Positions 1 through 64,000 of a stretch of DNA of 64,000 bases are shown here, piece by piece. A program made the position numbers and the translations under genes. The first letter of the stretch is position 1; every line of letters starts with the position of its first letter. Source of the DNA: Pseudomonadota bacterium (GTDB lineage Bacteria > Pseudomonadota > Alphaproteobacteria > Acetobacterales > Acetobacteraceae); the NCBI GenBank assembly GCA_021781835.1, contig JAJXWD010000001.1:62001-126000 (forward strand), read 5' to 3'. Below the pieces are notes generated by a model that worked only from the letters and a program-made list of their open reading frames with translations, was not told the origin of the DNA and made no database searches.

Positions 1-1685
1 TAGAACTCATCGCCGGTGAAATGGGCGAAATGCTCGATGTCGTCGAGCGTGACGGTGCGGGGCTTGGTGAGCACCGTTTCGCCCACTTGCAGATGATCGT
101 AATCGCGGCGGAACGGGTGCTCTTGCGTGACGGGCGCGGGGGCGCCTGGCAGCCAGGTGCGCGTCAGGCTTGAAAGCCTGGCGGGCGAGCCCTGGAGGGC
201 GGTGCGCTGCATATAGTGAAACACGCCGCGCAGGCCGCCCATTTCCTCGCCACCCCCGGCCCGGCCCGGCCCGCCATGGACAAGCCCGGGCAGCGGCGAG
301 CCGTGACCGGTGGAGTCTTTGGCGCAATCGCGGTCGAGCAGCAGCACGCGGCCATGATGGGCGGCGATGCCGAACAGCAGCGTGTCGGCGTGAAGGGGGT
401 CGTAGGTGTAGAGCGAGGCGACCAGGCTGCCCTCGCCTTTGGCGACCAGGGCGATGGCATCGGCCAGCGTGTCATAGGCCATCAGGGTGGCGACGGGGCC
501 AAACGCCTCGACCGCGTGCGGGGCGTGGGCGGTGAGCGGGGCCGGGCAGCGCAGCAGCACGGGCGACATGTAGGCGCCATGGGCTTTGGCGGGGTCGCCG
601 AATATGATCTCGGCCTCGCTTGTGAGTTCGGCGAGCGCCTCCTGCACGGCTTGGCACTGGGCGACGCTCGCCAGCGGGCCCATGCGGGTATCCTCGGCGC
701 GCGGGTCGGCGGGGGTGAATTTGGCGAGCTGGGCCGAGAGCGCGGCGATGATCTCGGCTTCCAGGGTGCGGGGCACGATGATACGGCGGATGGCGGTGCA
801 TTTCTGGCCCGCCTTCACGGTCATCTCACGCGTGACCTCCTTGATGAACAAATCGAATTCCGGGGTGCCGGGCACGGCATCGGGGGCCAGCACAGCGGCG
901 TTGAGGGAATCGCGCTCGGCGATGAAGCGGACGGCGTTGCGCGACACGGCGGGATGGTCGCGCAGCGCCTGCGAGGTGGCGGCGGAGCCGGTGAAGGAAA
1001 GCACGTCCTGGCCCGTGAGGTGGCTGAGCAAATCCCCCACCCCGCCGCAGATGAATTGCAGCGCCCCCGGCGGCAGAATGCCCGCTTGGATGATAAGGCG
1101 CACCACGCGCTCGGCGACGTAAGAGGTGGCGGTGGCGGGTTTGGTGATGACCGGCACGCCCGCCAGCAAAGCCGGGGCGAGTTTTTCGAGCATGCCCCAG
1201 CAGGGGAAATTGAAGGCGTTGATGTGCACGGCCACGCCTTGCAGGGGGGTGAGCACATGCAACCCGATGAAGCCGCCCGATTTGGACAGCGGCTCGGTGG
1301 CACCCTCGACCACGAAACGCTCGGCGGGCAGCTCTTTGCGCCCGCGCGAGGCATAGGCGTAGAGCGTGCCGATACCGCCATCGATGTCGATGAAATGGTC
1401 GCGCTTGGTGGCGCCGGTGTCGAAGGACAGGGCATATAGCTCGTCCTTATGGGCCGAGAGATGGGCGGCCAAGGCTTTGAGCATGTCGGCGCGCTGATGG
1501 AAGGTGAGCGCGCGCAGATTGGCGCCGCCGATGGCGCGGGCATGGCGAAGCATGGCCGCGAAATCGAGCCCCTGGGTAGAGGTTTGGGCAACCGGGCGGC
1601 CATCTATGGCGCTGGGAATGGTGGCCAGACCCTGGGTAGGGGTGAACCAGGCATCGAGGGCGTAGGAGGTGAGGATGGTGGTCAT
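1..1685 (-). CDS. paaZ: PaaZ: oxepin-CoA hydrolase / semialdehyde dehydrogenase (3' end beyond window)
   Basis: Bifunctional ring-opening enzyme of the phenylacetyl-CoA pathway. The MaoC-type hydratase opens oxepin-CoA and the aldehyde dehydrogenase domain oxidises the semialdehyde. I translated this frame by hand because no stop lies inside the window. About 561 codons are present, starting MTTILTSYALDAWF. The ALDH domain shows VHINAFNFPCWGMLEKLAPA, the FTGS motif and a catalytic-cysteine region KAGQKCTAIRR. The last visible residues, EHFAHFTGDEF, are the start of the MaoC hot-dog domain, so only about 120 residues are missing relative to the roughly 680-aa family. The ATG overlaps the stop of the upstream FadB-like gene (ATGA), so the two are coupled. 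High confidence in identity. Confidence 0.95.
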   Translation of the reverse strand, partial: MTTILTSYALDAWFTPTQGLATIPSAIDGRPVAQTSTQGLDFAAMLRHARAIGGANLRALTFHQRADMLKALAAHLSAHKDELYALSFDTGATKRDHFIDIDGGIGTLYAYASRGRKELPAERFVVEGATEPLSKSGGFIGLHVLTPLQGVAVHINAFNFPCWGMLEKLAPALLAGVPVITKPATATSYVAERVVRLIIQAGILPPGALQFICGGVGDLLSHLTGQDVLSFTGSAATSQALRDHPAVSRNAVRFIAERDSLNAAVLAPDAVPGTPEFDLFIKEVTREMTVKAGQKCTAIRRIIVPRTLEAEIIAALSAQLAKFTPADPRAEDTRMGPLASVAQCQAVQEALAELTSEAEIIFGDPAKAHGAYMSPVLLRCPAPLTAHAPHAVEAFGPVATLMAYDTLADAIALVAKGEGSLVASLYTYDPLHADTLLFGIAAHHGRVLLLDRDCAKDSTGHGSPLPGLVHGGPGRAGGGEEMGGLRGVFHYMQRTALQGSPARLSSLTRTWLPGAPAPVTQEHPFRRDYDHLQVGETVLTKPRTVTLDDIEHFAHFTGDEF

Positions 1686-3679
1686 GGTGTGTCTCCGTCC
1701 TGGCGCCAGGCACTCAGGCGCTTGTTGGTTTGGGCGAGAAGGGTGAGCAACGGCGCGGGCGGCTCGTGGGCGGCGCGCAGCTCGTCGAGCAGGGCTGGCA
1801 GGCCGTGCGCGTCGGCCGCCCACATGGGGCCGCCCTTGGCGCGCGGAAAGCCGTAGCCGTTGACGAACGCGACATCGATGTCGCTGGCGCGCTGGGCGAT
1901 GCCCTCGGCCAGCAGCCTGGCGCCCTCATTGGCCATGATGGCGAGCAGGCGGCGCCAAATGGCCTCTGGGGTGAAGCTTTGGGCGGGGGTTGTGCGGGAT
2001 TGGGCGATGAGGCCGGCCACATACGGGTCGGGGTGGCGCTGGCCATCGGGGGTGTAGCGGTACCAGCCGGCGGCGGTTTTGCGGCCCAGGCGGCCCAGCC
2101 CGACCAGCTGGTCGGGGATGGTGACATAGCGCTCGGCGGGGTCGCGGGTGGCATCGCGCTGGCGGCGCAGCGCAAAGGCGATGTCGAGGCCCGATATGTC
2201 GGAGACGGCGAAAATGCCCAGCGCGAAACCGTGGGCTTCGAGGGCTTCATCCACCTGCTCTGGCAGGGCGCCGTCGGCCAGCAGATATTCGGCGTGGCGG
2301 CGATAGGCGGCATAAACGCGGTTGCCAATAAAGCCTTCGGCATTGCCCGCCACCACCGGCTGCTTGCCGAGCCGCTTGGCCAGCGCCAGACCGGTGGCCA
2401 GAACATCGGGCGCGGTGGTGGGCAGGCGCACCAGTTCGAGCAGTTTCATGATCTGGGCGGGGGCGAAGAAATGCAGGCCCAGCACATCGGCCGGGCGCGA
2501 GGTGGCGGCGGCGATGGCCGCGAGGTCCAGATAGGAGGTGTTGGTGGCCAGCACCGCGCCCTGTTTGGCGTGGCGGTCGAGCTGGCGGAAAATATCCTGC
2601 TTGACCGCCAGATCCTCGAACGCCGCCTCGATGATGAGGTCGGCCTGCGAGAGGCTGGACCAGTCGGTGGTGGCGCTAAGGGCGGCGCCAGGCGCGCGCA
2701 GCAGGGCCGAGACCCGCGCGGCGCCCGCCTGGGCGGCGGGGGCGTCTCGCTCGATGAGCGTGACCGGCAGACCGGCGGCCAGCAGGGCGGCGGCGATGCC
2801 CGCGCCCATGGTGCCAGCCCCAATGACCGCCGCCCGCGCCACCGGCCGGGGCTTGATGCCTGCCAGACCCGGCACCTTGGCGGCTTCGCGCTCGGCGAAG
2901 AAGAGATGGCGGAGCGCCGCGGCCTCGGGGCTGGCGCGCAGGCGCAGAAAGGCTTCGCGCTCAAGGGCCAGACCTTCCCCGAAGGGGCCATTGGCGGCGG
3001 CGATGACGCGCACCGCCTCGGCGATGGCGGGCACGCCCCTGGCGCGCTTGAGGGCCGCCGCGATGGCGGGCGCTGGCGATGAGGGCGGGGGCGTAAGGGC
3101 GGAGACGCGGCGCTTGGGCGTTTCGGGCGCGCGCGCGATGGCCGCGGCGAGAAGGTCGCTGGCGATGAGATCATCGATCAGCCCGAGCGCCTGGGCATCG
3201 GCGGCGGCGAGCACCTGGCTGTTGCAGATCATCTCAATGGCCTTGGCCTCGCCCACCAGGCGCGCCAGGCGCTGCGTGCCGCCAGCGCCGGGGATGAGGC
3301 CAAGGCGTGTCTCGGTGAGGCCGATGAGCGCGCCGGGGGCGGCCAAGCGCAAATCGCAGGCCAGGGCGAGTTCGCAGCCGCCCCCCAGCGCCGCGCCGCC
3401 CAGCGCCGCCACCACGGGCTTGGCGCAGACCTCTATCGCGGCGGTGAGTTCGGGGAGAAACGGCGCCTCGGGCGGGCGGCTCATCTCGCCGATGTCGGCG
3501 CCCGCGACAAAGCACCCTGCCCCACCCCAGATGACCAGCGCGCGCACGCCGGGATCGGCTTCGAGCGCGCGCACCGCCGCCAGCAGGGCCGCGCGCAGGG
3601 CGGTGTTCAGGGCGTTGACCGGCGGGTTGGCGAGCGTGATGATCCCGACCCCGGCCTCGCGCGTGATGGTGACGCTCAT
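1682..3679 (-). CDS. paaH: FadB-like enoyl-CoA hydratase / 3-hydroxyacyl-CoA dehydrogenase fusion (PaaF+PaaH role)
   Basis: 665-aa two-domain beta-oxidation protein. Residues about 1-190 are a crotonase (GGAALGGGCELALACD oxyanion-hole region, then GLIPGAGGTQRL). From about residue 290 comes a 3-hydroxyacyl-CoA dehydrogenase with Rossmann motif GAGTMGAGIA and catalytic region LGLHFFAPAQIMKLLELV. ATG at 3679 is chosen 2 nt after the thiolase stop; an in-frame extension upstream is overlap only. In classical paa clusters PaaF and PaaH are separate proteins. No separate PaaF is seen here, so the crotonase half probably hydrates 2,3-dehydroadipyl-CoA while the other half oxidises 3-hydroxyadipyl-CoA. 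That assignment is inference from context; the domains are clear. Confidence 0.9.
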   Translation of the reverse strand: MSVTITREAGVGIITLANPPVNALNTALRAALLAAVRALEADPGVRALVIWGGAGCFVAGADIGEMSRPPEAPFLPELTAAIEVCAKPVVAALGGAALGGGCELALACDLRLAAPGALIGLTETRLGLIPGAGGTQRLARLVGEAKAIEMICNSQVLAAADAQALGLIDDLIASDLLAAAIARAPETPKRRVSALTPPPSSPAPAIAAALKRARGVPAIAEAVRVIAAANGPFGEGLALEREAFLRLRASPEAAALRHLFFAEREAAKVPGLAGIKPRPVARAAVIGAGTMGAGIAAALLAAGLPVTLIERDAPAAQAGAARVSALLRAPGAALSATTDWSSLSQADLIIEAAFEDLAVKQDIFRQLDRHAKQGAVLATNTSYLDLAAIAAATSRPADVLGLHFFAPAQIMKLLELVRLPTTAPDVLATGLALAKRLGKQPVVAGNAEGFIGNRVYAAYRRHAEYLLADGALPEQVDEALEAHGFALGIFAVSDISGLDIAFALRRQRDATRDPAERYVTIPDQLVGLGRLGRKTAAGWYRYTPDGQRHPDPYVAGLIAQSRTTPAQSFTPEAIWRRLLAIMANEGARLLAEGIAQRASDIDVAFVNGYGFPRAKGGPMWAADAHGLPALLDELRAAHEPPAPLLTLLAQTNKRLSAWRQDGDTP

Positions 3680-3681
3680 GG

Positions 3682-4905
<1,224 letters not shown>

Positions 4906-4945
4906 GACGTTTTTCCCCTTCTCGCGCGGGGGGCGTTTGTCATTG

Positions 4946-4998
4946 TTGACATCACCACCCGTTGGACTAAATATTAACCGAACGATCGGTTAATTCAA
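4946..4998. promoter_or_regulatory. Divergent paaJ/paaG promoters with TetR-type (PaaR?) operator
   Basis: A palindrome at 4973-4994 has 9-bp perfect arms (ATTAACCGA / TCGGTTAAT) around ACGA. Rightward, TTGACA at 4946-4951 and AATATT at 4970-4975 form a candidate sigma-70 promoter (18-bp spacer) for paaG. Leftward, TTGAAT (complement of 4993-4998) and the same AATATT with a 17-bp spacer fit paaJ. The palindrome therefore fills the leftward spacer and overlaps the rightward -10 and start region, as expected for a repressor. A TetR regulator of PaaR type is encoded at 12440-13045. The dyad is seen directly; assignment to PaaR is inference. Confidence 0.7.
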
Positions 4999-5035
4999 GA
5001 GGGGTTGTGAAACCCCTGACCCGGAGGACGCCAGA

Positions 5036-5821
5036 ATGAACGAGGTGCTGTTGGTGACACGTCATGACGGGTGGATGGAGCTGACGCTCAACCGCCCGGA
5101 GCGGCTGAATGCCTTTAACGAGGCGCTGCACGCCAAGCTGGCGGCGGCGCTGGAGGAGGCAGGCCATGAGCGCTGGCGGGCCGTGCTGCTGAGCGGCGCG
5201 GGACGCGGCTTTTGCGCCGGGCAGGATCTGGGCGACCGCGCCGGAGCCGAGGGACCGCCAGACCTCGGCGAGACGCTGGAGCGGTTTTACAACCCGCTGG
5301 TGCGCCGGTTGCGGCGGCTGCAAAAGCCGGTGGTGTGCGCGGTGAACGGCGTGGCGGCGGGGGCTGGGGCGAATATCGCGCTGGCCTGCGACATTGTGCT
5401 GGCGGCGCGCTCGGCGAAATTTGTGCAGTCTTTTGCCAAAATCGGGCTGGTGCCGGACGCGGGCGGAAGTTTTTTTCTGCCCCGGCTGGTGGGGGCGGCG
5501 CGCGCGCGCGCGCTGGTGCTGCTGGGCGAGCCGGTGGGGGCCGAGCAGGCGGAGCACTGGGGCATGATCTGGAAAGCCGTGGATGACACGGCGCTGATGA
5601 CCGAGGCGCGCGCCCTGGCCGCGCATCTGGCCACGCAGCCCACCCAGGGGTTGGCGCTGTCCAAGGCGGCGCTCAACGCCTCGGCGGGCAATGCGCTCGA
5701 TGAGCAGCTGAACCTGGAGCGTGACCTGCAGCGCGCCGCCGGGCGCACGCCCGATTACCGCGAAGGCGTGGCCGCCTTTGTGGAAAAACGCGCGCCGCGT
5801 TTTACCGGGCGCCCGGCATGA
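5036..5821 (+). CDS. paaG: 1,2-epoxyphenylacetyl-CoA isomerase (PaaG)
   Basis: 261-aa crotonase-superfamily protein converting ring-1,2-epoxyphenylacetyl-CoA to oxepin-CoA, and possibly isomerising the unsaturated intermediates. The fold is shown by LTLNRPERLNAFNEAL, LSGAGRGFCAGQDLGDR (oxyanion hole and PaaG-like aspartate region), AAGAGANIALACDIVLAARS and GLVPDAGGSFFLPRLVG. The AGQDLGDR stretch resembles PaaG rather than general enoyl-CoA hydratases. A GGAGG site at about 5022 sits upstream of the ATG. It is the first gene of the rightward operon, and its stop overlaps the paaI start (ATGA). Confidence 0.92.
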   Translation: MNEVLLVTRHDGWMELTLNRPERLNAFNEALHAKLAAALEEAGHERWRAVLLSGAGRGFCAGQDLGDRAGAEGPPDLGETLERFYNPLVRRLRRLQKPVVCAVNGVAAGAGANIALACDIVLAARSAKFVQSFAKIGLVPDAGGSFFLPRLVGAARARALVLLGEPVGAEQAEHWGMIWKAVDDTALMTEARALAAHLATQPTQGLALSKAALNASAGNALDEQLNLERDLQRAAGRTPDYREGVAAFVEKRAPRFTGRPA

Positions 5822-6237
5822 GCGCGCCCGACGACATAGCCCGCGCCGCTGCCAAGGCGATGTGGGCCAACGATGCCGCCAGCCAGGGGCTGGGGATGGA
5901 GATTTTGGCCGTGGGGCCGGGCACGGCGCAACTGGCCATGACCGTGACACCCGCCATGGCCAATGGCCACGGCACCGCCCATGGCGGGTTCATCTTCGCG
6001 CTCGCCGACAGCGCCTTCGCCTTTGCCTGCAACAGCCATAATGAGCGCGCCGTGGCCGCGCATTGCTCGATTACCTATTTGCGCCCGGGCCAGACCGGCA
6101 AGCGGCTGGTGGCCACGGCGCGCGAGGTTTCCCGCGCCGGGCGCTCAGGGATTTACGATATCGAGGTTGCGCAGGAGGGCGAGGTGATCGCGTTGTTTCG
6201 CGGCCATTCACGCCTGATCGGCGGTACAGTTACATAA
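5818..6237 (+). CDS. paaI: PaaI hot-dog thioesterase
   Basis: 139-aa single-domain hot-dog thioesterase that hydrolyses dead-end aryl-CoA esters to release CoA during phenylacetate degradation. The family motif NGHGTAHGGFIFALADSAFAFACNS is seen, with the GG and catalytic Asp region around residues 48-65. The C-terminal half carries the usual GRSGIYDIEV beta strand. Length is typical. Start ATG overlaps the paaG stop; paaK follows after 25 nt. High confidence from sequence plus context. Confidence 0.93.
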   Translation: MSAPDDIARAAAKAMWANDAASQGLGMEILAVGPGTAQLAMTVTPAMANGHGTAHGGFIFALADSAFAFACNSHNERAVAAHCSITYLRPGQTGKRLVATAREVSRAGRSGIYDIEVAQEGEVIALFRGHSRLIGGTVT

Positions 6238-6262
6238 CAGATAAAACTGGGGAGAGATAAAA

Positions 6263-7597
6263 ATGAACATGACCATGCCCGCGATGGGCGCCAGGCTGGG
6301 CGGCGGCGCGCTTGACGATGCCGAACGCGCCTCGCGCGATCAGATCATGGCGCTGCAGCGCGAGCGGCTGGCCTGGTCGCTGCGCCATGCCTATGAGAAT
6401 GTGCCGTTTTATAAGCGCAAGTTTGACGAGGCGGGGGTGCATCCCTCGGATCTGCGCGAGCTGGACGATCTCGCCAAATTCCCCTTCACCCTGAAGACCG
6501 ATCTGCGCGACAATTACCCGTTCAACATGTTTGCCGTGCCGCGCGAGCGGCTGGCGCGGGTGCATGGCTCATCGGGGACCACGGGCAAGCCGATTGTGGT
6601 GGGCTATACGCAGGCCGATATTGATATGTGGGCCGATGTGATGGCGCGCTCGATCCGCGCGGCCGGGGTGCGGCCGGGCATGATGGTGCATGTGGCTTAT
6701 GGCTATGGGCTGTTTACCGGCGGGCTTGGCGCGCATTACGGCGCCGAGCGGCTGGGCTGCACGGTGGTGCCCATGTCTGGCGGCATGACCGAGCGGCAGG
6801 TGCAGCTGATCAACGATTTCAAGCCCGATGCGATTATGGTGACGCCAAGCTACATGCTGGCCTTGCAGGACGGGTTTGCCAAGGCCGGGCTGGAGGCGCG
6901 CGAAAGCTCGCTCAAATTCGGCATTTTTGGCGCCGAGCCATGGACGAACGCCATGCGCGGCGAGATCGAGCGGGCGTTCGCGCTCGATGCCACGGATATT
7001 TACGGGCTCTCGGAAGTGATCGGGCCGGGGGTGGCGCAGGAATGCGTGGAGACCAAGGACGGGTTGCACATCTGGGAGGATCATTTCTACCCCGAGATCA
7101 TAGACCCGGTGACCGGCGCGGTGCTGCCCGAAGGCGAAAAAGGCGAGCTGGTGTTTACCTCGCTCACCAAGGAGGCGTTTCCGATCATCCGCTACCGCAC
7201 ACGGGATTTGACCAGGCTGATGGCAGGCACCGCGCGGCCGGGCATGCGGCGGATGGAGAAGATCACCGGCCGGTCGGATGACATGATCATTTTGCGCGGG
7301 GTGAATTTGTTTCCCTCACAGATCGAGGAAATTCTGCTCGCGCAGGATTTCTGCTCGGGCCATTACCAGCTCGAGCTGACCCGCGAGGGGCGCATGGATG
7401 AACTGACCGTGCATGCCGAGGTGATGGGCCCGGCCTATGACACGATGGACCTGGCCGGCGCCGAGCGGCGGATTTTGAAACGGATCAAGGACAGCATCGG
7501 CGTGACCACGCGCGTGGTGCTGCATGGGCCGGGCGAGGTGGAACGCTCGCTGACCGGCAAGGCCAAGCGGATCGTGGACCGGCGGCCAAAAGAGTAG
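6263..7597 (+). CDS. paaK: Phenylacetate-CoA ligase
   Basis: 444-aa AMP-forming ligase activating phenylacetate to phenylacetyl-CoA, the entry reaction of the catabolon. Seen: the P-loop-like HGSSGTTGKPIVVGYTQADI at about residues 101-120, the characteristic GYGLFTGGLGAHYGAERLGC, the adenylation motif IYGLSEVIGPGVAQEC, and the C-terminal hinge GRSDDMIILRGVNLFPSQIE that is diagnostic for PaaK. Length fits. A GGGGAGAG ribosome site precedes the ATG. It ends the paaG-paaI-paaK operon and converges on paaE, with a bidirectional terminator between them. Confidence 0.96.
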   Translation: MNMTMPAMGARLGGGALDDAERASRDQIMALQRERLAWSLRHAYENVPFYKRKFDEAGVHPSDLRELDDLAKFPFTLKTDLRDNYPFNMFAVPRERLARVHGSSGTTGKPIVVGYTQADIDMWADVMARSIRAAGVRPGMMVHVAYGYGLFTGGLGAHYGAERLGCTVVPMSGGMTERQVQLINDFKPDAIMVTPSYMLALQDGFAKAGLEARESSLKFGIFGAEPWTNAMRGEIERAFALDATDIYGLSEVIGPGVAQECVETKDGLHIWEDHFYPEIIDPVTGAVLPEGEKGELVFTSLTKEAFPIIRYRTRDLTRLMAGTARPGMRRMEKITGRSDDMIILRGVNLFPSQIEEILLAQDFCSGHYQLELTREGRMDELTVHAEVMGPAYDTMDLAGAERRILKRIKDSIGVTTRVVLHGPGEVERSLTGKAKRIVDRRPKE

Positions 7598-7639
7598 TTT
7601 TGAAAAATTATTGGTAATTGCGGATGATTTTTTGGTGAC

Positions 7640-7690
7640 TTGGGGCGCTTTTTATAAAAAGCGCCCCAAACCCCGCAAAAATTTTTGAGG
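7640..7690. repeat. Terminator-like dispersed hairpin, copy A
   Basis: A perfect 30-nt palindrome at 7640-7669 (GGGGCGC stem bases with an A/T-rich tip) is followed by AAACCCCGCAAAAATTTTTG. The same layout, a G/C stem with A/T loop then a C-run and CAAAAA, recurs at 22098-22166. It lies just after paaK and may end its transcription. Family membership is by eye. Confidence 0.6.
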
Positions 7691-7696
7691 TTATTT

Positions 7697-7727
7697 ATGC
7701 CAGTCAGCCCTGAGGCTGACTGGTATT
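7697..7727. repeat. REP-like palindrome, copy 1
   Basis: Stem CCAGTCAGCC / GGCTGACTGG around a CTGA tetraloop (7700-7723), flanked by TATG and TATTA. The reverse complement, with one change in the outer arm, occurs at 61944-61975. Two near-identical palindromes about 54 kb apart in non-coding DNA indicate a dispersed extragenic palindrome rather than a gene-specific signal. Confidence 0.65.
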
Positions 7728-7751
7728 ATGTCATACGGCTCTATTGTGCAC

Positions 7752-7784
7752 AAAAAAACGCCCCCGGAGTCCGGGGGCGTTTTT
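7752..7784. terminator. Bidirectional intrinsic terminator between paaK and paaE
   Basis: A 10-bp stem ACGCCCCCGG / CCGGGGGCGT with a 3-nt loop is preceded by seven As and followed by a T-run. It can therefore act in both directions between the convergent paaK and paaE genes. The rest of 7598-7801 holds the two repeat elements listed separately. Confidence 0.85.
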
Positions 7785-7801
7785 GGGGCCGGCCGCGCGG
7801 G

Positions 7802-8905
7802 TCAGACTTGGTCGTAATCGATGATCACCCGTGGCGTGGCGCAATGGGACTGGCAGGTGAGCACGAATCCGGCCTCGGTCTCCCAGGGTTCCAGCGCGTA
7901 GTTCAGCGCCATCTCCACCTCGCCCTCGACCAGCTTGGCGCGGCAGGTGGAGCACATGCCGCCCTTGCAGGCAAACGGCAAATCGAGCCCGGCGCGAAGC
8001 GCGGCGTCGAGCACGGCTTCGCCGGCGGCCACCGGCACGTCGCGGGTTTTGCCGTCCACGATGAGGGTGGCGATATGCGCGGGCGGGGCGGCTTCGTCGA
8101 TCACCGGCACGGCGCGCGGGCGCCCGCCAAGGGCGGAGACGAAGCGCTCGGTATGGATGCGCTCATCCGCCAGGCCGGCTGCGCGCAAGGTCGCGCCGAC
8201 CTCGTCGATCATCGCCTCGGGGCCGCAGACGAAGGCATGGTCGATTGCGGCGGCGGGCACCACGGTGGCGAGCAGGTGGCCGACCTTTTCGGCATTCAGA
8301 TGGCCGTTGAGGGCGGGCAGATCCTGCTGCTCGCGCGAGAGCACATGAAAAACCGAGAAGCGCGAGAGGTAGCGGTCTTTCAGCGCCTCGAGCGCGGTGC
8401 GGAACAAGATGCTCTCGGTCGAGCGGTTGCCGTAGAACAGGGTGAAATGCGAGTTGGGCTCGCGGGAGAGCACATCGCGGGCGATGGAGAGCACGGGCGT
8501 GATGCCCGAACCCGCGGCGAAGGCGACGTGCAGGCGGCCATTGCCGGGCGCGTGGGCGAGGCCGAAGCGGCCGGTGGGGGTCATGACATCGAGCAGATCG
8601 CCGGGTTTGAGGCTGGCATTCACCCAGCCCGAAAACCGCCCGCCCGGCACCTGCTTGACCGCGATGCGCAGCTCGCCGTCATTGGGGGCGGTGCAGATGG
8701 AGTAGGACCGGCGCAGCTCCTCGCCGTCCAGCGTGGCGCGCAAGGTGAGATATTGCCCGGCGGCAAAGGCGTAATCGGCGGCAAGCTCAGGCGGCACATC
8801 GAAGGCGATGGAAATGGCGTCCGGCGTTTCACGGGTGATCTCGCGCACGCGCAGCGCATGGAAGCGCGGGGCGGCTATGCGCGGCTTGTCTAAGGTGGTG
8901 GACAT
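7802..8905 (-). CDS. paaE: PaaE: NAD(P)H-dependent reductase of the phenylacetyl-CoA epoxidase
   Basis: 367-aa iron-sulfur flavoprotein passing electrons from NADPH to the PaaABC(D) epoxidase. From the N-terminus: a ferredoxin-reductase FAD domain with RRSYSICT, an NAD-binding domain (GSGITPVLSIARDVL, VCGPEAMIDEV), then a plant-type 2Fe-2S ferredoxin domain with CKGGMCSTCRAKL and a final LTCQSHC. ATG at 8905 is used; the upstream open frame overlaps paaD out of frame and is not real. Last gene of paaABCDE, 11 nt after paaD. Confidence 0.95.
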   Translation of the reverse strand: MSTTLDKPRIAAPRFHALRVREITRETPDAISIAFDVPPELAADYAFAAGQYLTLRATLDGEELRRSYSICTAPNDGELRIAVKQVPGGRFSGWVNASLKPGDLLDVMTPTGRFGLAHAPGNGRLHVAFAAGSGITPVLSIARDVLSREPNSHFTLFYGNRSTESILFRTALEALKDRYLSRFSVFHVLSREQQDLPALNGHLNAEKVGHLLATVVPAAAIDHAFVCGPEAMIDEVGATLRAAGLADERIHTERFVSALGGRPRAVPVIDEAAPPAHIATLIVDGKTRDVPVAAGEAVLDAALRAGLDLPFACKGGMCSTCRAKLVEGEVEMALNYALEPWETEAGFVLTCQSHCATPRVIIDYDQV

Positions 8906-8916
8906 GGCAAGGCCCT

Positions 8917-9405
8917 TTAATGGCATTTGAAATAATCGAAGGGTTCGCGGCAGCTTTGGCAGCGCCAGAGCGCTTTGCAGGAGGTGGAGCCGAAGGGGGC
9001 GATTTCCTCGGTGAGCACGGAGCCGCAGCGTGGGCAGGGCACCTGCTCCTGGCCAAACAGCCCCCTTCGGCCAGCCGCCTTGCGCGGCGGGGCAATGCCG
9101 TAGGCGCGCAGTTTCTCGCGCCCCTCGGCGGTGAGGAAATCGGTCGTCCAGGCCGGGGCCAGCACGAGATTGACCTTGGGCCGGCCAAACCCCGCGCCCT
9201 CGAGGGCGGTTTCGATTTCGAGGGCGATCATGTTCATGGCCGGGCAGCCGGAATAGGTGGGGGTGATGTCGATTTCGACCGCATCCCCGTTCAGGCGCAC
9301 GGCGCGCAGCACGCCCATGTCGGCAATGGTGAGCACGGGGATTTCGGGGTCGCACACCGCGCCCGCCACGCGCCAGATTTCCGCCCGGCGCGCCGCCTCG
9401 CTCAC
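8917..9405 (-). CDS. paaD: PaaD: iron-sulfur/metal assembly protein for the epoxidase
   Basis: 162-aa DUF59/MIP18-family protein required for phenylacetyl-CoA epoxidase function. The N-terminal half has VCDPEIPVLTIADMGVLRAV and TPTYSGCPAMNMI, the family signature. The C-terminus is a Cys-rich region with CPRCGS and CQSCREPFDYFKCH that probably binds a metal. I choose the GTG at 9405 because it overlaps the paaC stop (GTGA). An upstream in-frame extension would lie within paaC. The GTG start is inferred. Confidence 0.9.
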   Translation of the reverse strand: MSEAARRAEIWRVAGAVCDPEIPVLTIADMGVLRAVRLNGDAVEIDITPTYSGCPAMNMIALEIETALEGAGFGRPKVNLVLAPAWTTDFLTAEGREKLRAYGIAPPRKAAGRRGLFGQEQVPCPRCGSVLTEEIAPFGSTSCKALWRCQSCREPFDYFKCH

Positions 9406-10166
9406 CACACGGCTCCCGGGTAGGTGCGCGGCAGATATTGCAGCTCGGCCAGCAGATGGCCCAGATGCTCGGAATGCGCGCCCGCGCGGCCGCCGCTCTG
9501 CATCCAGCCCTCGGCGGGCGGGCGCAGCGTGGCCTGGATGAGCACGCGGCTCACGCTTTCGCGCCAAGCCACGCGCAGGCTGGCCGGGTCGGGGACCAGC
9601 CCGGCAAGCACCGCCGCTTCGGGGGCGAACAGCTCACCCGTATAGGGCCACAGCCGGTCGAGCGCGGCCTGGGCGCGGCGGTGGCTCTCGGCCGTGCCAT
9701 CGCCCAGGCGGATCACCCACTCGGAGGCGTGGCGGAGGTGATAGGCGCTCTCCTTCTCGGCCTTGGCGGCGATGGCGGCGAGCGTGGCATCGGGCGAGGC
9801 CATGAGCGCGCGCCAATAGGGATCGATGAAGGCGGAATAGAGCAGCTGGCGCACCATGGTCTGGGCGAAATCGCCATTGGGCTGCTCAAGCAGCAGCAGA
9901 TTGCCAAAAGCACGCTCATCGCGCCGGTAGGCGTAATCATCCTCGGTATGGCCGCCACCGTCGAGTTCGGCGGCGTAGCCATAGAGGGCGCGGGCCTGGC
10001 CGATGAGGTCGAGCCCCATATTGGCGAGCGCCATTTCCTCCTCCATGAGCGGGGCGGCGCCGCACCATTCGGAGAGACGATGGCCGAGGATCAGCGCGTC
10101 ATCGGCGCGGTGCAGCACATAGGCCAGCAAGGGCGTGGCCTGCACGGTGATGGATGTGGTGGCCAT
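9402..10166 (-). CDS. paaC: PaaC: structural subunit of phenylacetyl-CoA epoxidase
   Basis: 254-aa ferritin-like protein, the scaffold partner of catalytic PaaA in the multicomponent epoxidase. Recognised from HRADDALILGHRLSEWCG, MALANMGLDLIGQAR, DDYAYRRDERAFGNLLLLE and the C-terminal RAGAHSEHLGHLLAELQYLP. ATG at 10166, 7 nt after paaB. Length (about 250 aa) is normal. High confidence. Confidence 0.95.
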   Translation of the reverse strand: MATTSITVQATPLLAYVLHRADDALILGHRLSEWCGAAPLMEEEMALANMGLDLIGQARALYGYAAELDGGGHTEDDYAYRRDERAFGNLLLLEQPNGDFAQTMVRQLLYSAFIDPYWRALMASPDATLAAIAAKAEKESAYHLRHASEWVIRLGDGTAESHRRAQAALDRLWPYTGELFAPEAAVLAGLVPDPASLRVAWRESVSRVLIQATLRPPAEGWMQSGGRAGAHSEHLGHLLAELQYLPRTYPGAVW

Positions 10167-10173
10167 GGCTGCC

Positions 10174-10461
10174 TCACATATGCCCGACTTCGTCGGGGAT
10201 TTCGTAGAAGGTGGGGTGACGATAGATTTTCGAGCCGGTGGGCTCGAACATCATGCCCTGGTCGGCGGGGTCGGAGGCGGTGATGGCGCTGGACGGGACA
10301 ACCCAGAGCGAGAGCCCCTCGCCGCGGCGGGTGAACAGGTCACGCGCGGCTTGCAGCGCGAGTGTGGCATCGGCGGCGTGCAGCGAGCCGGCATGGCGGT
10401 GGGCCAGGCCGTTGCGGCTGCGGATGAAGACTTCCCAGAGCGGGGTGGCGGGTTCGGCCAT
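10174..10461 (-). CDS. paaB: PaaB subunit of phenylacetyl-CoA epoxidase
   Basis: 95-aa small subunit bridging PaaAC modules. Recognised by WEVFIRSRNGLAHRHAGSLH near the start and LWVVPSSAITASDP plus IYRHPTFYEIPDEVGHM at the end, all typical of PaaB. It lies between paaA and paaC in the conserved order. ATG at 10461, 45 nt after the paaA stop. Confidence 0.95.
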   Translation of the reverse strand: MAEPATPLWEVFIRSRNGLAHRHAGSLHAADATLALQAARDLFTRRGEGLSLWVVPSSAITASDPADQGMMFEPTGSKIYRHPTFYEIPDEVGHM

Positions 10462-10506
10462 GGATGAGGTCCTTGTGGTTGGGCGCGGCGGGCGCGCCGA
10501 AGGGGA

Positions 10507-11487
10507 TCAGGCGGCTTGGGCGCGGCGCTTGGCGGCGAAGGCGCTGGCGGCTTCGCGCACCCAGGCGCCGTCTTCATGGGTTTGGCGGAATTTTTCCGCG
10601 CGCTGGACGTTGCAGGGGCCATTGCCGGCGACGACCTGCTTGAACTCCTCCCAGTCGATGGGGCCGTGGCGCCAATGGCCGGTTTCGGCATTGAAGGTGA
10701 GTGCCGGATCGGGCGGTGTGAGCCCCAGGAACCGCGCCTGGGGGACGGTGGCGTCGATGAATTTCTGGCGCAGCTCGTCGTTTGAGAAACGCTTGATCTT
10801 CCAGCGCATCGAGGCGTCTGAGTGGGTGCTGACGGCATCAGGCGGGCCAAACATCATCAGGCAGGGCCACCACCAGCGGTTCAGCGCGTCTTGCGCCATT
10901 TGCTTCTGCGCCTCCGTGCCGCGGCAAAGGGTGAGCATGATCTCGTAGCCTTGGCGCTGGTGGAAGGATTCCTCCTTACAAACCCGGATCATCGCGCGGG
11001 CGTAGGGGCCGTAGGAGCAGCGGCACAGCGGGATCTGGTTCATGATCGCCGCGCCATCGACCAGCCAGCCAATGGCGCCGATATCGGCCCAGGTGAGTGT
11101 GGGGTAGTTGAAGATGGAGGAATATTTCGCCCGCCCCTCGAGCAGTTGCTCGACCAGCTCTTCGCGCGTGATGCCCAGCGTTTCGGCGGCGGCGTAGAGA
11201 TAGAGCCCGTGGCCGCATTCATCCTGCACCTTGGCGAGCAGGGCGGCCTTGCGGCGGAGCGAGGGGGCGCGGGTGATCCAGTTGCCCTCGGGCTGCATGC
11301 CGATGATCTCGGAATGGGCGTGCTGGGAAATCTGGCGGATGAGGGTTTTGCGATACGCCGCGGGCATGGCGTCGTTGGGTTCAATGCGCTCTTCGGCGTC
11401 GATGCGTGACTGAAAGGCAGCCAGGGCCGCCGCGTCTTCCAGCGGTGCCTGGGCCTCAGGCGCGGTGTTGAGTGCCTGTGTGTACAT
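10507..11487 (-). CDS. paaA: PaaA: catalytic diiron subunit of phenylacetyl-CoA epoxidase
   Basis: 326-aa oxygenase subunit inserting one O atom into phenylacetyl-CoA. Typical PaaA segments are present: [39 protein letters not shown] (diiron ligand helix), [17 protein letters not shown] (second ligand helix) and [17 protein letters not shown] at 11487 gives the usual start (MYTQALN); an upstream in-frame codon would extend into the operator region. First gene of paaABCDE, downstream of paaX with a 105-nt gap containing a dyad. Confidence 0.96.
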
Positions 11488-11517
11488 GGTTGTTTCTCCC
11501 CTGCGGCGGTTTATATA

Positions 11518-11551
11518 TTGCAAAATATTGTAGTGCAATTAAATTTTGCAA
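11518..11551. promoter_or_regulatory. Dyad operator candidate upstream of paaA
   Basis: Perfect 9-bp inverted arms TTGCAAAAT (11518-11526) and ATTTTGCAA (11543-11551) are separated by 16 nt that contain an extra TGCAA half-site. The site lies 31-64 nt upstream of the paaA ATG in an A/T-rich island. It differs from the paaJ/paaG palindrome, so a second regulator, plausibly the PaaX encoded just upstream, may bind here. The arms are seen; the ligand is inference. Confidence 0.55.
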
Positions 11552-11592
11552 CATGTTTGCACGTGATGCCAGATGGGCGGCCAAGCTGTACC

Positions 11593-12459
11593 TTAGTCGT
11601 TGAAACGGCTGGCTATTTCCGGATTAGCGGGAAGCGGGGCGCCGTTTTCACCAATGGCGTGCTGGTCCAGCCAGCGCTCGGAGGGGGCGAGGAGATGGCG
11701 GTAGAGGCCGGCGCAGAGATGGCGGGCCTCATCGCCCGGCCAGGGGGCGGGCAGGATGGGCGGGGGCAGCACGGGGTCGCGCAGCACGATGCGGCGATAT
11801 TCGTGGATGAGCAGCACGCGCGCCATGATGGCCTCGAGCGGGGACAGCCGGGCCCCTTGGGCGAGCGCGGCGCCGAGCGGCCCGAACACCGCGCAAAACC
11901 GCGCATAGGCGGCGCCCAGCTCATCGAGCTTCCAGGCTTTGGCGGCAAGTTCGCGCTGGGCTGTTGGGGTGCCGGTGAGGGAGAGACGCAGCAGGCCGGC
12001 GGCGGCGGCGGGGATGGGCGCGCCGCCAGGGGCCACGAATATGCCGGGCAGCGGCACGCCAAACCCCGCCAGATCGAGCGCCTCGCGCACGGCCTCGCGG
12101 GCGGCGGGCTCGACCAGCAGGGCCTCGAAGGCGCCGGTCCAGGCCGGGGGGCGGTGGTGGTAGATGCGCAAGGCGGCGCCGGCGAAGGTCTCACGCCCGC
12201 GCTCGGCGAGGTGGTAGAAGCTGTTGCGCCCCTGGCGGGTGCGGGTTAGCCACTCCTCGGCGGCGAGGCGCGACATGGCGCTGCGCACCACGGTTTCGGC
12301 CACCTCCAGCCCCTTGAAGAAGCCCAGCAGCGTGCCCAGCCACACCGTGCCGCCACGCGGGACGATGGCATCGCCGAAGAAGCTGACGATGATGGACCAG
12401 GTGCGCGAGGGCTCGGCCCGCACATGGCCGAGAATGGTTTCAAGAGGCGGGGGGGACAT
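11593..12459 (-). CDS. paaX: PaaX-family transcriptional repressor
   Basis: 288-aa regulator of PaaX type, which in Gammaproteobacteria represses paa genes until phenylacetyl-CoA binds. Seen: an N-terminal winged helix (RTWSIIVSFFGDAIVPRGG ... GLEVAETVVRSAMSRLAAEE with WLTRTRQGRNSFYHLAERG), then the PaaX central and C-terminal domains (LLIHEYRRIVLRDPVLPPPI). The ATG at 12459 lies inside the 3' end of the TetR gene, a 20-nt overlap, so the two regulators form one unit. It sits directly upstream of paaA. Confidence 0.92.
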   Translation of the reverse strand: MSPPPLETILGHVRAEPSRTWSIIVSFFGDAIVPRGGTVWLGTLLGFFKGLEVAETVVRSAMSRLAAEEWLTRTRQGRNSFYHLAERGRETFAGAALRIYHHRPPAWTGAFEALLVEPAAREAVREALDLAGFGVPLPGIFVAPGGAPIPAAAAGLLRLSLTGTPTAQRELAAKAWKLDELGAAYARFCAVFGPLGAALAQGARLSPLEAIMARVLLIHEYRRIVLRDPVLPPPILPAPWPGDEARHLCAGLYRHLLAPSERWLDQHAIGENGAPLPANPEIASRFND

Positions 12460-13045
12460 GCGCCGCCGCCACCACCGCGCCCGAGACGATGAGGTCGGTC
12501 ACCAGCCGGGCATATTGCGCGCGTGTGAGCCCCCGCCCCTCGCGGAACCAGAGATAATGCCAGTTGAGCATGCCAAAGGCCGACATGGTGACGGGCTTGA
12601 GCAGGGGGCCGTGGCCGATGACGGGCACCGCCTCGGCGATGGCGCCAGACAGCAGCGCGACCAGCTGGCGCTCCAGGCCGCGCAACACATCCTGCTGCGC
12701 GAGCGGCAGCAATTTGAGCGCCATGATCTGCACCTGATGCTCGGCATCGGCGTCGCGGTAAGTTTCGAGCAAGGCATCGGCGATGGCATAGACCCGGTCT
12801 TGGGGCGTGCGGGACGCGGCCTCGACCGCCGCCACGAGCTGGGTCAGGTGGTCGAGCAGAAGGTCGTAGAGGACGGCCGATTTGTCGGGGTAATAATGGT
12901 AGAGCAGCGCCTTGGAGATGCCGCAGGCTTGGGCGATCATGGTGATGGAGGTGCCCGCATAGCCGTGCTGAGCGATCAGCTCCGCCGCGCGGTGCAAAAT
13001 CGCCTTGCGTTTGAGTTCATAATCGAGCGCGCGCGGGCGGGCCAT
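12440..13045 (-). CDS. paaR: TetR-family regulator, probable PaaR
   Basis: 201-aa TetR protein. The N-terminal helix-turn-helix is clear: ILHRAAELIAQHGYAGTSIT then MIAQACGISKALLYHYYPDK at about residues 17-58. The C-terminal ligand domain is unremarkable and has no recognised signature. TetR-type PaaR proteins control paa genes in Betaproteobacteria and Thermus by sensing phenylacetyl-CoA. Here it precedes and overlaps paaX, and a TetR-sized palindrome lies in the paaJ/paaG intergenic region. The PaaR name rests on context and overall resemblance. Confidence 0.82.
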   Translation of the reverse strand: MARPRALDYELKRKAILHRAAELIAQHGYAGTSITMIAQACGISKALLYHYYPDKSAVLYDLLLDHLTQLVAAVEAASRTPQDRVYAIADALLETYRDADAEHQVQIMALKLLPLAQQDVLRGLERQLVALLSGAIAEAVPVIGHGPLLKPVTMSAFGMLNWHYLWFREGRGLTRAQYARLVTDLIVSGAVVAAAHVPPAS

Positions 13046-13169
13046 CTGGTCTCACTAGCTGTTTGCCGGACGCTGTGCGGGAGCGGGCGCGCCGGACATC
13101 AATCTCTGCCTACCCCCTGGGACAAAATTCCGGGGCTGTCAAAGTGGGGCGGGCGGGATGGCGCCGGGC

Positions 13170-13964
13170 TCAGTCGCGGTTGCGGTCGATCACGCGCCGG
13201 CGGGCCTGGGTGATGTGGAATTTCATGGCCACTTCGGCGGCGTCGGGGTCTTGCACGCGGATCGCCTCGACGATCAGCGCGTGTTCCTGCAGCACGGCGC
13301 TGGCGCGCTCGCGCGGGCTGGTGCGGGTCAGGGAGAGGGAAATGTTCATGAACCCCTCGAGCGCCTCGTGCAGATGCTCGAGCAGCAGGGGGTAGAAATC
13401 ATTGTTGCTGGCGGCGGCCACGGCCATGTGAAAGGCCAGATCGCCTTGCGGGCTGAGCTGGCCGCGCGCCACTTCCTGGGCGAACAGGTCGTGGGCCAGT
13501 TCGATCGCCTGCAATTCGGAGGGTGAGCGGCGCTCGGCGGCGAAGCGGGCGGCGCTGCCCTCGAGGACGAGGCGCACCTCGATGCAGCGTAAAAACTCAG
13601 CGACGCGCTGGGGCTCGGCGAAACTGGCCAGGCGGTCGGCCGGGCGGGCCATGACATAGGTGCCTGAACCCTGGCGGGCATGCACCAAACCATCGGCTTG
13701 CAGGCGTTGCAGCGCCTGGCGCACCACCGGGCGCGAGACGCCAAACATCTTGCACAGCTCGATTTCGGCGGGCAGGCGCGTGCCCTCGGGCAGGCGGCCC
13801 GAGGTGATCTGCTCAAGGATCTGGCCATAAAGCTGGTCGCCCATGCTCTGGCGCTTGTTGAGCACGAATCCGGCGGGGCCGGATGGGCTTTTTTCCAACA
13901 GCACCTCTTGCATCGGCTTGCGTATCACTGGCCCCGTCACCCGCCGCTCCTTCCAGCTTGTCAT
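13170..13964 (-). CDS. GntR/FadR-type regulator of the sugar-acid operon
   Basis: 264-aa regulator. The GntR winged helix is seen at about residues 40-105: GDQLYGQILEQITSGRLPEG, AEIELCKMFGVSRPVVRQAL, LVHARQGSGTYV. It is followed by an all-helical FCD ligand domain (EVRLVLEGSAARFAAERR, FHMAVAAASNN, HALIVEAIRVQDPDAAE) that usually binds a carboxylate such as a sugar acid through a metal. It is the last gene of the leftward ABC-dehydrogenase-lactonase operon, 11 nt after the lactonase. The start is uncertain: in-frame ATGs at 13913 and 13844 would remove a poorly conserved N-terminal tail, and none has a clear ribosome site. Confidence 0.88.
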   Translation of the reverse strand: MTSWKERRVTGPVIRKPMQEVLLEKSPSGPAGFVLNKRQSMGDQLYGQILEQITSGRLPEGTRLPAEIELCKMFGVSRPVVRQALQRLQADGLVHARQGSGTYVMARPADRLASFAEPQRVAEFLRCIEVRLVLEGSAARFAAERRSPSELQAIELAHDLFAQEVARGQLSPQGDLAFHMAVAAASNNDFYPLLLEHLHEALEGFMNISLSLTRTSPRERASAVLQEHALIVEAIRVQDPDAAEVAMKFHITQARRRVIDRNRD

Positions 13965-13975
13965 GGCGGTTTACA

Positions 13976-14833
13976 CTATTTCGCCCGGCCCGCGAAGCGC
14001 CACGCGGCAATACCCGCCACCGGCGCGGGGGCGGACAACACCTGCCCCGTGCCGCCCGCGGCGTGGCTGAGCGAGGTGATGAACAGCGTGCGCAGGCCCG
14101 GCCCGCCAAAGCAGGGCATGGTGGGGGCCGGCACGGGCACGGGGTAGCGGGCGATGAGCGTGCCGGTGGGGGCGTAGCGGTTGAGGCAGCCGGCGGAGAC
14201 GCCGGCACTCCAGTAGCAGCCCTCGGCATCGATGGTGGCGCCATCGGGGCGGCCATCGGCCTCTTGCGGGGTGGCGATGCGGGTTTGACCGGTGAGCGCG
14301 CCGTTATGGGGGTCGAGATCGTAACGCTCGATCCAGCAGCCGCGCGAATCGGAGTGATAGAGCGCCCGGCCATCGGGGGCGAAGGCGAGGCCGTTGGAGG
14401 TGATCAGCCCGGCGCGCTTGACCTCGACGCGCCCTGCCCCATCGACCCGGTAAAGCGCGGCGATGGGGCGTTTTTGCGGCGTGTCATCCATGGCGCCGAC
14501 CCAAAAGGCGCCGTCAGGCCCGGGCTTGCCGTCATTCAGGCGCTGCGCGGCGCCCTCTGGCAGCAGGCGGGCGAGCGGGGTGTAATCGCCGCTGTCGCGG
14601 TCGAGAACCCCCACCTCCTCACGCCGGGCGACGATCAGGCGGCCATCCTCGCACAAGCCAAAACTGCCGACAGGGCCGGCCAGCACCCATTTCCGCCGCG
14701 CCCCCGTGGCGAGGGTGAGCTCGTGGATGGTGCCAGCCGGAATGTCGGTCCAGAGCAGCGCGCCCTGGCGCTCATCCCAGACCGGGGATTCGGCGAGGCT
14801 GGCCTCGGTGCCGGGGATGGGGGTGAAGTTCAT
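13976..14833 (-). CDS. SMP-30/gluconolaconase-type lactonase
   Basis: 285-aa six-bladed beta-propeller lactonase hydrolysing an aldono- or aldaro-lactone. The metal-binding regions are visible: LAESPVWDERQGALLWTDIP near the N-terminus, LNDGKPGPDGAFWVGAMDD, ITSNGLAFAPDGRALYHSDS and FGGPGLRTLFITS. ATG at 14833 overlaps the stop of the dehydrogenase (ATGA). It follows a sugar dehydrogenase whose product would be a lactone, so it probably performs the second step of the pathway. Substrate (galactaro-, glucaro- or pentonolactone) is not decided by sequence. Confidence 0.9.
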   Translation of the reverse strand: MNFTPIPGTEASLAESPVWDERQGALLWTDIPAGTIHELTLATGARRKWVLAGPVGSFGLCEDGRLIVARREEVGVLDRDSGDYTPLARLLPEGAAQRLNDGKPGPDGAFWVGAMDDTPQKRPIAALYRVDGAGRVEVKRAGLITSNGLAFAPDGRALYHSDSRGCWIERYDLDPHNGALTGQTRIATPQEADGRPDGATIDAEGCYWSAGVSAGCLNRYAPTGTLIARYPVPVPAPTMPCFGGPGLRTLFITSLSHAAGGTGQVLSAPAPVAGIAAWRFAGRAK

Positions 14834-15600
14834 GTCACATCCGCCGGGGCGAAAGAGCCGCCCTGCTGGGGCCAGACGGGCATGTCCGGGAGCGTGGCGG
14901 CGTAATCCTCGGCATTCTGGCGGGGCTGGTAGCCAAGGGCCGCCGCCTCGCCATTATCCCACCAGGCGCGCTTATTGGCCGAGACACCCCAGACGGTGAG
15001 AAACCCAAGGCCGGGCACGGTGGCCGCGCGCCAGACCAGCTCCTCGAGATCCTCATATCCCAGCCAGGTGGCGAGGTGGCGGGGCTCTGTGGGGCGCGCG
15101 ATGGCCGAGCCGATGCGCAGGCATACCGTCTCGATACCGAATTTATCGTGGTAGAGCCGTCCCATCGCCTCGCCCCAGACCTTGCTGAGGCCGTAATTGC
15201 CGTCGGGGCGCACGGGGTCGGAGAGTTTCAGCCGTTCACCCGCCTGGTACATGCCAATGGTATGGTTGGAGGAGGCAAACACCACGCGCTTCACGCCATG
15301 GCGCCGCGCGCCCTCATAAACGCGCTGAAGGGCCACGAGGTTGTTCTCGATGATGGTGGCGAGCGGTTTCTCGACCGAGCTGCCAGCCATGTGGATGACC
15401 ACCTCGGCGCCCTGAAGCGCTTGATCGACCACCAAATCATCGCGCAGATCGCCGCCCAGAACCCGTTCGCCAGGAGCGATGGGCGCGGGGCAACGGTGCC
15501 CCGCCGAGGTGAGCACCGCGCCCCGCGCGATGAGGCGCGGGCGCAGCACCAGCCCGAGCGCGCCGCCCGCGCCCGTGAGGGTGATACGGGGACCGCTCAT
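14830..15600 (-). CDS. udh: Extended-SDR sugar dehydrogenase, uronate-dehydrogenase-like
   Basis: 256-aa NAD-dependent extended short-chain dehydrogenase. Rossmann motif TGAGGALG, the uronate-dehydrogenase-like segment FASSNHTIGMYQAGERLKLS, catalytic YGLSK (Tyr-x3-Lys), and RIGSAIARPTEPRHLATWL with WGVSANKRAWWD all resemble Udh of Agrobacterium and Pseudomonas, which oxidises galacturonate or glucuronate to aldarolactones. Related archaeal SDRs oxidise L-arabinose, so an aldopentose is possible. The ATG at 15600 forms a TGATG junction with the permease; the codon before it in frame is TTG. Symbol given for family resemblance. Confidence 0.8.
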   Translation of the reverse strand: MSGPRITLTGAGGALGLVLRPRLIARGAVLTSAGHRCPAPIAPGERVLGGDLRDDLVVDQALQGAEVVIHMAGSSVEKPLATIIENNLVALQRVYEGARRHGVKRVVFASSNHTIGMYQAGERLKLSDPVRPDGNYGLSKVWGEAMGRLYHDKFGIETVCLRIGSAIARPTEPRHLATWLGYEDLEELVWRAATVPGLGFLTVWGVSANKRAWWDNGEAAALGYQPRQNAEDYAATLPDMPVWPQQGGSFAPADVT

Positions 15601-16442
15601 CAATGCGCCTCCACTTTTTTGGCGCGGCCGACGATCTGGGTGGGATCGACGAAGCGCAGCGCGACAATGAGGCAGATGAGGCTGGTGACCATGTAGACGA
15701 CCGCCATGGCATCTATGGACTGGGTGGCGCGGATGCCGGCGGCGAACACCGAGTAGTAAAGCGCCACCACCAGGGTCTGGTTATCGGGCCCGGCGGTGAG
15801 GAAGGTGAGCTCGAAGAGCCCGATGGTGCGCACCAGCACCAGCACCAGCGCCGCCAGAATGCCCGGCATGAGCAGCGGCACCATGACCCGGCGGAACAGA
15901 TCCCACGTGCCGGCGCCAAACACCCGGGCCGCGGCTTCGACGCGCGGGTCGATCTGCTCGATGAAGGGCACCAGGATGAAGATGACGAAGGGCACGCTGG
16001 GCACGAGGTTGGCCAGAATGACACCCGCCAGCGTGCCGCCAAGACCAAACTGGTAGAGCACCGAGGCCAGCGGAATGCCGTAGGTGAAGGGCGGAATGAT
16101 GAGCGGCAGCACAAACACCAGCATGACCAGCTTTTTGCCCGCGAACTCACGCCGCGCCAGCGCATAGGCCGCGGGCACGCCCAGAATGGCCGACCCCAGG
16201 ATCACCGCGCCCGCCACTTCGAGCGTGACCTGCAGCACGCCGCCAAGCTGGAAGCCGGACCAGGCATCGCTGTACCAGTGGGTCGTGAAACCATCGGGCA
16301 GCCAGGTGCCGAACCAGGAGGTGCCTAGGCTGTCGACCACCACGCTGGCGATGATGCCCGCCAGATTGAGCAGAAAGAACCCCACGACCGCCCACACGCC
16401 AAGACGCCAGAGCCTGCCGCCAATGTCAGAAGTTGCAAACAT
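15600..16442 (-). CDS. ABC transporter inner-membrane permease 2
   Basis: 280-aa binding-protein-dependent permease with about six membrane helices. The ATPase-contacting EAA-like loop is VEAAARVFGAGTWDLFRRVM, followed by VPLLMPGILAALVLVLVRTI. The family is that of PotC/FbpB-like spermidine, iron or polyol importers. Start ATG at 16442 is chosen 5 nt after the stop of permease 1; an upstream in-frame codon lies within that gene. It works with permease 1, the ATPase and the Tat-secreted binding protein; the sugar-acid genes follow in the same operon. Confidence 0.9.
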   Translation of the reverse strand: MFATSDIGGRLWRLGVWAVVGFFLLNLAGIIASVVVDSLGTSWFGTWLPDGFTTHWYSDAWSGFQLGGVLQVTLEVAGAVILGSAILGVPAAYALARREFAGKKLVMLVFVLPLIIPPFTYGIPLASVLYQFGLGGTLAGVILANLVPSVPFVIFILVPFIEQIDPRVEAAARVFGAGTWDLFRRVMVPLLMPGILAALVLVLVRTIGLFELTFLTAGPDNQTLVVALYYSVFAAGIRATQSIDAMAVVYMVTSLICLIVALRFVDPTQIVGRAKKVEAH

Positions 16443-16447
16443 ATCGG

Positions 16448-17374
16448 TTAACCTTTCCCGCCGCCGGCCGGGCCGCGATAAAAGAGAGAGCTGAGCCACA
16501 TGACAAGCGCGACCACGATGATTTGGATAACCCCCATGATGACCGCGATGGCCGAGCCCATGGAGTAGTCATATTCCTCATAGGCCGCATGGAACGCCGC
16601 GATGGCGATGACGCGCGTGGGGCCAGAGGGCGCGCCCACCAGTACCGCCGAGGGAAACACCGAGAAAGCCTGCACGAAGGCCAGACAAAAGGTGATGGCC
16701 AACCCCGCCGCCAGCAGCGGCAGGATGATGTGGCGAAAACGCTGGGCGGCGCGCGCGCCCAGCATGGCGGCGGCGTTTTCCAGCGAGGGGTCGATGCCGG
16801 TGACGTATGAGAGCACCAGCATGAAACAGAACGGAAAGCCGCTGACGATCTGCGACAGGAACACGCCGGTGAAATTATGCACCAGCCTGACCGGCATGTG
16901 GATGAGGTGCAGCGACATGAGCACGCGGTTGAACCACCCCAGCGGCCCGAAATAATTGAGCATGCCTTGGGCGGTGAGCACCGTGCCCAGCGTGACCGGA
17001 ATGACCAGCAAGGTGGTGAGCAGACGCTGATGACGCATGCGGCGCACGCGCAGCGCGATGGGCACGCTGAGCGCGAGGTTGACCAAGGTTACCGGCACGG
17101 CCAGCTCCAGCGTGGTGAAGATGGTGCCATAAACATAGGGGTCTGAGAAAAACGCCGTGTAATTGGCCAGCCACCCGCCGCCGTTCATGGGGTGCAGCGA
17201 GAGCCAGACGCCGTAAAGCGCCGGATAAATGAACAAGGCCAGCACAAACAGCAAGGCGGGCGCCAGCAGGAGGGTTGTGGTATCGAACCCGGCGCGCTCG
17301 AGACGGCGCTTCAGGCTTTCGCGCCCCGGGGTCGCCGGGGCCGTGAGGGGGATGGTTTCCATGGCCGCGCTCAT
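16448..17374 (-). CDS. ABC transporter inner-membrane permease 1
   Basis: 308-aa permease; N-terminal cytoplasmic tail of about 30 residues, then LLLAPALLFVLALFIYPALY as the first helix and five more helices. The EAA-like loop is ENAAAMLGARAAQRFRHIIL, matching the PotB/UgpA type. ATG at 17374 overlaps the ATPase stop (ATGA), so expression is coupled. Substrate is inferred from operon context to be a sugar acid or sugar. Confidence 0.9.
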   Translation of the reverse strand: MSAAMETIPLTAPATPGRESLKRRLERAGFDTTTLLLAPALLFVLALFIYPALYGVWLSLHPMNGGGWLANYTAFFSDPYVYGTIFTTLELAVPVTLVNLALSVPIALRVRRMRHQRLLTTLLVIPVTLGTVLTAQGMLNYFGPLGWFNRVLMSLHLIHMPVRLVHNFTGVFLSQIVSGFPFCFMLVLSYVTGIDPSLENAAAMLGARAAQRFRHIILPLLAAGLAITFCLAFVQAFSVFPSAVLVGAPSGPTRVIAIAAFHAAYEEYDYSMGSAIAVIMGVIQIIVVALVMWLSSLFYRGPAGGGKG

Positions 17375-18438
17375 GCCGCCGCACCCGCATAAACCAGCAC
17401 ACGCTCGGCGGGAGCGCCGAGGCAGAGCCGCTCGCCGGGTTTCACCGACAGATCGGAACGGAACCAGAGGTCCAACCCATCCTCGGTGCGCGCGAGACCG
17501 TAGAAATCACGCCCGCGATACTCCGCCGAGACGACGGCGGCCTTGATCGGGCCATCATTGACGGGGGTGAGGTCTTCGGGGCGCAGCGCCGCGATGACCT
17601 CGCGCCCATGGCCCGGCTCGATGGCGAAACCATCCAGCCGCGCCGCCCCCAGCCGCATGGTCAGGCGGCCATTTTGCTCGGTCTCGGCTTCGGCCTTGAG
17701 AAGGTTGCGATAGCCCATGAACTCGGCGACATCGGCATGGGCCGGGCGGGCATAGAGCTCATGGGGCGTGCCGACCTGGCGCATCTGGCCATCGCGCAGC
17801 ACGACGATGCGATCCGCCAGCGAGAGCGCCTCATCCTGGTCATGGGTGACGTAGATGGTGGAGCAGCCGATCATGTTGTGGATGCGCCTGATCTCGGCGC
17901 GCATCTCGAGGCGGAGCTTGGCATCGAGGTTGGAGAGCGGCTCATCCATGAGCACGAGCGGCGGCTCGACCACGATGGCGCGCGCGATGGCCACGCGCTG
18001 CTGCTGCCCGCCCGAGATCTGGCCCGGCAGCTTGTCGGCCTGCTTCGTGAGCCGCACCAGAGCGAGCGCTTCTTCCACCCTGGCGTCGATCACGTTTTGC
18101 GGGCGTTTCTGCATTTTCAGCCCGAAGCCGATGTTTTTGCGCAGGCTCATGTGCGGGAACAGCGCGTAATTCTGAAAGACCATGCCAAAGCCGCGCTCTT
18201 CGGGCTTGAGGTCGTCGATTCGCTGGTCGTCGAGCCAGATGCTGCCGCCCGAGAGCGGCAGCAGCCCGGCCAGGCAGTTCAGGGCCGTTGATTTGCCGCA
18301 GCCCGAGGGGCCGAGCAGCGCGATGAACTCGCCGCGCTTGATGGTGAGCGTGATGTCGCGCAGCGCATTCATGCCCCCGAAATCCCGGCGCATATGGTCG
18401 AGCCGCAGCTCCCGGAAATTTTTGGCGGATATGGTCAT
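17371..18438 (-). CDS. ABC importer ATP-binding protein (PotA/UgpC class)
   Basis: 355-aa ATPase. Walker [10 protein letters not shown] at about residue 43, Q-loop [11 protein letters not shown], signature [15 protein letters not shown], Walker [14 protein letters not shown] and the switch His in [10 protein letters not shown] are all intact. The C-terminal third is a TOBE-type domain ([17 protein letters not shown]). It energises the two permeases encoded after it. ATG at 18438 is 32 nt after the binding-protein gene. Confidence 0.93.
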
Positions 18439-18470
18439 GGGTTCCTGAACTCCCTAAGTCGTCGCGTTTT

Positions 18471-19664
18471 TTAAGAGGCGGTGATGACGCCGATCTGCTC
18501 GTCCCAGCGGGCGAGGGCATAGACCAGATCATCGGCCGCCAGCGGCATATAAGTGGGGGCCGTGGCGATCATTTCATCGTACCAGGTGCGCCCATAGGTG
18601 GCGATGACCTGCTGGCTGGAGGCCGGCGCCATGGATAGCGGCACGTTTTTGACCGCCGGGCCGGGGTAGAAATAGCCCTTGTCGTAGGTCACGGCCTGCT
18701 GGGCGGGCTCGAGCATGAAGTTCATGAGGTCGAGCAGCACGGCGAGCTTGCCCGGGCCGACGCCCTTGGGAATCGCCATGTACTGGGCGTCGCAGACGAT
18801 GATCTGGTTGTCGAACTTGGTGACCTGCACCGAGGCCGGCACCACGCCGAGCGCGCGGGGGTTGATGTCCCAGCCGGTTTGGGTGGGGGTCATGGCGCGC
18901 AGGCCCGAGCCCAGCTCCTGCATCACCGCGCCGGTGCCCGAGGGGTAATATTCGATGGTCTTGCCCAGCTCCGCCAGGTAGGCCCAGGTCTTGTCCCAGC
19001 CATTCTTGGGGTCGCGGGGGTTTTTGTCGCCCAGCAGATAGGGCAGGCCCATGAGGAAGATGCGCGCCGGGCCGGAATTGGCCGGGCGGGCGTAAATGAG
19101 CTGCTTGGGGTTGGCCTGCGCCCAGGCGAGCAGCGCCGCGGTGGTGGTGGGCGGCGTGGGCACCAGGGCGGGGTTATATTCGAGCAGCGGGCCGGCCGGG
19201 CAGAACACCACCTCGAGCGCGTGGTTTTGGGAGAATTGCTGCATCTCGAGCGCGTGGGGCTGATAGATGGTGGCGGGGTCGGGCAGCACGCCGGCATAAT
19301 TGGGGAAAAGCGGCTCCCAGATATGCTGGGTCAGACCGGCGGACAGCGCATCGATGCCGGTGAGCACCATGTCGATGTCCAGGCGCTTCGCCGATTGCTC
19401 GGCCTTGAGCTTGCCCGGCAGCTCGGGCGCGGGCGCCTTGCTGTAGGTGATGCCCGAGACGAGATGGGGCTTGGCCTTGAGATAGGCATCGAACGCCGGG
19501 CGGGTAAGCTCGAGCGTGCCCGCGACATCGACGATGCTCAAAGACACCGGGCTGGACGGCAAGGACGGGGCCGCCGCACGGGCCGCGCGCGCCACCAGAT
19601 CGGCCATGGCCACCGCGGCCATGCCCCCCAGCACGCCACGGCGTGATACTGTGTTGTCGGTCAT
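18471..19664 (-). CDS. Tat-exported ABC solute-binding protein
   Basis: 397-aa periplasmic extracellular solute-binding protein (family 1 type). The N-terminus MTDNTVSRRGVLGGM carries a twin-arginine motif followed by AAVAMADLVARAARAAAP, a Tat-type h-region and cleavage site. The mature part has the two-lobe sugar/polyamine-binding pattern (KLKAEQSAKRLDIDMVLTG, DLMNFMLEPAQQAV). ATG at 19664 is preferred because it places the Tat motif at the usual distance and has GGGAAA upstream; ATG at 19679 is possible. First gene of the leftward operon, behind an A/T-rich control region. Confidence 0.9.
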   Translation of the reverse strand: MTDNTVSRRGVLGGMAAVAMADLVARAARAAAPSLPSSPVSLSIVDVAGTLELTRPAFDAYLKAKPHLVSGITYSKAPAPELPGKLKAEQSAKRLDIDMVLTGIDALSAGLTQHIWEPLFPNYAGVLPDPATIYQPHALEMQQFSQNHALEVVFCPAGPLLEYNPALVPTPPTTTAALLAWAQANPKQLIYARPANSGPARIFLMGLPYLLGDKNPRDPKNGWDKTWAYLAELGKTIEYYPSGTGAVMQELGSGLRAMTPTQTGWDINPRALGVVPASVQVTKFDNQIIVCDAQYMAIPKGVGPGKLAVLLDLMNFMLEPAQQAVTYDKGYFYPGPAVKNVPLSMAPASSQQVIATYGRTWYDEMIATAPTYMPLAADDLVYALARWDEQIGVITAS

Positions 19665-19756
19665 TCGATCGTTTCCCATTCTACCCGCTCGGCGGGCTGT
19701 TGTGGTTTTACCGCCGCCACGTATGCCGGGCGGCGGCTGATTTGTATATGACAAAA

Positions 19757-19776
19757 ATAACCAAAATCTGTCAATT
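19757..19776 (-). promoter_or_regulatory. Putative GntR operator, copy 1
   Basis: Read on the minus strand, this 20-mer is AATTGACAGATTTTGGTTAT. It matches the plus-strand site at 19939-19958 at 16 of 20 positions. It lies about 95-110 nt upstream of the binding-protein start. Binding by the operon's own GntR protein is inference. Confidence 0.5.
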
Positions 19777-19938
19777 CAAATTACCATTTTTCTTCACCCT
19801 TCTTTCTTAAATCACGTACAACACAGAAAAACCCACCGTTTCAGACCGAAAAATATCCAATTTATGTTTAAAATGTCGAGATTCATGCGCCGAACATCGA
19901 TTCGACCGCCGCCATTTTGTAAAATTGGTCATAATTTA

Positions 19939-19958
19939 AATTGACAATTATTGGTCAT
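19939..19958 (+). promoter_or_regulatory. Putative GntR operator, copy 2
   Basis: The site reads AATTGACAATTATTGGTCAT and is the inverted partner of 19757-19776. It contains the small palindrome AATTGACAATT and overlaps an inverted TTGGT/ACCAA pair extending to 19969. It lies about 57 nt upstream of the porin start. Each divergent gene thus has one copy facing it. Confidence 0.5.
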
Positions 19959-20015
19959 ATTTGTACCAAAACCCGGGGCGGCCGCAGAGCCTGCCCCGCA
20001 ACCGGGAGAAACTTC

Positions 20016-21302
20016 ATGAAAGTCCAAGCAAACGAGAAACAGCGGCCCGCATGCCGCGCCCTGCTGCTGGCCGGCTGTGCCGCGCTGGGGCTGGGGGCCG
20101 GCGCCCAGGCGCAAAGCCTGCAAGGTTGGCTGAACCAGTCAACCATGACCGGCAACTGGAATGGCGGGCGTACCCGGCTGGCCGAGGCCGGCATCACCTT
20201 CAAGGGCGGGTATGTGGGGGATTTCGCCGATGCGATGTCGGGCGGCAAGCGCACCGGCAACGGCATTGCCTCGCAATTTTACGAAAACGCCTTCATCGAC
20301 ACCAACAAGCTGTTCGGCCTGCCCGGCGGCACCATCACCATCAGCTTCAACCAGCGCGTCGGGCGTTCGGCCAGCTCGGATTTCATCGGCAACAAGCTGG
20401 CCGTGCAGGAGGTTTACGGCGCGGGCGAGACACAGCGCCTGACCGAGCTTTCCTACGAGCAGGCATTGCCGGGCGGCTTCCTCGACGCCAAGGCCGGTTT
20501 CTACCCGATGGGCAATGATTTCGCCGGTACCGGGCTTGGGTGCGATTTCCAGAACGTGGGCTTCTGCGCCCACCCGCAAAACCTGCCCGCCAGCACCAAT
20601 GGCTGGGCCGACAACCCGCAAGCCCGCTGGGGCGGACGTGTCAAGCTGATGCCGACCAAGGCGCTTTATGTCGAGACCGGCCTGTATCAGGCCAATGCCA
20701 CCTATACCGAACCCGGCAACGGGCTGAAGGTGAGCACGTCTGGCGGCACGGGCGTCGTTATTCCGGTCGAGCTTGGCTACACCGCCTCGTTTGGCGGCCT
20801 GCCCGGGCATTACAAAGTGGGCGCGTACTGGGATACCTCCTCGGCCCCCGACGTGACCAACAGCCACGAGCTCGACCAGGGGCGCTACGGGTTTTACGCC
20901 CTGGCCGACCAGATGCTGTTCAGCTTCGATGGCACCGCCGAGCGCGGGCTGATCGCGCTGGCGCAGGTCTCCTACTCCGACCCCACCACCGCCGTGTTTC
21001 AGGGCACGTGGCTGGCCGGGCTCATCGCCCAGGGGCCGTTTGCCGCCAGGCCGGATGATTATATGAACATCGGCTATGTGCGCGCGGTGGTGAATCAGCG
21101 TAAGCTCGACCGGGAGGAAGCCGCCGGGCTGACCAACCTTTCGGACGGCGAGGGTGTGATCGAGGCCGGGTACGGCCTGCAGGCCACACCCTGGCTGCTC
21201 ATTCATCCCAATGTGCAATATGTCATGAATCCCGGCGCCTTTTCCTACAAACACGTTCCCGATGCCTGGGTCTTTGGCTTTGAGACCAAGGTGACATTCT
21301 AA
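20016..21302 (+). CDS. OprB-type carbohydrate-selective outer-membrane porin
   Basis: 428-aa porin. Residues 1 to about 33 are a signal peptide (LLLAGCAALGLGAGAQAQS). The mature protein begins SLQGWLNQSTMTGNWNGGRT, the OprB N-terminal pattern, and has FAGTGLGCDFQNVGFCAHPQ and WGGRVKLMPTKALYVETGLY, also OprB-like. It ends in an aromatic residue (KVTF), as expected for outer-membrane barrels. Start ATG at 20016 has GGGAGAA upstream; the longer frame from 19941 crosses the control region. It probably admits the sugar or sugar acid used by the neighbouring genes. Confidence 0.9.
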   Translation: MKVQANEKQRPACRALLLAGCAALGLGAGAQAQSLQGWLNQSTMTGNWNGGRTRLAEAGITFKGGYVGDFADAMSGGKRTGNGIASQFYENAFIDTNKLFGLPGGTITISFNQRVGRSASSDFIGNKLAVQEVYGAGETQRLTELSYEQALPGGFLDAKAGFYPMGNDFAGTGLGCDFQNVGFCAHPQNLPASTNGWADNPQARWGGRVKLMPTKALYVETGLYQANATYTEPGNGLKVSTSGGTGVVIPVELGYTASFGGLPGHYKVGAYWDTSSAPDVTNSHELDQGRYGFYALADQMLFSFDGTAERGLIALAQVSYSDPTTAVFQGTWLAGLIAQGPFAARPDDYMNIGYVRAVVNQRKLDREEAAGLTNLSDGEGVIEAGYGLQATPWLLIHPNVQYVMNPGAFSYKHVPDAWVFGFETKVTF

Positions 21303-21331
21303 ACCCCGGCTCCCTGCTTGCCGACCAACTT

Positions 21332-21361
21332 GCCGGGGGCCAACGCACCCGGCTTTTTTTT
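21332..21361 (+). terminator. Intrinsic terminator-like hairpin after the porin
   Basis: Stem GCCGGG / CCCGGC (21332-21337, 21348-21353) followed by eight Ts. It is placed between the porin and the rraA-like gene, whose ribosome site follows immediately, so it may act as a partial terminator lowering downstream expression. Confidence 0.7.
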
Positions 21362-21373
21362 CGTGAGGACCCC

Positions 21374-22081
21374 ATGCTGAAACCAGAAACACGCGCGGCA
21401 CTGACCAAGGTGAGCACCGCGACCATCGCCACCAGCCTGTTCAAGCGCGGCCTGCGCAACCAGGCCATACAGGGGGTGACGCCGCTCAGCCCGCGCGCGG
21501 AGAGCATGGTGGGCGAGGCTTTTACCCTGCGCTACATTCCCGCCCGCGAGGATTTGAACCCGCTCTCGGCCTTCCGCGACCGTGGCCATTTGCAGCGCCA
21601 GGCCGTGGAAACCTGCCCGCCCGGCGCGGTGCTGGTGATCGACAGCCGCAAGGACGCGCGCGCGGCCTCGGCCGGGGGGATTTTGCTGACCCGGCTGATG
21701 CAGCGGGGCGCGGCCGGCGTGGTGACCGATGGCGGCTTCAGGGACAGCGCCGAAATCGCCGCGATGGACTTTGCCGCCTATCACACCAAGCCCAGCGCCC
21801 CGACCAACCTGACCCTGCACCATGCGATTGCCGTCAACGATCCGATCGGCTGCGGGGATGCGCCGGTGTTTCCGGGCGATGTCATCGTGGGGGACGCGGA
21901 TGGGGTGATGGTGATTCCCGCGCATCTGGCCGATGAGATCGCCGAGGAGGCAACGAACATGACGCTGTTTGAGGATTATGTCACCGCGCGGGTGCGCGAG
22001 GGCGCTTCGGTGCTCGGGCTCTACCCGCTGACAGATCCCGAGTGGGAGCGGAAATTCGAGGCGTACAAAAACAATTTATAA
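21374..22081 (+). CDS. RraA-like / HMG-aldolase-family protein
   Basis: 235-aa protein of the RraA / 4-hydroxy-4-methyl-2-oxoglutarate aldolase fold. Seen: KVSTATIATSLFKRGLRNQA, the central AGGILLTRLMQRGAAGVVTDGG in which Gly-rich and Asp residues form the pyruvate/metal site, and GDVIVGDADGVMVIPAHLAD. Members annotated as RNase regulators in catabolic operons usually act on small keto acids rather than RNase E. It follows the porin in a sugar-acid regulon, so a role in keto-acid metabolism is likely but unproved. Start ATG at 21374 has GAGGA upstream. Confidence 0.8.
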   Translation: MLKPETRAALTKVSTATIATSLFKRGLRNQAIQGVTPLSPRAESMVGEAFTLRYIPAREDLNPLSAFRDRGHLQRQAVETCPPGAVLVIDSRKDARAASAGGILLTRLMQRGAAGVVTDGGFRDSAEIAAMDFAAYHTKPSAPTNLTLHHAIAVNDPIGCGDAPVFPGDVIVGDADGVMVIPAHLADEIAEEATNMTLFEDYVTARVREGASVLGLYPLTDPEWERKFEAYKNNL

Positions 22082-22234
22082 AAGTTTTCGCGGGGCGTTT
22101 GAGGGGGGCTTTTTTCAAAAAGCGCCCCTCAAATATTCGTGGGGACTTTTTGTAAAAAGTCCCCACACCCCCAAAAACTTTTAAAACCTAGCCTGGTGAT
22201 GCGGCGCCGAGGAAAGCCCCCGGAGCCGTTGTGG
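22082..22234. repeat. Two tandem terminator-like hairpins (repeat family copies B and C)
   Basis: Hairpin B at about 22098-22133 has arms TTTGAGGGGGGC.. / ..GCGCCCCTCAAA with one mismatch. Hairpin C at 22139-22166 has perfect 13-bp arms GTGGGGACTTTTT / AAAAAGTCCCCAC. C is followed by ACACCCCCAAAAACTTTT, as copy A at 7640 is followed by AAACCCCGCAAAAATTTTT. They separate the convergent rraA-like gene and the dehydratase gene and can terminate both. Confidence 0.65.
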
Positions 22235-23977
22235 TCAGTAGATCGAGGGTTCGGGCACGGGGGCGCCGAAATCGCTGCGCAGAAAATCGAAGTCGCAGCC
22301 TTCATCGGCCTGTTGGATATGTTTGGAAAACATATAGCCATAGCCGCGCTCATAGCGCCGCTCGGGCTGCACCCAGGCCGCGCGGCGGGCGGCGAGTTCG
22401 GTGTCCGATACCTCCATGCGGATGCTGCGCGCATCCACATCGATGCTCACGATGTCACCCGTGCGCAGCAAAGCCAAAGGCCCGCCCACGAAGCTCTCGG
22501 GCGCCACATGCAGCACGCAGGCGCCGTAAGACGTGCCGCTCATGCGCGAATCCGAAAGACGCAGCATGTCACGGTGGCCTTGCTTGAGCAGCGCCTTGGG
22601 CATAGGCAGCATGCCCCATTCGGGCATGCCCGGCCCGCCTTGCGGCCCGGCATTGCGCAGCACCAGAACATGATCGGCGGTGATGTCCCAGCCCTCGTCA
22701 TCGACCGCCTTCTTCAGGCTGGCGTAATCATCAAACACCATCGCCGGGCCAGAATGTTTGAGAAAACGCTGATCCATGGCCGCGGGCTTGATGACCGCGC
22801 CGGAGGGGGCCAGATTGCCGGTGAGCACGGCGAGCGAGCCTTCGCCGTAAATGGGATTGTCGAGCGGGCGGATGACGTCGTCGTTATAAACCCTGGCGCC
22901 CTCTATGTTTTCGCCGACCGTGCGGCCGCTGATGGTGAGGCAGGAGAGATGCAGCCGCTCGCGCAGGCGGTTCATCAGCCCCAGAATGCCGCCGGCATAG
23001 AAGAAATCCTCCATCAGATAGGTGCTGCCCGTGGGGCGGACATTGCCGATGACCGGGATGAGGCGTGAATAATGCTCGAAATCCTTGAGCCCGATCTCCT
23101 GCCCCGCCCGGCGCGCCATGGCGATGAGGTGGATGATGGCGTTGGTCGAGCAGCCCATGGCCATGGCCACCATGATGGCGTTTTCATAGGCTTCGCGGGT
23201 CTGGATGCGCGCGGGCCGCAAATCTTCCCACACCGCCTCGACAATGCGCCGGCCCGACTCGGAGGCCAGGCGGATATGCCCGGCATCGGCCGCCAGCACC
23301 GATGAGCCGCCCGGCAACACCATGCCCACCGCCTCGGCGATCGCCGCCATGGTGCTGGCGGTGCCCATGGTCATGCAGGTGCCGTAAGAGCGCGCAATGC
23401 CGGCTTCCACCCCCGACCAGTCCTTATCGCTGATCTTGCCCGCGCGCAGCTCGTCCCAGTATTTCCAGCTATCCGAGCCCGAGCCCAGCACCTTGCCCTG
23501 CCAATTGCCGCGCAGCATGGGCCCGGCCGGCACGAAGATGGCGGGGATGTCCATGCTGGTCGCGGCCAGCAGCAGGGCGGGCGTGGTTTTGTCGCACCCG
23601 CCCATCAGCACCACGCCATCCACCGGGTGGGCGCGCAGCAGCTCCTCGGCCTCCATGGCCAGCATGTTGCGGTAGAGCATGGAGGTGGGTTTGAGGTAGG
23701 TCTCGGACAATGAGAGCGCGGGCAGCTCGACGGGAAAGCCCCCCGCCATGAGCACGCCGCGCTTCACATCCTCGACACGGGTTTTGAAATGCGCGTGGCA
23801 GGGCTGGAGGTCGGACCATGTGTTGAGGATGGCGATCACCGGCTTGCCGGTCCATTCCTCGGGCGCGTACCCCATTTGCATGGCGCGCGAGCGGTGGCCG
23901 AAAGAGCGCAGATCGGCCGGGCCGAACCAGCGGGCGGAGCGTAAATCCTCGGGGCGTTTTCTTGTCGGGGGGGTCAT
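22235..23977 (-). CDS. IlvD/Edd-family aldonate dehydratase (L-arabonate dehydratase-like)
   Basis: 580-aa Fe-S dehydratase removing water from a sugar acid to give a 2-keto-3-deoxy acid. Cluster-cysteine regions are visible: ILNTWSDLQPCHAHFK, LMGGCDKTTPALLLAATSMD and ARSYGTCMTMGTASTMAAIA. Also seen are NVRPTGSTYLMEDFFYAGG and DVLVLRNAGPQGGPGMPEW-like segments (VLVLRNAGPQGGPGMPEWGM). The SDLQPCH and CDKTTPA wording matches arabonate/xylonate/gluconate dehydratases rather than IlvD of branched-chain synthesis. ATG at 23977, 12 nt after the dehydrogenase gene. With its neighbours it fits the non-phosphorylative aldonate route. Confidence 0.9.
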   Translation of the reverse strand: MTPPTRKRPEDLRSARWFGPADLRSFGHRSRAMQMGYAPEEWTGKPVIAILNTWSDLQPCHAHFKTRVEDVKRGVLMAGGFPVELPALSLSETYLKPTSMLYRNMLAMEAEELLRAHPVDGVVLMGGCDKTTPALLLAATSMDIPAIFVPAGPMLRGNWQGKVLGSGSDSWKYWDELRAGKISDKDWSGVEAGIARSYGTCMTMGTASTMAAIAEAVGMVLPGGSSVLAADAGHIRLASESGRRIVEAVWEDLRPARIQTREAYENAIMVAMAMGCSTNAIIHLIAMARRAGQEIGLKDFEHYSRLIPVIGNVRPTGSTYLMEDFFYAGGILGLMNRLRERLHLSCLTISGRTVGENIEGARVYNDDVIRPLDNPIYGEGSLAVLTGNLAPSGAVIKPAAMDQRFLKHSGPAMVFDDYASLKKAVDDEGWDITADHVLVLRNAGPQGGPGMPEWGMLPMPKALLKQGHRDMLRLSDSRMSGTSYGACVLHVAPESFVGGPLALLRTGDIVSIDVDARSIRMEVSDTELAARRAAWVQPERRYERGYGYMFSKHIQQADEGCDFDFLRSDFGAPVPEPSIY

Positions 23978-23989
23978 GGCGTCCTCGGT

Positions 23990-25411
23990 TTATGAAACCC
24001 GGCCATCATGCAGGCAGGGCAGGTTTTGGGTAAACTCGTCGGGCAGCAGGGCGGCCGACAGATCCTGATAGCATACCGGGCGCAGGAAACGCTCGATGGC
24101 CTTGGCGCCGACCGACGTGGTGCGCGAATCGGTGGTGGCGGGAAACGGGCCGCCATGCACCATGGCATGCGCCACCTCCACCCCCGTGGGCCAGCCATTG
24201 GCCAAAATCCGCCCGGCCTTGCGCTCGAGCAGCGGCAGCAGCGCGCGGGCGAGCGGGTGGTCGGGCTCATCCATGTGCAGCGTGGTGGTCAGCTGGCCTT
24301 CGAGCCGCTCGATCACGGCGCGGAGCTCGGCGGGGTCAGCGCAGCGCACGAGCAATGAGGCCGGGCCGAAAATCTCCTCGGTGAGGTGCGGGTCGGCGGC
24401 GAAAACGGCGGCCGAGACGCCAAACAGCGCACCGCCCGCGAAATGGGCCAGCGTCTCCAGCGCGCCATGCGCCGCGCGCGCGGCCACGCCCCGTTCATAG
24501 GCCGCCGCGATGCCGGGGGTGAGCATGGTTTGCGGGCTGGCCCCCGCCAATGCGGCGCGGGCACTGGCGATGAACCGCTCCAGCCCCTCCCCCTCGATGG
24601 CGAGCACGAGGCCCGGGTTGGTGCAGAACTGCCCCGCCCCCAGGGTGAGCGAGGCGGCAAACCCCGCCCCCAACGCCGTGCCGCGCGCGCTCAAGGCGCT
24701 GGGCAGCAGCAGCACCGGATTGACCGCGCTCAGCTCGCCATAAAAGGGAATCGGCTCGGGGCGGGTGCGGGCCAGCTCGGCCAGCGCTAGCCCGCCCGCG
24801 CGCGAGCCGGTGAAGCCGACCGCCTTGATGTGCGGGTTGGTGACCAGGGCGGTGCCGGGCGCCGTGCCCTCGCCCTCGACCAGCGCGAACACGCCGGCGG
24901 GCAGGCCGCAGCCCGACACCGCGCGCGCCACCGCGTCCGCCACCAGCCGCGAGGTTTGCGGGTGGGCCGGATGGGCCTTGGCCACCACCGGGCAGCCGGC
25001 CGCCAGGGCGGAGGCTGTATCTCCCCCCGCGACCGAGAAGGCCAGCGGGAAATTGCTGGCGCCAAACACCGCCACGGGGCCGAGCGGGATGTTGCGCAGG
25101 CGCAGATCCGGCCGGGGCAAGGGCTGGCGGTCGGGCAAGGCCGGGTCGTGGCGCAGATCGAGGAAGCGCCCCGCGCGCACCACGCCGGCAAACAGGCGGA
25201 GCTGCCCGCATGTGCGCCCGCGCTCGCCTTCCAGGCGCGCGCGCGGCAGGTGGGTTTCGGCCATGGCCGTGACGATGAGATCATCGCCCAGGGCCATGAT
25301 CTCATCGGCGATGCGCTCAAGATACGCGGCGCGGGCCGCCAGCGGCTGGGTGCGGTAAAGGTCGAACGCGGCCTCGGCGGCGGCGCAGACGGCGGTGATT
25401 GCGGCGCTCAC
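23990..25411 (-). CDS. 2-oxoglutarate semialdehyde dehydrogenase (KGSADH type)
   Basis: 473-aa aldehyde dehydrogenase oxidising 2,5-dioxopentanoate to 2-oxoglutarate. Seen: the cofactor segment [20 protein letters not shown], the Glu region [20 protein letters not shown] and the catalytic Cys in [13 protein letters not shown]. The [20 protein letters not shown] wording is characteristic of KGSADH. GTG at 25411 is chosen because it overlaps the stop of the upstream dehydratase gene (GTGA); the longer frame lies inside that gene. Terminal step of the pathway. Confidence 0.91.
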
Positions 25412-26319
25412 TTGGTCAGGCCCCAGGCAAGCAGGCTGGCCTCCAGCGTGGCCTGCTGGCGGGGCGTGAGCGGCCAGGCGCCCGGCGGGCGCACCGCGCC
25501 GCACTCATTGCCGAGCAAGGCCAGCGCGGCCTTGACCACCGAGACATTGGTGCCATTGCCTTCCTCGGCGCGAAGCGACTCGAAGCTTTCCATGATGGCG
25601 ATGCGCGCGCGGGCGGCGACGTAGTCGCCGGCTTCGAGGGCGGCGTGAATGGCCATGGACTGCTCGGGCCAGACATTGATGAGCCCGGAGGTGAAGCCGC
25701 GCGCGCCCACCGCATAGAAAGCCGGTGCCCAGATTTCGGCCAAACCGCCAACCCAGACGATGGACGGGTCGGCCCGGCGGATGGCCTCGGCCAGCTTGAG
25801 CGGCGCGGGGGTGGCCCATTTCACGCCCACCACCTCGGGAATGGCGCACAGCGCCTCGATGGCATCGAGGCCGATGGCGTCATTGCGCAGATAGATGACC
25901 ACCGGCAGCCCCTGCCCCGCCTCGGCCACGCGCTTGACATACTCCACCACCCCGCGCGGCGCCACGAACGGGTCGGGCGGCTGGTGCACCATAAGCCCCG
26001 CCGCCCCCGCCGCGCGCGAGGCCTTGGTAAGCTCCAGGGCGTCATTGATCGAGCGGCCAATGCCGGCCAGCAGCGGCGCGCGGCCGTTGATCTGCTCGGC
26101 CATGAACCGCACGGCGCGCACCGCCTCGTCGGTGGTGAGGCCATAAAACTCACCCGTGTTGCCGTTGGCGGTGAGGATATGCACGCCCGCCGCCACGGCG
26201 CGCTCGACCACCGGCGCCAGCCGCGCGGGGGCGAGCTGGCCGTCGGGGCCAAAGGGCGTCACCAATATGCCGGAGATGCCGGTGAGGCTGGCGCGGAACG
26301 CCTCGGGGGAATATGTCAT
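25408..26319 (-). CDS. DHDPS-superfamily keto-deoxy sugar acid dehydratase
   Basis: 303-aa (beta/alpha)8 Schiff-base enzyme. The family substrate loop is [20 protein letters not shown] and the Schiff-base lysine is in [12 protein letters not shown]. It probably dehydrates 2-keto-3-deoxy-pentonate (or, with decarboxylation, 5-keto-4-deoxyglucarate) to the semialdehyde used by the next enzyme. Which of these cannot be settled from sequence alone. ATG at 26319 is preferred: the upstream in-frame stretch lies in A/T-rich intergenic DNA. First gene of the leftward three-gene operon. Confidence 0.88.
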
Positions 26320-26570
26320 CGGTAGCCCTTTGCTTATTTTACAACTTAACCCAGAAACTTTTCCGGCGAATATGGCCCAGAGACTCCACGCCGCTCCAAA
26401 AACCCGCAAAATGCGGTGTTTTTTATGTGTTTTTGGCGCTTCCTCAACCATGCCCGCCGGCACTTATCGGGGTTCTTTTAGCCGGAGATCGATGATCAAT
26501 CAATAAATTTATAATTTTAATTTACATCTTTTGTCCTATTTGCCATATTTTCACCCAGGGAGACCGACCA
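26320..26570. promoter_or_regulatory. Divergent A/T-rich promoter region, dehydratase / epimerase
   Basis: 251 nt between two divergent sugar genes, with A/T-rich ends. A third, weaker match to the 20-nt operator (AATTTACATCTTTTG at 26519, 12 of 20 positions) lies 32-51 nt upstream of the epimerase start. Inverted CCAAAAAC / GTTTTTGG arms around 26400-26440 could form a hairpin. No clear -35/-10 pair seen. Confidence 0.4.
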
Positions 26571-27431
26571 ATGGATTTGACAAGCGGCCCCATGCGGCTG
26601 CGCCTCGCGCCCGAGACTGGCGGGGCCATTCGCGGCTGGTGGCATGAGAACCAGCCCTTGCTGCGCGAGACCCCGCCCGGCCAGGCCGACGTGCGCGACC
26701 ATGCCTCGTTTCCGCTGATTCCCTTCTCAAACCGCATCGCCCATGGGCGGTTCAGCTTTGGCGGCGCGGTCTTCACCCTGCCGCGTGACCCGCGCGACCC
26801 GCGCCACGCCCTGCACGGCAACGCCCTGTATGCACGCTGGCGGGTGGTGAGCGCTGACCAGACCAGCGCCCTGCTGCGCCTGGCCTACCAACCAGGCAGC
26901 CCCGAGGCGCCGTTTTTTCCCTTCGCCTATACCGCCTGGCAGCGTTACCGCCTGTCGTCCACGGGGCTGAGCCTTGGCCTGTGCCTGCGCAATGACGACC
27001 AGCGCCCATTTCCGGCCGGGCTTGGGCATCATCTCTATTTTCCACGCGCCGCCGCCACGCAATTGCGCTTTCTGGCCGCCGGGCATTGGGAAAACGGCGA
27101 GGATGGCCTGCCCGCCCGGCGCTCAACCGCCTGGCGCGCCCATTTTGCCAAGGCCGCCCCCTTGGCCGGGGTGGCGCTTGATAACGGGTTTTACGGTTGG
27201 ACCAGAGACGCCGAAATCAGCCAGCCGGGGTATGGTTTGCGCCTCCGGGCCTCCGCGGCGCTGGCGCATGCGGTGGTGTATGTGCCAAGCGGGCAGCAAT
27301 ACTTCGCCTTCGAGCCCGTCTCGCACGAGACAGACGCGGTCAACCGCGCGGGGATGCGCGTTTTGGCACCGGGCGCCTGCCTGCGGGCGATGATCACCTG
27401 CCAATGGTTTGCCCAGCCCCGCCAGGGCTGA
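26571..27431 (+). CDS. Aldose 1-epimerase (galactose mutarotase family)
   Basis: 286-aa beta-sandwich epimerase interconverting alpha and beta anomers of an aldose. The catalytic His regions are HALHGNALYARW and GLGHHLYFP, and the catalytic Glu lies in YFAFEPVSHETDAVN. Length is in family range. It is divergent from the dehydratase operon and preceded by an A/T-rich region resembling that of the porin. Its presence argues that the pathway handles a hemiacetal sugar (aldose or uronate) whose one anomer is the dehydrogenase substrate. Confidence 0.88.
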   Translation: MDLTSGPMRLRLAPETGGAIRGWWHENQPLLRETPPGQADVRDHASFPLIPFSNRIAHGRFSFGGAVFTLPRDPRDPRHALHGNALYARWRVVSADQTSALLRLAYQPGSPEAPFFPFAYTAWQRYRLSSTGLSLGLCLRNDDQRPFPAGLGHHLYFPRAAATQLRFLAAGHWENGEDGLPARRSTAWRAHFAKAAPLAGVALDNGFYGWTRDAEISQPGYGLRLRASAALAHAVVYVPSGQQYFAFEPVSHETDAVNRAGMRVLAPGACLRAMITCQWFAQPRQG

Positions 27432-27440
27432 GCCCCCCGG

Positions 27441-28085
27441 CTACTCGACCGCGACTCGCAATGCCGCCCCAGCCGCGAGCGGCGCCAAAGGCAGGGCCAG
27501 ACAGAAAATGGCGCCCAGAAACGCGAAGGCGCCCAGCGGGTGCGGGGCGATGACGGCGTTGGCGCCAAAAATCAGCGCCGGGATCATCAAGGGCAGCGTG
27601 ATGAGGGCCATGAGCACCCCGGCCCGGCGCGCGCCCAGCGTGAGCGCCGCCGCCAGCGTGCCCACCAGGGAGAAAATGAGCGTGCCCGGCACCAGCCCCG
27701 CCAGCAACAGCGGCATGGCATGGTTGGGCAGGCGCAGCATGACGGCGAGCGGCGCGGCGATGAGCAGCAGCGGCAGGCCGGTGGTGAGCCAATGCGCGCA
27801 CGCCTTGGCGAGCGCCACGATATAGGCCGGCAGACCCGAGAGCAGCAGCAGGTCGAGCGTGCCATCCTCGAAATCGGCGCCGAACAGTTTTTCCAGCGGC
27901 AGCAGCGCGGCGAGCAGCGCCGCCACCCACACCACGCCAGGCGCGAGCGCGGCGAGCAGCGCGGGGTCGGGCCCGACGCCAAACGCGAACATGGTGCCGC
28001 AAATGATGAAGAACACCAGGGCGGCGACGGTATCGGCCCCCTGGCGCAGCGCCAGGCGCAATTCGCGGGCGATCAGGGTTTTCAT
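27441..28085 (-). CDS. ccmB: CcmB, heme exporter permease subunit
   Basis: 214-aa membrane protein with six predicted helices, partner of CcmA in releasing holo-CcmE during cytochrome c maturation. Typical segments: RELRLALRQGADTVAALVFF, LEKLFGADFEDGTLDLLLLS and GTLIFSLVGTLAAALTLG. ATG at 28085 overlaps the ccmA stop (ATGA); the longer frame lies inside ccmA. It is leftward, unlike ccmC-I, and converges closely with the epimerase (9 nt). Confidence 0.92.
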   Translation of the reverse strand: MKTLIARELRLALRQGADTVAALVFFIICGTMFAFGVGPDPALLAALAPGVVWVAALLAALLPLEKLFGADFEDGTLDLLLLSGLPAYIVALAKACAHWLTTGLPLLLIAAPLAVMLRLPNHAMPLLLAGLVPGTLIFSLVGTLAAALTLGARRAGVLMALITLPLMIPALIFGANAVIAPHPLGAFAFLGAIFCLALPLAPLAAGAALRVAVE

Positions 28086-28654
28086 AGCGCCAGCACCTCG
28101 GCGCCGGGCAGCTCGAGCGCCACATGCGTGCTGGTGATGATCATGCCCCCCGCCGCGCGGTGGCGCGCGCAAAGCGCGGTGAAGCGGCCGATGGAGGTGG
28201 CATCGAGGCCGGTGGTCGGCTCATCGAGCAGCCAGAGCGGGCGCAGAGAGGCCGCCACCCGCGCCAGAGCCAGACGGCGTTTCTGCCCGGCCGAGAGAAA
28301 CCGCGCCGGCAGGGCCGCGAATCGCTCAAGCCCCATATCGGTCAGGGCCGTCTGGTCGGTGACATGTTCGGCCACCGACAAGGCGGGCTTCACGGCATCG
28401 AGATGGCCAAGCCAGGCGATGCGCGCGGCGTGACTCGGAAAATCGGCCATGGCCGGCACGCCGTTCCAGAAAATCTGTCCGCCCGCCAGCGGGGCCAGCC
28501 CGGCCAGCGTGCGCAATAATGTGGATTTGCCGGTGCCGTTATCGCCGCGCAACACCAGCGCGCCGCCCGCCGCCACGGACAGCGACACGCCGCGCAACAC
28601 CAGACGCTCGCCACGAAACACCGAAAGCCCTTCGCCTGTAAGCTGATTTACCAC
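28082..28654 (-). CDS. ccmA: CcmA, heme exporter ATP-binding subunit
   Basis: 190-aa ATPase of the CcmAB complex. Walker A GDNGTGKSTLLR, signature FLSAGQKRRLALARV and Walker B LWLLDEPTTGLD are intact, and the size matches the compact CcmA family. I choose GTG at 28654 since GGAAAGG ends 6 nt upstream; TTG at 28669 is in frame but overlaps that ribosome site. It is transcribed leftward with ccmB, divergent from the triheme cytochrome gene. Confidence 0.9.
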   Translation of the reverse strand: MVNQLTGEGLSVFRGERLVLRGVSLSVAAGGALVLRGDNGTGKSTLLRTLAGLAPLAGGQIFWNGVPAMADFPSHAARIAWLGHLDAVKPALSVAEHVTDQTALTDMGLERFAALPARFLSAGQKRRLALARVAASLRPLWLLDEPTTGLDATSIGRFTALCARHRAAGGMIITSTHVALELPGAEVLAL

Positions 28655-28848
28655 CACATGCCTTTCCAAACGCGCCGCGGTCTGGCGCGGGGTGTAACGG
28701 CAAGCCGCCGCGCAGGCAACCGCTTGGCGGGCGCTATGGGGGCTTCACTGTCTTTTTTCAAGACAAGTCTTTTCATGCCACCGTAAACGGAGCTAGGAAG
28801 CTTCCCGTCGAGGGGTTGCACCCGCGCGCCCCCAAGGAAACATGCCCC

Positions 28849-30180
28849 ATGATGCGTATCCTTCCCACCAAATCCTCCCGCCGCTTCAGCATGGCGCTTT
28901 GTGCGCTCACCTTGTTTCTGGGTGGCGCCCTGTTCGTCCGCAACGCCGCCGCCAATAATGACGCGGCCGATTACCCCGCCGCCTCGCTCAGCGCACCAAC
29001 CGACCCGACGGCGCTGATCGCGCGCGGCAAATATCTGGTCGCGGCGGCCGACTGCGCGCCTTGCCATACCGGCCCCAACCACGCGCCCTTCACCGGCGGG
29101 CTGGTGATGCAAACCCCGTTCGGCGGCCTGGCCTCGCCCAACATTACGCCAGACCCCACCACCGGCATCGGCAAATGGACCGGCAAGCAGTTCTACGACG
29201 CCCTCCATTACGGCATCGCGCCCGGACATGATTGGCTGATCTTCCCGCGCTTCCTCTATCCGGCCATGCCCTATACCAGCTACACCAAGCTGTCTTACGC
29301 CGATGTGATGGCCATCAAGGCCTATCTGGACAGCCTGGCCCCCGCGCCGGTGCAGCCCACCCCCTCCACGATGCGCTTCCCCTTCAACCAGCGCCCCGTG
29401 CTGCTGGGCTGGCGTTTGCTGTTCTTCCATTCCGGCCCCATGCAAATGAACCCGGCCTGGAACGACCAGATGAAGAACGGCGCCTACCTGACCGAGGCGC
29501 TCGGCCACTGCCAGGAATGCCATACGCCGCGCAATTTCCTCTCGGCCATGATTCCCTCTAAGGCCTTTGCCGGCGCGCCGATCGACGCGTTCTACGCCCC
29601 CAACATCTCCTCGGATAAAACCCAGGGCGTGGGCGGCTGGAATCCGGCCGATCTGGTCGCGTATCTGCACGATGAGGGCAATCTGGTGAAAGGCTCGCCC
29701 TATGCCTCGATGGGCGAGATGACCCACAACTCCACCAGCCAGATTCCGGTGTCTGACGATCAGGACATCGCGCTGTATCTGCAAACCGCCACCGCGCCCC
29801 AGCAGGTAACGCCGCCCGCCGCCGCGAGCGACGCCACCGCCTCGATCGCCCGTGGCGCCACGCTTTATGCCAGCACATGCTCGGGTTGCCACGGCGCCCA
29901 GGGCGCGGGCATGGGGCCGCAGATGGTGCCTAACCTGGCCGGCAACGACTCGGTCACCGCCGCCTATCCTGACAACGTGATCGGCGCCACCCTGGCCGGC
30001 CTCACCCCGTGGACCGCCATTCCGATGCCGAGCTTCGCGGCCCAGCTGTCGGACCAGAACATCGCCGACATCGCCAATTATGTGCGTACCGCCTGGGGCA
30101 ATAAGGGCGTGCCCAACGCCACTCCAGACATGGTCGCCAAGCTGCGCCAACGCGCAGGGGTGGCCGAAAAAGCCAACTGA
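28849..30180 (+). CDS. Periplasmic triheme cytochrome c (alcohol/gluconate dehydrogenase subunit II-like)
   Basis: 443-aa cytochrome with three CXXCH sites: CAPCH at 69-73, CQECH at 221-225 and CSGCH at 344-348. An N-terminal signal segment (MALCALTLFLGGALFVRN) leads to the periplasm. The layout of three class I-type domains and TPFGGLASPNITPDPTTGIG matches the cytochrome subunit of membrane alcohol, sorbitol or gluconate dehydrogenases that feed ubiquinone. No dehydrogenase subunit lies beside it, so it is an orphan. AAGGAAA precedes the ATG at 28849. A strong terminator follows. Confidence 0.9.
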   Translation: MMRILPTKSSRRFSMALCALTLFLGGALFVRNAAANNDAADYPAASLSAPTDPTALIARGKYLVAAADCAPCHTGPNHAPFTGGLVMQTPFGGLASPNITPDPTTGIGKWTGKQFYDALHYGIAPGHDWLIFPRFLYPAMPYTSYTKLSYADVMAIKAYLDSLAPAPVQPTPSTMRFPFNQRPVLLGWRLLFFHSGPMQMNPAWNDQMKNGAYLTEALGHCQECHTPRNFLSAMIPSKAFAGAPIDAFYAPNISSDKTQGVGGWNPADLVAYLHDEGNLVKGSPYASMGEMTHNSTSQIPVSDDQDIALYLQTATAPQQVTPPAAASDATASIARGATLYASTCSGCHGAQGAGMGPQMVPNLAGNDSVTAAYPDNVIGATLAGLTPWTAIPMPSFAAQLSDQNIADIANYVRTAWGNKGVPNATPDMVAKLRQRAGVAEKAN

Positions 30181-30201
30181 TCAGCCCCCGGGCTGCACCA
30201 A

Positions 30202-30236
30202 AAGGGCTTCCGGCTAACGCCGGAAGCCCTTTTTTC
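30202..30236 (+). terminator. Intrinsic terminator after the triheme cytochrome
   Basis: An 11-bp perfect stem GGGCTTCCGGC / GCCGGAAGCCC (30204-30214, 30219-30229), loop TAAC, preceded by AAA and followed by seven Ts. Clear rho-independent terminator. Confidence 0.92.
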
Positions 30237-30326
30237 GTCCCCTCCGGGCCGTGAAAATCCCGCCCCGAAATTGGGGTTAATATCGAAATTTAATGAATTT
30301 TCCTTTGTTATTTCCAACCCATGACT

Positions 30327-30340
30327 TTGATCCACGTCAA
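30327..30340. promoter_or_regulatory. FNR/FixK-type box upstream of the porin-cytochrome operon
   Basis: TTGATCCACGTCAA matches the TTGA-N6-TCAA consensus of the CRP/FNR family perfectly, and TTGAT-N4-ATCAA at nine of ten positions. It ends 101 nt before the GTG start at 30442. If it acts as a class II site, transcription would start near 30375. This suggests control by oxygen or redox state (inference). Confidence 0.65.
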
Positions 30341-30441
30341 TGCCAGGGGGGGTGATTTTGTTTAGGCGGAACGGACCGCGAAATGCGGCCTTGCCGCTGC
30401 TTTTGGCGTGTTATTTCGATTAAAAAACAAGGAGGCTTGTC

Positions 30442-31797
30442 GTGAATTTTCGTGCATCCCGCTATATGGCGGCTGCCTTACCTGTTTTAGCTGGCGTTCT
30501 CGCCGCGCCGCAGGCCCAGGCAATCCCCGCTTTCGCGGCCCAGACCGGCGAGCCTTGCTCGGCCTGTCACATCGGCTTCCCGCAGCTCACCGCCTATGGG
30601 CGGTTGTTCAAGCTCGAAGGCTATGTGGCGGGCGGCGACACGCCGACTCTCAAGAATTTCGCTGCCATGACACAGGCTGGGTTCACCTATCTGAACCAGA
30701 ACGTGCCGGGCGGGCTGTCGGCTGACTATCCCTCGAACGACGCCCTCTCCGTTCAGCAGACCAGCCTGTTTTATGGCGGCGCGCTTTATGCGCCGATCGG
30801 CCTTGGCGCGTTCATTCAAGGCACGTTCGACGGCGTTGCCCACCAGTTCCACTGGGACAACACCGACATCCGCCTTGCCCGGCCGCTCGATGTCGCGGGC
30901 ATGCCGGCCTATGTCGGTCTGACCTTCAACAACAACCCCGGCGTGACCGATCTGTGGAACACCCCGCCGGCCTGGGGTTATCCGTTCATCCCCGATGAGC
31001 TGGCCGTGGGCAACACCGCGGGCGTGGCGCTCAGCGGGCTTGGCCAAAGCGTGTACGGCCTGGGCGCTTATGGCTCGCTCAACATCACCCCGTCCGACAT
31101 GCTTTATGCCGAGGCTGATTTTTACAGCCAGCTTCCCGATCATACCGCCTATGCGCTGGGCGTTGGGCCGGAAGCCGGTATTTCGGGCGTCATTCCTTAT
31201 TGGCGCGTTGCCTATCAGCATAGCTGGGGCGCCAGCTCGTTCGAGGCCGGTGCGCTGGGCCTGATCGATAACCCCTATCCGGCGGGTTACAAGAGCGGCC
31301 CGACCGACCAGATGGTGGATGTCGGGCTTGATTCGCAGTTCCAGTGGATCACGATCACCCATGCGCTGTCGCTGCAGGCTTTGTATGTGCATGAGAATCA
31401 GCATTGGAGCGCCAGCTACCCGCTGGGTCTGACGGCGAACCCGACCGACCGCCTCAACCAGCTGACCCTGACCGCCTCTTATCTGTATCTGCAGAAGGTC
31501 GGCATCACCGAGACCTATAACGGCATCTGGGGCAACGCCGATCCGTCGATCTATGCCGCGGCCCCGATTTCGGGTAATGCCAACGGCAAACCCAACACCA
31601 CCAGCTTCACCACCGAACTTGATTACTACCCCTGGAACAATGGTGGTCCGTCTTTCATGCCTTGGATGAATGCCAAGGTATTCCTGGAAGACACGATCTA
31701 TCCTGTGTTCAACGGGCTGTCGCATAACTATGATGGCTCGGGCCGCAATGCCAGCGACAACAATGTTGTCTTCACTGGCATCTGGCTTGCTTTCTAA
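30442..31797 (+). CDS. Cyc2-like fused outer-membrane porin-cytochrome c
   Basis: 451-aa protein starting at GTG, with GGAGG 6 nt upstream. A signal peptide ends near AQA at residue 27. It is followed at once by FAAQTGEPCSACHIGFPQLT, with one heme site CSACH at 39-43, then AYGRLFKLEGYV. The remaining about 380 residues lack further hemes and alternate short amphipathic strands (LYAEADFYSQLP, SLQALYVHENQHW, LTASYLYLQKVG), ending VVFTGIWLAF with a terminal Phe typical of outer-membrane barrels. A single N-terminal heme plug plus a barrel of 400-480 aa is the architecture of Cyc2, the Fe(II) oxidase of iron oxidisers. Physiological role here is unknown; Fe oxidation, Fe reduction or another extracellular electron exchange is possible. 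Confidence 0.78.
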   Translation: MNFRASRYMAAALPVLAGVLAAPQAQAIPAFAAQTGEPCSACHIGFPQLTAYGRLFKLEGYVAGGDTPTLKNFAAMTQAGFTYLNQNVPGGLSADYPSNDALSVQQTSLFYGGALYAPIGLGAFIQGTFDGVAHQFHWDNTDIRLARPLDVAGMPAYVGLTFNNNPGVTDLWNTPPAWGYPFIPDELAVGNTAGVALSGLGQSVYGLGAYGSLNITPSDMLYAEADFYSQLPDHTAYALGVGPEAGISGVIPYWRVAYQHSWGASSFEAGALGLIDNPYPAGYKSGPTDQMVDVGLDSQFQWITITHALSLQALYVHENQHWSASYPLGLTANPTDRLNQLTLTASYLYLQKVGITETYNGIWGNADPSIYAAAPISGNANGKPNTTSFTTELDYYPWNNGGPSFMPWMNAKVFLEDTIYPVFNGLSHNYDGSGRNASDNNVVFTGIWLAF

Positions 31798-31816
31798 CTC
31801 TTCACAAGGATTCAAC

Positions 31817-32200
31817 ATGAAATTTCGTTTAACCCTCTTCACCGTTCTGCTGGCCGGCGCGACTGGTTTTGGCGTCGCTCACGCTGCCGGTTCGGCCTCC
31901 GCCGGGCAGGCCGTGTATTCCAGCCAGTGCGCGCTGTGCCACTCCAACCAGCCGGGTGGCGTCGGCATTGGGCCGAGCCTTGCTGGCGTGTATGGCCAGC
32001 CGGCCGCCGCGCAGGGCAATTATGACTACTCCTCGGCGATGAAAAACTCGCATCTGACCTGGAACGACGCCACGCTCAACAAGTTCCTGGCGGCGCCGCA
32101 GGCCACCGTGCCTGGCACCAAGATGCCCTATGCCGGGCTGACCGATGCCGGCCAGCGCGCCGATGTGATCGCGTATCTCGCCTCCATCGCCGGTAAGTAA
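31817..32200 (+). CDS. Periplasmic monoheme class I cytochrome c
   Basis: 127-aa cytochrome: signal peptide to about residue 23 (VAHA), heme site CALCH at 38-42, and axial Met103 in GTKMPYAG, with WNDATLNKFL before it, as in cytochrome c2/c550. AAGGA precedes the ATG at 31817, 19 nt after the porin-cytochrome stop, so the two are co-transcribed. It is the natural periplasmic electron partner of the outer-membrane protein, as Cyc1-type cytochromes are for Cyc2. A double hairpin terminator follows. Confidence 0.92.
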   Translation: MKFRLTLFTVLLAGATGFGVAHAAGSASAGQAVYSSQCALCHSNQPGGVGIGPSLAGVYGQPAAAQGNYDYSSAMKNSHLTWNDATLNKFLAAPQATVPGTKMPYAGLTDAGQRADVIAYLASIAGK

Positions 32201-32206
32201 CAAAAC

Positions 32207-32280
32207 GCGCCGCCGGTATCATCGCCGGCGGCGCTCCGCCAAACCCGCCTGTTCAGGCTGCCGACAGGCGGGTTTTTTTA
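32207..32280 (+). terminator. Hairpin plus intrinsic terminator after the cytochrome operon
   Basis: First hairpin GCGCCGCCGG / CCGGCGGCGC (32207-32216, 32225-32234). Second, 11-bp stem AACCCGCCTGT / ACAGGCGGGTT (32242-32252, 32264-32274), merges into a run of seven Ts. The second is a standard terminator and isolates the cytochrome operon from ccmC. Confidence 0.88.
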
Positions 32281-32337
32281 TTACCGGCATGCCATGACGG
32301 ATTTTGAATTTTCCAGGCTAAAGGCTATAGAAACCTC

Positions 32338-33132
32338 ATGCAAAGCATGCACAGCGCCGGCGAGAGAACGGCACGGGGAAATTTGAGCGGCCGCAAACAA
32401 GCGGGGTGGCTGCATTATTTCGCCAATCCAGGCCGCTTCGCGCGGTTCGCGCGGCCTATTCTGCCCTGGCTGGGCGCCGTGTCGGCCTTGCTGGTGGTCA
32501 TTGGCATCGTCTGGGGCTATGCGTTCGCGCCCGCCGATTTCCAGCAAGGCAATGCCGCGCGGATCATGTATGTGCATGTGCCCGCCGCCTGGGTGTCGAT
32601 GTCGGGCTATGCCATGCTCGCGCTTTGTTCGTTTTTCTCGCTGGTCTGGCGCCACCCGCTGGCGGATATCGCCGCCGAGGAAATTGGCCCGGTGGGCGCT
32701 GGCTTCACGTTCATCTGCTTAGTGTCGGGGGCGCTGTGGGGCCGGCCGACCTGGGGCACTTATTGGGTGTGGGATGCGCGCCTGACCTCGGTGCTGATCC
32801 TGTTCTTCCTCTATCTCGGCCATATCGCGCTGGTGCGCGGCTTTGAGAGCCGCGAGCGCGGCTACCGCGCGGGGGCGATCTTGGCGCTGGCCGGGGTGGT
32901 CAATCTGCCCATCATCGTGTTCTCGGTGCAATGGTGGAACACGCTGCACCAGGGCAACTCCTTTTCCCTCTCCGGATCCTCGATCTACCCTTCGATGCTC
33001 TACCCGCTGCTGGTTGCCACGCTGGGGTTCTATCTCTGCTTCCTCACGCTGGTGCTGGCGCGCGTACTCGCCGCCATCATGGAGCGTAAAACCTCATCTC
33101 TGCTGCTGGCGAACGCGGAGCGCGACGCATGA
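32338..33132 (+). CDS. ccmC: CcmC, heme-handling membrane protein
   Basis: 264-aa six-helix protein that loads heme onto CcmE. The tryptophan-rich WWD domain is seen as WGRPTWGTYWVWDARLTSVL, with heme-ligand His in IMYVHVPAAWVSM and VQWWNTLHQGNSFS. The N-terminal about 35 residues are cytoplasmic. No strong ribosome site; ATG at 32347 is an alternative. First gene of ccmCDEFGHI, each overlapping or abutting the next. Confidence 0.94.
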   Translation: MQSMHSAGERTARGNLSGRKQAGWLHYFANPGRFARFARPILPWLGAVSALLVVIGIVWGYAFAPADFQQGNAARIMYVHVPAAWVSMSGYAMLALCSFFSLVWRHPLADIAAEEIGPVGAGFTFICLVSGALWGRPTWGTYWVWDARLTSVLILFFLYLGHIALVRGFESRERGYRAGAILALAGVVNLPIIVFSVQWWNTLHQGNSFSLSGSSIYPSMLYPLLVATLGFYLCFLTLVLARVLAAIMERKTSSLLLANAERDA

Positions 33133-33269
33133 TCGAACATCTCGACCCCTGGCCCTTCATTAATGGCGCCTATGGTATTTCGGTGCTGTTTCTGGCCGGC
33201 ACCGCCCTGTTGACCTGGCGCCGCCTGCGCCAAGCCGCCAAACGTCTCGCCCAGACCGAAGCCTCGTAA
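33129..33269 (+). CDS. ccmD: CcmD, small heme exporter subunit
   Basis: 46-aa protein found by reading the gap between ccmC and ccmE. It starts MIEHLDPWPFINGAYGISVL, continues as one membrane helix and ends in the basic tail WRRLRQAAKRLAQ. This is the CcmD pattern (short periplasmic start, one helix, positively charged cytoplasmic end). ATG overlaps the ccmC stop (ATGA) and its TAA overlaps the ccmE ATG (TAATG). Confidence 0.9.
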   Translation: MIEHLDPWPFINGAYGISVLFLAGTALLTWRRLRQAAKRLAQTEAS

Positions 33270-33757
33270 TGCTCAAGCCCAAAACCCGGCGCCTTTACAT
33301 GTTCTCGGCGCTTTTGCTCGGCTTCGGGGGCGCGACCGCGCTCGCGTTGGTGGGCTTCTCCTCATCGCTCACCTATTTTCTCTCGCCCCGGCAGGTGGCA
33401 GCCCATGCGCCGCCCGCGGGCGAAACCTTCCGGCTTGGCGGCATCGTCGAGGCGGGCACGGTGCAAACCACCCAGACCGGCGAAAGCCTGACCACGCGCT
33501 TTGACGTGACGGACGGCCAGGCGGCGGTGCCGGTGGTGTATACCGGCGTGCTGCCGGACCTGTTCGGGGTTGGGCAGGGTGTGGTGACGATCGGCGCCCT
33601 GGGGCCCGATGGCGCCTTTCACGCCGATGAGGTGCTGGCCAAGCATGGCTCGACCTATATGCCGCGCGATGTCGCGCAATCTCTCAAAAATGCCGGCAAG
33701 TGGAATCCGAAATTCGGCCCCGCGCCTGGGCCTGACGCGCTGGGGAGCACTTCATGA
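33269..33757 (+). CDS. ccmE: CcmE, periplasmic heme chaperone
   Basis: 162-aa membrane-anchored OB-fold protein. N-terminal anchor (MFSALLLGFGGATALALVGF), then FRLGGIVEAGTV and the heme-binding region VLAKHGSTYMPRDV with the His that covalently binds heme and the downstream Tyr. Size and order match ccmE. Overlaps ccmD and ccmF by 1 and 4 nt. Confidence 0.94.
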   Translation: MLKPKTRRLYMFSALLLGFGGATALALVGFSSSLTYFLSPRQVAAHAPPAGETFRLGGIVEAGTVQTTQTGESLTTRFDVTDGQAAVPVVYTGVLPDLFGVGQGVVTIGALGPDGAFHADEVLAKHGSTYMPRDVAQSLKNAGKWNPKFGPAPGPDALGSTS

Positions 33758-35682
33758 TTCCTGAACTCGGGCATTTCGCCCTCGCCCTCGCGGTGGCCAT
33801 CGCGGGGGCGCAGGCGGTGATTGGGCTATTTGGCCCGTCGCTGCGCGACCCGCGCGCGCTGGCCGCCGCGCCGCTGCTGGCCATCTGCCAGTTCGCCGCC
33901 GCCGCCTGCGCGTTTGGCGCGCTCGTCTGGGCGGGGGTGGTCTCGGACTTCACGGTCGAGAACATCGCCAATTTCTCATCGGCCGAGGTGCCGCTCTTCT
34001 ACCGCATCTCGGGCGTGTGGGGAAACCATGACGGGTCGATCCTGCTCTGGTGCCTCATCCTCTCGCTATGCGGCTTGGCCGTGGCGGTGGCGGGCGGCAA
34101 CCTGCCCGCCACGCTGCGCGCGCGGGTGCTGGGCGTGCTGGGGCTGGTTTCAGCGGGGTTCCTGCTGTTCACCCTCACCGTCTCCAACCCGTTCACGCGC
34201 ATCTGGCCGCCGCCGCAGGACGGCCAGGGCATGAACCCCATTTTGCAAGATCCCGGCCTCGCCTTTCATCCGCCTGTGCTCTACATCGGCTATGTCGGGT
34301 TTTCGGTGGCCTTCGCCTTTGCCATCGCCGCGCTGCTCGAAGGCCGGGTGGATGCCGCGTTTGGCCGCTGGGTGCGCCCCTGGGCGCTGGTTTCCTGGTG
34401 CTTTCTCACCAGCGGCATCGCGCTGGGCTCCTGGTGGTCTTACTACACGCTGGGCTGGGGCGGGTACTGGTTTTGGGACCCGGTGGAAAACGCCTCGCTG
34501 CTGCCCTGGCTGACCGGCACGGCCCTGCTGCATTGCGCCATCGTGGTTGAGAAGCGCGAGGCCCTGAAAGCCTGGACGGTGCTGTTTGCCATCGCCACCT
34601 TCTCGCTCTCGCTCACCGGCACGTTTCTGGTGCGCTCAGGCATTCTCAACTCGGTGCACAGCTTCGCCGCCTCGCCCGACCAGGGATTGTTCATTCTGGC
34701 GCTGCTTGGCATCACCATTGGCGGGTCGCTGCTGCTGTTCGCCATCCGTGCGCCCGCGCTCACGGCCAACGGCATTTACGCCCCCCTCTCTCGTGAGAGC
34801 GCGCTGGTGCTGAACAATGTGTTTCTGGGGGCAAGCACGGCCGTGGTCTTCACCGGCACGCTCTATCCGCCCGTGCTCAACCTGCTCACCGGCATCCAGC
34901 TCTCGGTCGGCGCGCCCTTTTTCAACCAGACGGTCATTCCCCTCTCGGTGCCCATCATCCTCACCATGGGCGCGGGGCCGCTGCTGGCCTGGAAACGCGC
35001 CAGCCTGGCGCCGGTGGCGCAGCGTCTGGCCCTGGCCGGCGCGGTGGCGCTGGTGCTGCTGGCCGCGATGACCGCCGCCACCAACCTCGTCACCGCACTC
35101 GGTCTGGCGGGAGGAACCTGGGTCATCCTCTCGGCCTTGACCGACCTGGCAATGCGCGCCGGGCTGGGGCGTGTGAGCCCCGCCGCCGCCTTGGGCCGCC
35201 TGGTCAAGCTGCCGCGCGCCCAGGTGGGCGCGGCACTCGGGCATATCGGTTTTGGGGTGACCGTGCTGGGCATTGCCGGCATGACCCTGGCCAGCCAGAG
35301 CGTGGTGGTGCTCTCGCCCGGCCAAAGCACCGTGGTCGGCGGGTACAGCTTCAAGCTCGACAATATCACCAAGGCACCCGGGCCGAATTATACCCAGCAC
35401 ATCGCCACGCTCAGCGTTGATGGGCTGAAGCTCTATCCCACGCGGCGGTTTTTCTCGGCGCAAGGCATCATCACCTCCGATGCCGCCATCCACACCAACG
35501 GCTTTGTCGATCTTTACACCGTGTTCGCGGGCGAACCGAACGGCAATGCCGAATTGCGGCTGAGCGTGCATCCGCTGGCGCCCGAAATCTGGCTGGGCGG
35601 GTTGATCATGGCCCTTGGCGGGTTCTTCTCGCTTTCCGACCGGCGCCTGCGCATCGGCGCCCCTTCGCGGAGGGCCGCCTGA
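33754..35682 (+). CDS. ccmF: CcmF, cytochrome c heme lyase subunit
   Basis: 642-aa protein with many membrane helices; attaches heme from CcmE to apocytochrome. The WWD domain is WGGYWFWDPVENASLLPWLT, and conserved His regions include FHPPVLYIGYVGFSVAF and RSGILNSVHSFA. Full length for the family. TGATG junction with ccmG. Confidence 0.95.
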   Translation: MIPELGHFALALAVAIAGAQAVIGLFGPSLRDPRALAAAPLLAICQFAAAACAFGALVWAGVVSDFTVENIANFSSAEVPLFYRISGVWGNHDGSILLWCLILSLCGLAVAVAGGNLPATLRARVLGVLGLVSAGFLLFTLTVSNPFTRIWPPPQDGQGMNPILQDPGLAFHPPVLYIGYVGFSVAFAFAIAALLEGRVDAAFGRWVRPWALVSWCFLTSGIALGSWWSYYTLGWGGYWFWDPVENASLLPWLTGTALLHCAIVVEKREALKAWTVLFAIATFSLSLTGTFLVRSGILNSVHSFAASPDQGLFILALLGITIGGSLLLFAIRAPALTANGIYAPLSRESALVLNNVFLGASTAVVFTGTLYPPVLNLLTGIQLSVGAPFFNQTVIPLSVPIILTMGAGPLLAWKRASLAPVAQRLALAGAVALVLLAAMTAATNLVTALGLAGGTWVILSALTDLAMRAGLGRVSPAAALGRLVKLPRAQVGAALGHIGFGVTVLGIAGMTLASQSVVVLSPGQSTVVGGYSFKLDNITKAPGPNYTQHIATLSVDGLKLYPTRRFFSAQGIITSDAAIHTNGFVDLYTVFAGEPNGNAELRLSVHPLAPEIWLGGLIMALGGFFSLSDRRLRIGAPSRRAA

Positions 35683-36239
35683 TGTCGCCTCTACGCCGCC
35701 GCCTGTTGTTTGGGGTGCCGCTGGCCCTGGTGTCGGCCGGGGGGGCGGCGATGTACACGCTGCTCGAGCGCATGCGCACCGACCAGTATGACCCGCGCGC
35801 CTTCCCCTCGCCGTTGCTGGGCAAGCCCCTGCCGGCCTTTTCTCTGCCAGGCACAGGCGGCCTGCCGGGCTTTGCCAATACCGACCTCACCGCCCCGCCC
35901 CGCCCCGTGCTGGTCAACTGGTTCTCCTCCTGGTGCGCGGTGTGCCCGCAAGAGGCGCCCCAGCTCGCCGCGCTGGCCCGCCAGGGCGTGCCGGTCTGGG
36001 GCATTGATTACGAGGACACGCCCACCGCGCTGGCGGAGTTTCTGGCCACCAACGGCACGCCTTACAGCCGCATCGGCGCTGACAAATCCGGCCTCACCGC
36101 GATCAATTGGGGGGTCTATGGCGTGCCCGAGACGTTCTTGATCGACAAAACCGGCATCGTGCGCTGGCATTTCGCCGGCGCCCTCACCGATGAGCTGGTG
36201 GCCGAGCGGCTCCAGCCGCTGCTGGAGCAATACGCATGA
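35682..36239 (+). CDS. ccmG: CcmG/DsbE thiol-disulfide oxidoreductase
   Basis: 185-aa membrane-anchored thioredoxin-like protein that reduces apocytochrome cysteines before heme attachment. Active site WCAVCPQE and the cis-Pro region GVYGVPETFLIDKTG are seen after an N-terminal anchor. Stop overlaps ccmH (ATGA). The two active-site residues between the Cys (Ala, Val) differ from the common Pro-Thr. Confidence 0.94.
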   Translation: MSPLRRRLLFGVPLALVSAGGAAMYTLLERMRTDQYDPRAFPSPLLGKPLPAFSLPGTGGLPGFANTDLTAPPRPVLVNWFSSWCAVCPQEAPQLAALARQGVPVWGIDYEDTPTALAEFLATNGTPYSRIGADKSGLTAINWGVYGVPETFLIDKTGIVRWHFAGALTDELVAERLQPLLEQYA

Positions 36240-36679
36240 GACGCTGGCTGTTGGCCCTGGCGCTGCTGCCGAGCCTGGCGTTGGCCCAAAGCACCGTGAC
36301 GCGCGACGGCGTGACGCTGACCCAGGCCCAGGAGGCGGAAGCCGAGCAGATCGGCGGCCAGTTGCGCTGTCTGGTGTGCCAGGGGGAAAGCCTGGAGGAA
36401 TCTGACGCCACCCTGGCCAAGCAGCTGCGCGGCATCATCCGCCAGCAGGTGGTGGCCGGCGTGGCGCCATCGCAAATCCAATCCTACCTGGTGCAGCGCT
36501 ACGGCATCTTCATTTTGCTCAAGCCGCCGTTCAGCCCGATCACCTGGCTGCTCTACGCCATGCCCGTGCTGGCCTTGCTGGCCGGGGGATTGGGGTTTTG
36601 GGCCACCCGCCGCGGCGCCACGCCCCGCCCCGCCCCCTTGACCGACGCCGAAGCCGCCCGGCTGAAGGAACTTCTGTGA
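36236..36679 (+). CDS. ccmH: CcmH, apocytochrome thiol-handling subunit
   Basis: 147-aa protein: signal peptide to about residue 18, then QLRCLVCQGESLEESDATLA with the LRCxxCQ redox motif, a three-helix domain, and a C-terminal membrane helix (PITWLLYAMPVLALLAGGLG). Corresponds to the N-terminal half of E. coli CcmH. Its stop overlaps the GTG start of ccmI. Confidence 0.94.
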   Translation: MRRWLLALALLPSLALAQSTVTRDGVTLTQAQEAEAEQIGGQLRCLVCQGESLEESDATLAKQLRGIIRQQVVAGVAPSQIQSYLVQRYGIFILLKPPFSPITWLLYAMPVLALLAGGLGFWATRRGATPRPAPLTDAEAARLKELL

Positions 36680-37302
36680 TTTTGCTGCTGCCGCTGCAAG
36701 CGCTGCTGGCGCTTGTGCTCATCTCCCCCCTCGCGCTGGCTTTTCGCCGCCGTACCCACAACACCGAAACACGGGATGCGGCGCTCAGCCTTTACCGCGC
36801 CCAGCTCGATGAGCTGACCCGCGATGCCGATGCCGGCCAGGTGCCGGCGCCGGAGTATCAAGCCGCGCGGCTCGAGATCGAGCACCGGCTGCTGACCGCC
36901 GACCAGATGCACGAGGCGCCGCAGACCGGCAACGCCAAGCCGCTGCTGATCGCCGCGCTGGTGCTGGTGCCCCTCGCCGGTTTCGCGCTGTATCTGCCCG
37001 GCGGGTCGCCCAATGTGCCCTCCGAGCCCCATGCCAGCTGGATAGCCGCCAACGCCAAGCAATATGCCCTGCTCGACGAGCTGATCACCAAGCTGCGCGC
37101 GCATCTGGCCACGGTCGATCCACATTCGGCCGATGCCAGCGAGGGTGAGGCCTATCTCGGCCAGGCCTTGAGCGAACGGGCCGATGCCCTGACACCCGAG
37201 GCGATCTCGCTGTTCCGCCAGTCTTTGGCCAGCGCCCCGCCCGGCGCGCCCTGGATCTCGATCGACCAGCAATTTCTGGGGCAGCTCAGCCAGGGGCAAT
37301 AA
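36676..37302 (+). CDS. ccmI: CcmI, apocytochrome chaperone (short form)
   Basis: 208-aa protein starting at GTG (GTGA overlap with ccmH). The N-terminus is a membrane helix (LLPLQALLALVLISPLALAF), then a cytoplasmic coiled segment LYRAQLDELTRDADAGQVP typical of CcmI, a second helix (LLIAALVLVPLAGFALYLPG), and a short periplasmic region with helical repeats. Shorter than many CcmI proteins because the TPR part is reduced. Last gene of the operon, followed by a terminator. Confidence 0.88.
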   Translation: MILLLPLQALLALVLISPLALAFRRRTHNTETRDAALSLYRAQLDELTRDADAGQVPAPEYQAARLEIEHRLLTADQMHEAPQTGNAKPLLIAALVLVPLAGFALYLPGGSPNVPSEPHASWIAANAKQYALLDELITKLRAHLATVDPHSADASEGEAYLGQALSERADALTPEAISLFRQSLASAPPGAPWISIDQQFLGQLSQGQ

Positions 37303-37348
37303 GGACCGGCGGCCAAGCCTCGGGCGCGTTTTTGGCCGGCAAACAGGG

Positions 37349-37385
37349 ATCCAGGTTGAAGCTTTCGCTTCAGCCTGGATTTTTA
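37349..37385 (+). terminator. Intrinsic terminator of the ccm operon
   Basis: 14-bp stem (37349-37362 with 37367-37380; one G-T pair) closed by TTTC and followed by TTTTA. Lies between ccmI and the convergent DUF5666 gene. Confidence 0.85.
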
Positions 37386-37424
37386 TTGGCCCCGCCCCCG
37401 CCTTGGGAGACGGGCTGTTTGGGC

Positions 37425-38681
37425 TCAGGGGCTGCTCGGTGATTCAACCTCGGGAGCGTCAATATCTGGCTCCGGGGTTTGCGGGTCTGGCAGCTCGATT
37501 TCGGGGGCTTCGGTCTCGGTTGCCTCCGGCTCGGTGGCTTCGCCGGTCTCGGGCGGCTCGAGGGTGCGCGCCCCGCGTGTGTTGCCCTGCTCCTGGGTGC
37601 CTTCCACCCCCCCGTGCTGCTCGTCCTGGCTGGGAATATCGGGGAGATCCTCGGCCTCGATCATGCCGGTGACCTCGCCAGAGGCCGCCACCTCGCCCAC
37701 CAGCTCCATTGGCTTTAGCCCCGACAAGGGCGGGGTTTTGCCGGTGCTTTGGGCGGTGATCCCGTTGGCCCCAAGCAATTTGCCATCACCGGCCGAGCGG
37801 AAATAGCTCTCGATTTCCACCCTTGTGCCGGGCGGGCCAAACTTGATCTGGTGCGGGGTGAGGCTTGCCAGCACCAGCCGGCCATTGGCCATCTGGCCGG
37901 TGGCGATGACCGGCTCCCCCGCCCGCATCCCGGCCAGTTGGGCTGGCGCCGCCGCCAAGGTGAGCTGGCCGAATGTCACGCTGGTTTTGCCGAGCGCGCT
38001 GATGGCCGCCTGCAGCCGGAAATTTTGGCCGGCGGGCAGCCGCGTGACCCGGTAGGCGGCCCATGTGCCATCGGCCCTGCGCTGGGCGGAAATGCCGGCC
38101 ATGTCGCCCACACGCAGGGCAGGCTGGGAGGCCGCCTGGGGCAGCACCACGGTTTGCCCCAGCACGGTGATGCGCGCGCCATTTGCCGAAACCGCGCTGA
38201 CCGGGCCGATGATCGCCTGCCAGGCCGAGATGCTCCGGGCCGCGCCGCCATGCGCGCCTTCCGCCACGCCGCGTACCAGCGCCATGTCGCCCACCCGCAG
38301 CGCGGCCAGCGGGGCTGGTTGGCCGTCTATGGTGACCAGCGTGGTGGCATCGACACGGTATTCCCGCCCGTTCACGAACACGCTGCCAAAACGCTGGATC
38401 GGGCCATAGCCCGCGATGGGGGCACTGATGCCCGTGCCGCCGATGCCGCCGGTTTCCTGGCCAATGCCGGTGCCGCCAATGCCGCCCGTATCGCGCCCGA
38501 CGCCCGTGCCGCCAATGCCCCCGGTTTCCTGGCCAATGCCGGTGCCGCCAATGCCGCCTGTCTCTTGCGCATGGGCCAAGACAGGCGCCGACAGCGCCAG
38601 GCTCAGGGCCAGCACAGCCCCAAGCCCGCGCGGCGCGCGCGGGGGAAATGAGTACAGGAAATGCGCGTCAGGGGCGGTCAT
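37425..38681 (-). CDS. Exported DUF5666-domain protein with glycine repeat and acidic tail
   Basis: 418-aa secreted protein of unknown function. Signal peptide to about residue 38 (LGAVLALSLALSAPVLAHA), then four 12-residue repeats of the form QETGGIGGTGIG (39-86). Next come several beta-rich DUF5666-like modules (about 90-330: GSVFVNGREYRVDATT, GPVSAVSANGARITVLGQTV, VEIESYFRSAGDGKLLGANG). The final about 80 residues are rich in Glu, Pro and Thr. ATG at 38681 overlaps the DUF6502 gene by 14 nt, so the pair is co-translated. DUF5666 modules resemble OB-like surface or periplasmic domains; no catalytic motif is visible. Confidence 0.8.
   Translation of the reverse strand: MTAPDAHFLYSFPPRAPRGLGAVLALSLALSAPVLAHAQETGGIGGTGIGQETGGIGGTGVGRDTGGIGGTGIGQETGGIGGTGISAPIAGYGPIQRFGSVFVNGREYRVDATTLVTIDGQPAPLAALRVGDMALVRGVAEGAHGGAARSISAWQAIIGPVSAVSANGARITVLGQTVVLPQAASQPALRVGDMAGISAQRRADGTWAAYRVTRLPAGQNFRLQAAISALGKTSVTFGQLTLAAAPAQLAGMRAGEPVIATGQMANGRLVLASLTPHQIKFGPPGTRVEIESYFRSAGDGKLLGANGITAQSTGKTPPLSGLKPMELVGEVAASGEVTGMIEAEDLPDIPSQDEQHGGVEGTQEQGNTRGARTLEPPETGEATEPEATETEAPEIELPDPQTPEPDIDAPEVESPSSP
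38424..38567 (-). repeat. Four in-frame 36-nt tandem repeats in the DUF5666 gene
   Basis: Four 12-codon units encode QETGGIGGTGIG, QETGGIGGTGVG, RDTGGIGGTGIG and QETGGIGGTGIS. The units are nearly identical at DNA level and keep frame, so copy number could vary between strains. Confidence 0.9.
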
Positions 38682-39516
38682 CGGCGTCTGTCTCGTAGTA
38701 ATAGACACCAAGACGCAGCCGGCGTAAACGCCCTTCCCGCGCGGGCGGGCCGCTGGTGTCGGTTCGGGCGAGGTTGCCTTCGAGCAAGACCTCGTTACAT
38801 TGCCTGAGCAGGCGGTCGGCCATGTCCGACAGGGCCGGGCGCGCGGCATCCAGCCGCCCAGCCACGATGCCGTTGTGAAACAGGGCACGCTCGATGAAAA
38901 CCGGCCCCCCGCTTTCCAGATTGTGAAACGCGCTGCGCAGATGGTCACCGACATTGGCGGCCAGGAAGAGCAGCTTGTCGCGCAGATCTCCGGGGGTGAA
39001 GGCCGCGCGCAGCAGCCGCACCCGGTTATCGGGCAGGCGCTCCAGCACGCCCGCTTTCTCCAACTCCTCAAGCACCGTTTTCGCCCGCACATCGACCTTG
39101 GCGGTCCGCAGCAGCTCTTCAAAGCTGGCCGGGGCCTGCTCGGCCCGCAGGGGCAAAACGCGCGGCGCGCCATCGGCGGTGCGAAAAAGCGCCGATGAGA
39201 CCCAGGTGCCCACCACCCGGGCCGTGGCGTTCACGCCGGCCATCGGGTCGCGAGCCTCGCTGGATTCCGGGTTGGACGCCGCCTCGCGCAGGCGCTTGAC
39301 CTCCCGCCGGTTGATGCCGGTGATCGCGCTCACCTGACTGTCCGTCGGGCGTTCGCCGCCCTCAAGGCCGTGCAGCGCCTCATCGACATAAATGCGCTTG
39401 AGCAGGTCGCGCATGGCGATATAGCCCCAGCCCCGCCGCATCAGATGCGCGACGAGGGGCCTTAACAGCCGGTAGAGCATGGCCTCGGTGGCCGGTCTCA
39501 TTTCCAAATCGTTCAT
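38668..39516 (-). CDS. DUF6502-family protein, possible DNA-binding regulator
   Basis: 282-aa protein of the DUF6502 type, unknown function. The N-terminal region MLYRLLRPLVAHLMRRGWGY is followed by GERPTDSQVSAITGINRREV and KRLREA, which looks like a helix-turn-helix. The C-terminal half is helical (LLFLAANVGDHLRSAFHNLE) and carries no enzyme motif. ATG at 39516 has AAGG 4 nt upstream; ATG at 39528 is alternative. It heads a two-gene operon with the DUF5666 gene and faces the outer-membrane barrel gene across a region with a conserved 18-bp motif. A regulatory role is inference. Confidence 0.75.
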   Translation of the reverse strand: MNDLEMRPATEAMLYRLLRPLVAHLMRRGWGYIAMRDLLKRIYVDEALHGLEGGERPTDSQVSAITGINRREVKRLREAASNPESSEARDPMAGVNATARVVGTWVSSALFRTADGAPRVLPLRAEQAPASFEELLRTAKVDVRAKTVLEELEKAGVLERLPDNRVRLLRAAFTPGDLRDKLLFLAANVGDHLRSAFHNLESGGPVFIERALFHNGIVAGRLDAARPALSDMADRLLRQCNEVLLEGNLARTDTSGPPAREGRLRRLRLGVYYYETDADDRP

Positions 39517-39560
39517 CGGCCTTATCATCAGCGGAGCGAGGGGACGGTTACGTCTTTAGT

Positions 39561-39578
39561 GTGGAACTTTTTTACACA
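39561..39578. promoter_or_regulatory. Shared 18-bp motif, copy 1 (DUF6502 / barrel intergenic)
   Basis: GTGGAACTTTTTTACACA; identical at 15 of 18 positions to 40569-40586, with a common GTG-N11-CAC dyad. It lies 45 nt upstream of DUF6502 and 82 nt upstream of the barrel gene. No canonical -35/-10 pair aligned with it here. Confidence 0.6.
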
Positions 39579-39659
39579 AAACTCAAGCGTGACGGTTTGG
39601 CAACACTCTGGAGTGTCCGAGACAGGCATGGTAACTTAGTGTTGCGTTGAGGAGACAAC

Positions 39660-40469
39660 ATGACCGCCGATCAAGGCGCTTGCATGAAGCTTGGAAAAGT
39701 TGGTGGCGTTGTGCTGGCGGCTTGCTCACTGGTTTTTGCCGCCGTCCCCCCCGCAAGCGCCTTGGGGACGCTGCCGGGAAGCTTCGAGATTGGCATCGAG
39801 CCCTCGCTTTTCAGCGGCCATTTCGGTACCCACCATCAAATCACCATCTATGACCTGCCGCTGACCCTGGCCTATCACGACCATGGTCTGCGCGTGCAGG
39901 TGGAAATTCCCTATCTGGCCATGTCGGGCGCTGGGGCGATCGCGGGGGCCTCGGTGGTGCCCGTGCGTGGCACCGGGACGCCGCGGCAAGGGGCGGGAGA
40001 TGTCTGGGTGAAGCTGGAATACCGCCTCAACCAGCCCGCGGGATGGGTGCCGGCGGTGATGCCTTATGCCAAAATCAAGCTGCCTGTTGCCTCCTACAAC
40101 AAGGGGCTGGGCACCGGGCGCTTCGATGAGGAGGGGGGCGTGCGGCTGACTTGGCATGTTCGCCATGGCATCTTCCCCTATGCGCAAATGGGCTATCAGA
40201 GCGTCGGCCGTCTGCCGGGGCTGCATTTGCAGAACATGGTGACTTTTGAGCCGGGCATCGCGGTGGCGCTCACCCAAAACCAGTTTTTGAGCCTGATCGT
40301 CATGGGCCATACGCCGGTGCAGCAGCGCCGCAGCTGGGTCGTTTCGGTGGCGGCTGCTTATAATTTAAAGTTGAACATGCGCTGGGGCCTCCAGCTTTAT
40401 CTGGCCCATGGCCTGACCCCGGCCAGCCCGGCGGTTGGGGCGGGTGTCGGCGTCATGGCGCATTTTTAA
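39660..40469 (+). CDS. Outer-membrane beta-barrel protein (MetA-like transporter family)
   Basis: 269-aa exported protein of unknown function. Signal peptide ends near PASA at residue 35, followed by alternating strands (FEIGIEPSLFSGHF, QITIYDLPLTLAYHDHGL, DVWVKLEYRLN) with a mid-protein MPYAKIKLPVASYNKGLGTG, and a final GVMAHF ending in Phe. This is the pattern of small 12-14 strand barrels of the phenol-degradation MetA-like group. GAGGAG lies 6 nt before ATG 39660; ATG 39684 would give a more usual signal length. It shares the LGTGR motif with the barrel at 46378. Confidence 0.72.
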   Translation: MTADQGACMKLGKVGGVVLAACSLVFAAVPPASALGTLPGSFEIGIEPSLFSGHFGTHHQITIYDLPLTLAYHDHGLRVQVEIPYLAMSGAGAIAGASVVPVRGTGTPRQGAGDVWVKLEYRLNQPAGWVPAVMPYAKIKLPVASYNKGLGTGRFDEEGGVRLTWHVRHGIFPYAQMGYQSVGRLPGLHLQNMVTFEPGIAVALTQNQFLSLIVMGHTPVQQRRSWVVSVAAAYNLKLNMRWGLQLYLAHGLTPASPAVGAGVGVMAHF

Positions 40470-40563
40470 AGCTTCCCCAAAAATCAACCTTTAGACGTGG
40501 ATCCTCCGGCGTGTCCGGCACAGGCCCGCCGCGCCCGCGGCGGAAATGTTTTCGATTTTACAC

Positions 40564-40591
40564 TTGACGTGGAACTTTCTCCCACAATAAT
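40564..40591 (+). promoter_or_regulatory. Promoter of the glycan operon with shared 18-bp motif, copy 2
   Basis: TTGACG (40564-40569) and AATAAT (40586-40591) are spaced 16 nt, each five of six to the sigma-70 consensus. The spacer is filled by GTGGAACTTTCTCCCACA (40569-40586), the second copy of the motif at 39561, so a regulator would sit between -35 and -10. It lies 31 nt upstream of the first glycosyltransferase. Confidence 0.65.
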
Positions 40592-40621
40592 TTGCCGCCG
40601 AAGACGCTGCGAGGACATGAC

Positions 40622-42022
40622 ATGCGAGAGATCCACATTGCCGAGCGGGACACCGGGAGCGCGCTAAATGGCGCGGCGGCATGGGGCGCCACCGCGCCCG
40701 GAAACTGGCCGGCCCCGCAGGCCGCCAGGGAACCCAACTCCCTGCCCAGCCCGCCGCGCGGGCGGGCGCGGCCGCTGGTGCCCGCTGGCAACCGGGTTGG
40801 CCCCGCCGTGGTGTTTCTTTACTCCCACGACACGTTCGGCCTCGGCCATTTGCGGCGCAACCTCGCCATCGCCGAACGTCTGCTCGAATCCGGCCAGTTC
40901 GCGGTGCATCTGCTCACCGGCTCACCCGTCATCTCGCAATGGCATTTGCCGCCGGGGCTGCATGTGCACCCCATGCCGCCCGTGGTGAAGACCGGCGCCG
41001 AGCGTTACGCGGCGCGCGACGCGGCAAAGGCCTTTGCCCTCGTCAAGGGCTACCGCTCCGCCCTGATCCTGACCTTGGCGCTGCGCTACCGGCCGGATGT
41101 GTTTCTGGTCGATCATGCGCCCGCGGGCATGAATGGCGAACTGCTGCCCGCCCTGGCGATGATGCGGCGCGAACTGCCCGACACCCGCATCATGCTGGGG
41201 CTGCGCGACATTCTCGACAGCCCCGAAATCGTCCGCGCCACCTGGGCCGAGCAAGACATAGCGCCCCTGCTGGAGCAAGCCTATGACGATATTCTGGTCT
41301 ATGGCTCACGGGCCTTGTTCGATGTCGTCGATGCCTATGGCATCGCTCCCCCCACCGCCGCGCGCGTGCGCTATTGCGGCCATGTCGTCGCGGCGGATCT
41401 GGTGCGCCCAGTCTCCGAAACCCAGGCGCCGTGCTGGAACCAGACCCGCGCCCAGGGCCGCCCGGTGGTGCTGGTTACCGCCGGCGGCGGCGGCGACGGG
41501 TTTGCCCTGATGGACGCTTATTTGGCCGCCTGCCGCCAAACCCCGCCGGGCACATGGCATTCGGTCATCGTCACCGGCCCGCTGATGTCGGCCGCGCAGC
41601 GCGACACGCTGAGCACGGCGGCGGCGGGGCGCGATGATATCGAGCTGATCGATTATCTGACCGACCCGCTGCCCAGCCTGCGCGCCGCCGATCTGGTGAT
41701 CGCGATGGCGGGCTATAACACCAGCGCCGAGCTGATCGCCGCGCGCAAGCGGGCCATCATCGTGCCCCGCCCGGCGCCACGCGCCGAGCAGCGGCTGCGC
41801 GCCGCCCTGCTGGCCCGGCTCGGGCTTGTCCGGGTGATCGAGCAGGGGCCGGAGCTGGCGGCCCAGCTCGGGGGGGCGATCCCCGCCGTTTTGGCCGCGC
41901 CGCCCGCGCCCGAGGCCGCCTGGACACAGCTTGACCTGAACGGGGCCGAACGTGTCGCGGCTCATCTCACCACCACGCTCGAGGCGCGCGCCGCCGCCGA
42001 TCTCACCTGGGAAACCGCTTGA
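40622..42022 (+). CDS. GT-B fold glycosyltransferase, MurG/GT28-like
   Basis: 466-aa cytoplasmic glycosyltransferase. After a basic N-terminal tail of about 55 residues comes FLYSHDTFGLGHLRRNLAIA, the first GT-B strand-loop with GLGHLRR as in predicted glycosyltransferases of the MurG-related COG4671 group. The C-terminal domain has VLVTAGGGGDGFALMDAYLA and the sugar-nucleotide region DLVIAMAGYNTSAELIAARK with RAIIVPRPAPRAEQRLRA. ATG at 40622 with GAGG 8 nt upstream. First of seven coupled genes; donor and acceptor unknown. Confidence 0.85.
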   Translation: MREIHIAERDTGSALNGAAAWGATAPGNWPAPQAAREPNSLPSPPRGRARPLVPAGNRVGPAVVFLYSHDTFGLGHLRRNLAIAERLLESGQFAVHLLTGSPVISQWHLPPGLHVHPMPPVVKTGAERYAARDAAKAFALVKGYRSALILTLALRYRPDVFLVDHAPAGMNGELLPALAMMRRELPDTRIMLGLRDILDSPEIVRATWAEQDIAPLLEQAYDDILVYGSRALFDVVDAYGIAPPTAARVRYCGHVVAADLVRPVSETQAPCWNQTRAQGRPVVLVTAGGGGDGFALMDAYLAACRQTPPGTWHSVIVTGPLMSAAQRDTLSTAAAGRDDIELIDYLTDPLPSLRAADLVIAMAGYNTSAELIAARKRAIIVPRPAPRAEQRLRAALLARLGLVRVIEQGPELAAQLGGAIPAVLAAPPAPEAAWTQLDLNGAERVAAHLTTTLEARAAADLTWETA

Positions 42023-43380
42023 TGCCCACCTCCGTCCCCATGACCGCCACGGCCGGCGGCCCGCTGCCCGATGCGCCGATCGCCTACATCATGAAGCGCT
42101 ATCCGCGCCTGACAGAAACTTTTATTCTCAATGAGATCCGGGCCATGGAGCGGCTAGGCACCAAGCTGCACATCGTCTCGCTGCTGCCCCCCGAGCCGCC
42201 GCCCCACCACCCGATGGTGGCCGAGGTGCTGGCCCCGCTGCATGCCATGCCCCAGCTCGAGGAACCCGGCGCCTGGCGGCGCGTGGCGCGCGCCCACGCG
42301 GCCACCGCCAAGGCGGCGCCGCTGCGCTATCTGGGCGCCATTGCCCGCGCCTGCCTGTGGTCCGTGCAATCGCCCACGCCGCGCACGGTGTGGAAGCAGT
42401 TCATGCGCGGCGGGGTGATCGCGGCGCTGTGCCGGCGCCAGGGCATCCGCCACATCCACGCGCATTTCGCCAATGCCCCCGCCGCCGCCGCGCGCTTTGC
42501 CGGCGTGATGACGGGGCTGCCCTACAGCTTCACCGCCCACGCCAAGGATCTCTACCTCACCCCGCCCCATGTCATTCGCAAGCGTGCCCTGGCGGCCAGC
42601 TTTGTCGCCACCTGCACCGGCTATAATGTCGAATATCTCGCCGCGCTGCTCGGCGGGCGGGCGGACAAGGTGCATCTGGTCTATCACGGCATCGATCTCG
42701 GCCTGTTCGGGGCCAAGGCGCCCGCCCCCGCGCCGGCGGGGCAACGGCTTATTCTCTCGGTCGGCCGGCTGGTGCCCAAGAAAGGGCATGACGACCTCAT
42801 CGAAGCCTGCCGGCTGCTGCGCGCGCGGGGGGTTTCGTTCAGATGCCGCATCGTCGGCGCCGGGCCGCTGCGCCAGGAGCTGGCGGCCCAGATCATGGCG
42901 GGCGGGCTCGAGGGCCTTGTCACGCTCGATGGCGCGATGACCCATGCCGATCTGGTGGCGCTGTACCGCACGGCCGAGGTCTTCGCGCTCGCCCCCCGGA
43001 TCACCGAGGATGGCGATCGCGACGGGATTCCCAACGTCATCGCCGAGGCCATGGCGACGGGGGTGCCCGTTGTCTCGACCCGCGTGTCGGGGATTCCCGA
43101 GCTGGTGCGCGATGGCGAGACCGGCCGGCTGGTGCCCCCACGCGACCCTCTCGCCCTGGCAGATGCCATAGAGCAAACCCTGACCGACCGCGCCGGCGCG
43201 CTGCGCCTGGCCGATGCCGGGCGGGCGCGGCTCGAGGGGGAGTTCGACCTGTGGAAAACCACCCGCCGCCTGCACGCCTTGCTGGGCTGCGCGGCGTGCG
43301 ACCCAGCCGCCCCCGAGGCCAGCGGACGGTTCCAGGCCGATGAGCCGGGCATGGAGGCGCCGCTGGCGGTGGTGTCATGA
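42022..43380 (+). CDS. GT4-family glycosyltransferase A
   Basis: 452-aa GT-B glycosyltransferase. Acceptor domain: SRPLTETF-like KRYPRLTETFILNEIRAMER and HIHAHFANAPAAAARFAGVM. Donor domain: ILSVGRLVPKKGHDDLIEAC and the EX7E region EDGDRDGIPNVIAEAMATGV preceding SRVSGIPELV-like TRVSGIPELVRDGETGRLVP, the GT4 signature. TGATG overlap with the preceding gene. Likely adds a hexose to a lipid-linked glycan (inference). Confidence 0.9.
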   Translation: MPTSVPMTATAGGPLPDAPIAYIMKRYPRLTETFILNEIRAMERLGTKLHIVSLLPPEPPPHHPMVAEVLAPLHAMPQLEEPGAWRRVARAHAATAKAAPLRYLGAIARACLWSVQSPTPRTVWKQFMRGGVIAALCRRQGIRHIHAHFANAPAAAARFAGVMTGLPYSFTAHAKDLYLTPPHVIRKRALAASFVATCTGYNVEYLAALLGGRADKVHLVYHGIDLGLFGAKAPAPAPAGQRLILSVGRLVPKKGHDDLIEACRLLRARGVSFRCRIVGAGPLRQELAAQIMAGGLEGLVTLDGAMTHADLVALYRTAEVFALAPRITEDGDRDGIPNVIAEAMATGVPVVSTRVSGIPELVRDGETGRLVPPRDPLALADAIEQTLTDRAGALRLADAGRARLEGEFDLWKTTRRLHALLGCAACDPAAPEASGRFQADEPGMEAPLAVVS

Positions 43381-44576
43381 AACTCCTCTATCTCAATCTC
43401 GATCGCGGCATTCCCGTGCAAGGCGACAAGGGCGCGTCTGTGCATGTCCGCGAGTTCATCACCGCCGCCGCCGGGCTGGGGCATGATGTCACCTTGGCCT
43501 GCACCACGCTGGGCGAGGGCAATCCGCTGCCGCCCGCGCGCCTGTTGCATGTGCCCGCCCCCCCCGCCGATACCGCGCTCCGCGACCAGCTTGAGCGCCG
43601 CGAGCGCGCCTGTCTGGCCCATGACGACACCGTGGCCGCGCGGATCTGCGCCGAACTCGACCAGCGGGGCTGGGTGCCCGACCTGATTTATGAGCGCCAT
43701 GCGCTGTTTCACCGCGCCGGGGTGACGCTGGCCGCGCGGCTTGGCGTGCCGCGCATTCTCGAGGTCAATGCCCCGCTGGTCGAGGAGCAGCGGCGGTTTC
43801 GCGGCCTGCTGCTCGAGGCGGATGCCCGCGCGGCGGAGGCGGCCTCTTACCGCGGGGCGGAGGCGGTGGTGGCCGTCTCGGGCGCGGTTGGCGCCCATGT
43901 CAGCGCCGTGCTCGGCGGGGGGGAACGTGTTCATGTCGTGCCCAATGGCGTCGATCTTGAACGGTTCGGCGCGGCGGGCGCGGCGGGCGCCGCCCTGCGC
44001 GCCGGGCTCGGTCTGGCCGATGTGCCAGTCGCCGGGTTTGTCGGCAGTTTCAAGAGCTGGCACGGCGTGCCATTTCTGCTCGATGCCATGGCCGCGCTCA
44101 CCCCGGCCTTTCCGGCGCTGCATCTCATCGCCGTGGGCGATGGGCCTGACCACGAGGCGGTGGCGGCCAAGGTGGCCAAGCTTGGCCTCGAGAGCCGTGT
44201 GATTTTACCAGGCCGCGCCTCGCACGGCGACATTCCGGCCTGGCTGGGGGCCATGGATTTCACGGTCGCCCCTTACCTGCCCCAGCCCGATTTCTATTTC
44301 TCCCCGTTGAAAATTTTTGAATCCCTGGCCGCCGGGCGCCCGGTCATCGCCCCCCGGATCGGGGAGATCGATGGCATTCTCCGCCAAGACGCCGACGGGC
44401 TGCTCTACCCCCCCGGCGATCTGGCCGGGCTGCAAGCGGCCCTGACACGGTTTTTGGCCTACCCCGAACAGCGCGCGGCAATGGGGGCACAGGCGCGGGC
44501 CAGTGTGGCGGCGCGGGGCTGGCGCGCGGTTGTCGCCCATTGCCTGGCCCTGGCGCCGGTTGAGTGCGCGGCATGA
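43377..44576 (+). CDS. GT4-family glycosyltransferase B
   Basis: 399-aa GT-B enzyme. N-terminal LYLNLDRGIPVQGDKGASVH gives the acceptor-side Gly-Lys-Gly-Ala loop; the donor side has GFVGSFKSWHGVPFLLDAMA, RVILPGRASHGDIPAWLGAM and the EX7E-type FYFSPLKIFESLAAGRPVIA. ATGA overlaps both upstream and downstream. Distinct from enzyme A in sequence, so probably makes a different linkage. Confidence 0.9.
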   Translation: MKLLYLNLDRGIPVQGDKGASVHVREFITAAAGLGHDVTLACTTLGEGNPLPPARLLHVPAPPADTALRDQLERRERACLAHDDTVAARICAELDQRGWVPDLIYERHALFHRAGVTLAARLGVPRILEVNAPLVEEQRRFRGLLLEADARAAEAASYRGAEAVVAVSGAVGAHVSAVLGGGERVHVVPNGVDLERFGAAGAAGAALRAGLGLADVPVAGFVGSFKSWHGVPFLLDAMAALTPAFPALHLIAVGDGPDHEAVAAKVAKLGLESRVILPGRASHGDIPAWLGAMDFTVAPYLPQPDFYFSPLKIFESLAAGRPVIAPRIGEIDGILRQDADGLLYPPGDLAGLQAALTRFLAYPEQRAAMGAQARASVAARGWRAVVAHCLALAPVECAA

Positions 44577-46381
44577 AAGACCCCGAGGCGGCATGGCTGC
44601 GCCCCTATCTGCGCGCCGAATGGCGGGCCTTGTCGCTGGGGGCTGTGGTGACGCTGGCGCGCGCCGGTGGCCTGCTGCTGCTGCCCTGGCCGCTGAAATT
44701 CATCATTGACAATGTGATCTTTCAGCATCGTCTGGCGCACTGGCTGCGCGGCGTGCTGCCAGACCCGGCCACGCACCGCATGGCGCTGCTCGACAGTCTG
44801 GGGCTGATCATGCTGGGGCTGGGCATTGCCGACGCGGCGCTGGTGTTTCTCGGCAACCGCCTGTTCCTCGATGCCGGCCAGCGCATCGTGTTTGCCATAC
44901 GTTTCGATCTCTTCGCGCATTTGCAGCGCCTGTCCCTGGCCTTTCACCGCCGCCAGCGCGCGGGCGAGCTGATGACGCGGCTCAATGGCGATGTCCGCCA
45001 GTTGCAGGATTTCATCACCGCCATCGGCGTCGATCTGTTTCCCCACGCGCTCACCATCGTCGGCATGGCGGCGGTGATGATGCTCATCGACTGGCATTTC
45101 GCGCTCATCGCCCTGTCGCTGGCGCCCGTGCTGGTCTGGATTGCCCAGCATTACGCCACCAGGCTGCGCCACGCCATGCGCCAGGTGCGCCGTTACGAGA
45201 CCACCCTGGCCGGCATGGCGCAGGAGGTGCTCTCGGGCGTGCAGATCGTGCAGGCTTTTGGCCGCGAGCCCCATGAGGACCGGCGCTTCACCCAGCATGC
45301 CGCGCCCAGCCTGGAAGCCGGGCTGTATGCCAATGCCATGCAGTCCCAGTTCGCGCCGGCGATGAATCTGGCCATCGCGGCGGGCACGGGGGCGATTGCC
45401 TGGTATGGGGCGGCGGCGGTGATCGAGGGGCGCCTGACGCCCGGCGAGCTGCTTATCTTTCTGGCTTATCTGCGCGGCATCGCCACGCCGGCGCGCCAGC
45501 TCGCCAAGGGCGGGCGGATTTTTGGCCGCGCGGCGGTGGCCATCGAGCGGATCGGCGAATATCGCGCCGCCCGTTCGAGCGTTACCGATGCGCCCGAGGC
45601 CAGGCCTTTCCCCGGCAGGGCCGCGCGCGTGGAGTTCCGCGAGGTGAGCTTTGGCTACCGCCCCGGGCAGGATGTGCTGCACGGCATTTCCTTTGCCCTC
45701 GCGCCCGGCCAGACCGTGGCGCTGGTGGGGGCCACGGGCTCGGGCAAAAGCACCATCGCCAGCTTGATCCCGCGCTTCTACGACCCCACGGCGGGGGCGG
45801 TGCTGCTCGATGGGCAGGATCTTCGCGGCCTGCGCCTGGCCGATCTGCGCCACCAGGTGGCCCTGGTGCTGCAAGACCCCGTGCTGTTCCAGGCCTCGGT
45901 CTGGGAAAACATCGCCTATGGCCGCGAGGGAGCGGGGCGTGACGAGGCGGTGGCGGCCGCCCGCGCGGTGGGGGTGGAGGGTGTGATCGAGGCCCTGCCC
46001 GATGGGTTTGACACGCTGGTCGCCGAGCGGGGCCACAGCCTCTCGGGCGGGCAGCGCCAATGTGTCGCCATTGCCCGCGCCATGCTGTGCGACGCGCCGG
46101 TGGTGATTTTGGATGAACCCAGCAGCAGCCTGGATGCCGCCACCGAGCGCCGGGTGATGGCGGCGCTCGACCGCCTGACCGCCAACCGGGCGGCGCTGGT
46201 CATCGCCCATCGCCTCTCCACCGTGCGCGCCGCCGACCAGATCCTGGTGCTGGACCAGGGGCGAATCGTGCAGCGCGGCACGCATGAAACCCTGCTGGCC
46301 GAAGCCGGGCCGTATGCCGGGCTCTGGCAGGCCCTGAACGACGACACCGCCACCCCCTCCTCATATCTGGTTGCCCCATGA
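44573..46381 (+). CDS. ABC exporter, fused membrane and ATPase domains (MsbA type)
   Basis: 602-aa half-transporter acting as a homodimer. Residues about 20-320 form six helices with the intracellular coupling region RAGELMTRLNGDVRQLQDFI and VQIVQAFGREPHEDRRF. The ATPase has Walker A LVGATGSGKST, signature HSLSGGQRQCVAIARAM, Walker B PVVILDEPSSSLD and switch His VIAHRLSTVRAAD. Located after three glycosyltransferases, it probably exports or flips their glycolipid or oligosaccharide. Coupled on both sides by ATGA. Confidence 0.92.
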   Translation: MKDPEAAWLRPYLRAEWRALSLGAVVTLARAGGLLLLPWPLKFIIDNVIFQHRLAHWLRGVLPDPATHRMALLDSLGLIMLGLGIADAALVFLGNRLFLDAGQRIVFAIRFDLFAHLQRLSLAFHRRQRAGELMTRLNGDVRQLQDFITAIGVDLFPHALTIVGMAAVMMLIDWHFALIALSLAPVLVWIAQHYATRLRHAMRQVRRYETTLAGMAQEVLSGVQIVQAFGREPHEDRRFTQHAAPSLEAGLYANAMQSQFAPAMNLAIAAGTGAIAWYGAAAVIEGRLTPGELLIFLAYLRGIATPARQLAKGGRIFGRAAVAIERIGEYRAARSSVTDAPEARPFPGRAARVEFREVSFGYRPGQDVLHGISFALAPGQTVALVGATGSGKSTIASLIPRFYDPTAGAVLLDGQDLRGLRLADLRHQVALVLQDPVLFQASVWENIAYGREGAGRDEAVAAARAVGVEGVIEALPDGFDTLVAERGHSLSGGQRQCVAIARAMLCDAPVVILDEPSSSLDAATERRVMAALDRLTANRAALVIAHRLSTVRAADQILVLDQGRIVQRGTHETLLAEAGPYAGLWQALNDDTATPSSYLVAP

Positions 46382-47217
46382 CCCCTGCATCCGCCATGTC
46401 TTCCTGTCTCAAGCTGGCGCTGCTGGCCACAACCCTCGCCGCGCCCTGGCGCTGCGCCCTGGCCGACCCCTGGGTGCCGGCCGCAGGGGATGGCGAGGTG
46501 AAGCCAATGATCCACCTGTTCGAGGGCAACCGGGCGTTTCCGGCGGGCGGCTTCACCAGCGCGACCGTGCCGGCATCGCGCCAAACCTCGACCCAGTACC
46601 GCCTGACCGGCGTGCAGGGCATCGGGGGCGGGTTTTCGATCGAGTATGATCTGCGCGGCGCCCGCCTGCGCGACCTCGCCAATGTGCACCATGTCCCGAC
46701 ACCCCGCGTTTCCTCGGGCCTTGAGGATGAGGAAATCGGCCTGAATTACGGGCTGATGCAACGGCCCGCTTTCGAGGCTTACACCACGTTCAACGTGCTC
46801 ATCCCGGCCGGGCGGAGCAAGGCGGTGCCAGCGCTTGGCACCGGCCGCTGGGCCGCCGAGCCGGATTTTCAGGCCGGGCTCGCGGGCGGGTGGGGCTATG
46901 TCACGCTCCTTGCCGGGCCGCGCGTTTTTCTCGACGGCAACGCCACCCAGCTGCGCGCCACGCTCGACCTCTCGGTGCGGGTGACGCACCGGATTTCGGT
47001 GATCGGCGAACTGTTCGCGGTCAAGACACTCAAGCAGGGCGCGGTCATCGCGCCGGGCGCGCAGGGCGAGCTTTACAATCTCATACGCCCGGCGGTGGGC
47101 GTGTCCTTGCAGGTCACGCCGCGGCTGCGGCCTTTCCTGCTTTATGAAGTCAACGTCGCGGGGGAGGGTCTCCATGCGGGCAGCCAAGTCGAGCTGGGCA
47201 TTGCGCTCCATTACTGA
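46378..47217 (+). CDS. Outer-membrane beta-barrel protein in the glycan operon
   Basis: 279-aa exported protein. Signal peptide to about residue 30 (LALLATTLAAPWRCALA), then beta strands (STQYRLTGVQGIGGGFSIEY, AYTTFNVLIPAGRSK, LGTGRWAAEPDFQAGLAGGW, DLSVRVTHRISVIGEL) and a final VELGIALHY. Shares the mid-barrel 'LP.G....LGTGR' pattern with the protein at 39660. No porin or export family is certain. Position inside the glycosyltransferase-ABC operon suggests a role in getting the product through the outer membrane (inference). Confidence 0.72.
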   Translation: MTPASAMSSCLKLALLATTLAAPWRCALADPWVPAAGDGEVKPMIHLFEGNRAFPAGGFTSATVPASRQTSTQYRLTGVQGIGGGFSIEYDLRGARLRDLANVHHVPTPRVSSGLEDEEIGLNYGLMQRPAFEAYTTFNVLIPAGRSKAVPALGTGRWAAEPDFQAGLAGGWGYVTLLAGPRVFLDGNATQLRATLDLSVRVTHRISVIGELFAVKTLKQGAVIAPGAQGELYNLIRPAVGVSLQVTPRLRPFLLYEVNVAGEGLHAGSQVELGIALHY

Positions 47218-47818
47218 ACCCCCGGCCGGCCGGCTGCTGCTGTTTGCACGGCACGGGCGCACGGACTGGATGCAGGAGGGGCGCTACCAGGGCCGCAGCA
47301 ACCCGCCGCTTTCCGCGCCCGGGCATGAGGAGGCGCGCCGGCTGGCCGAGAGCCTGCGTGGCCAGAGCCTGGCGGCCATTTACACCAGCCCGCTGCTCCG
47401 CGCTTACGAGACAGCGTGCCATGTCGCGCGGGTGCACCCGCATGTGCCGTTTCACGCCGATGAGCGGCTGACCGAAATCGGGTTTGGCGAATGGGAGGGG
47501 CGGACACAGGCGGAAATCCGCGCCACCACGCCCGAGGCGCTGCGCCGCTGGAAACGCGACCCCGGCGGCATGCGCTTTCCCGGCGGCGAAACGCTGGGCG
47601 AGGCCCGTGCCCGGCTGCATGAGTTTCTCTCTGCCTTGCCTGAACATGGCGGCCCCGCGCTGGTGGTGACCCATGCGGGCATCATCCGCCTTGCCCACCT
47701 GGAGGCCGATGGCCGCGACATTGGCTGTTTTCGGACCATCGCGGTGAACCCGGCGGGCGTGACGCGCCTTGCCCTCGCCCGCATGGCGGCTTTGTCAACT
47801 TCAGAACCTGTGGAGTAA
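47174..47818 (+). CDS. Histidine phosphatase (phosphoglycerate mutase-like)
   Basis: 214-aa enzyme of the His-phosphatase superfamily. RHG motif LLLFARHGRTDWMQEGRYQG, then YTSPLLRAYETACHVA, ERLTEIGFGEWEGRTQ and the second catalytic His in ALVVTHAGIIRLAHLE. ATG at 47174 is preceded by GGAGGG and overlaps the barrel gene by 44 nt. Similar enzymes dephosphorylate sugar phosphates or nucleotides such as alpha-ribazole-P; in this operon a sugar phosphate is plausible. Confidence 0.88.
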   Translation: MRAAKSSWALRSITEPPAGRLLLFARHGRTDWMQEGRYQGRSNPPLSAPGHEEARRLAESLRGQSLAAIYTSPLLRAYETACHVARVHPHVPFHADERLTEIGFGEWEGRTQAEIRATTPEALRRWKRDPGGMRFPGGETLGEARARLHEFLSALPEHGGPALVVTHAGIIRLAHLEADGRDIGCFRTIAVNPAGVTRLALARMAALSTSEPVE

Positions 47819-47822
47819 TGCG

Positions 47823-49190
47823 ATGCGCATCGTTATGATCGGCGCCGGATATGTTGGACTTGTCTCGGGCGCCTGCTTCGCGAGCCTGGGCACCGATGTC
47901 ATCATCGTGGAAAAAGACCCGGCGCGGCTTGCCGCGCTGCGCGAGGGGCGGATGCCCATTTACGAGCCGGGGCTGGAGCGGATGGTGGCGGCGTGCACCG
48001 CGAGCGGGCATTTACGCTTTGAAACCGCCCTGGACACGGCCCTGCCCGGCGCCGACGCGGTGTTTTTGGCGGTCGGCACGCCGTCTCGCCGGGGCGATGG
48101 CCATGCCGATCTCAGCCATGTGTTCGCCGCGGCCGCCGAGGTGGCGGCGGCGCTCAGCGCGCCAACCGTGCTCGTGACCAAATCGACGGTGCCGGTGGGC
48201 ACCGGCCGGCGGCTGAGCCAGATGATGCACGAGCTGCGCCCCGATCTTGCCGTGTACATCGCCTCCAACCCCGAATTTCTGCGCGAGGGCAGCGCGATCG
48301 AGGATTTCTTGCGGCCGGACCGCATTGTCGTCGGCACCGAGAGCGCCCATGCGCGCGACGTGCTGCGCGCGCTTTACCGCCCGCTCACGCCCGCGGGCGG
48401 GGCGGTGCTGTGCACGGGCCAGGAAACCGCCGAGCTGATCAAATACGCAACCAACGCCTTTCTGGCGATGAAGATCACCTTCGCCAACGAAATGGCCGAT
48501 CTTTGCGAGCAGGTCGGCGCCGATATTCATGAGCTGGCGCACGGCATGGGGCAGGATGGCCGCATCGGGCCGAAATTTTTGCAGCCCGGCCCCGGTTTTG
48601 GCGGCTCGTGCTTCCCCAAGGACACCCAGGCGCTCATGCGCATCGCGCAGGATGCCCAGGCGCCGTCGCGGCTGGTTGAAACCGTGGTGGCCGTGAACGA
48701 CGCGCGCAAGGCGGCGATGGCCGGGCGGATTCTCAAGGCGTTCGGCGGTACGGTGAGGCGGCGGCGGATCGCGGTGCTGGGCCTCACCTTCAAGCCCGAG
48801 ACCGACGATATGCGGGAATCGCCAGCACTCCCGATCCTGCACCGCCTGGCGGAGCTGGGGGCCGAGATCGTCGCCTACGACCCCGCCGGGATGGCGCAGG
48901 CGCAGGCGCTGTTGCCCGAGAGCATCATCTACGCCGCCAGCGCCGAACAGGCGTTGAGTGGGGCGGATGGAGCCGTGCTGATCACGGAGTGGAGCGAGTT
49001 CCGCGCCCTCGACCCGGCATGGCTGGCCCGGACCATGCGTGGGCGCGTGGTGGTCGATTTGCGCAACGTCTTCGACCCCGCGGCCATGCAGGGCGCGGGG
49101 CTGGAGCATCATGCCATCGGCCGCCCGGCGTCCCTACGCCAGTTGGCCCAGGAGGAGTTTACCGAGCCTTATTGCGCGGCCGCCGAATAG
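47823..49190 (+). CDS. ugd: UDP-glucose 6-dehydrogenase
   Basis: 455-aa enzyme making UDP-glucuronate. Rossmann motif IGAGYVGLVSGACFA at residue 7, VGTPSRRGDGHADLSHV, STVPVGTG, NPEFLREGSAIEDFLRPDRI, and the catalytic Cys263 in GPGFGGSCFPKDTQAL. The C-terminal domain has LTFKPETDDMRESPALPIL. Full length. It lies 4 nt after the phosphatase and gives the operon its own acidic sugar donor, arguing that the exported glycan contains glucuronate or a derivative. Confidence 0.95.
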   Translation: MRIVMIGAGYVGLVSGACFASLGTDVIIVEKDPARLAALREGRMPIYEPGLERMVAACTASGHLRFETALDTALPGADAVFLAVGTPSRRGDGHADLSHVFAAAAEVAAALSAPTVLVTKSTVPVGTGRRLSQMMHELRPDLAVYIASNPEFLREGSAIEDFLRPDRIVVGTESAHARDVLRALYRPLTPAGGAVLCTGQETAELIKYATNAFLAMKITFANEMADLCEQVGADIHELAHGMGQDGRIGPKFLQPGPGFGGSCFPKDTQALMRIAQDAQAPSRLVETVVAVNDARKAAMAGRILKAFGGTVRRRRIAVLGLTFKPETDDMRESPALPILHRLAELGAEIVAYDPAGMAQAQALLPESIIYAASAEQALSGADGAVLITEWSEFRALDPAWLARTMRGRVVVDLRNVFDPAAMQGAGLEHHAIGRPASLRQLAQEEFTEPYCAAAE

Positions 49191-49219
49191 CCGAGCCGCC
49201 GGCGTTGCGGGCCCCCATT

Positions 49220-49915
49220 TCAGGCTAATGTGCCAAACAGCCGGCCGATGCCGGTGGTGGTGGCCATGGCCAGGGCGCCCCAAAACGTGACCCTCAAGGC
49301 CGGCTTGAGCATGGGCGCCCCGCCCGCCTTGGCGCCAATAGCCCCCAATAGCGCCAAAAACATCAGCGCGCCCGCGCCGATGCCCGGCATAAGCCACGCC
49401 ATGGGCAAAAGAGCGGCCAGCAGCAGCGGCGCCGCCGCGCCGGTGGAAAACATGACCGCCGAGGCCAGCGCCGCCTGGATGGGGTTTGCGCCGGTCAACT
49501 CGGAAATTCCCAGCTCATCGCGCGCATGGGCGGCCAGGGCATCATGCCCCATGAGCTGCACCGCGACCGCGCGGGCCAGCTCGGGCGCCACCCCGCGCGC
49601 CTGATAGATCTGCGCCAGCTCCGCCACCTCGAACTCATGGTCCGCGGCCAGCTCGTGGCGCTCCTTGGCCAGGGCCGCGCCTTCGGTATCCGCCTGGGAA
49701 CTGACCGAGACATACTCGCCAGCGGCCATGGCCATGGCGCCCGCCACCAGCCCGGCAACCCCGGCCACCAGCGCATCATGACGCAGCCCGCCGGCGGACA
49801 CGACCCCCAAAATCAGGCTGGCCGTGGAGATGATGCCGTCATTGGCGCCCAAAACGGCGGCGCGCAGCCAGCCGGTGCGTTCGATCAAATGGTTTTCGGC
49901 ATGCGGGTGCTGCAT
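49220..49915 (-). CDS. VIT1/CCC1-family iron/manganese transporter
   Basis: 231-aa membrane protein of the vacuolar-iron-transporter family, which exports or sequesters Fe2+ or Mn2+. Helix 1 has LRAAVLGANDGIISTASLIL and helix 2 GLVAGAMAMAAGEYVSVSSQ, the metal-binding family signatures. A charged cytoplasmic region (TEGAALAKERHELAADHEFE) follows, then three more helices. ATG at 49915 is preferred since AGGGGA lies 6 nt upstream; ATG at 49921 abuts that site. Divergent from the P-type ATPase gene and convergent with ugd. Confidence 0.92.
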   Translation of the reverse strand: MQHPHAENHLIERTGWLRAAVLGANDGIISTASLILGVVSAGGLRHDALVAGVAGLVAGAMAMAAGEYVSVSSQADTEGAALAKERHELAADHEFEVAELAQIYQARGVAPELARAVAVQLMGHDALAAHARDELGISELTGANPIQAALASAVMFSTGAAAPLLLAALLPMAWLMPGIGAGALMFLALLGAIGAKAGGAPMLKPALRVTFWGALAMATTTGIGRLFGTLA

Positions 49916-50050
49916 TGTCATTCCCCTGTTCCGGTTGCCCCCAGCATAGAGCCGCGCCCGGCGCCGGGCCTTGCGCTATCTCAAGGCATTATGCGCGTGT
50001 TTGCCGTAATGACCAATGGCGCGGCGGAGGCCGCGATGCCAGGAGGGGTG

Positions 50051-52597
50051 ATGTCAGGAGCGGCCACCGCGCAAGCTGGCGCCGGCCTTTCCCAGGCCGA
50101 GGCGCTGGCGCGGCTGCGGCGGGACGGCCCAAACGAGCTGCCCCAGGACCGGCGGCGGCGCTTGGCGCCTATTGTGTGGGAGGCGCTGCGCGAGCCGATG
50201 CTGCAATTGCTGCTGGCGGCGGGGGGTATCTACCTCGTGCTGGGTAATCGCGCGGAAGCCCTGATGCTGCTCGGCTTTGCCGTGCTCAATGTGGTGATGG
50301 TCGTGGTGCAGGAGGCGCGCACGGAAACCGCGCTGGCGGCGCTACGCGAGCTGGCAGCCCCACGGGCGCTGGTTTGGCGCGATGGCGCCCAAAGCCAAAT
50401 CCCGGCGCGCGAGCTGGTGGCGGGCGATGTCATCCGCCTCTCGGAAGGCGAGCGCGTGCCGGCCGATGCCGTGCTGCAAGAAGCCGCCGCCCTGCAGGCC
50501 GACGAGGCATTGCTGACCGGCGAATCCGTGCCTGTGCGCAAACAGGCTGGCGGCGGGCAGGCCGCGCGTGCCGAACCGGGCGGCGAGGCGACGGCTTATG
50601 TCTGGGCGGGCAGCCTGATTACGGGCGGCAGCGGCGTGGCGCGTGTCTGCGCCACCGGGCCGCGCACCGCCATCGGGCGCATCGGCCATGCGCTGGGCGG
50701 CGTGGAGGCCGCGCCCCCGCCCCTGCAAACGCAAATGCGGCGGCTGGTGTGGCTGTTCGCGGCGGCGGGCATTGGGGCCTCGCTCCTCCTGACCGTGGCC
50801 TACGGCCTGCTGCACGGGCACTGGCTGCAGGCGGTGCTGGGCGGCATCACCCTGGCGATGGCCACGCTGCCCGAGGAATTTCCGCTGGTGCTGACGATTT
50901 TTCTGGTGCTGGGCGCGTGGCGCATGTCGCGCCGGCATGTGCTGGCCCGGCGCGGCGCGGCCATCGAGGCGCTGGGCACCGCCACGCTGCTCTGCACCGA
51001 CAAGACCGGCACGCTGACACAAAACCGCATGTCGGTGGCCAGGCTGGCGGTGGGCGCCGAGACGCTGACGCTAACGCCCGAAACCAGCGCGCTGCCCGAA
51101 ACCTTCCACGCGCTGGTGGAAACCGCCATACTGGCCAGCCGCCCGGATCCGTTCGACCCGATGGAGCAGGCCTTTCACGCGCTGGGGCGGCGCAGCCTGG
51201 CCGGCAGCGGCCATCTGCACGCGGGTTGGACGATGGCGCGTGACTACCCGGTGCAGCCGGACATGCTGGCCATGTCGCAGGCCTGGCCGGGCACGGCGCC
51301 CGGCACCTATCTCATCGCCGCTAAAGGCGCGCCGGAGGCCATTGCCGATCTTTGCCACCTGGAGGAGCCGGCGCTGGCGGCGCTCCGGCGCGGCGTGGCG
51401 GAAATGGCGGCGGCGGGCCTGCGCGTGCTGGCCGTGGCCAGGGGCGCGCATGCGGGGCCGGACTGGCCGGCCAGCCAGCATGAATTCGCCTTCACCCTGC
51501 TCGGGCTGGCCGGGCTGGCCGACCCGCTGCGCCCCGGCGTGCCGGCGGCCGTGGCGGCCTGCCGGAGCGCGGGCATAGATGTGGCCATGATTACCGGTGA
51601 CCACCCGGCGACGGCGCGGGCCATTGCCCAGCAGGCCGGTATAGCGGCCGGCGCCGTGCTTACCGGGGCGGAGATGGCGCGGCTTGACGACACGGCACTG
51701 CGAGAGGCGGTGCGGACAACGCGCCTGTTCGCGCGCGTGCTGCCCGAGCAGAAGCTGCGGCTGGTGCAGGCCTTTGCCGCCAATGGCGAGGTGGTGGCGA
51801 TGACGGGCGACGGCGTCAACGACGCGCCCTCTCTCAAGGCCGCGCATATCGGCATCGCCATGGGCGGCAGGGGCACCGATGTTGCCCGCGAGGCGGCCGC
51901 CCTGGTGCTGCTGGACGATGATTTCACCAGTCTGGTCGCCGCCATCAGGCTTGGCCGGCGGATCGACGCCAATTTGCGCAAGGCGTTTTCCTATATCCTG
52001 GCCGTGCATGTGCCGGTTGCCGGCATGGCGCTGATTCCCGTGCTGCTGGGCTGGCCGCTGATGCTCGGCCCCGTGCATGTGGTGTTTCTGGAAATGATCA
52101 TCGACCCCGCCTCCTCGATTGTGTTCGAGGCCGAGCCGGAGGCGGCGTCCATCATGTCCGCCCCGCCGCGCCGGCCCGGCGCGCCCTTGTTCAGCCTCGG
52201 CCTGCTCGCGGGCGGCGTGCTGCAAGGGGCAACCGTGCTGGCGGCCGCCATGCTGGTGTTTGCGCTGGGTACCCAAGGCGGGGGCGATGAAAGCACCGGC
52301 CGCGCCATGGCGTTCATCACGCTGGTGGCCGGCAATCTCGGGCTGGTGCTCAGCAACAAGATGCTGGGCGGCGGCGCCCTGGCGGCGATCGGGCGGCCAA
52401 ACACGGCGCTCGCCATGGTCGCGGCGGGTGCCGTGCTGGCGCTCGGGCTGACGCTTTGGGTGCCCTGGCTGCGCGCGCTGTTCGGCTTTCCGGCCTTGCC
52501 CGCGGGCCAAATGGCCGTGGCGCTGCTGGCCGGTCTGGCCAGCATGGCGCTGAACATGGCCGCGCTCGGGCTTTGGCAGGCAAGGCGCGCGCGGTGA
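50051..52597 (+). CDS. Cation-transporting P-type ATPase (Ca2+/P2-like)
   Basis: 848-aa P-type ATPase. N-terminal GLSQAEALARLRRDGPNELP matches the cation-ATPase N domain; actuator TGES at 156-159; phosphorylation Asp in DKTGTLTQN at 317; hinge MTGDGVNDAPSLKAAHIGIA. Helix 4 has ATLPEEFPLVLTIFLVLG; the PEEFP motif groups with P2-type Ca2+/Mn2+ pumps rather than P1B heavy-metal pumps, which have CPC or SPC. No N-terminal metal-binding domain. ATG at 50051 has AGGAGG upstream; the longer frame overlaps the VIT gene and is not credible. Ion not determined. Confidence 0.9.
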   Translation: MSGAATAQAGAGLSQAEALARLRRDGPNELPQDRRRRLAPIVWEALREPMLQLLLAAGGIYLVLGNRAEALMLLGFAVLNVVMVVVQEARTETALAALRELAAPRALVWRDGAQSQIPARELVAGDVIRLSEGERVPADAVLQEAAALQADEALLTGESVPVRKQAGGGQAARAEPGGEATAYVWAGSLITGGSGVARVCATGPRTAIGRIGHALGGVEAAPPPLQTQMRRLVWLFAAAGIGASLLLTVAYGLLHGHWLQAVLGGITLAMATLPEEFPLVLTIFLVLGAWRMSRRHVLARRGAAIEALGTATLLCTDKTGTLTQNRMSVARLAVGAETLTLTPETSALPETFHALVETAILASRPDPFDPMEQAFHALGRRSLAGSGHLHAGWTMARDYPVQPDMLAMSQAWPGTAPGTYLIAAKGAPEAIADLCHLEEPALAALRRGVAEMAAAGLRVLAVARGAHAGPDWPASQHEFAFTLLGLAGLADPLRPGVPAAVAACRSAGIDVAMITGDHPATARAIAQQAGIAAGAVLTGAEMARLDDTALREAVRTTRLFARVLPEQKLRLVQAFAANGEVVAMTGDGVNDAPSLKAAHIGIAMGGRGTDVAREAAALVLLDDDFTSLVAAIRLGRRIDANLRKAFSYILAVHVPVAGMALIPVLLGWPLMLGPVHVVFLEMIIDPASSIVFEAEPEAASIMSAPPRRPGAPLFSLGLLAGGVLQGATVLAAAMLVFALGTQGGGDESTGRAMAFITLVAGNLGLVLSNKMLGGGALAAIGRPNTALAMVAAGAVLALGLTLWVPWLRALFGFPALPAGQMAVALLAGLASMALNMAALGLWQARRAR

Positions 52598-52694
52598 GGC
52601 GTGAAAGCATCTTGTCTGTTCATGCCCGGCGTTTCAAAAGCGTTTGCGACGGGCGGGGCCTGGGCCCGGCCAAACTCTCCGAAGAGTGCGGGCG

Positions 52695-53366
52695 ATGCGA
52701 GTTTTGCTGGTCGAAGACGAGGAAAAGACCATTGGCTACCTCACCAGGGGCCTGTCTGAAAATGGCCATGCCGTGGAGGCGGTGCGCAACGGCGCCGACG
52801 CGCTGGAGCTGGCGCTGCATTATGAGTTCGATGCCATCATCCTCGATGTGATGCTGCCCGGGCTGGATGGCTGGGAGGTGCTCAAGCGCCTGCGCGCCGC
52901 CGGGCGGGCGACGCCGGTGCTGTTTCTCACCGCCCGCGACCATGTGGAGGACCGGGTGCGCGGCTTTGACCTGGGCGCCAATGACTATCTCATCAAGCCC
53001 TTCGCCTTCGCCGAGCTTCTGGCCCGGCTGCGCAATCTGGCGCGTCTGCCCAAGGCGGCGCCGGGCGGCGGCCTGCTGGTGGTGGGGGATCTGGAGATCG
53101 ACACGCTACGCCACCGCGTTACCCGCGCCGGACAAGGCTTGCAGCTCACCGCCAAGGAGTACGCGCTGCTGCTGCTGCTGGCGCGCAACCAGGGCCGGGT
53201 GCTCTCGCGCACCCTGATTGCCGAGGCCATCTGGGGTCTGTTTTACGACCAGCACTCAAACGCCGTGGACGCGCTGGTGCGCCGCCTGCGCGCCAAGCTG
53301 GACACGCCCTTCGCAACCGCGCTGCTGCACACCATCCGCGGCACCGGCTATGTGCTCGATCCATGA
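52695..53366 (+). CDS. OmpR-family response regulator (CusR/CopR-like)
   Basis: 223-aa two-domain regulator. Receiver with acidic pair E7-D8, phospho-acceptor D51 in AIILDVMLPGLDGWEVLKRL and Lys in NDYLIKPFAFAELLARL. DNA-binding winged helix in LTAKEYALLLLLARNQGRVL and SNAVDALVRRLRAKLD. Whole-length similarity is to heavy-metal regulators. ATG at 52695; its stop overlaps the kinase start (ATGA). A CusR-box-like site lies at 54778. Confidence 0.93.
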   Translation: MRVLLVEDEEKTIGYLTRGLSENGHAVEAVRNGADALELALHYEFDAIILDVMLPGLDGWEVLKRLRAAGRATPVLFLTARDHVEDRVRGFDLGANDYLIKPFAFAELLARLRNLARLPKAAPGGGLLVVGDLEIDTLRHRVTRAGQGLQLTAKEYALLLLLARNQGRVLSRTLIAEAIWGLFYDQHSNAVDALVRRLRAKLDTPFATALLHTIRGTGYVLDP

Positions 53367-54778
53367 ACCGCCCCACCCTCCTGCCCGCCTCCATCGGCGG
53401 CCGCCTGGCGCTGCTCTACACGCTGGGCGCGCTGCTGGCGGTGGGGGTGTTCGCGCTTTTGGCCAACTGGAAGCTGGAGGCCAATTTCACCGCCGCGCAT
53501 CTGGCGTTTCTTCAGGCCAAGACCGCCGAACTGCAAGACGATCTGCGCGATGGCGGCGGCACCCCGGACGCGCTGATCAAGGAAATCCTGCAAGAAACCG
53601 ACGGCGCCCGGCTGCGCGCCTACGAGGCCAGGGTGCTGGTGGCGGGCGCGCCGGCCGGCGAGACGCCGGGCATGGGCGCGCTGCTGCCCCAGGCATGGTT
53701 TCCCGCCCCGCGCGGCGGACAAAACCCGCCGCTCATTCCCCGCCAAACCGGCAACATATCCTGGCTGCTGACCAGCCTGCCCCTGCAAGGCGCGCCGGGC
53801 ACAGGCGGCGTGGTGCTGCAAATCGGGCTCGATATTACCCGCGACGATGCGCTGCTGACGGATTTTCACCGCGCCCTGGCGGTGTTCTTTTTGCTCATGG
53901 TGCCGCTGCTGCTGGGGGCCGGGCGTCTGGCCGCCGCCCAGGCGCTGGCGCCGGTGGCGCGTATCGCCAAGGTGGCGCAAAATATCACCCCGGCCCGGCT
54001 CTCCCGCCGCATCCCGCTGGACCCGCCCTGGCCGCGCGAATTGAGCGGGCTGGTGCGGGGGTTCAACCAGATGCTCGACAATCTAGAATCCAGCTTCGAG
54101 CGCCTCTCGCGCGTCTCGGCCGATATCGCGCATGAGCTGCGTACCCCGCTCTCCACCCTCAATGGCGGCCTCGAAGTCTGCCTCACCCGCCCGCGCAGCG
54201 AGGCGGAATACCGCGCGGCCATCGCCTCGGCGCTCGAGGATGGCCAGCGCCTGACCGGGCTGATCGAGAATCTGCTGTTTTTGGCGCGGGTGGAAAACCC
54301 CAGCCACGCGCTGCGCCATGAGCGCTGCGAGGCCGGTGAATTATGCGCCTGGGTGGTGGCGCAATATGAGGCACAGGCCCGGCCCAAGGGGGTGCATATC
54401 CACATGGCGGGCTCTGGCGTTCTTTACGCCGATGCCCTGCTGCTCCGCCAGGCGGTGGGCAATGTGCTGGCCAACGCGGTCCGCCACGCCAGGCCGGGCT
54501 CGGAGATTTCGCTGCGTATTTCGGGCACCCCGGCCAGCGGGGTGGAGATTGCCGTTGCCGACCAGGGGCCGGGCATCGCGCCCGAGCATCTGCCCCGGCT
54601 GTTCGACCGTTTCTACCAGACCGACCCGGCGCGGGGCCACCAGGGGGCGCAAGGCTCGGGGCTGGGACTGTCCATCGTGCGCTCGATCATGGAGCTGCAT
54701 GGCGGGCAGGTGGCCATCGAGAGCACGCTGGGCCAGGGCACGTGCGTGACATTGCGGTTTTCGCCCCTGCAGGCCTGA
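53363..54778 (+). CDS. Membrane sensor histidine kinase (CusS-like)
   Basis: 471-aa kinase. First helix at about 12-34, periplasmic sensor domain about 35-168, second helix 170-188, HAMP (PVARIAKVAQNITPARLSRR), H-box with His257 in SADIAHELRTPLSTLNGGLE, N-box GNVLANAVRHARPG, G1 ADQGPGIAPEHLPRLFDRFY and G2 GSGLGLSIVRSIMELHGG. The layout matches CusS/CopS; the periplasmic domain has no obvious Met/His-rich metal site, so the signal is uncertain. Confidence 0.92.
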   Translation: MNRPTLLPASIGGRLALLYTLGALLAVGVFALLANWKLEANFTAAHLAFLQAKTAELQDDLRDGGGTPDALIKEILQETDGARLRAYEARVLVAGAPAGETPGMGALLPQAWFPAPRGGQNPPLIPRQTGNISWLLTSLPLQGAPGTGGVVLQIGLDITRDDALLTDFHRALAVFFLLMVPLLLGAGRLAAAQALAPVARIAKVAQNITPARLSRRIPLDPPWPRELSGLVRGFNQMLDNLESSFERLSRVSADIAHELRTPLSTLNGGLEVCLTRPRSEAEYRAAIASALEDGQRLTGLIENLLFLARVENPSHALRHERCEAGELCAWVVAQYEAQARPKGVHIHMAGSGVLYADALLLRQAVGNVLANAVRHARPGSEISLRISGTPASGVEIAVADQGPGIAPEHLPRLFDRFYQTDPARGHQGAQGSGLGLSIVRSIMELHGGQVAIESTLGQGTCVTLRFSPLQA

Positions 54779-54799
54779 AAATGATAAAATTGTCATGGA
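54778..54799 (+). promoter_or_regulatory. CusR/CopR-box-like site upstream of the RND operon
   Basis: The 22-bp E. coli CusR box has halves AAAATGACAA and TTGTCATTTT separated by 2 nt. Here the left half is AAAATGATAA (9 of 10) and the right TTGTCATGGA (7 of 10) with the same spacing, starting on the last base of the kinase gene and ending 41 nt before the fusion-protein ATG. With the CusR-like regulator encoded just upstream, it is a likely target site. Confidence 0.7.
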
Positions 54800-54840
54800 A
54801 ATGGTGTCGTTCTGCCCGGCCATGGGTTTATCAAGGCGCC

Positions 54841-55818
54841 ATGCGACGCCGTTCAAGCCATGTACCGCCTGTTTATCTCATGCTCGCCGCCCTGGCTCTC
54901 ACCGCGCAAGCGCCGGCCGGCTGGGTGACCGTGCAGGCCACGCGGGAAACGCCCCATCTCTCGGGGTTTGCCGCGGTCCAGCCCGGCACCGCCGTAACCA
55001 TCGCCGCCGTGCAGCCCGGGATGCTGACCAGCCTTGCCGTCGTGCCGGGCGAGAGCGTGCGGCCGGGGCAGATCATCGGGCGGATCGGCGGGCCGCAGAT
55101 CAGGGCGGCGCTGGCCACGGCGCAAGGCGCCGACAACGCCGCCGCGCAGGCGCTGGCCGCCGAGCAGGGTAAACTCGCCGACCATCTCTCCACCAAAACC
55201 GCCGTGGCCCAGGCCGAGGCGGCGGCGGATGCCGCGTCCGCCAATCTCGCGGCCGTGCGCGCGGCGGCCAGCCTGCAATGTCCGGTGGCCGGGCAGGTGC
55301 AAAGCCTGCAAGCCGCGCCGGGGGCGTTTTTGCAGCCGGGCCAGACCGTGGCGGTGGTGCAGCCAGCCGCCGGCGCCTGGGTGAAGGCCGTGCTTTACGG
55401 CCTGCCCTCGGCAATGCTCACGCCCGGCATGGCGGCAAGCTTCATTCCCGCCAATGGCGCGCCGGCCATGCCCGTCACGCTGCGCGGGGTGCAAGACAGC
55501 CAGGCCGATGGCGGGCTGGTGGTGGCGTTTTCCGGCACCGGCCTGCAAGCGGGCGAGGCCGGCACGCTCAGCCTGGCCCTGCCGCCCCGCCAGGTGTTGC
55601 TGGTGCCGAGCCCCGCCCTGGTGCTCGATGACGGGCGCTGGTGGGTGATGCGCCACGACGCGACCGGCGACCATGCGGTGCCCGTGGTGCCGGGCACGGC
55701 GGAGGGCACGCAAACGCCCATTCTCTCGGGCCTCGCCGCCGGGGACAAGGTGATCGTCACGGATGCCGCCCTGCTTTACCATCGCGGCATCGCCGCCCAA
55801 TATCAGCCGCCGGATTAA
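54841..55818 (+). CDS. RND efflux membrane-fusion protein (short)
   Basis: 325-aa periplasmic adaptor. N-terminal export/anchor helix (VYLMLAALALTAQAPAGW), lipoyl half-motif SGFAAVQPGTAVTIAAVQPG and LAVVPGESVRPGQIIGRIGG, a short coiled hairpin (about 90-145), second lipoyl half CPVAGQVQSLQAAPGAFLQP, then beta-barrel domains. The alpha-hairpin is short, as in adaptors that do not need long contact with a TolC channel. ATG at 54841; earlier in-frame ATG at 54781 would put the coding region over the CusR-like box. Coupled to the pump (3-nt gap). Confidence 0.85.
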   Translation: MRRRSSHVPPVYLMLAALALTAQAPAGWVTVQATRETPHLSGFAAVQPGTAVTIAAVQPGMLTSLAVVPGESVRPGQIIGRIGGPQIRAALATAQGADNAAAQALAAEQGKLADHLSTKTAVAQAEAAADAASANLAAVRAAASLQCPVAGQVQSLQAAPGAFLQPGQTVAVVQPAAGAWVKAVLYGLPSAMLTPGMAASFIPANGAPAMPVTLRGVQDSQADGGLVVAFSGTGLQAGEAGTLSLALPPRQVLLVPSPALVLDDGRWWVMRHDATGDHAVPVVPGTAEGTQTPILSGLAAGDKVIVTDAALLYHRGIAAQYQPPD

Positions 55819-55821
55819 GCC

Positions 55822-58800
55822 ATGCAAGCCGCTTTTCTTCGCCTGCTCGGCCGCCCGGCTTTGTGGCTGATGATCTATGCCGCCTTGCTCGGCTACGGAT
55901 TATTCGCCCTGTTCAAGATTCCGGAAGAGGTGCTGCCCGCCTTCGATTATCCCGAGGTAAGCGTGACGGTGCATCTGCCCGGCACCACCGCCACGGATAT
56001 GGAGGCGATGGTGGCCACGCCGCTGGAGGGCGTGCTGCTCGGCCTGCCGGGCGTGGCCAATGTGCGCAGCACCATCAGCGATGGGCTGGTGGAAACCGAT
56101 CTGCGCTTTGCCAGCACCACCAACGCGGCCGCGGATTTGCAGGCGGTGAACGGCGCCATCGAGCGGGGGCAGACCAGCCTGCCCCCCGGCGTGCAGCCTT
56201 TCACGCAGATCATGGGCAATGCCATCAACGAGGTGGCGGATTATGCCGTGCGCTTTGCACCCGGCACGTCGCAGGCGGAGGTTGCGCGGGCGGTGGCCAT
56301 GCGGCTGATGCCGGCCTTGCGCGCGGTGCCAGGCGTGCAGCTTGTCACCTCCGCCGGGCTTGGGGGCGAGGCGCTGTGGGTGCAGCCCAACCTTGCCGCC
56401 ATGGCCGAGGCCGGGGTGACGGTGCCGGCCCTGCAACGCGCTTTGGCCGGGCAAAACATGCTGGCGCCGGGCGGCTCGCTCAGCCTTGGCCACACGGATG
56501 CGCTGATTACCTTCGGTGACACCCCCACCGCCACCGCGCTGGCGCAAATGCCGGTGATGGGCCCCCATGGGCCGATTCCGCTGGGGGCGCTGGCGCGCAT
56601 CGTGCATGGCACCGAGCCCGTGCATCAACGCGAATTGCTCGATGGCGAACCCGCCATCGCGCTCGTCGTCTTCAAGCAGCAGGGGGCTTCCACCTTGCCG
56701 GTCACGCGGGCGCTGGCCGCGGCCATCAAGGCCGTGGCGCTGCCGCCAGGCGTTTCCGTGGTGCGGATCTATGACCAGGGCCATCTGGTGGGGGCGACGA
56801 GCGCGGATTTGCGCCGCAACCTGCTGATTGGCGGGGTGCTGGCCATTGCCGGGGTGCTCGCCGTGCTGGGGCTGGGCAGCGGCGCCTGGCTGCTGGCCTT
56901 GTCGCTTCCGGCCTCGCTGCTGCTGGGCATCGCCGGGCTGTACGCCACGGGGCAGAGCCTCAATCTGCTGACCTTCGGGGCCATCATCGTCGCGCTCGGG
57001 CTGGTGGCGGATGACGCCATCATCGTGCTGGAAAGCATCTTCCACCGCTGGGAAGCGGGGGATGAGACCTGGCCCGGCATCTGGCGGGGCGTGCGGGAGA
57101 TCATGGCGCCCGATATCATCGGCACGCTCACCACCATGCTGGTGTTTGTGCCGCTGCTGTTCACCGGCGGGCTGGCCGGGCTGTTTTGCGTGCCGTTCGC
57201 GCTCGGCATGCTGTTTTCGCTCGGCGCCTCGCTGCTGGTGTCGCTCACGCTGATTCCCCTGGGGCTGGGCCTGCTGCCGCGCCACACCATGCAGCCGCCG
57301 CGCGCCGCCCAGACACTGCTCACCCGGCTGATGGGCTGGAACCGCCGGCTGTTCCGGCTGGCCTTGGCCTACCCCAAACGGGCCGTGCTCGCCTGCGTGG
57401 CGCTGCTGCTGGTAAGTCTGGGCGCGATGAGTCTGGTCTCGGTGAATGTGCTGCCCTTGCCCAATGAGGGCGTGCTGCTCGACTCCTTCACCCTGGCCCC
57501 CGGCACCTCGCTGGCCGATACCGACGCTCTGATCCGCCGCTTCTCCGCCCGGCTGGCCAAGGATCCGGCGGTCGAGCATGTGCTGGCGCGCATCGGCTCG
57601 GCGGCGGGCTCCACCTATACCGAGCCCGCTTATGCCGGCGAGATCACCATCCGCCTCAAACCGGGCGCGGGCGGCGCCAGCCTGGATGCCCTCGCCGCCC
57701 GCGTGGAGGCGGAAACGCAATTCCCCTCGCTGCAAACCAGCATCGACACGCCGACCATCGAGCGACTGGGCGAGAGCCTGAACGGCCTGCCCCAGCCCTT
57801 CGCGCTGGATTTATACGGCGATAATCTCGGCCAGATGGCCGCCACCGCCCAAACCATCGCCCAGCGGCTGGGCAGCGTGCCGGGCCTGAGCGATTTGTTC
57901 AACGATCAGGGCTACCCGGAAACGCAGGTGCGCATCACCCCGCGCCCGGCCGCGCTGGCGGCGGCGGGAATGACGCCGGCGGATTTGAGCAACGCGGTTT
58001 CGGCCCTGATGGCCGGGCAGGTGGCGGCCGAGCTGCCCGATGGCGCGGCGCCCCTGCCGCTTTATCTGCGCCTGCCGGATTCGCGCCTGCTGTCGCTGGC
58101 GGCGCTCAAGGCCCTGCCCGTGGGGCCAAACGGCACCACGCCGCTGGGCGCTCTGGCCGATGTCTCACTCATCACCAGCCCGAATCAGTTCATGCATATC
58201 GACGGCGCGCGCGCCCTGGAGCTGCTCGCCACCCCCACCACCGCGCCCAACCTCGCCATTGCCCAGGCCAGGCGCGCCCTGGCCGGGTTGCAACTGCCGC
58301 CGGGCGAGCGGATTGTGTTTAGCGGGCTCTACCAGATGCTCGAGCGGGCCGCGCTGGGGCTGGGGCTTGCCGCCGCCGCCGCCCTGGCGGCCCTGGCCTG
58401 GTTGCTGTTTTTGCGTTTCTCGGGCCGGCGCGTGCCGCTGCTGCTGCTCGCCCAGATTCCGCTGGCCATGACCGGCGGCGGGTTGGCCCTGGCGGCGAGC
58501 GGGCTGGGGCTGAACGGCATCGGGCTGATCGGGTTTCTGGCCCTGGCAGGGGTGAGCCTGAACCATGGCGTGGTGCTGCTCGACCGCGCCCAGCGCAACG
58601 AGGCCGCGGGCATGAGCCCCGGCGCCGCCGTGGACGAGGCGCTGAATGTGCGCTTCCGCCCCATCTTTCTCACCACCGCCGTGGCGATTTTGGGCATGCT
58701 GCCCACCGCCTTGGGGTTTGGTGCCGGCGCCGCGCCCGAGCAGGGGCTGGCGGTGGTGATCGGCGGCGGTATTTTGTGGAGCGCGCTGCTCTGCACCAAT

Positions 58801-58851
58801 CTGCTGCCGGCGCTTTATTTGTCCTGGCGCGGCAAGGCCGCTGGGGATTGA
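55822..58851 (+). CDS. RND efflux pump
   Basis: 1009-aa inner-membrane pump with duplicated six-helix halves and two large periplasmic loops. Helix 4 reads GLVADDAIIVLESIFHRWEA with the proton-relay Asp pair seen in hydrophobic-amphiphilic (HAE) pumps; CusA-type metal pumps have a different pattern here. Late helices include PLAMTGGGLALAASGLGLNG and GVSLNHGVVLLDRAQRNEAA. N-terminus lacks the long CusA form (about 1040 aa). No outer-membrane TolC partner in the window. Substrate uncertain: regulation looks metal-type, the pump looks HAE-type. Its 3' end overlaps the convergent fusion gene by 37 nt. Confidence 0.9.
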   Translation: MQAAFLRLLGRPALWLMIYAALLGYGLFALFKIPEEVLPAFDYPEVSVTVHLPGTTATDMEAMVATPLEGVLLGLPGVANVRSTISDGLVETDLRFASTTNAAADLQAVNGAIERGQTSLPPGVQPFTQIMGNAINEVADYAVRFAPGTSQAEVARAVAMRLMPALRAVPGVQLVTSAGLGGEALWVQPNLAAMAEAGVTVPALQRALAGQNMLAPGGSLSLGHTDALITFGDTPTATALAQMPVMGPHGPIPLGALARIVHGTEPVHQRELLDGEPAIALVVFKQQGASTLPVTRALAAAIKAVALPPGVSVVRIYDQGHLVGATSADLRRNLLIGGVLAIAGVLAVLGLGSGAWLLALSLPASLLLGIAGLYATGQSLNLLTFGAIIVALGLVADDAIIVLESIFHRWEAGDETWPGIWRGVREIMAPDIIGTLTTMLVFVPLLFTGGLAGLFCVPFALGMLFSLGASLLVSLTLIPLGLGLLPRHTMQPPRAAQTLLTRLMGWNRRLFRLALAYPKRAVLACVALLLVSLGAMSLVSVNVLPLPNEGVLLDSFTLAPGTSLADTDALIRRFSARLAKDPAVEHVLARIGSAAGSTYTEPAYAGEITIRLKPGAGGASLDALAARVEAETQFPSLQTSIDTPTIERLGESLNGLPQPFALDLYGDNLGQMAATAQTIAQRLGSVPGLSDLFNDQGYPETQVRITPRPAALAAAGMTPADLSNAVSALMAGQVAAELPDGAAPLPLYLRLPDSRLLSLAALKALPVGPNGTTPLGALADVSLITSPNQFMHIDGARALELLATPTTAPNLAIAQARRALAGLQLPPGERIVFSGLYQMLERAALGLGLAAAAALAALAWLLFLRFSGRRVPLLLLAQIPLAMTGGGLALAASGLGLNGIGLIGFLALAGVSLNHGVVLLDRAQRNEAAGMSPGAAVDEALNVRFRPIFLTTAVAILGMLPTALGFGAGAAPEQGLAVVIGGGILWSALLCTNLLPALYLSWRGKAAGD

Positions 58852-60860
58852 CCGATAATCACCGTCCCGTTCCACCCCTGCCCCGCCGCGGGCAGCGCCC
58901 GGCTGGCCAGCCGGGCCGCCGGCAGAGCGGCTTTTAGCCGCGCCAGGGCCGTATCCACGCCCCGCCGCTCATCGACCATCGTCGCCAGCGGCTTGAGATG
59001 CTCGATCCGCTCGATAACGACCGTGCCGATCCATAGCGGCTGCTCCGCCGCCCCGCCGGACAACACCACGCCCGACGGCCATAGCCGCAGCACCAGCCGC
59101 TGATCCGGCGCCACCGCGCCGCCCGCCCGGATCATCACCAGCGCCTCGGCACGGCCATTATCGAGGTGCGGCAGAACCGGCAGGGCGGTTGGGGCCGCGT
59201 TGGGCAACAACCACTCAAACGAGGCATGCAGCCCCCAGGGCACCGGCAGGCGCCAGCCTTGCGCCAGAAGCTGGGTCTCCAGCCCCGCGAGCGGCCCGGC
59301 CCATTGGATCGTGAACGGCTCCTCATAATCGCCGAGCAGATCGACCCGCTGAACGGGCAGCGTGGCCCAGCCGCCGCTCGACCAGGCGGTAAACGCCATG
59401 TGCTCGACCGGCTGGCGCAGCGCGTAACGCCGCATATCGGCCGCATGGGCCATGGCGATATGCCAGCCCCCAGCGGCAAGCAGCGCCACGAGGCTGCCCA
59501 CCGCCAACCCGCCGGCCCGCACGCCGCGCTTGGTGTGCTGCAAATAAACAATGCCCAGCAGCGCCACCCAGGCCGTGCCAAAGGCCAGGCCGGCCAGCAC
59601 ATCCGAAAGCCAGTGCGCGCCGAGATAGAGGCGCGAGAAGGCGATGGCGCCAACCAGCGAGACGGCGGCCAGCGACACGGCCACGCGGGCGCGGGCGCCA
59701 ACCTCGCGGCAGATCAGCACCACCAAAAACCCGTACAGCGCCGTGCTCGCGGCCGCATGGCCGCTGGGAAAGGAATAGGCGTTCCACCCCTCGTAAAGCG
59801 CTCCAGGCCTGGAGTGGCGCAGGGTCAGCTTCAACAGCAAGGCAAAGCCGCTGGCCCCCGCGACCGAGACCGCCCCATACAGCACCGCCCGCCAGGCCCG
59901 CTGCCAGACCAGCCAGGCCAATACGACCAAAGTAACCGGTATGACCACGCTGGCATCCCCCAGCTCGGTCACGGCCACCATCAGCTGGTCGGCCACCGGC
60001 GCCCGCAGGGCCTGCAGAAGATGCAGCACCGCCCGATCCGCCCGCACCAGCGGGTCTCCGGCGATGACATCCTGCAACACCCCGAGAAACAGCCAGACGC
60101 CACCGATCAGCGCCAGGCCGAGCACGGCCAGACCCGGCGCCTCGGTTTGCTCGGGGTCGAGCAGGGAGCGCGCCAGCCGGTGGTGCCAGCCCGTGCCGGT
60201 ATCGGCCCAGTGCCGCACGGGGCCGCGCAGGCGCGCCACCAGCAGCACCGCGCCGCGCACCGCCCGGGGCGTCAGCCAGACAGCCAAACCGGCCAGCACC
60301 GCCACCAGCACCACCAGCACCGCCAGACGGGCGGCAATGGCGTGGAGGATGGTGAGGGAGGCGCCTATCGCCATGCCGAACAGGACGTGCGAGACGGCAA
60401 ACACCAGCCCCGCCGCGAGATCGACTGTATAAAACCGCGCCGCGGACATGCCGGAGATGCCCGCCACCAGCGGCATCACCGCCCGCACGGCGGGCAGGAA
60501 GCGGGAAATGAGCACCGCCTTGCTGCCATGGCGGACAAAAAACGCCTCGCCCGAGGCCAAAAGCCCCGGCCGCGCGCGCAACGGCCATAATGCCATGGCC
60601 CGCTGCTTGTGGCGGCGGCCGAACAGGTAGGAGAGCCCATCGCCCAAGACCGCCCCGACAGCCGTGGCGCCCACCAGCGGCCACATGGCCAGCGCCCCGC
60701 CCGGCACGAGCGCGCCAAGCCCGATGATGACCGCCGTGCCCGGCACCGTGGCGCCAAGGACCGGAAACGCCTCGCCCGCCGCCAGCAGCAAGGCCAGACC
60801 GTAGCCCAGCAGGCTGTGCGCCGCCGCGAAGGCCATGAGGCCGGAGATGGTGATGCTCAT
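58815..60860 (-). CDS. DedA - PAP2 phosphatase - LssY-C triple fusion
   Basis: 681-aa membrane protein. Residues about 1-200 are a DedA/SNARE-associated domain (GEAFPVLGATVPGTAVIIGL, ISRFLPAVRAVMPLVAGISG). Residues about 245-440 are a PAP2 lipid phosphatase with all three motifs: KLTLRHSRP (344-352), PSGH (365-368) and SRLYLGAHWLSD (409-420). Residues about 460-681 are an LssY-C-like periplasmic domain. DedA proteins help recycle undecaprenyl phosphate and PAP2 enzymes dephosphorylate its diphosphate, so a carrier-recycling role is attractive; uppS lies 16 nt upstream on the same strand. Substrate is inference. Confidence 0.88.
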   Translation of the reverse strand: MSITISGLMAFAAAHSLLGYGLALLLAAGEAFPVLGATVPGTAVIIGLGALVPGGALAMWPLVGATAVGAVLGDGLSYLFGRRHKQRAMALWPLRARPGLLASGEAFFVRHGSKAVLISRFLPAVRAVMPLVAGISGMSAARFYTVDLAAGLVFAVSHVLFGMAIGASLTILHAIAARLAVLVVLVAVLAGLAVWLTPRAVRGAVLLVARLRGPVRHWADTGTGWHHRLARSLLDPEQTEAPGLAVLGLALIGGVWLFLGVLQDVIAGDPLVRADRAVLHLLQALRAPVADQLMVAVTELGDASVVIPVTLVVLAWLVWQRAWRAVLYGAVSVAGASGFALLLKLTLRHSRPGALYEGWNAYSFPSGHAAASTALYGFLVVLICREVGARARVAVSLAAVSLVGAIAFSRLYLGAHWLSDVLAGLAFGTAWVALLGIVYLQHTKRGVRAGGLAVGSLVALLAAGGWHIAMAHAADMRRYALRQPVEHMAFTAWSSGGWATLPVQRVDLLGDYEEPFTIQWAGPLAGLETQLLAQGWRLPVPWGLHASFEWLLPNAAPTALPVLPHLDNGRAEALVMIRAGGAVAPDQRLVLRLWPSGVVLSGGAAEQPLWIGTVVIERIEHLKPLATMVDERRGVDTALARLKAALPAARLASRALPAAGQGWNGTVIIGQSPAALPRQDK

Positions 60861-60876
60861 GCCCTAAATATTTCTT

Positions 60877-61758
60877 TCAGCCGCCGAACCGGCGGTCGCG
60901 GCGCTGAAAGGCGCGGATGGCGCGCAGATAATCGATCCGGCGCATCACCGGCCAGTTGACGTCGCAGAAATACAGCTCGCTATGCACGCTCTGCCAGAGC
61001 ATGAAGCCCGAGAGCCGGACCTCGCCGCTGGTGCGGATGATGAGGTCGGGGTCGGGCAGGCCGGCGAGATAGAGATGCTGGCGGATGGCCTCTGGGGTTA
61101 CTTGCAGGGCCGCCTCGGCCGTTGAGAGGCCGCGCGCCGCGCAATCGGCGAGAAAGGCCCGCATCGCATCGGCGATCTCCTCGCGCCCGCCATAGCCGAT
61201 GGCCAGCGTGACCGTGATCTGGTCATTGCCGCGGGTGGCTGCCTCGGCCGCGTCTATGGCTTCGAGCAGCGCGGGGGGCAGCAGGTCTCGCCGGCCCATG
61301 GCGGCGATGTGCACGCCCCGGCGCTGAATATGAGGGTCGGCCGCCAGGGCGCGCATCTTGGCCTCCACGGCGCCGAAAATACCGCCCACCTCCATCTCCG
61401 GCCGGCGCAGATTATCGGGGGAAAAGACCCAGAGCGTGACCATGCGCACCCCCAGCTCGGCGCTCCAGGCCAGAATATCGTCGAGCTTGGCCGCGCCCAG
61501 ACGATAGATGGCCTCGGGGTCGCTCAAGCCGCTTTCGCGCGCATGGCGGCGATTGCCATCGAGGATGATGCCAATATGGCCGGGCATGGGCCGGGCGCGT
61601 ACCTGCTGCTCGAGCTGGCGCTCGTAAAACCCGTAAACCAGCCGCCAAAGCGGCCCGGAAATCCGCCGCAGCCCCCGCCGCGCAAGGGCAAGCCCGCCCC
61701 CACGCGCCGAGGTTGGCTTGGCGGGTTTGACCGCACATGATGGCGACATTGCTTCCAT
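60877..61758 (-). CDS. uppS: Cis-prenyl transferase / undecaprenyl diphosphate synthase family
   Basis: 293-aa (Z)-prenyl synthase. P-loop IGIILDGNRRHARESGLSDP with catalytic Asp67, LWVFSPDNLRRP, and the C-terminal IIRTSGEVRLSGFMLWQSVH with ELYFCDVNWP. A 55-residue N-terminal extension is longer than in standard UppS (about 250 aa). The SPDN and RLSGFMLWQS wording deviates slightly from house-keeping enzymes (SxEN, RLSNFLLWQ), so it may be a second, specialised synthase. GGGAG precedes ATG 61758. Adjacent to the lipid phosphatase fusion. Confidence 0.87.
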   Translation of the reverse strand: MEAMSPSCAVKPAKPTSARGGGLALARRGLRRISGPLWRLVYGFYERQLEQQVRARPMPGHIGIILDGNRRHARESGLSDPEAIYRLGAAKLDDILAWSAELGVRMVTLWVFSPDNLRRPEMEVGGIFGAVEAKMRALAADPHIQRRGVHIAAMGRRDLLPPALLEAIDAAEAATRGNDQITVTLAIGYGGREEIADAMRAFLADCAARGLSTAEAALQVTPEAIRQHLYLAGLPDPDLIIRTSGEVRLSGFMLWQSVHSELYFCDVNWPVMRRIDYLRAIRAFQRRDRRFGG

Positions 61759-61777
61759 GCTCCCGTTCCGTATTAGC

Positions 61778-61815
61778 GTTATGGTTCAAAATCCAACGGA
61801 TTTCTGAACCATAAC
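61778..61815. promoter_or_regulatory. Long inverted repeat just upstream of uppS
   Basis: Arms GTTATGGTTCAAAATCC (61778-61794) and GGATTTCTGAACCATAAC (61798-61815), 17 bp with one bulged base, loop AAC. It lies 19 nt before the uppS start. It could be an operator, a 5'-leader hairpin or an isolated repeat. The rest of the 405-nt gap 61759-62163 holds the REP-like element, an FNR-like site and otherwise nothing recognised. Confidence 0.6.
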
Positions 61816-61943
61816 ACTGGCCGCTTTGCTCCATATGGCACCGGCGGCTTGGGCAATCCACCCAATTCCCCGGCCCGCGTGAGCGTGGCGGGATGGTATA
61901 ACTCTTTTATTTTACGCGTGACCGCCCCACCAACCCCAAGCTT

Positions 61944-61975
61944 AATACCAGTCAGCCTCAGGGCTGACTGGTATT
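61944..61975. repeat. REP-like palindrome, copy 2
   Basis: Perfect 14-bp stem AATACCAGTCAGCC / GGCTGACTGGTATT around TCAG. It is the inverse orientation of the copy at 7697-7727, with one difference in the arms. Not followed by a T-run, so not a typical terminator. Confidence 0.7.
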
Positions 61976-62008
61976 GCTTAATCATTTTTCATCACCCTGG
62001 CGCGCCGC

Positions 62009-62022
62009 ATGATCTTTATCAA
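62009..62022. promoter_or_regulatory. FNR-like site upstream of the SHOCT protein gene
   Basis: ATGATCTTTATCAA matches TTGAT-N4-ATCAA at nine of ten positions. It lies about 142 nt upstream of the start at 62164. Same class of site as at 30327, so possibly the same oxygen-responsive regulator; weaker evidence. Confidence 0.4.
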
Positions 62023-62163
62023 TGACCTGACCGGCGGGAGGTGCTGTGGTGCGGGTGCGAACGATCCCGCCGCCCCGGCAAGGCGGTGAGAGGCTTGGCC
62101 ATGGCGCACTCGCGTGGGCCGCCAGCGGCCATAAATTGCGGCCACAAATTAAAGGTGTCTCCG

Positions 62164-62589
62164 ATGAAAAATGTTACGCGCAACATTACCGCCGCTTTGG
62201 CCTGCGCCCTGGCGGCGCCAGCGGCTTTTGCCGATTCGCCGGCGGCGCCAACCGGAGGGCCGGGCGGTTTTCCGAGCGCGGGATGGAACGGTTGCGGCCC
62301 CGGCCCGTGGATGATGGCCAATTGGGGTGGCGGCCCGATGATGGGCTATGGCGGATGGGGCGGGTATGGTGGAGGCTGGCTCATGATGATCTTTGCCGCG
62401 GTTATTATCGTTGCGATATTGGTATTTATTTTCCGCGCCTCGGCCTGGACGGCACATGCGCCTTCGCAGCCAGCCCCCTCTCACCGTGCCCACTCGGCCG
62501 GGCTGCACGCCCTGGATGAGCGCTATGCGCGCGGCGAGATCAACCGCGAGGAGTATTTGCAGAAAAAACGCGATATTCTCGAAGGATAA
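62164..62589 (+). CDS. Small SHOCT-domain membrane protein
   Basis: 141-aa protein of unknown function. Signal-like N-terminus (NITAALACALAAPAAFA), then a Gly/Trp/Met-rich periplasmic stretch (WMMANWGGGPMMGYGGWGGY), one membrane helix (LMMIFAAVIIVAILVFIF), and a C-terminal SHOCT motif LDERYARGEINREEYLQKKR. SHOCT segments are short oligomerisation helices common at the end of small envelope proteins. The Met-rich stretch could bind a soft metal (speculative). ATG at 62164; a longer in-frame stretch upstream lies in the regulatory region. Confidence 0.82.
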   Translation: MKNVTRNITAALACALAAPAAFADSPAAPTGGPGGFPSAGWNGCGPGPWMMANWGGGPMMGYGGWGGYGGGWLMMIFAAVIIVAILVFIFRASAWTAHAPSQPAPSHRAHSAGLHALDERYARGEINREEYLQKKRDILEG

Positions 62590-62750
62590 AGCCATAATCT
62601 CCGCCATGTAACCTTGGGGATGAGGGCCGAGCCCATGCATCTGCGAACCTTCCCCGCCAGCGGGCGGGTTATGCTTGCCACGGCCTTGCCGGGCACGATA
62701 AGCAGGCCCAGCTTGGAGCATTCAGCTTTCGGCTGAAACGGGGGGAGCCC

Positions 62751-63944
62751 ATGGGCCGCGAGCGTGAACCTTCACAGGAACCAAACGAATTCAGCGCCGT
62801 GCTGCAGGCTTGCCATGCCCATAAAGGCTCGGCGGTGCTGCTGCGGACCATGCTGGCCGAGGCGACGCGCGCGGGGCGTGTGAGCGAGGCGGTGGCGTTT
62901 CTGGCCGGGCTGGCGCCCGAGGATATTGGCGACCATGCGCTGCGCCAGCATATCGGCACTTTTCTGACCGAGGCCGGCGACGCGGCGGCGGCGATGCGCT
63001 GGAGCGCCGCGCCGCGCGTGGTCAATCTCGATGAGCGGCGCGCCGGACTGGGCGCTCAGCCCGAGGCCGCGCACAGCCGCGAACGGGCGCCAGGGTTCGC
63101 CGATATTGGCGGGCTTGAGGAGGCCAAGCGCCAGATCAGCCGGCGCATCATCGCGCCCCGCCAAAAGCCCGGGCTGTTTGAGCGCTTTGGCCGGCGCGCG
63201 GGCGGCGGGCTGCTGCTGTACGGCCCGCCCGGCTGCGGCAAAACCATGCTCGCCCACGCGGCGGCGGTGGAGGCGAAGGTGGCTTTCATCGAAGTGGCCA
63301 TCGCCGAGGTGCTCGACCGCTGGCTGGGCGAATCCGAGAAGCGGATCACGGCCGCTTTCGCCGAGGCCAAGGCCCGCAGGCCGGCCATTTTGTTTTTTGA
63401 TGAAATCGAGGCCCTCGCCGCCCGGCGCCATTTTGACGGCAGCCACGGCATGTCCTCGGTGGTTTCGGCGTTTCTGAGCGCGTTTGACGGTCTCAACGCC
63501 GCCAATGAGGGCGTGCTGGTGCTGGCCGCGACCAACCTGCCCTGGGCGGTGGACCCCGCTTTTCGCCGGCCCGGGCGGTTTGACCGCACCATTTTCATCC
63601 CGCCGCCCGACCGGGCCGCGCGTTTGGCCATTCTGGTCGGGCTGCTGCGCGGGCGGCCGGTGCTCGAAGGGGTTGATCTGGCCGCCTTCGCCGAGGCGAC
63701 TGTGGGGTTTTCGGGCGCCGATCTCACCAATCTGGTTGAAACCGCGATCGATCTCGCCATTGAGCAAAATCTGTCGGGCACCGAGGCCCCCGCGCTGACG
63801 CGGCGGCATCTGGAGGCCGCGCTCAAGGAGGTGAAGCCAACCACCGGCGAATGGCTGGCGACCGCCCGCAACTATGCCAAATTTGCCCCCGAGCCGGGGT
63901 TATATGGCGACCTGCTGAGCTTTTTGGAACGGCACGGCCGGTGA
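62751..63944 (+). CDS. AAA+ ATPase, Vps4/FtsH-like classic AAA
   Basis: 397-aa ATPase. N-terminal about 110 residues are helical (LLRTMLAEATRAGRVSEAVA), possibly repeat-like, with no named domain. The AAA core has FADIGGLEEAKRQISRRIIA, Walker A GPPGCGKT (158-165), pore loop DRWLGESEKR as in Vps4/p97, Walker B ILFFDE (213-218) and second region of homology ATNLPWAVDPAFRRPGRFDR with arginine fingers. No protease domain follows, so it probably unfolds or remodels a protein partner. Its stop overlaps the next gene's GTG (GTGA). Confidence 0.87.
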   Translation: MGREREPSQEPNEFSAVLQACHAHKGSAVLLRTMLAEATRAGRVSEAVAFLAGLAPEDIGDHALRQHIGTFLTEAGDAAAAMRWSAAPRVVNLDERRAGLGAQPEAAHSRERAPGFADIGGLEEAKRQISRRIIAPRQKPGLFERFGRRAGGGLLLYGPPGCGKTMLAHAAAVEAKVAFIEVAIAEVLDRWLGESEKRITAAFAEAKARRPAILFFDEIEALAARRHFDGSHGMSSVVSAFLSAFDGLNAANEGVLVLAATNLPWAVDPAFRRPGRFDRTIFIPPPDRAARLAILVGLLRGRPVLEGVDLAAFAEATVGFSGADLTNLVETAIDLAIEQNLSGTEAPALTRRHLEAALKEVKPTTGEWLATARNYAKFAPEPGLYGDLLSFLERHGR

Positions 63945-64000
63945 GCGAGCGCACCGCCACCGGCTTGATTTTGCGCGGGCGGGCCGCCAATGAGGCGGGC
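63941..64000 (+). CDS. Start of a gene coupled to the AAA ATPase (cut by window end)
   Basis: Twenty codons from GTG 63941, overlapping the ATPase stop by GTGA, remain open to the window end (SERTATGLILRGRAANEAG after the start). Too short to identify. The coupling suggests a substrate or adaptor of the ATPase, but function cannot be named. Confidence 0.55.
   Translation, partial: MSERTATGLILRGRAANEAG

Follow-up and report, generated by a model that had tools for sequence, protein, structure and literature searches.

Does an outer-membrane protein that resembles the iron oxidase Cyc2 bring electrons into the cell or let them out? The question is raised by a gene at positions 30442 to 31797 of the window, the whole 64,000-nucleotide stretch of an Acetobacteraceae genome analysed here (positions are on the forward strand unless noted). 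Characterised Cyc2 relatives oxidise Fe(II) (PMC8406198), and the homologues of this bacterial group have mainly been read in the same sense. Acidophilic Acetobacteraceae are described as carrying Cyc2 homologues with an adjoining mono- or di-heme cytochrome (PMC10715153), a similarity network holds the Cyc2 homologues of Acidiphilium, Acidisphaera and Acidocella (PMC10654088), and a Cyc2-like gene of an Acidocella MAG was counted, cautiously, toward Fe(II) oxidation (PMC8357290). The hosts are the same, and these proteins most likely belong to the same family as the window protein. The original prediction had called such a conduit unexpected in a heterotrophic alphaproteobacterium. This has to be withdrawn, because such homologues have been published for Acidocella and Acidiphilium and because the family is common in the related Acetobacteraceae group according to our searches for relatives. 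What seems new about the locus is its regulation, an FNR-type box combined with the geometry of a class II promoter. The published assignments rest on homology, and the portions of the three papers available to us (PMC10715153, PMC10654088, PMC8357290) mention neither an FNR-type promoter nor a lost Arg nor control by low oxygen. Within a limited search of the open-licence literature, we know of no report of FNR control in a Cyc2-like family.

Architecture of the Cyc2-like protein

The open reading frame has a GTG start and encodes 451 residues. Profile searches against Pfam and NCBIfam with E up to 1 assigned the product to no family, and homologues (four against Pfam, three against NCBIfam) likewise gave no match with E up to 0.01. 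The gene is nevertheless real, because it has 38 relatives and because invariant residues run through their alignment; a chance reading frame is thereby ruled out. Thirty-seven relatives share 57-93% identity over the best segment and one, L038, shares 39%. The alignment (A1) holds 38 rows, the window protein and 37 relatives, with L034 omitted as it is cut by a contig end. Between A25 and K57 there are 19 invariant residues, the heme ligands among them. The reading frame holds up as originally described: a signal peptide is predicted by eye at approximately residues 1-27 (30442-30522), the sequence and the alignment place the only heme c site, CSACH, at C39 to H43 (30556-30570, inside AIPAFAAQTGEPCSACHIGFPQL), and the C-terminus, GIWLAF, ends in Phe.

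The barrel-like remainder that had been foreseen was obtained by structure modelling of 30442-31797. The AlphaFold2 model (pTM 0.78, mean pLDDT 75) has 16 strands, and the beta-barrel spans residues 73-450 (30658-31791). Its nearest solved folds, in Foldseek and in a second structure comparison, are 16-strand porins, with OprB, OprO, OprP and OmpF matching at Z of about 20-21. OprO, OprP and OprB thus have the barrel fold in common with the window protein (Z about 21), but they lack a heme and are 11-14% identical to it. The model and the porin matches rule out a soluble fold. The heme segment (residues 31-60), modelled without heme, is of low confidence with block-mean pLDDT of 39-66, and therefore we leave the heme plug unplaced. 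A sequence search of solved structures with the window protein returned only three xylanase chains at chance level (E 0.3-0.4), and a profile of the motif-bearing homologues returned no match, hence no solved Cyc2 was found by sequence. The architecture of a single-heme segment joined to a porin barrel is well supported by the model, and the protein is expected to reside in the outer membrane.

How close is this protein to Cyc2? Keffer et al. (PMC8406198) list as criteria a signal peptide, a single N-terminal CXXCH, a PXL after the heme, at least 365 residues and a 16-strand barrel. They describe a heme domain that plugs the barrel, seated within or at it, and name OprO and OprP as folds for the Mariprofundus Cyc2. 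They further call the motif AXPXFAR[Q/K][T/Y], five residues ahead of the heme site, unique to Cyc2 and use it as a filter. With Cyc2 as described there and by McAllister et al. (2020, PMC7029218), the window protein shares the signal peptide (by eye), the one N-terminal CXXCH, the PXL (CSACHIGFPQL), a length beyond 365 residues with its 451, and an OprO/OprP-like barrel with 16 predicted strands. The motif sets it apart. Cyc2 in the sense of Keffer et al. has Arg, whereas the window protein reads AIPAFAAQT, and Ala replaces the Arg in all 37 relatives of its clade that were compared. Because this Arg is missing, we do not file the protein as Cyc2 in the strict sense; judged by its sequence, it is Cyc2-like. 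Thus, the Cyc2 architecture originally proposed stands as far as the porin-cytochrome build is concerned (16-strand model, one heme site), but not for the motif. Fe(II) oxidation has been characterised for the Cyc2 of Keffer et al., whereas the window protein is known from its sequence and a model.

In a midpoint-rooted tree, built without named references from A. ferrooxidans, Mariprofundus and Leptospirillum, the window clade comprises 45 rows with a support of 100/100 and groups with full-length homologues, some of which bear FAR. The motif-bearing f38 group, conceivably Gallionellaceae, forms a separate, distant clade. The motif Arg occurs in 30 of 95 rows and its state changes at least four times over the tree. 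The tree omits L034 (contig end), L041, L047, L050, L061 and L100, and the motif filter missed L068, L071, L099, L103 and L105. Porin-multiheme conduits of the MtrAB, MtoAB and PioAB type consist of at least two proteins, with a larger barrel and a multiheme wire; in outline, they share the passage of electrons across the outer membrane with the putative role of the window protein.

An FNR-type promoter and its regulator

A pattern search found the FNR/FixK-type box TTGATCCACGTCAA at 30327-30340 (centre 30333.5). It ends 101 nt upstream of the start codon at 30442, in agreement with the distance of about 100 nt first noted. Two TTGAN6TCAA matches occur in the window against 0.28 expected, and 3 of 100 shuffles held at least two, so that this count by itself is weak evidence for an FNR site. 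Conservation in relatives carries more, since 27 of 38 loci keep the box in the corresponding position and this lies beyond chance: 0.2 exact matches (TTGA-N6-TCAA) upstream of the related gene were expected, although on a background of mostly coding sequence, so that the chance in intergenic DNA may exceed this and the following values. The relaxed pattern TTG[AC]N6[TG]CAA was present in 32 of 38 loci against 0.9 expected and its reversed control in none of the 38. The full form TTGATN4ATCAA, from which the window box differs by one base, was found in 16 of 38. Variant boxes are of the TTGAG type in A. aromatica and A. aquatica and of the TTGCG type in A. facilis and A. aminolytica.

Downstream of the box an A is conserved. 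It lies at box start +37, a distance of 30.5 nt from the centre of the box. After dereplication (TTGC-type boxes included, rows with at least 75% identity removed), 24 of 28 rows have it, and the base ahead of this position is T or C in 25 of the 28. The column holds 1.59 bits, whereas none of 2000 shuffles exceeded 0.68. In the window this position gives a predicted -12/-11 'TA' of a -10 element at 30363-30364 and implies a transcription start near 30375. A plain sigma-70 consensus scan reported no promoter at this position. At class II FNR-activated promoters the box is centred at about -41.5. The box-to-A geometry matches such a promoter, and a conserved FNR-type promoter pattern is well supported by the comparison of loci.

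The same type of box recurs in the genome. Counted over both strands, TTGATN5TCAA matched 43 times, corresponding to 31 distinct sites, whereas the control matched once. These boxes precede hemN, hemB, the hydroxylamine reductase gene hcp and the hydrogenase small subunit gene (all with models above their cut-offs), and also genes for an FnrL/FixK-like regulator, a PhsA-like molybdoenzyme and a CyoA-like subunit, which stay below the cut-offs of their best models. The CA/TA dinucleotide stands at the same distance from the box in 6 of 17 hand-picked gene/box pairs, namely those of hemN, hcp, hydrogenase, the PhsA-like enzyme, a CBS-domain protein and a 2OG-Fe(II) enzyme (the last two by eye). 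It is missing in the other 11, including the regulator gene. The regulator (the L114 protein) is of the Crp/FNR type by its four profile matches, among them FnrL with 155 and FixK with 144 bits (cut-offs 300) and the Fnr subfamily with 86 (cut-off 228); N-terminal cysteines are seen by eye. A regulator of this kind would bind TTGATCCACGTCAA.

Boxes are also found in the wider family. Among the matches listed, a box lies ahead of 17 of 28 usable f43 homologue loci (0.12 expected) and of 7 of 29 usable f5 loci (0.42 expected), rates that may run high because f43 and f5 were picked after boxes had been seen at their members L091 and L078. Other homologues have it at 15 of 42 usable loci (0.81 expected). 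In contrast to the window clade with its conserved box, the motif-bearing group with only the heme domain (f38, f86) has a box in only 1 of 8. Usable were 28 of 30, 29 of 30, 42 of 44 and 8 of 12 loci, with at most 30 taken per genome search; three loci count in two sets (L091/L165, L092/L192, L078/L195) and near relatives were not thinned. The 27 of 38 loci, the conserved A and the enrichment within the genome exclude a chance box, and together with the f43 boxes they back the FNR/FixK-type control that had been predicted.

Adjoining cytochromes and operon limits

A class I cytochrome c gene (31817-32200; PF00034, E=3.9e-11) lies directly downstream, as had been described. Its product of 127 residues is probably periplasmic and a putative electron partner. 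As it begins 19 nt past the stop codon of the Cyc2-like gene, we infer that the two are co-transcribed. By BLAST, 22 of 38 related loci have a homologue of this cytochrome beside the Cyc2-like gene. None was found beside it in A. facilis, A. aromatica, A. aquatica and A. aminolytica. In A. aromatica (L017) the downstream genes encode an aminotransferase, a glutamine-synthetase-like and a PAD_porph protein, without evident link, and by clustering they are mostly the same in the other three. In a simple ORF test, which overlooks some of the cytochromes seen by BLAST, 16 of 36 usable related loci (L038 included) had an ORF with a heme motif immediately after the gene. The same was seen at 4 of 5 loci on plasmids, at 4 of 20 further loci from the own family and at 6 of 17 phylum loci, as well as at 10 of 27 f43 loci, 13 of 29 f5 loci and 1 of 8 loci of the motif-bearing group, compared with 19 of 321 control ORFs. 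In nine of the genomes with related loci that were searched for the small cytochrome c, all nine gave a match with E up to 1e-5, the best match lying in an ORF of about 340-360 residues in several of them. By these counts, the idea of a dedicated partner cytochrome is weaker than hoped.

Upstream lies a gene for a c-type cytochrome of 443 residues with three CXXCH sites (28849-30180; PF13442/PF00034 matches). It is probably a separate transcription unit and, in the stretches compared around the 38 relatives, adjoins the Cyc2-like gene only in L002 and L003; as a quinol-side source of electrons it is a speculative candidate. Between this gene and the Cyc2-like operon, folding predicts a terminator-like hairpin at 30200-30233 (-28.5 kcal/mol, z -6.6, none of 200 shuffles as low). 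Past the operon, a terminator-like stem with a T-run at 32258-32271 comes from a consensus scan, being one of 7 such sites in 28600-32400 against 3.4 expected. The locus is flanked by genes of cytochrome c maturation: ccmB and ccmA of the heme exporter on the reverse strand (27441-28669; TIGR01190 and TIGR01189 above cut-off), and ccmC, ccmE, ccmF-type and dsbE/ccmG genes on the forward strand (32338-36239; CcmC, CcmE and DsbE models above cut-off). The CcmF/NrfE-type protein passes the cut-off of one subfamily model and narrowly misses that of another. ORF 36236-36679 is ccmH by eye and had no profile match with E up to 1e-20. A PADLOC search gave no match. Taken together, the original interpretation held for the architecture, the adjacent cytochrome c and the FNR/FixK-type control, but not for a strict Cyc2 or for its unexpectedness.

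Direction of electron flow

We favour, with a probability of roughly one half (0.52), an electron conduit of the outer membrane that is induced at low oxygen and most likely reduces dissolved Fe(III). When oxygen is exhausted, an FNR-type regulator would bind the box, centred at about -41.5, and switch on the operon from a class II promoter. The single-heme segment fused to the 16-strand barrel would be placed in the outer membrane and made together with the small periplasmic cytochrome c. The latter, once reduced, would deliver its electrons to the heme of the Cyc2-like protein, and from there they would pass through the pore to a dissolved external oxidant, most likely Fe3+, an ion that is plentiful and stays in solution at the low pH of the habitat. 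Because the switch is of the kind that turns on at low oxygen, electrons may leave the cell; the promoter evidence suggests reduction without settling the direction, and iron as the substrate is likewise a deduction. Physiology in print is compatible. A. aromatica grows anaerobically on ferric iron (PMC10715153), and Fe(III) reduction is described for Acidiphilium, with A. acidophilum requiring micro-aerobic conditions to achieve it effectively; the mechanism in extreme acidophiles is called little known (PMC8790237). On the other side, a review places Acidocella among the strictly respiratory genera and, in the portion available, does not name it among users of other acceptors (PMC11141062). 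Further findings count against Fe(III) reduction. The exact box is lacking in 11 of 38 loci and CA/TA in 11 of 17 pairs of the own genome. The variant boxes of A. facilis, A. aromatica, A. aquatica and A. aminolytica, the failure to find a neighbouring cytochrome c gene in these four and the low confidence of the modelled heme segment weigh on the same side. The plasmid copy of A. cryptum JF-5 has no box in the upstream stretch searched and the A. multivorum copy is frameshifted, though Acidiphilium reduces Fe(III).

Flow in the opposite direction, from Fe2+ to the fused heme, the small cytochrome c and an aa3 oxidase, bypassing a broken bc1 complex and adding to the energy supply of a heterotroph, is in our view unlikely, yet it is the reading proposed in print for acidophilic Acetobacteraceae (PMC10715153), and the Cyc2-like gene of Acidocella MAG 20 is given as possibly Fe(II)-oxidising (PMC8357290). 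The genome encodes a COX1 protein resembling an aa3-type cytochrome c oxidase, which would be an obvious acceptor for the electrons of Fe(II) and in this respect speaks against Fe(III) reduction. By eye, both the cytochrome b and the Rieske protein of the genome look degenerate, and hence the usual path of electrons from quinol to cytochrome c is not apparent, which also weighs against that reading. Microaerobic Fe(II) oxidation, too, would be compatible with FNR control. However, an anaerobic-type promoter, as found at hemN, hcp and hydrogenase, would be odd for feeding an oxygen-using oxidase, and contig C10, which carries the COX1 oxidase, shows no TTGATN5TCAA. In keeping with the favoured Fe(III) reduction, the genome gave, at E up to 0.001, no match of the NapC/CymA type and none of the DmsE/MtrA type (TIGR03508).

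The boxes ahead of homologues in further families argue for a substrate wider than dissolved Fe3+. A reversible or general outlet at low oxygen, serving Fe3+, chromate, vanadate, quinones, humics or an electrode and having no single natural substrate, would accommodate them, as well as the precious-metal nanoparticles produced by Acidocella and Acidiphilium (PMC11141062) and apcA, the metal-reducing cytochrome gene of Acidiphilium, whose product ApcA is named for A. cryptum (PMC7677001). The case for such an outlet is drawn from gene and promoter only, and we consider it improbable. A substrate pore induced at low oxygen, in which the heme is structural or a sensor and no respiratory current flows, is very improbable: although the barrel resembles those of general porins and of porins for phosphate and sugars, and many homologues have no heme-motif ORF directly downstream in the ORF test, conservation is dense across the heme segment and 22 of 38 related loci have an adjoining cytochrome c gene.

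If Fe(III) reduction is the correct reading, the locus opens this process to study in culturable acidophiles, with a gene and its promoter, a likely partner and a regulator. A broader and tentative proposal, to which we give less credence, is that the fused porin-cytochromes of heterotrophic Proteobacteria are largely FNR-controlled terminal reductases. The window branch would then supply the Fe(III) reductase long sought in Acidocella and Acidiphilium, and homology to Cyc2 would by itself be no safe indicator of iron oxidation. Metagenome studies that count Cyc2-like genes toward Fe(II) oxidation may have the direction wrong, because homologues in several families sit behind a switch of the low-oxygen type. 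In the available portions of the reports on Burkholderia cenocepacia, no Cyc2-like member is shown in the lxa locus, which is activated by low oxygen and holds a small cytochrome c (PMC6127331, PMC9104464, PMC3759415). Both A. aromatica and A. cryptum JF-5 carry a Cyc2-like gene; the JF-5 copy is open over 455 residues and followed by a decayed remnant of the C-terminal stretch.

Fold and classification of the fused porin-cytochrome

The open reading frame at 30442-31797 (forward strand) encodes a protein of 451 aa that ends in Phe and has a signal peptide (judged by eye) and a single heme site, CSACH (residues 39-43). Neither Pfam nor NCBIfam gave a match with E up to 1, and PADLOC gave none either. 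AlphaFold2, run on a 38-row alignment of this protein and 37 relatives, gave a model with mean pLDDT 75 and pTM 0.78, in which short helices near the heme site lead into 16 strands spanning residues 73-450. The heme segment (residues 31-60) has block-mean pLDDT values of 39-66, hence its placement as a plug is of low confidence. The closest solved folds are 16-strand porins, namely OprB (Z 21.4), OprO (Z 20.8; mutant 21.0) and OprP (Z 20.8); many further porins score alike in the structure comparison, and Foldseek also gives porins. OprO and OprP are named as structural matches for the Cyc2 of Mariprofundus as well (Keffer et al., PMC8406198). The barrel-like remainder proposed in the original prediction is in line with this model.

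Assignment to the Cyc2 architecture holds in part. Four published marks of Cyc2 are present (the single N-terminal CXXCH, PXL behind the heme site, the length and the barrel), whereas the Arg of the motif AXPXFAR[Q/K][T/Y], which its authors regard as exclusive to Cyc2 and apply as a filter (PMC8406198), is missing. The sequence here reads AIPAFAAQT, and Ala replaces Arg also in the 37 relatives of the window clade. In a tree of 95 rows this clade (45 rows) is set apart by a branch with support of 100/100 and is placed among full-length homologues, some of them with Arg; the Arg state changes at least four times over the tree. Homologues from the genome group f38 carry the exact motif, match the profile mainly at the heme end and form a separate, distant clade. 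Because the motif Arg is missing and the clade lies among homologues of mixed Arg state, we file the protein, judged by its sequence, as Cyc2-like and not as Cyc2 in the strict sense.

The promoter and the genes sharing its box

The FNR/FixK-type box noticed upstream (30327-30340) recurs among the relatives. In the region reaching from 200 nt upstream to 30 nt downstream of the chosen start codon, 27 of 38 related loci have the exact pattern TTGA-N6-TCAA and 16 have the full palindrome TTGATN4ATCAA, against 0.2 and 0.12 predicted from the remainder of the same loci, which is mostly coding DNA; a reversed control pattern occurs in none of the 38. The exact box is missing in L005, L006, L008, L009, L010, L020, L021, L033, L034, L036 and L038, five of which (L009, L010, L020, L021 and L034) have a TTGC variant. 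When 28 dereplicated rows were aligned on the box, an A at +37 was found in 24 (1.59 bits, compared to a maximum of 0.68 across 2000 shuffles), with T or C just before it in 25. The box of class II FNR-activated promoters is centred at -41.5. With this centre the conserved A, window base 30364, would therefore lie at -11, implying a transcription start near 30375; no promoter came up at that position in a plain sigma-70 consensus scan.

Boxes are also found outside the window clade, in 15 of 42 other homologue loci (0.81 expected) and in one of eight loci of the motif-bearing group. Two further families, chosen after one member of each showed a box, have it in 17 of 28 usable loci (f43; 0.12 expected) and in seven of 29 (f5; 0.42 expected; the form TTGATN4RTCAA in only two), three loci being counted in two sets. 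Since Arg is kept in 27 of the 28 f43 proteins and in none of the 29 f5 proteins, the predicted low-oxygen control is not tied to the loss of Arg.

The organism's own genome (2.9 Mb, 99% complete, with the window on contig C50) has 21 forward and 22 reverse matches to TTGATN5TCAA, or 31 distinct sites, compared to 1 and 0 for the control. Genes were assigned to boxes by distance and orientation only. Those above a model cut-off include hemN (oxygen-independent coproporphyrinogen oxidase), porphobilinogen synthase, the hydroxylamine reductase hcp, a hydrogenase small subunit and a succinyl-CoA:acetate CoA-transferase; those with scores below cut-offs include an FNR/FixK-type regulator, a PhsA-like molybdoenzyme and a CyoA-like oxidase subunit. 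Among 17 hand-picked gene/box pairs, CA or TA stands at the same distance in six, including hemN, hcp, the hydrogenase and the PhsA-like gene, and is missing in 11, the regulator itself included. The Cyc2-like operon thus probably shares its switch with several anaerobic-type genes of the organism. Some of the other sites precede CBS-domain proteins, and the box of the CyoA-like subunit is without activator spacing.

Cyc2 homologues of these genera (PMC10715153; PMC10654088), including one in Acidocella MAG 20 (PMC8357290), are already in print, and a search of open-licence listings found no published FNR control of the Cyc2-like family. The protein is thus of a known kind; what seems new is the regulatory clue, which is testable.

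Direction of electron flow

Reduction is favoured by an anaerobic activator promoter, by the genes sharing its box and by published reports that A. aromatica (PMC10715153) and Acidiphilium (PMC8790237) reduce Fe(III). Of multiheme families, NapC/CymA-type and DmsE/MtrA-type were searched for, and neither was matched in the genome. Against reduction speak the Fe(II)-oxidising activity of tested Cyc2, a COX1 that resembles a cytochrome c oxidase, and an apparently degenerate bc1 complex (L164, contig C20), whose cytochrome b has Trp at two expected heme ligand positions and whose Rieske protein is without the expected ligands (both by eye). Such degeneracy has been described for the group, Acidocella included, and the same facts are taken there as the basis for proposing that the fused porin-cytochrome oxidises Fe(II) (PMC10715153). 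According to a review, A. cryptum JF-5 reduces iron at any oxygen level (PMC8790237). Within the stretch tested, no FNR box precedes its plasmid copy (pACRY03) or that of A. multivorum (pACMV3). The boxless JF-5 copy and oxygen-independent reduction would fit a loss of the switch; this is a single case and may be chance.

Genomic setting and distribution

A class I cytochrome c gene (31817-32200, 127 aa) begins 19 nt past the Cyc2-like stop codon. A further gene upstream (28849-30180) encodes a cytochrome of 443 aa carrying three CXXCH sites and is separated from the pair by a strong hairpin (30200-30233; -28.5 kcal/mol, z -6.6). It is a lone gene with no dehydrogenase partner noticed adjoining. 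This cytochrome might pass electrons from quinol to the periplasm, replacing the degenerate bc1 complex. The three cytochrome genes split a cytochrome c maturation cluster (27441-36679): left of the pair are ccmB and ccmA, which lie on the minus strand, and right of it are ccmC, ccmE, a ccmF-type gene and dsbE/ccmG. This placement is local, because only L002 and L003 among the 38 relatives, in the loci as examined, have the same.

The genome itself holds one Cyc2-like match (E up to 1; also by profile). At each search's own E-value limit, matches were found in 60 of 200 genomes sampled from the family, in 88 of 398 from the phylum (the majority being partial f38 matches), in 31 of 250 of family f43 and in 36 of 249 of family f5. 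Among the named carriers are Acidocella facilis, A. aromatica, A. aquatica and A. aminolytica, Acidiphilium rubrum and A. iwatense, and, on plasmids, A. cryptum JF-5, where the gene is open over its full length, and A. multivorum, where it is frameshifted. Transposase genes adjoin both plasmid copies, and the open JF-5 gene is followed by a remnant that repeats its C-terminal part in decayed form (7450-7708 of that locus). Plasmid CP084173.1, filed as Acidithiobacillus ferrooxidans YQ-N3, gives the same tblastn values as the pACRY03 stretch and has a closely similar gene order, indicating either transfer or a mixed culture. In 14 loci, including those of Acidocella facilis, aromatica, aquatica and aminolytica, a divergent WD40 beta-propeller gene (identified in L017, 4802-5806, and clustered in the 13 others) lies upstream of the Cyc2-like gene.
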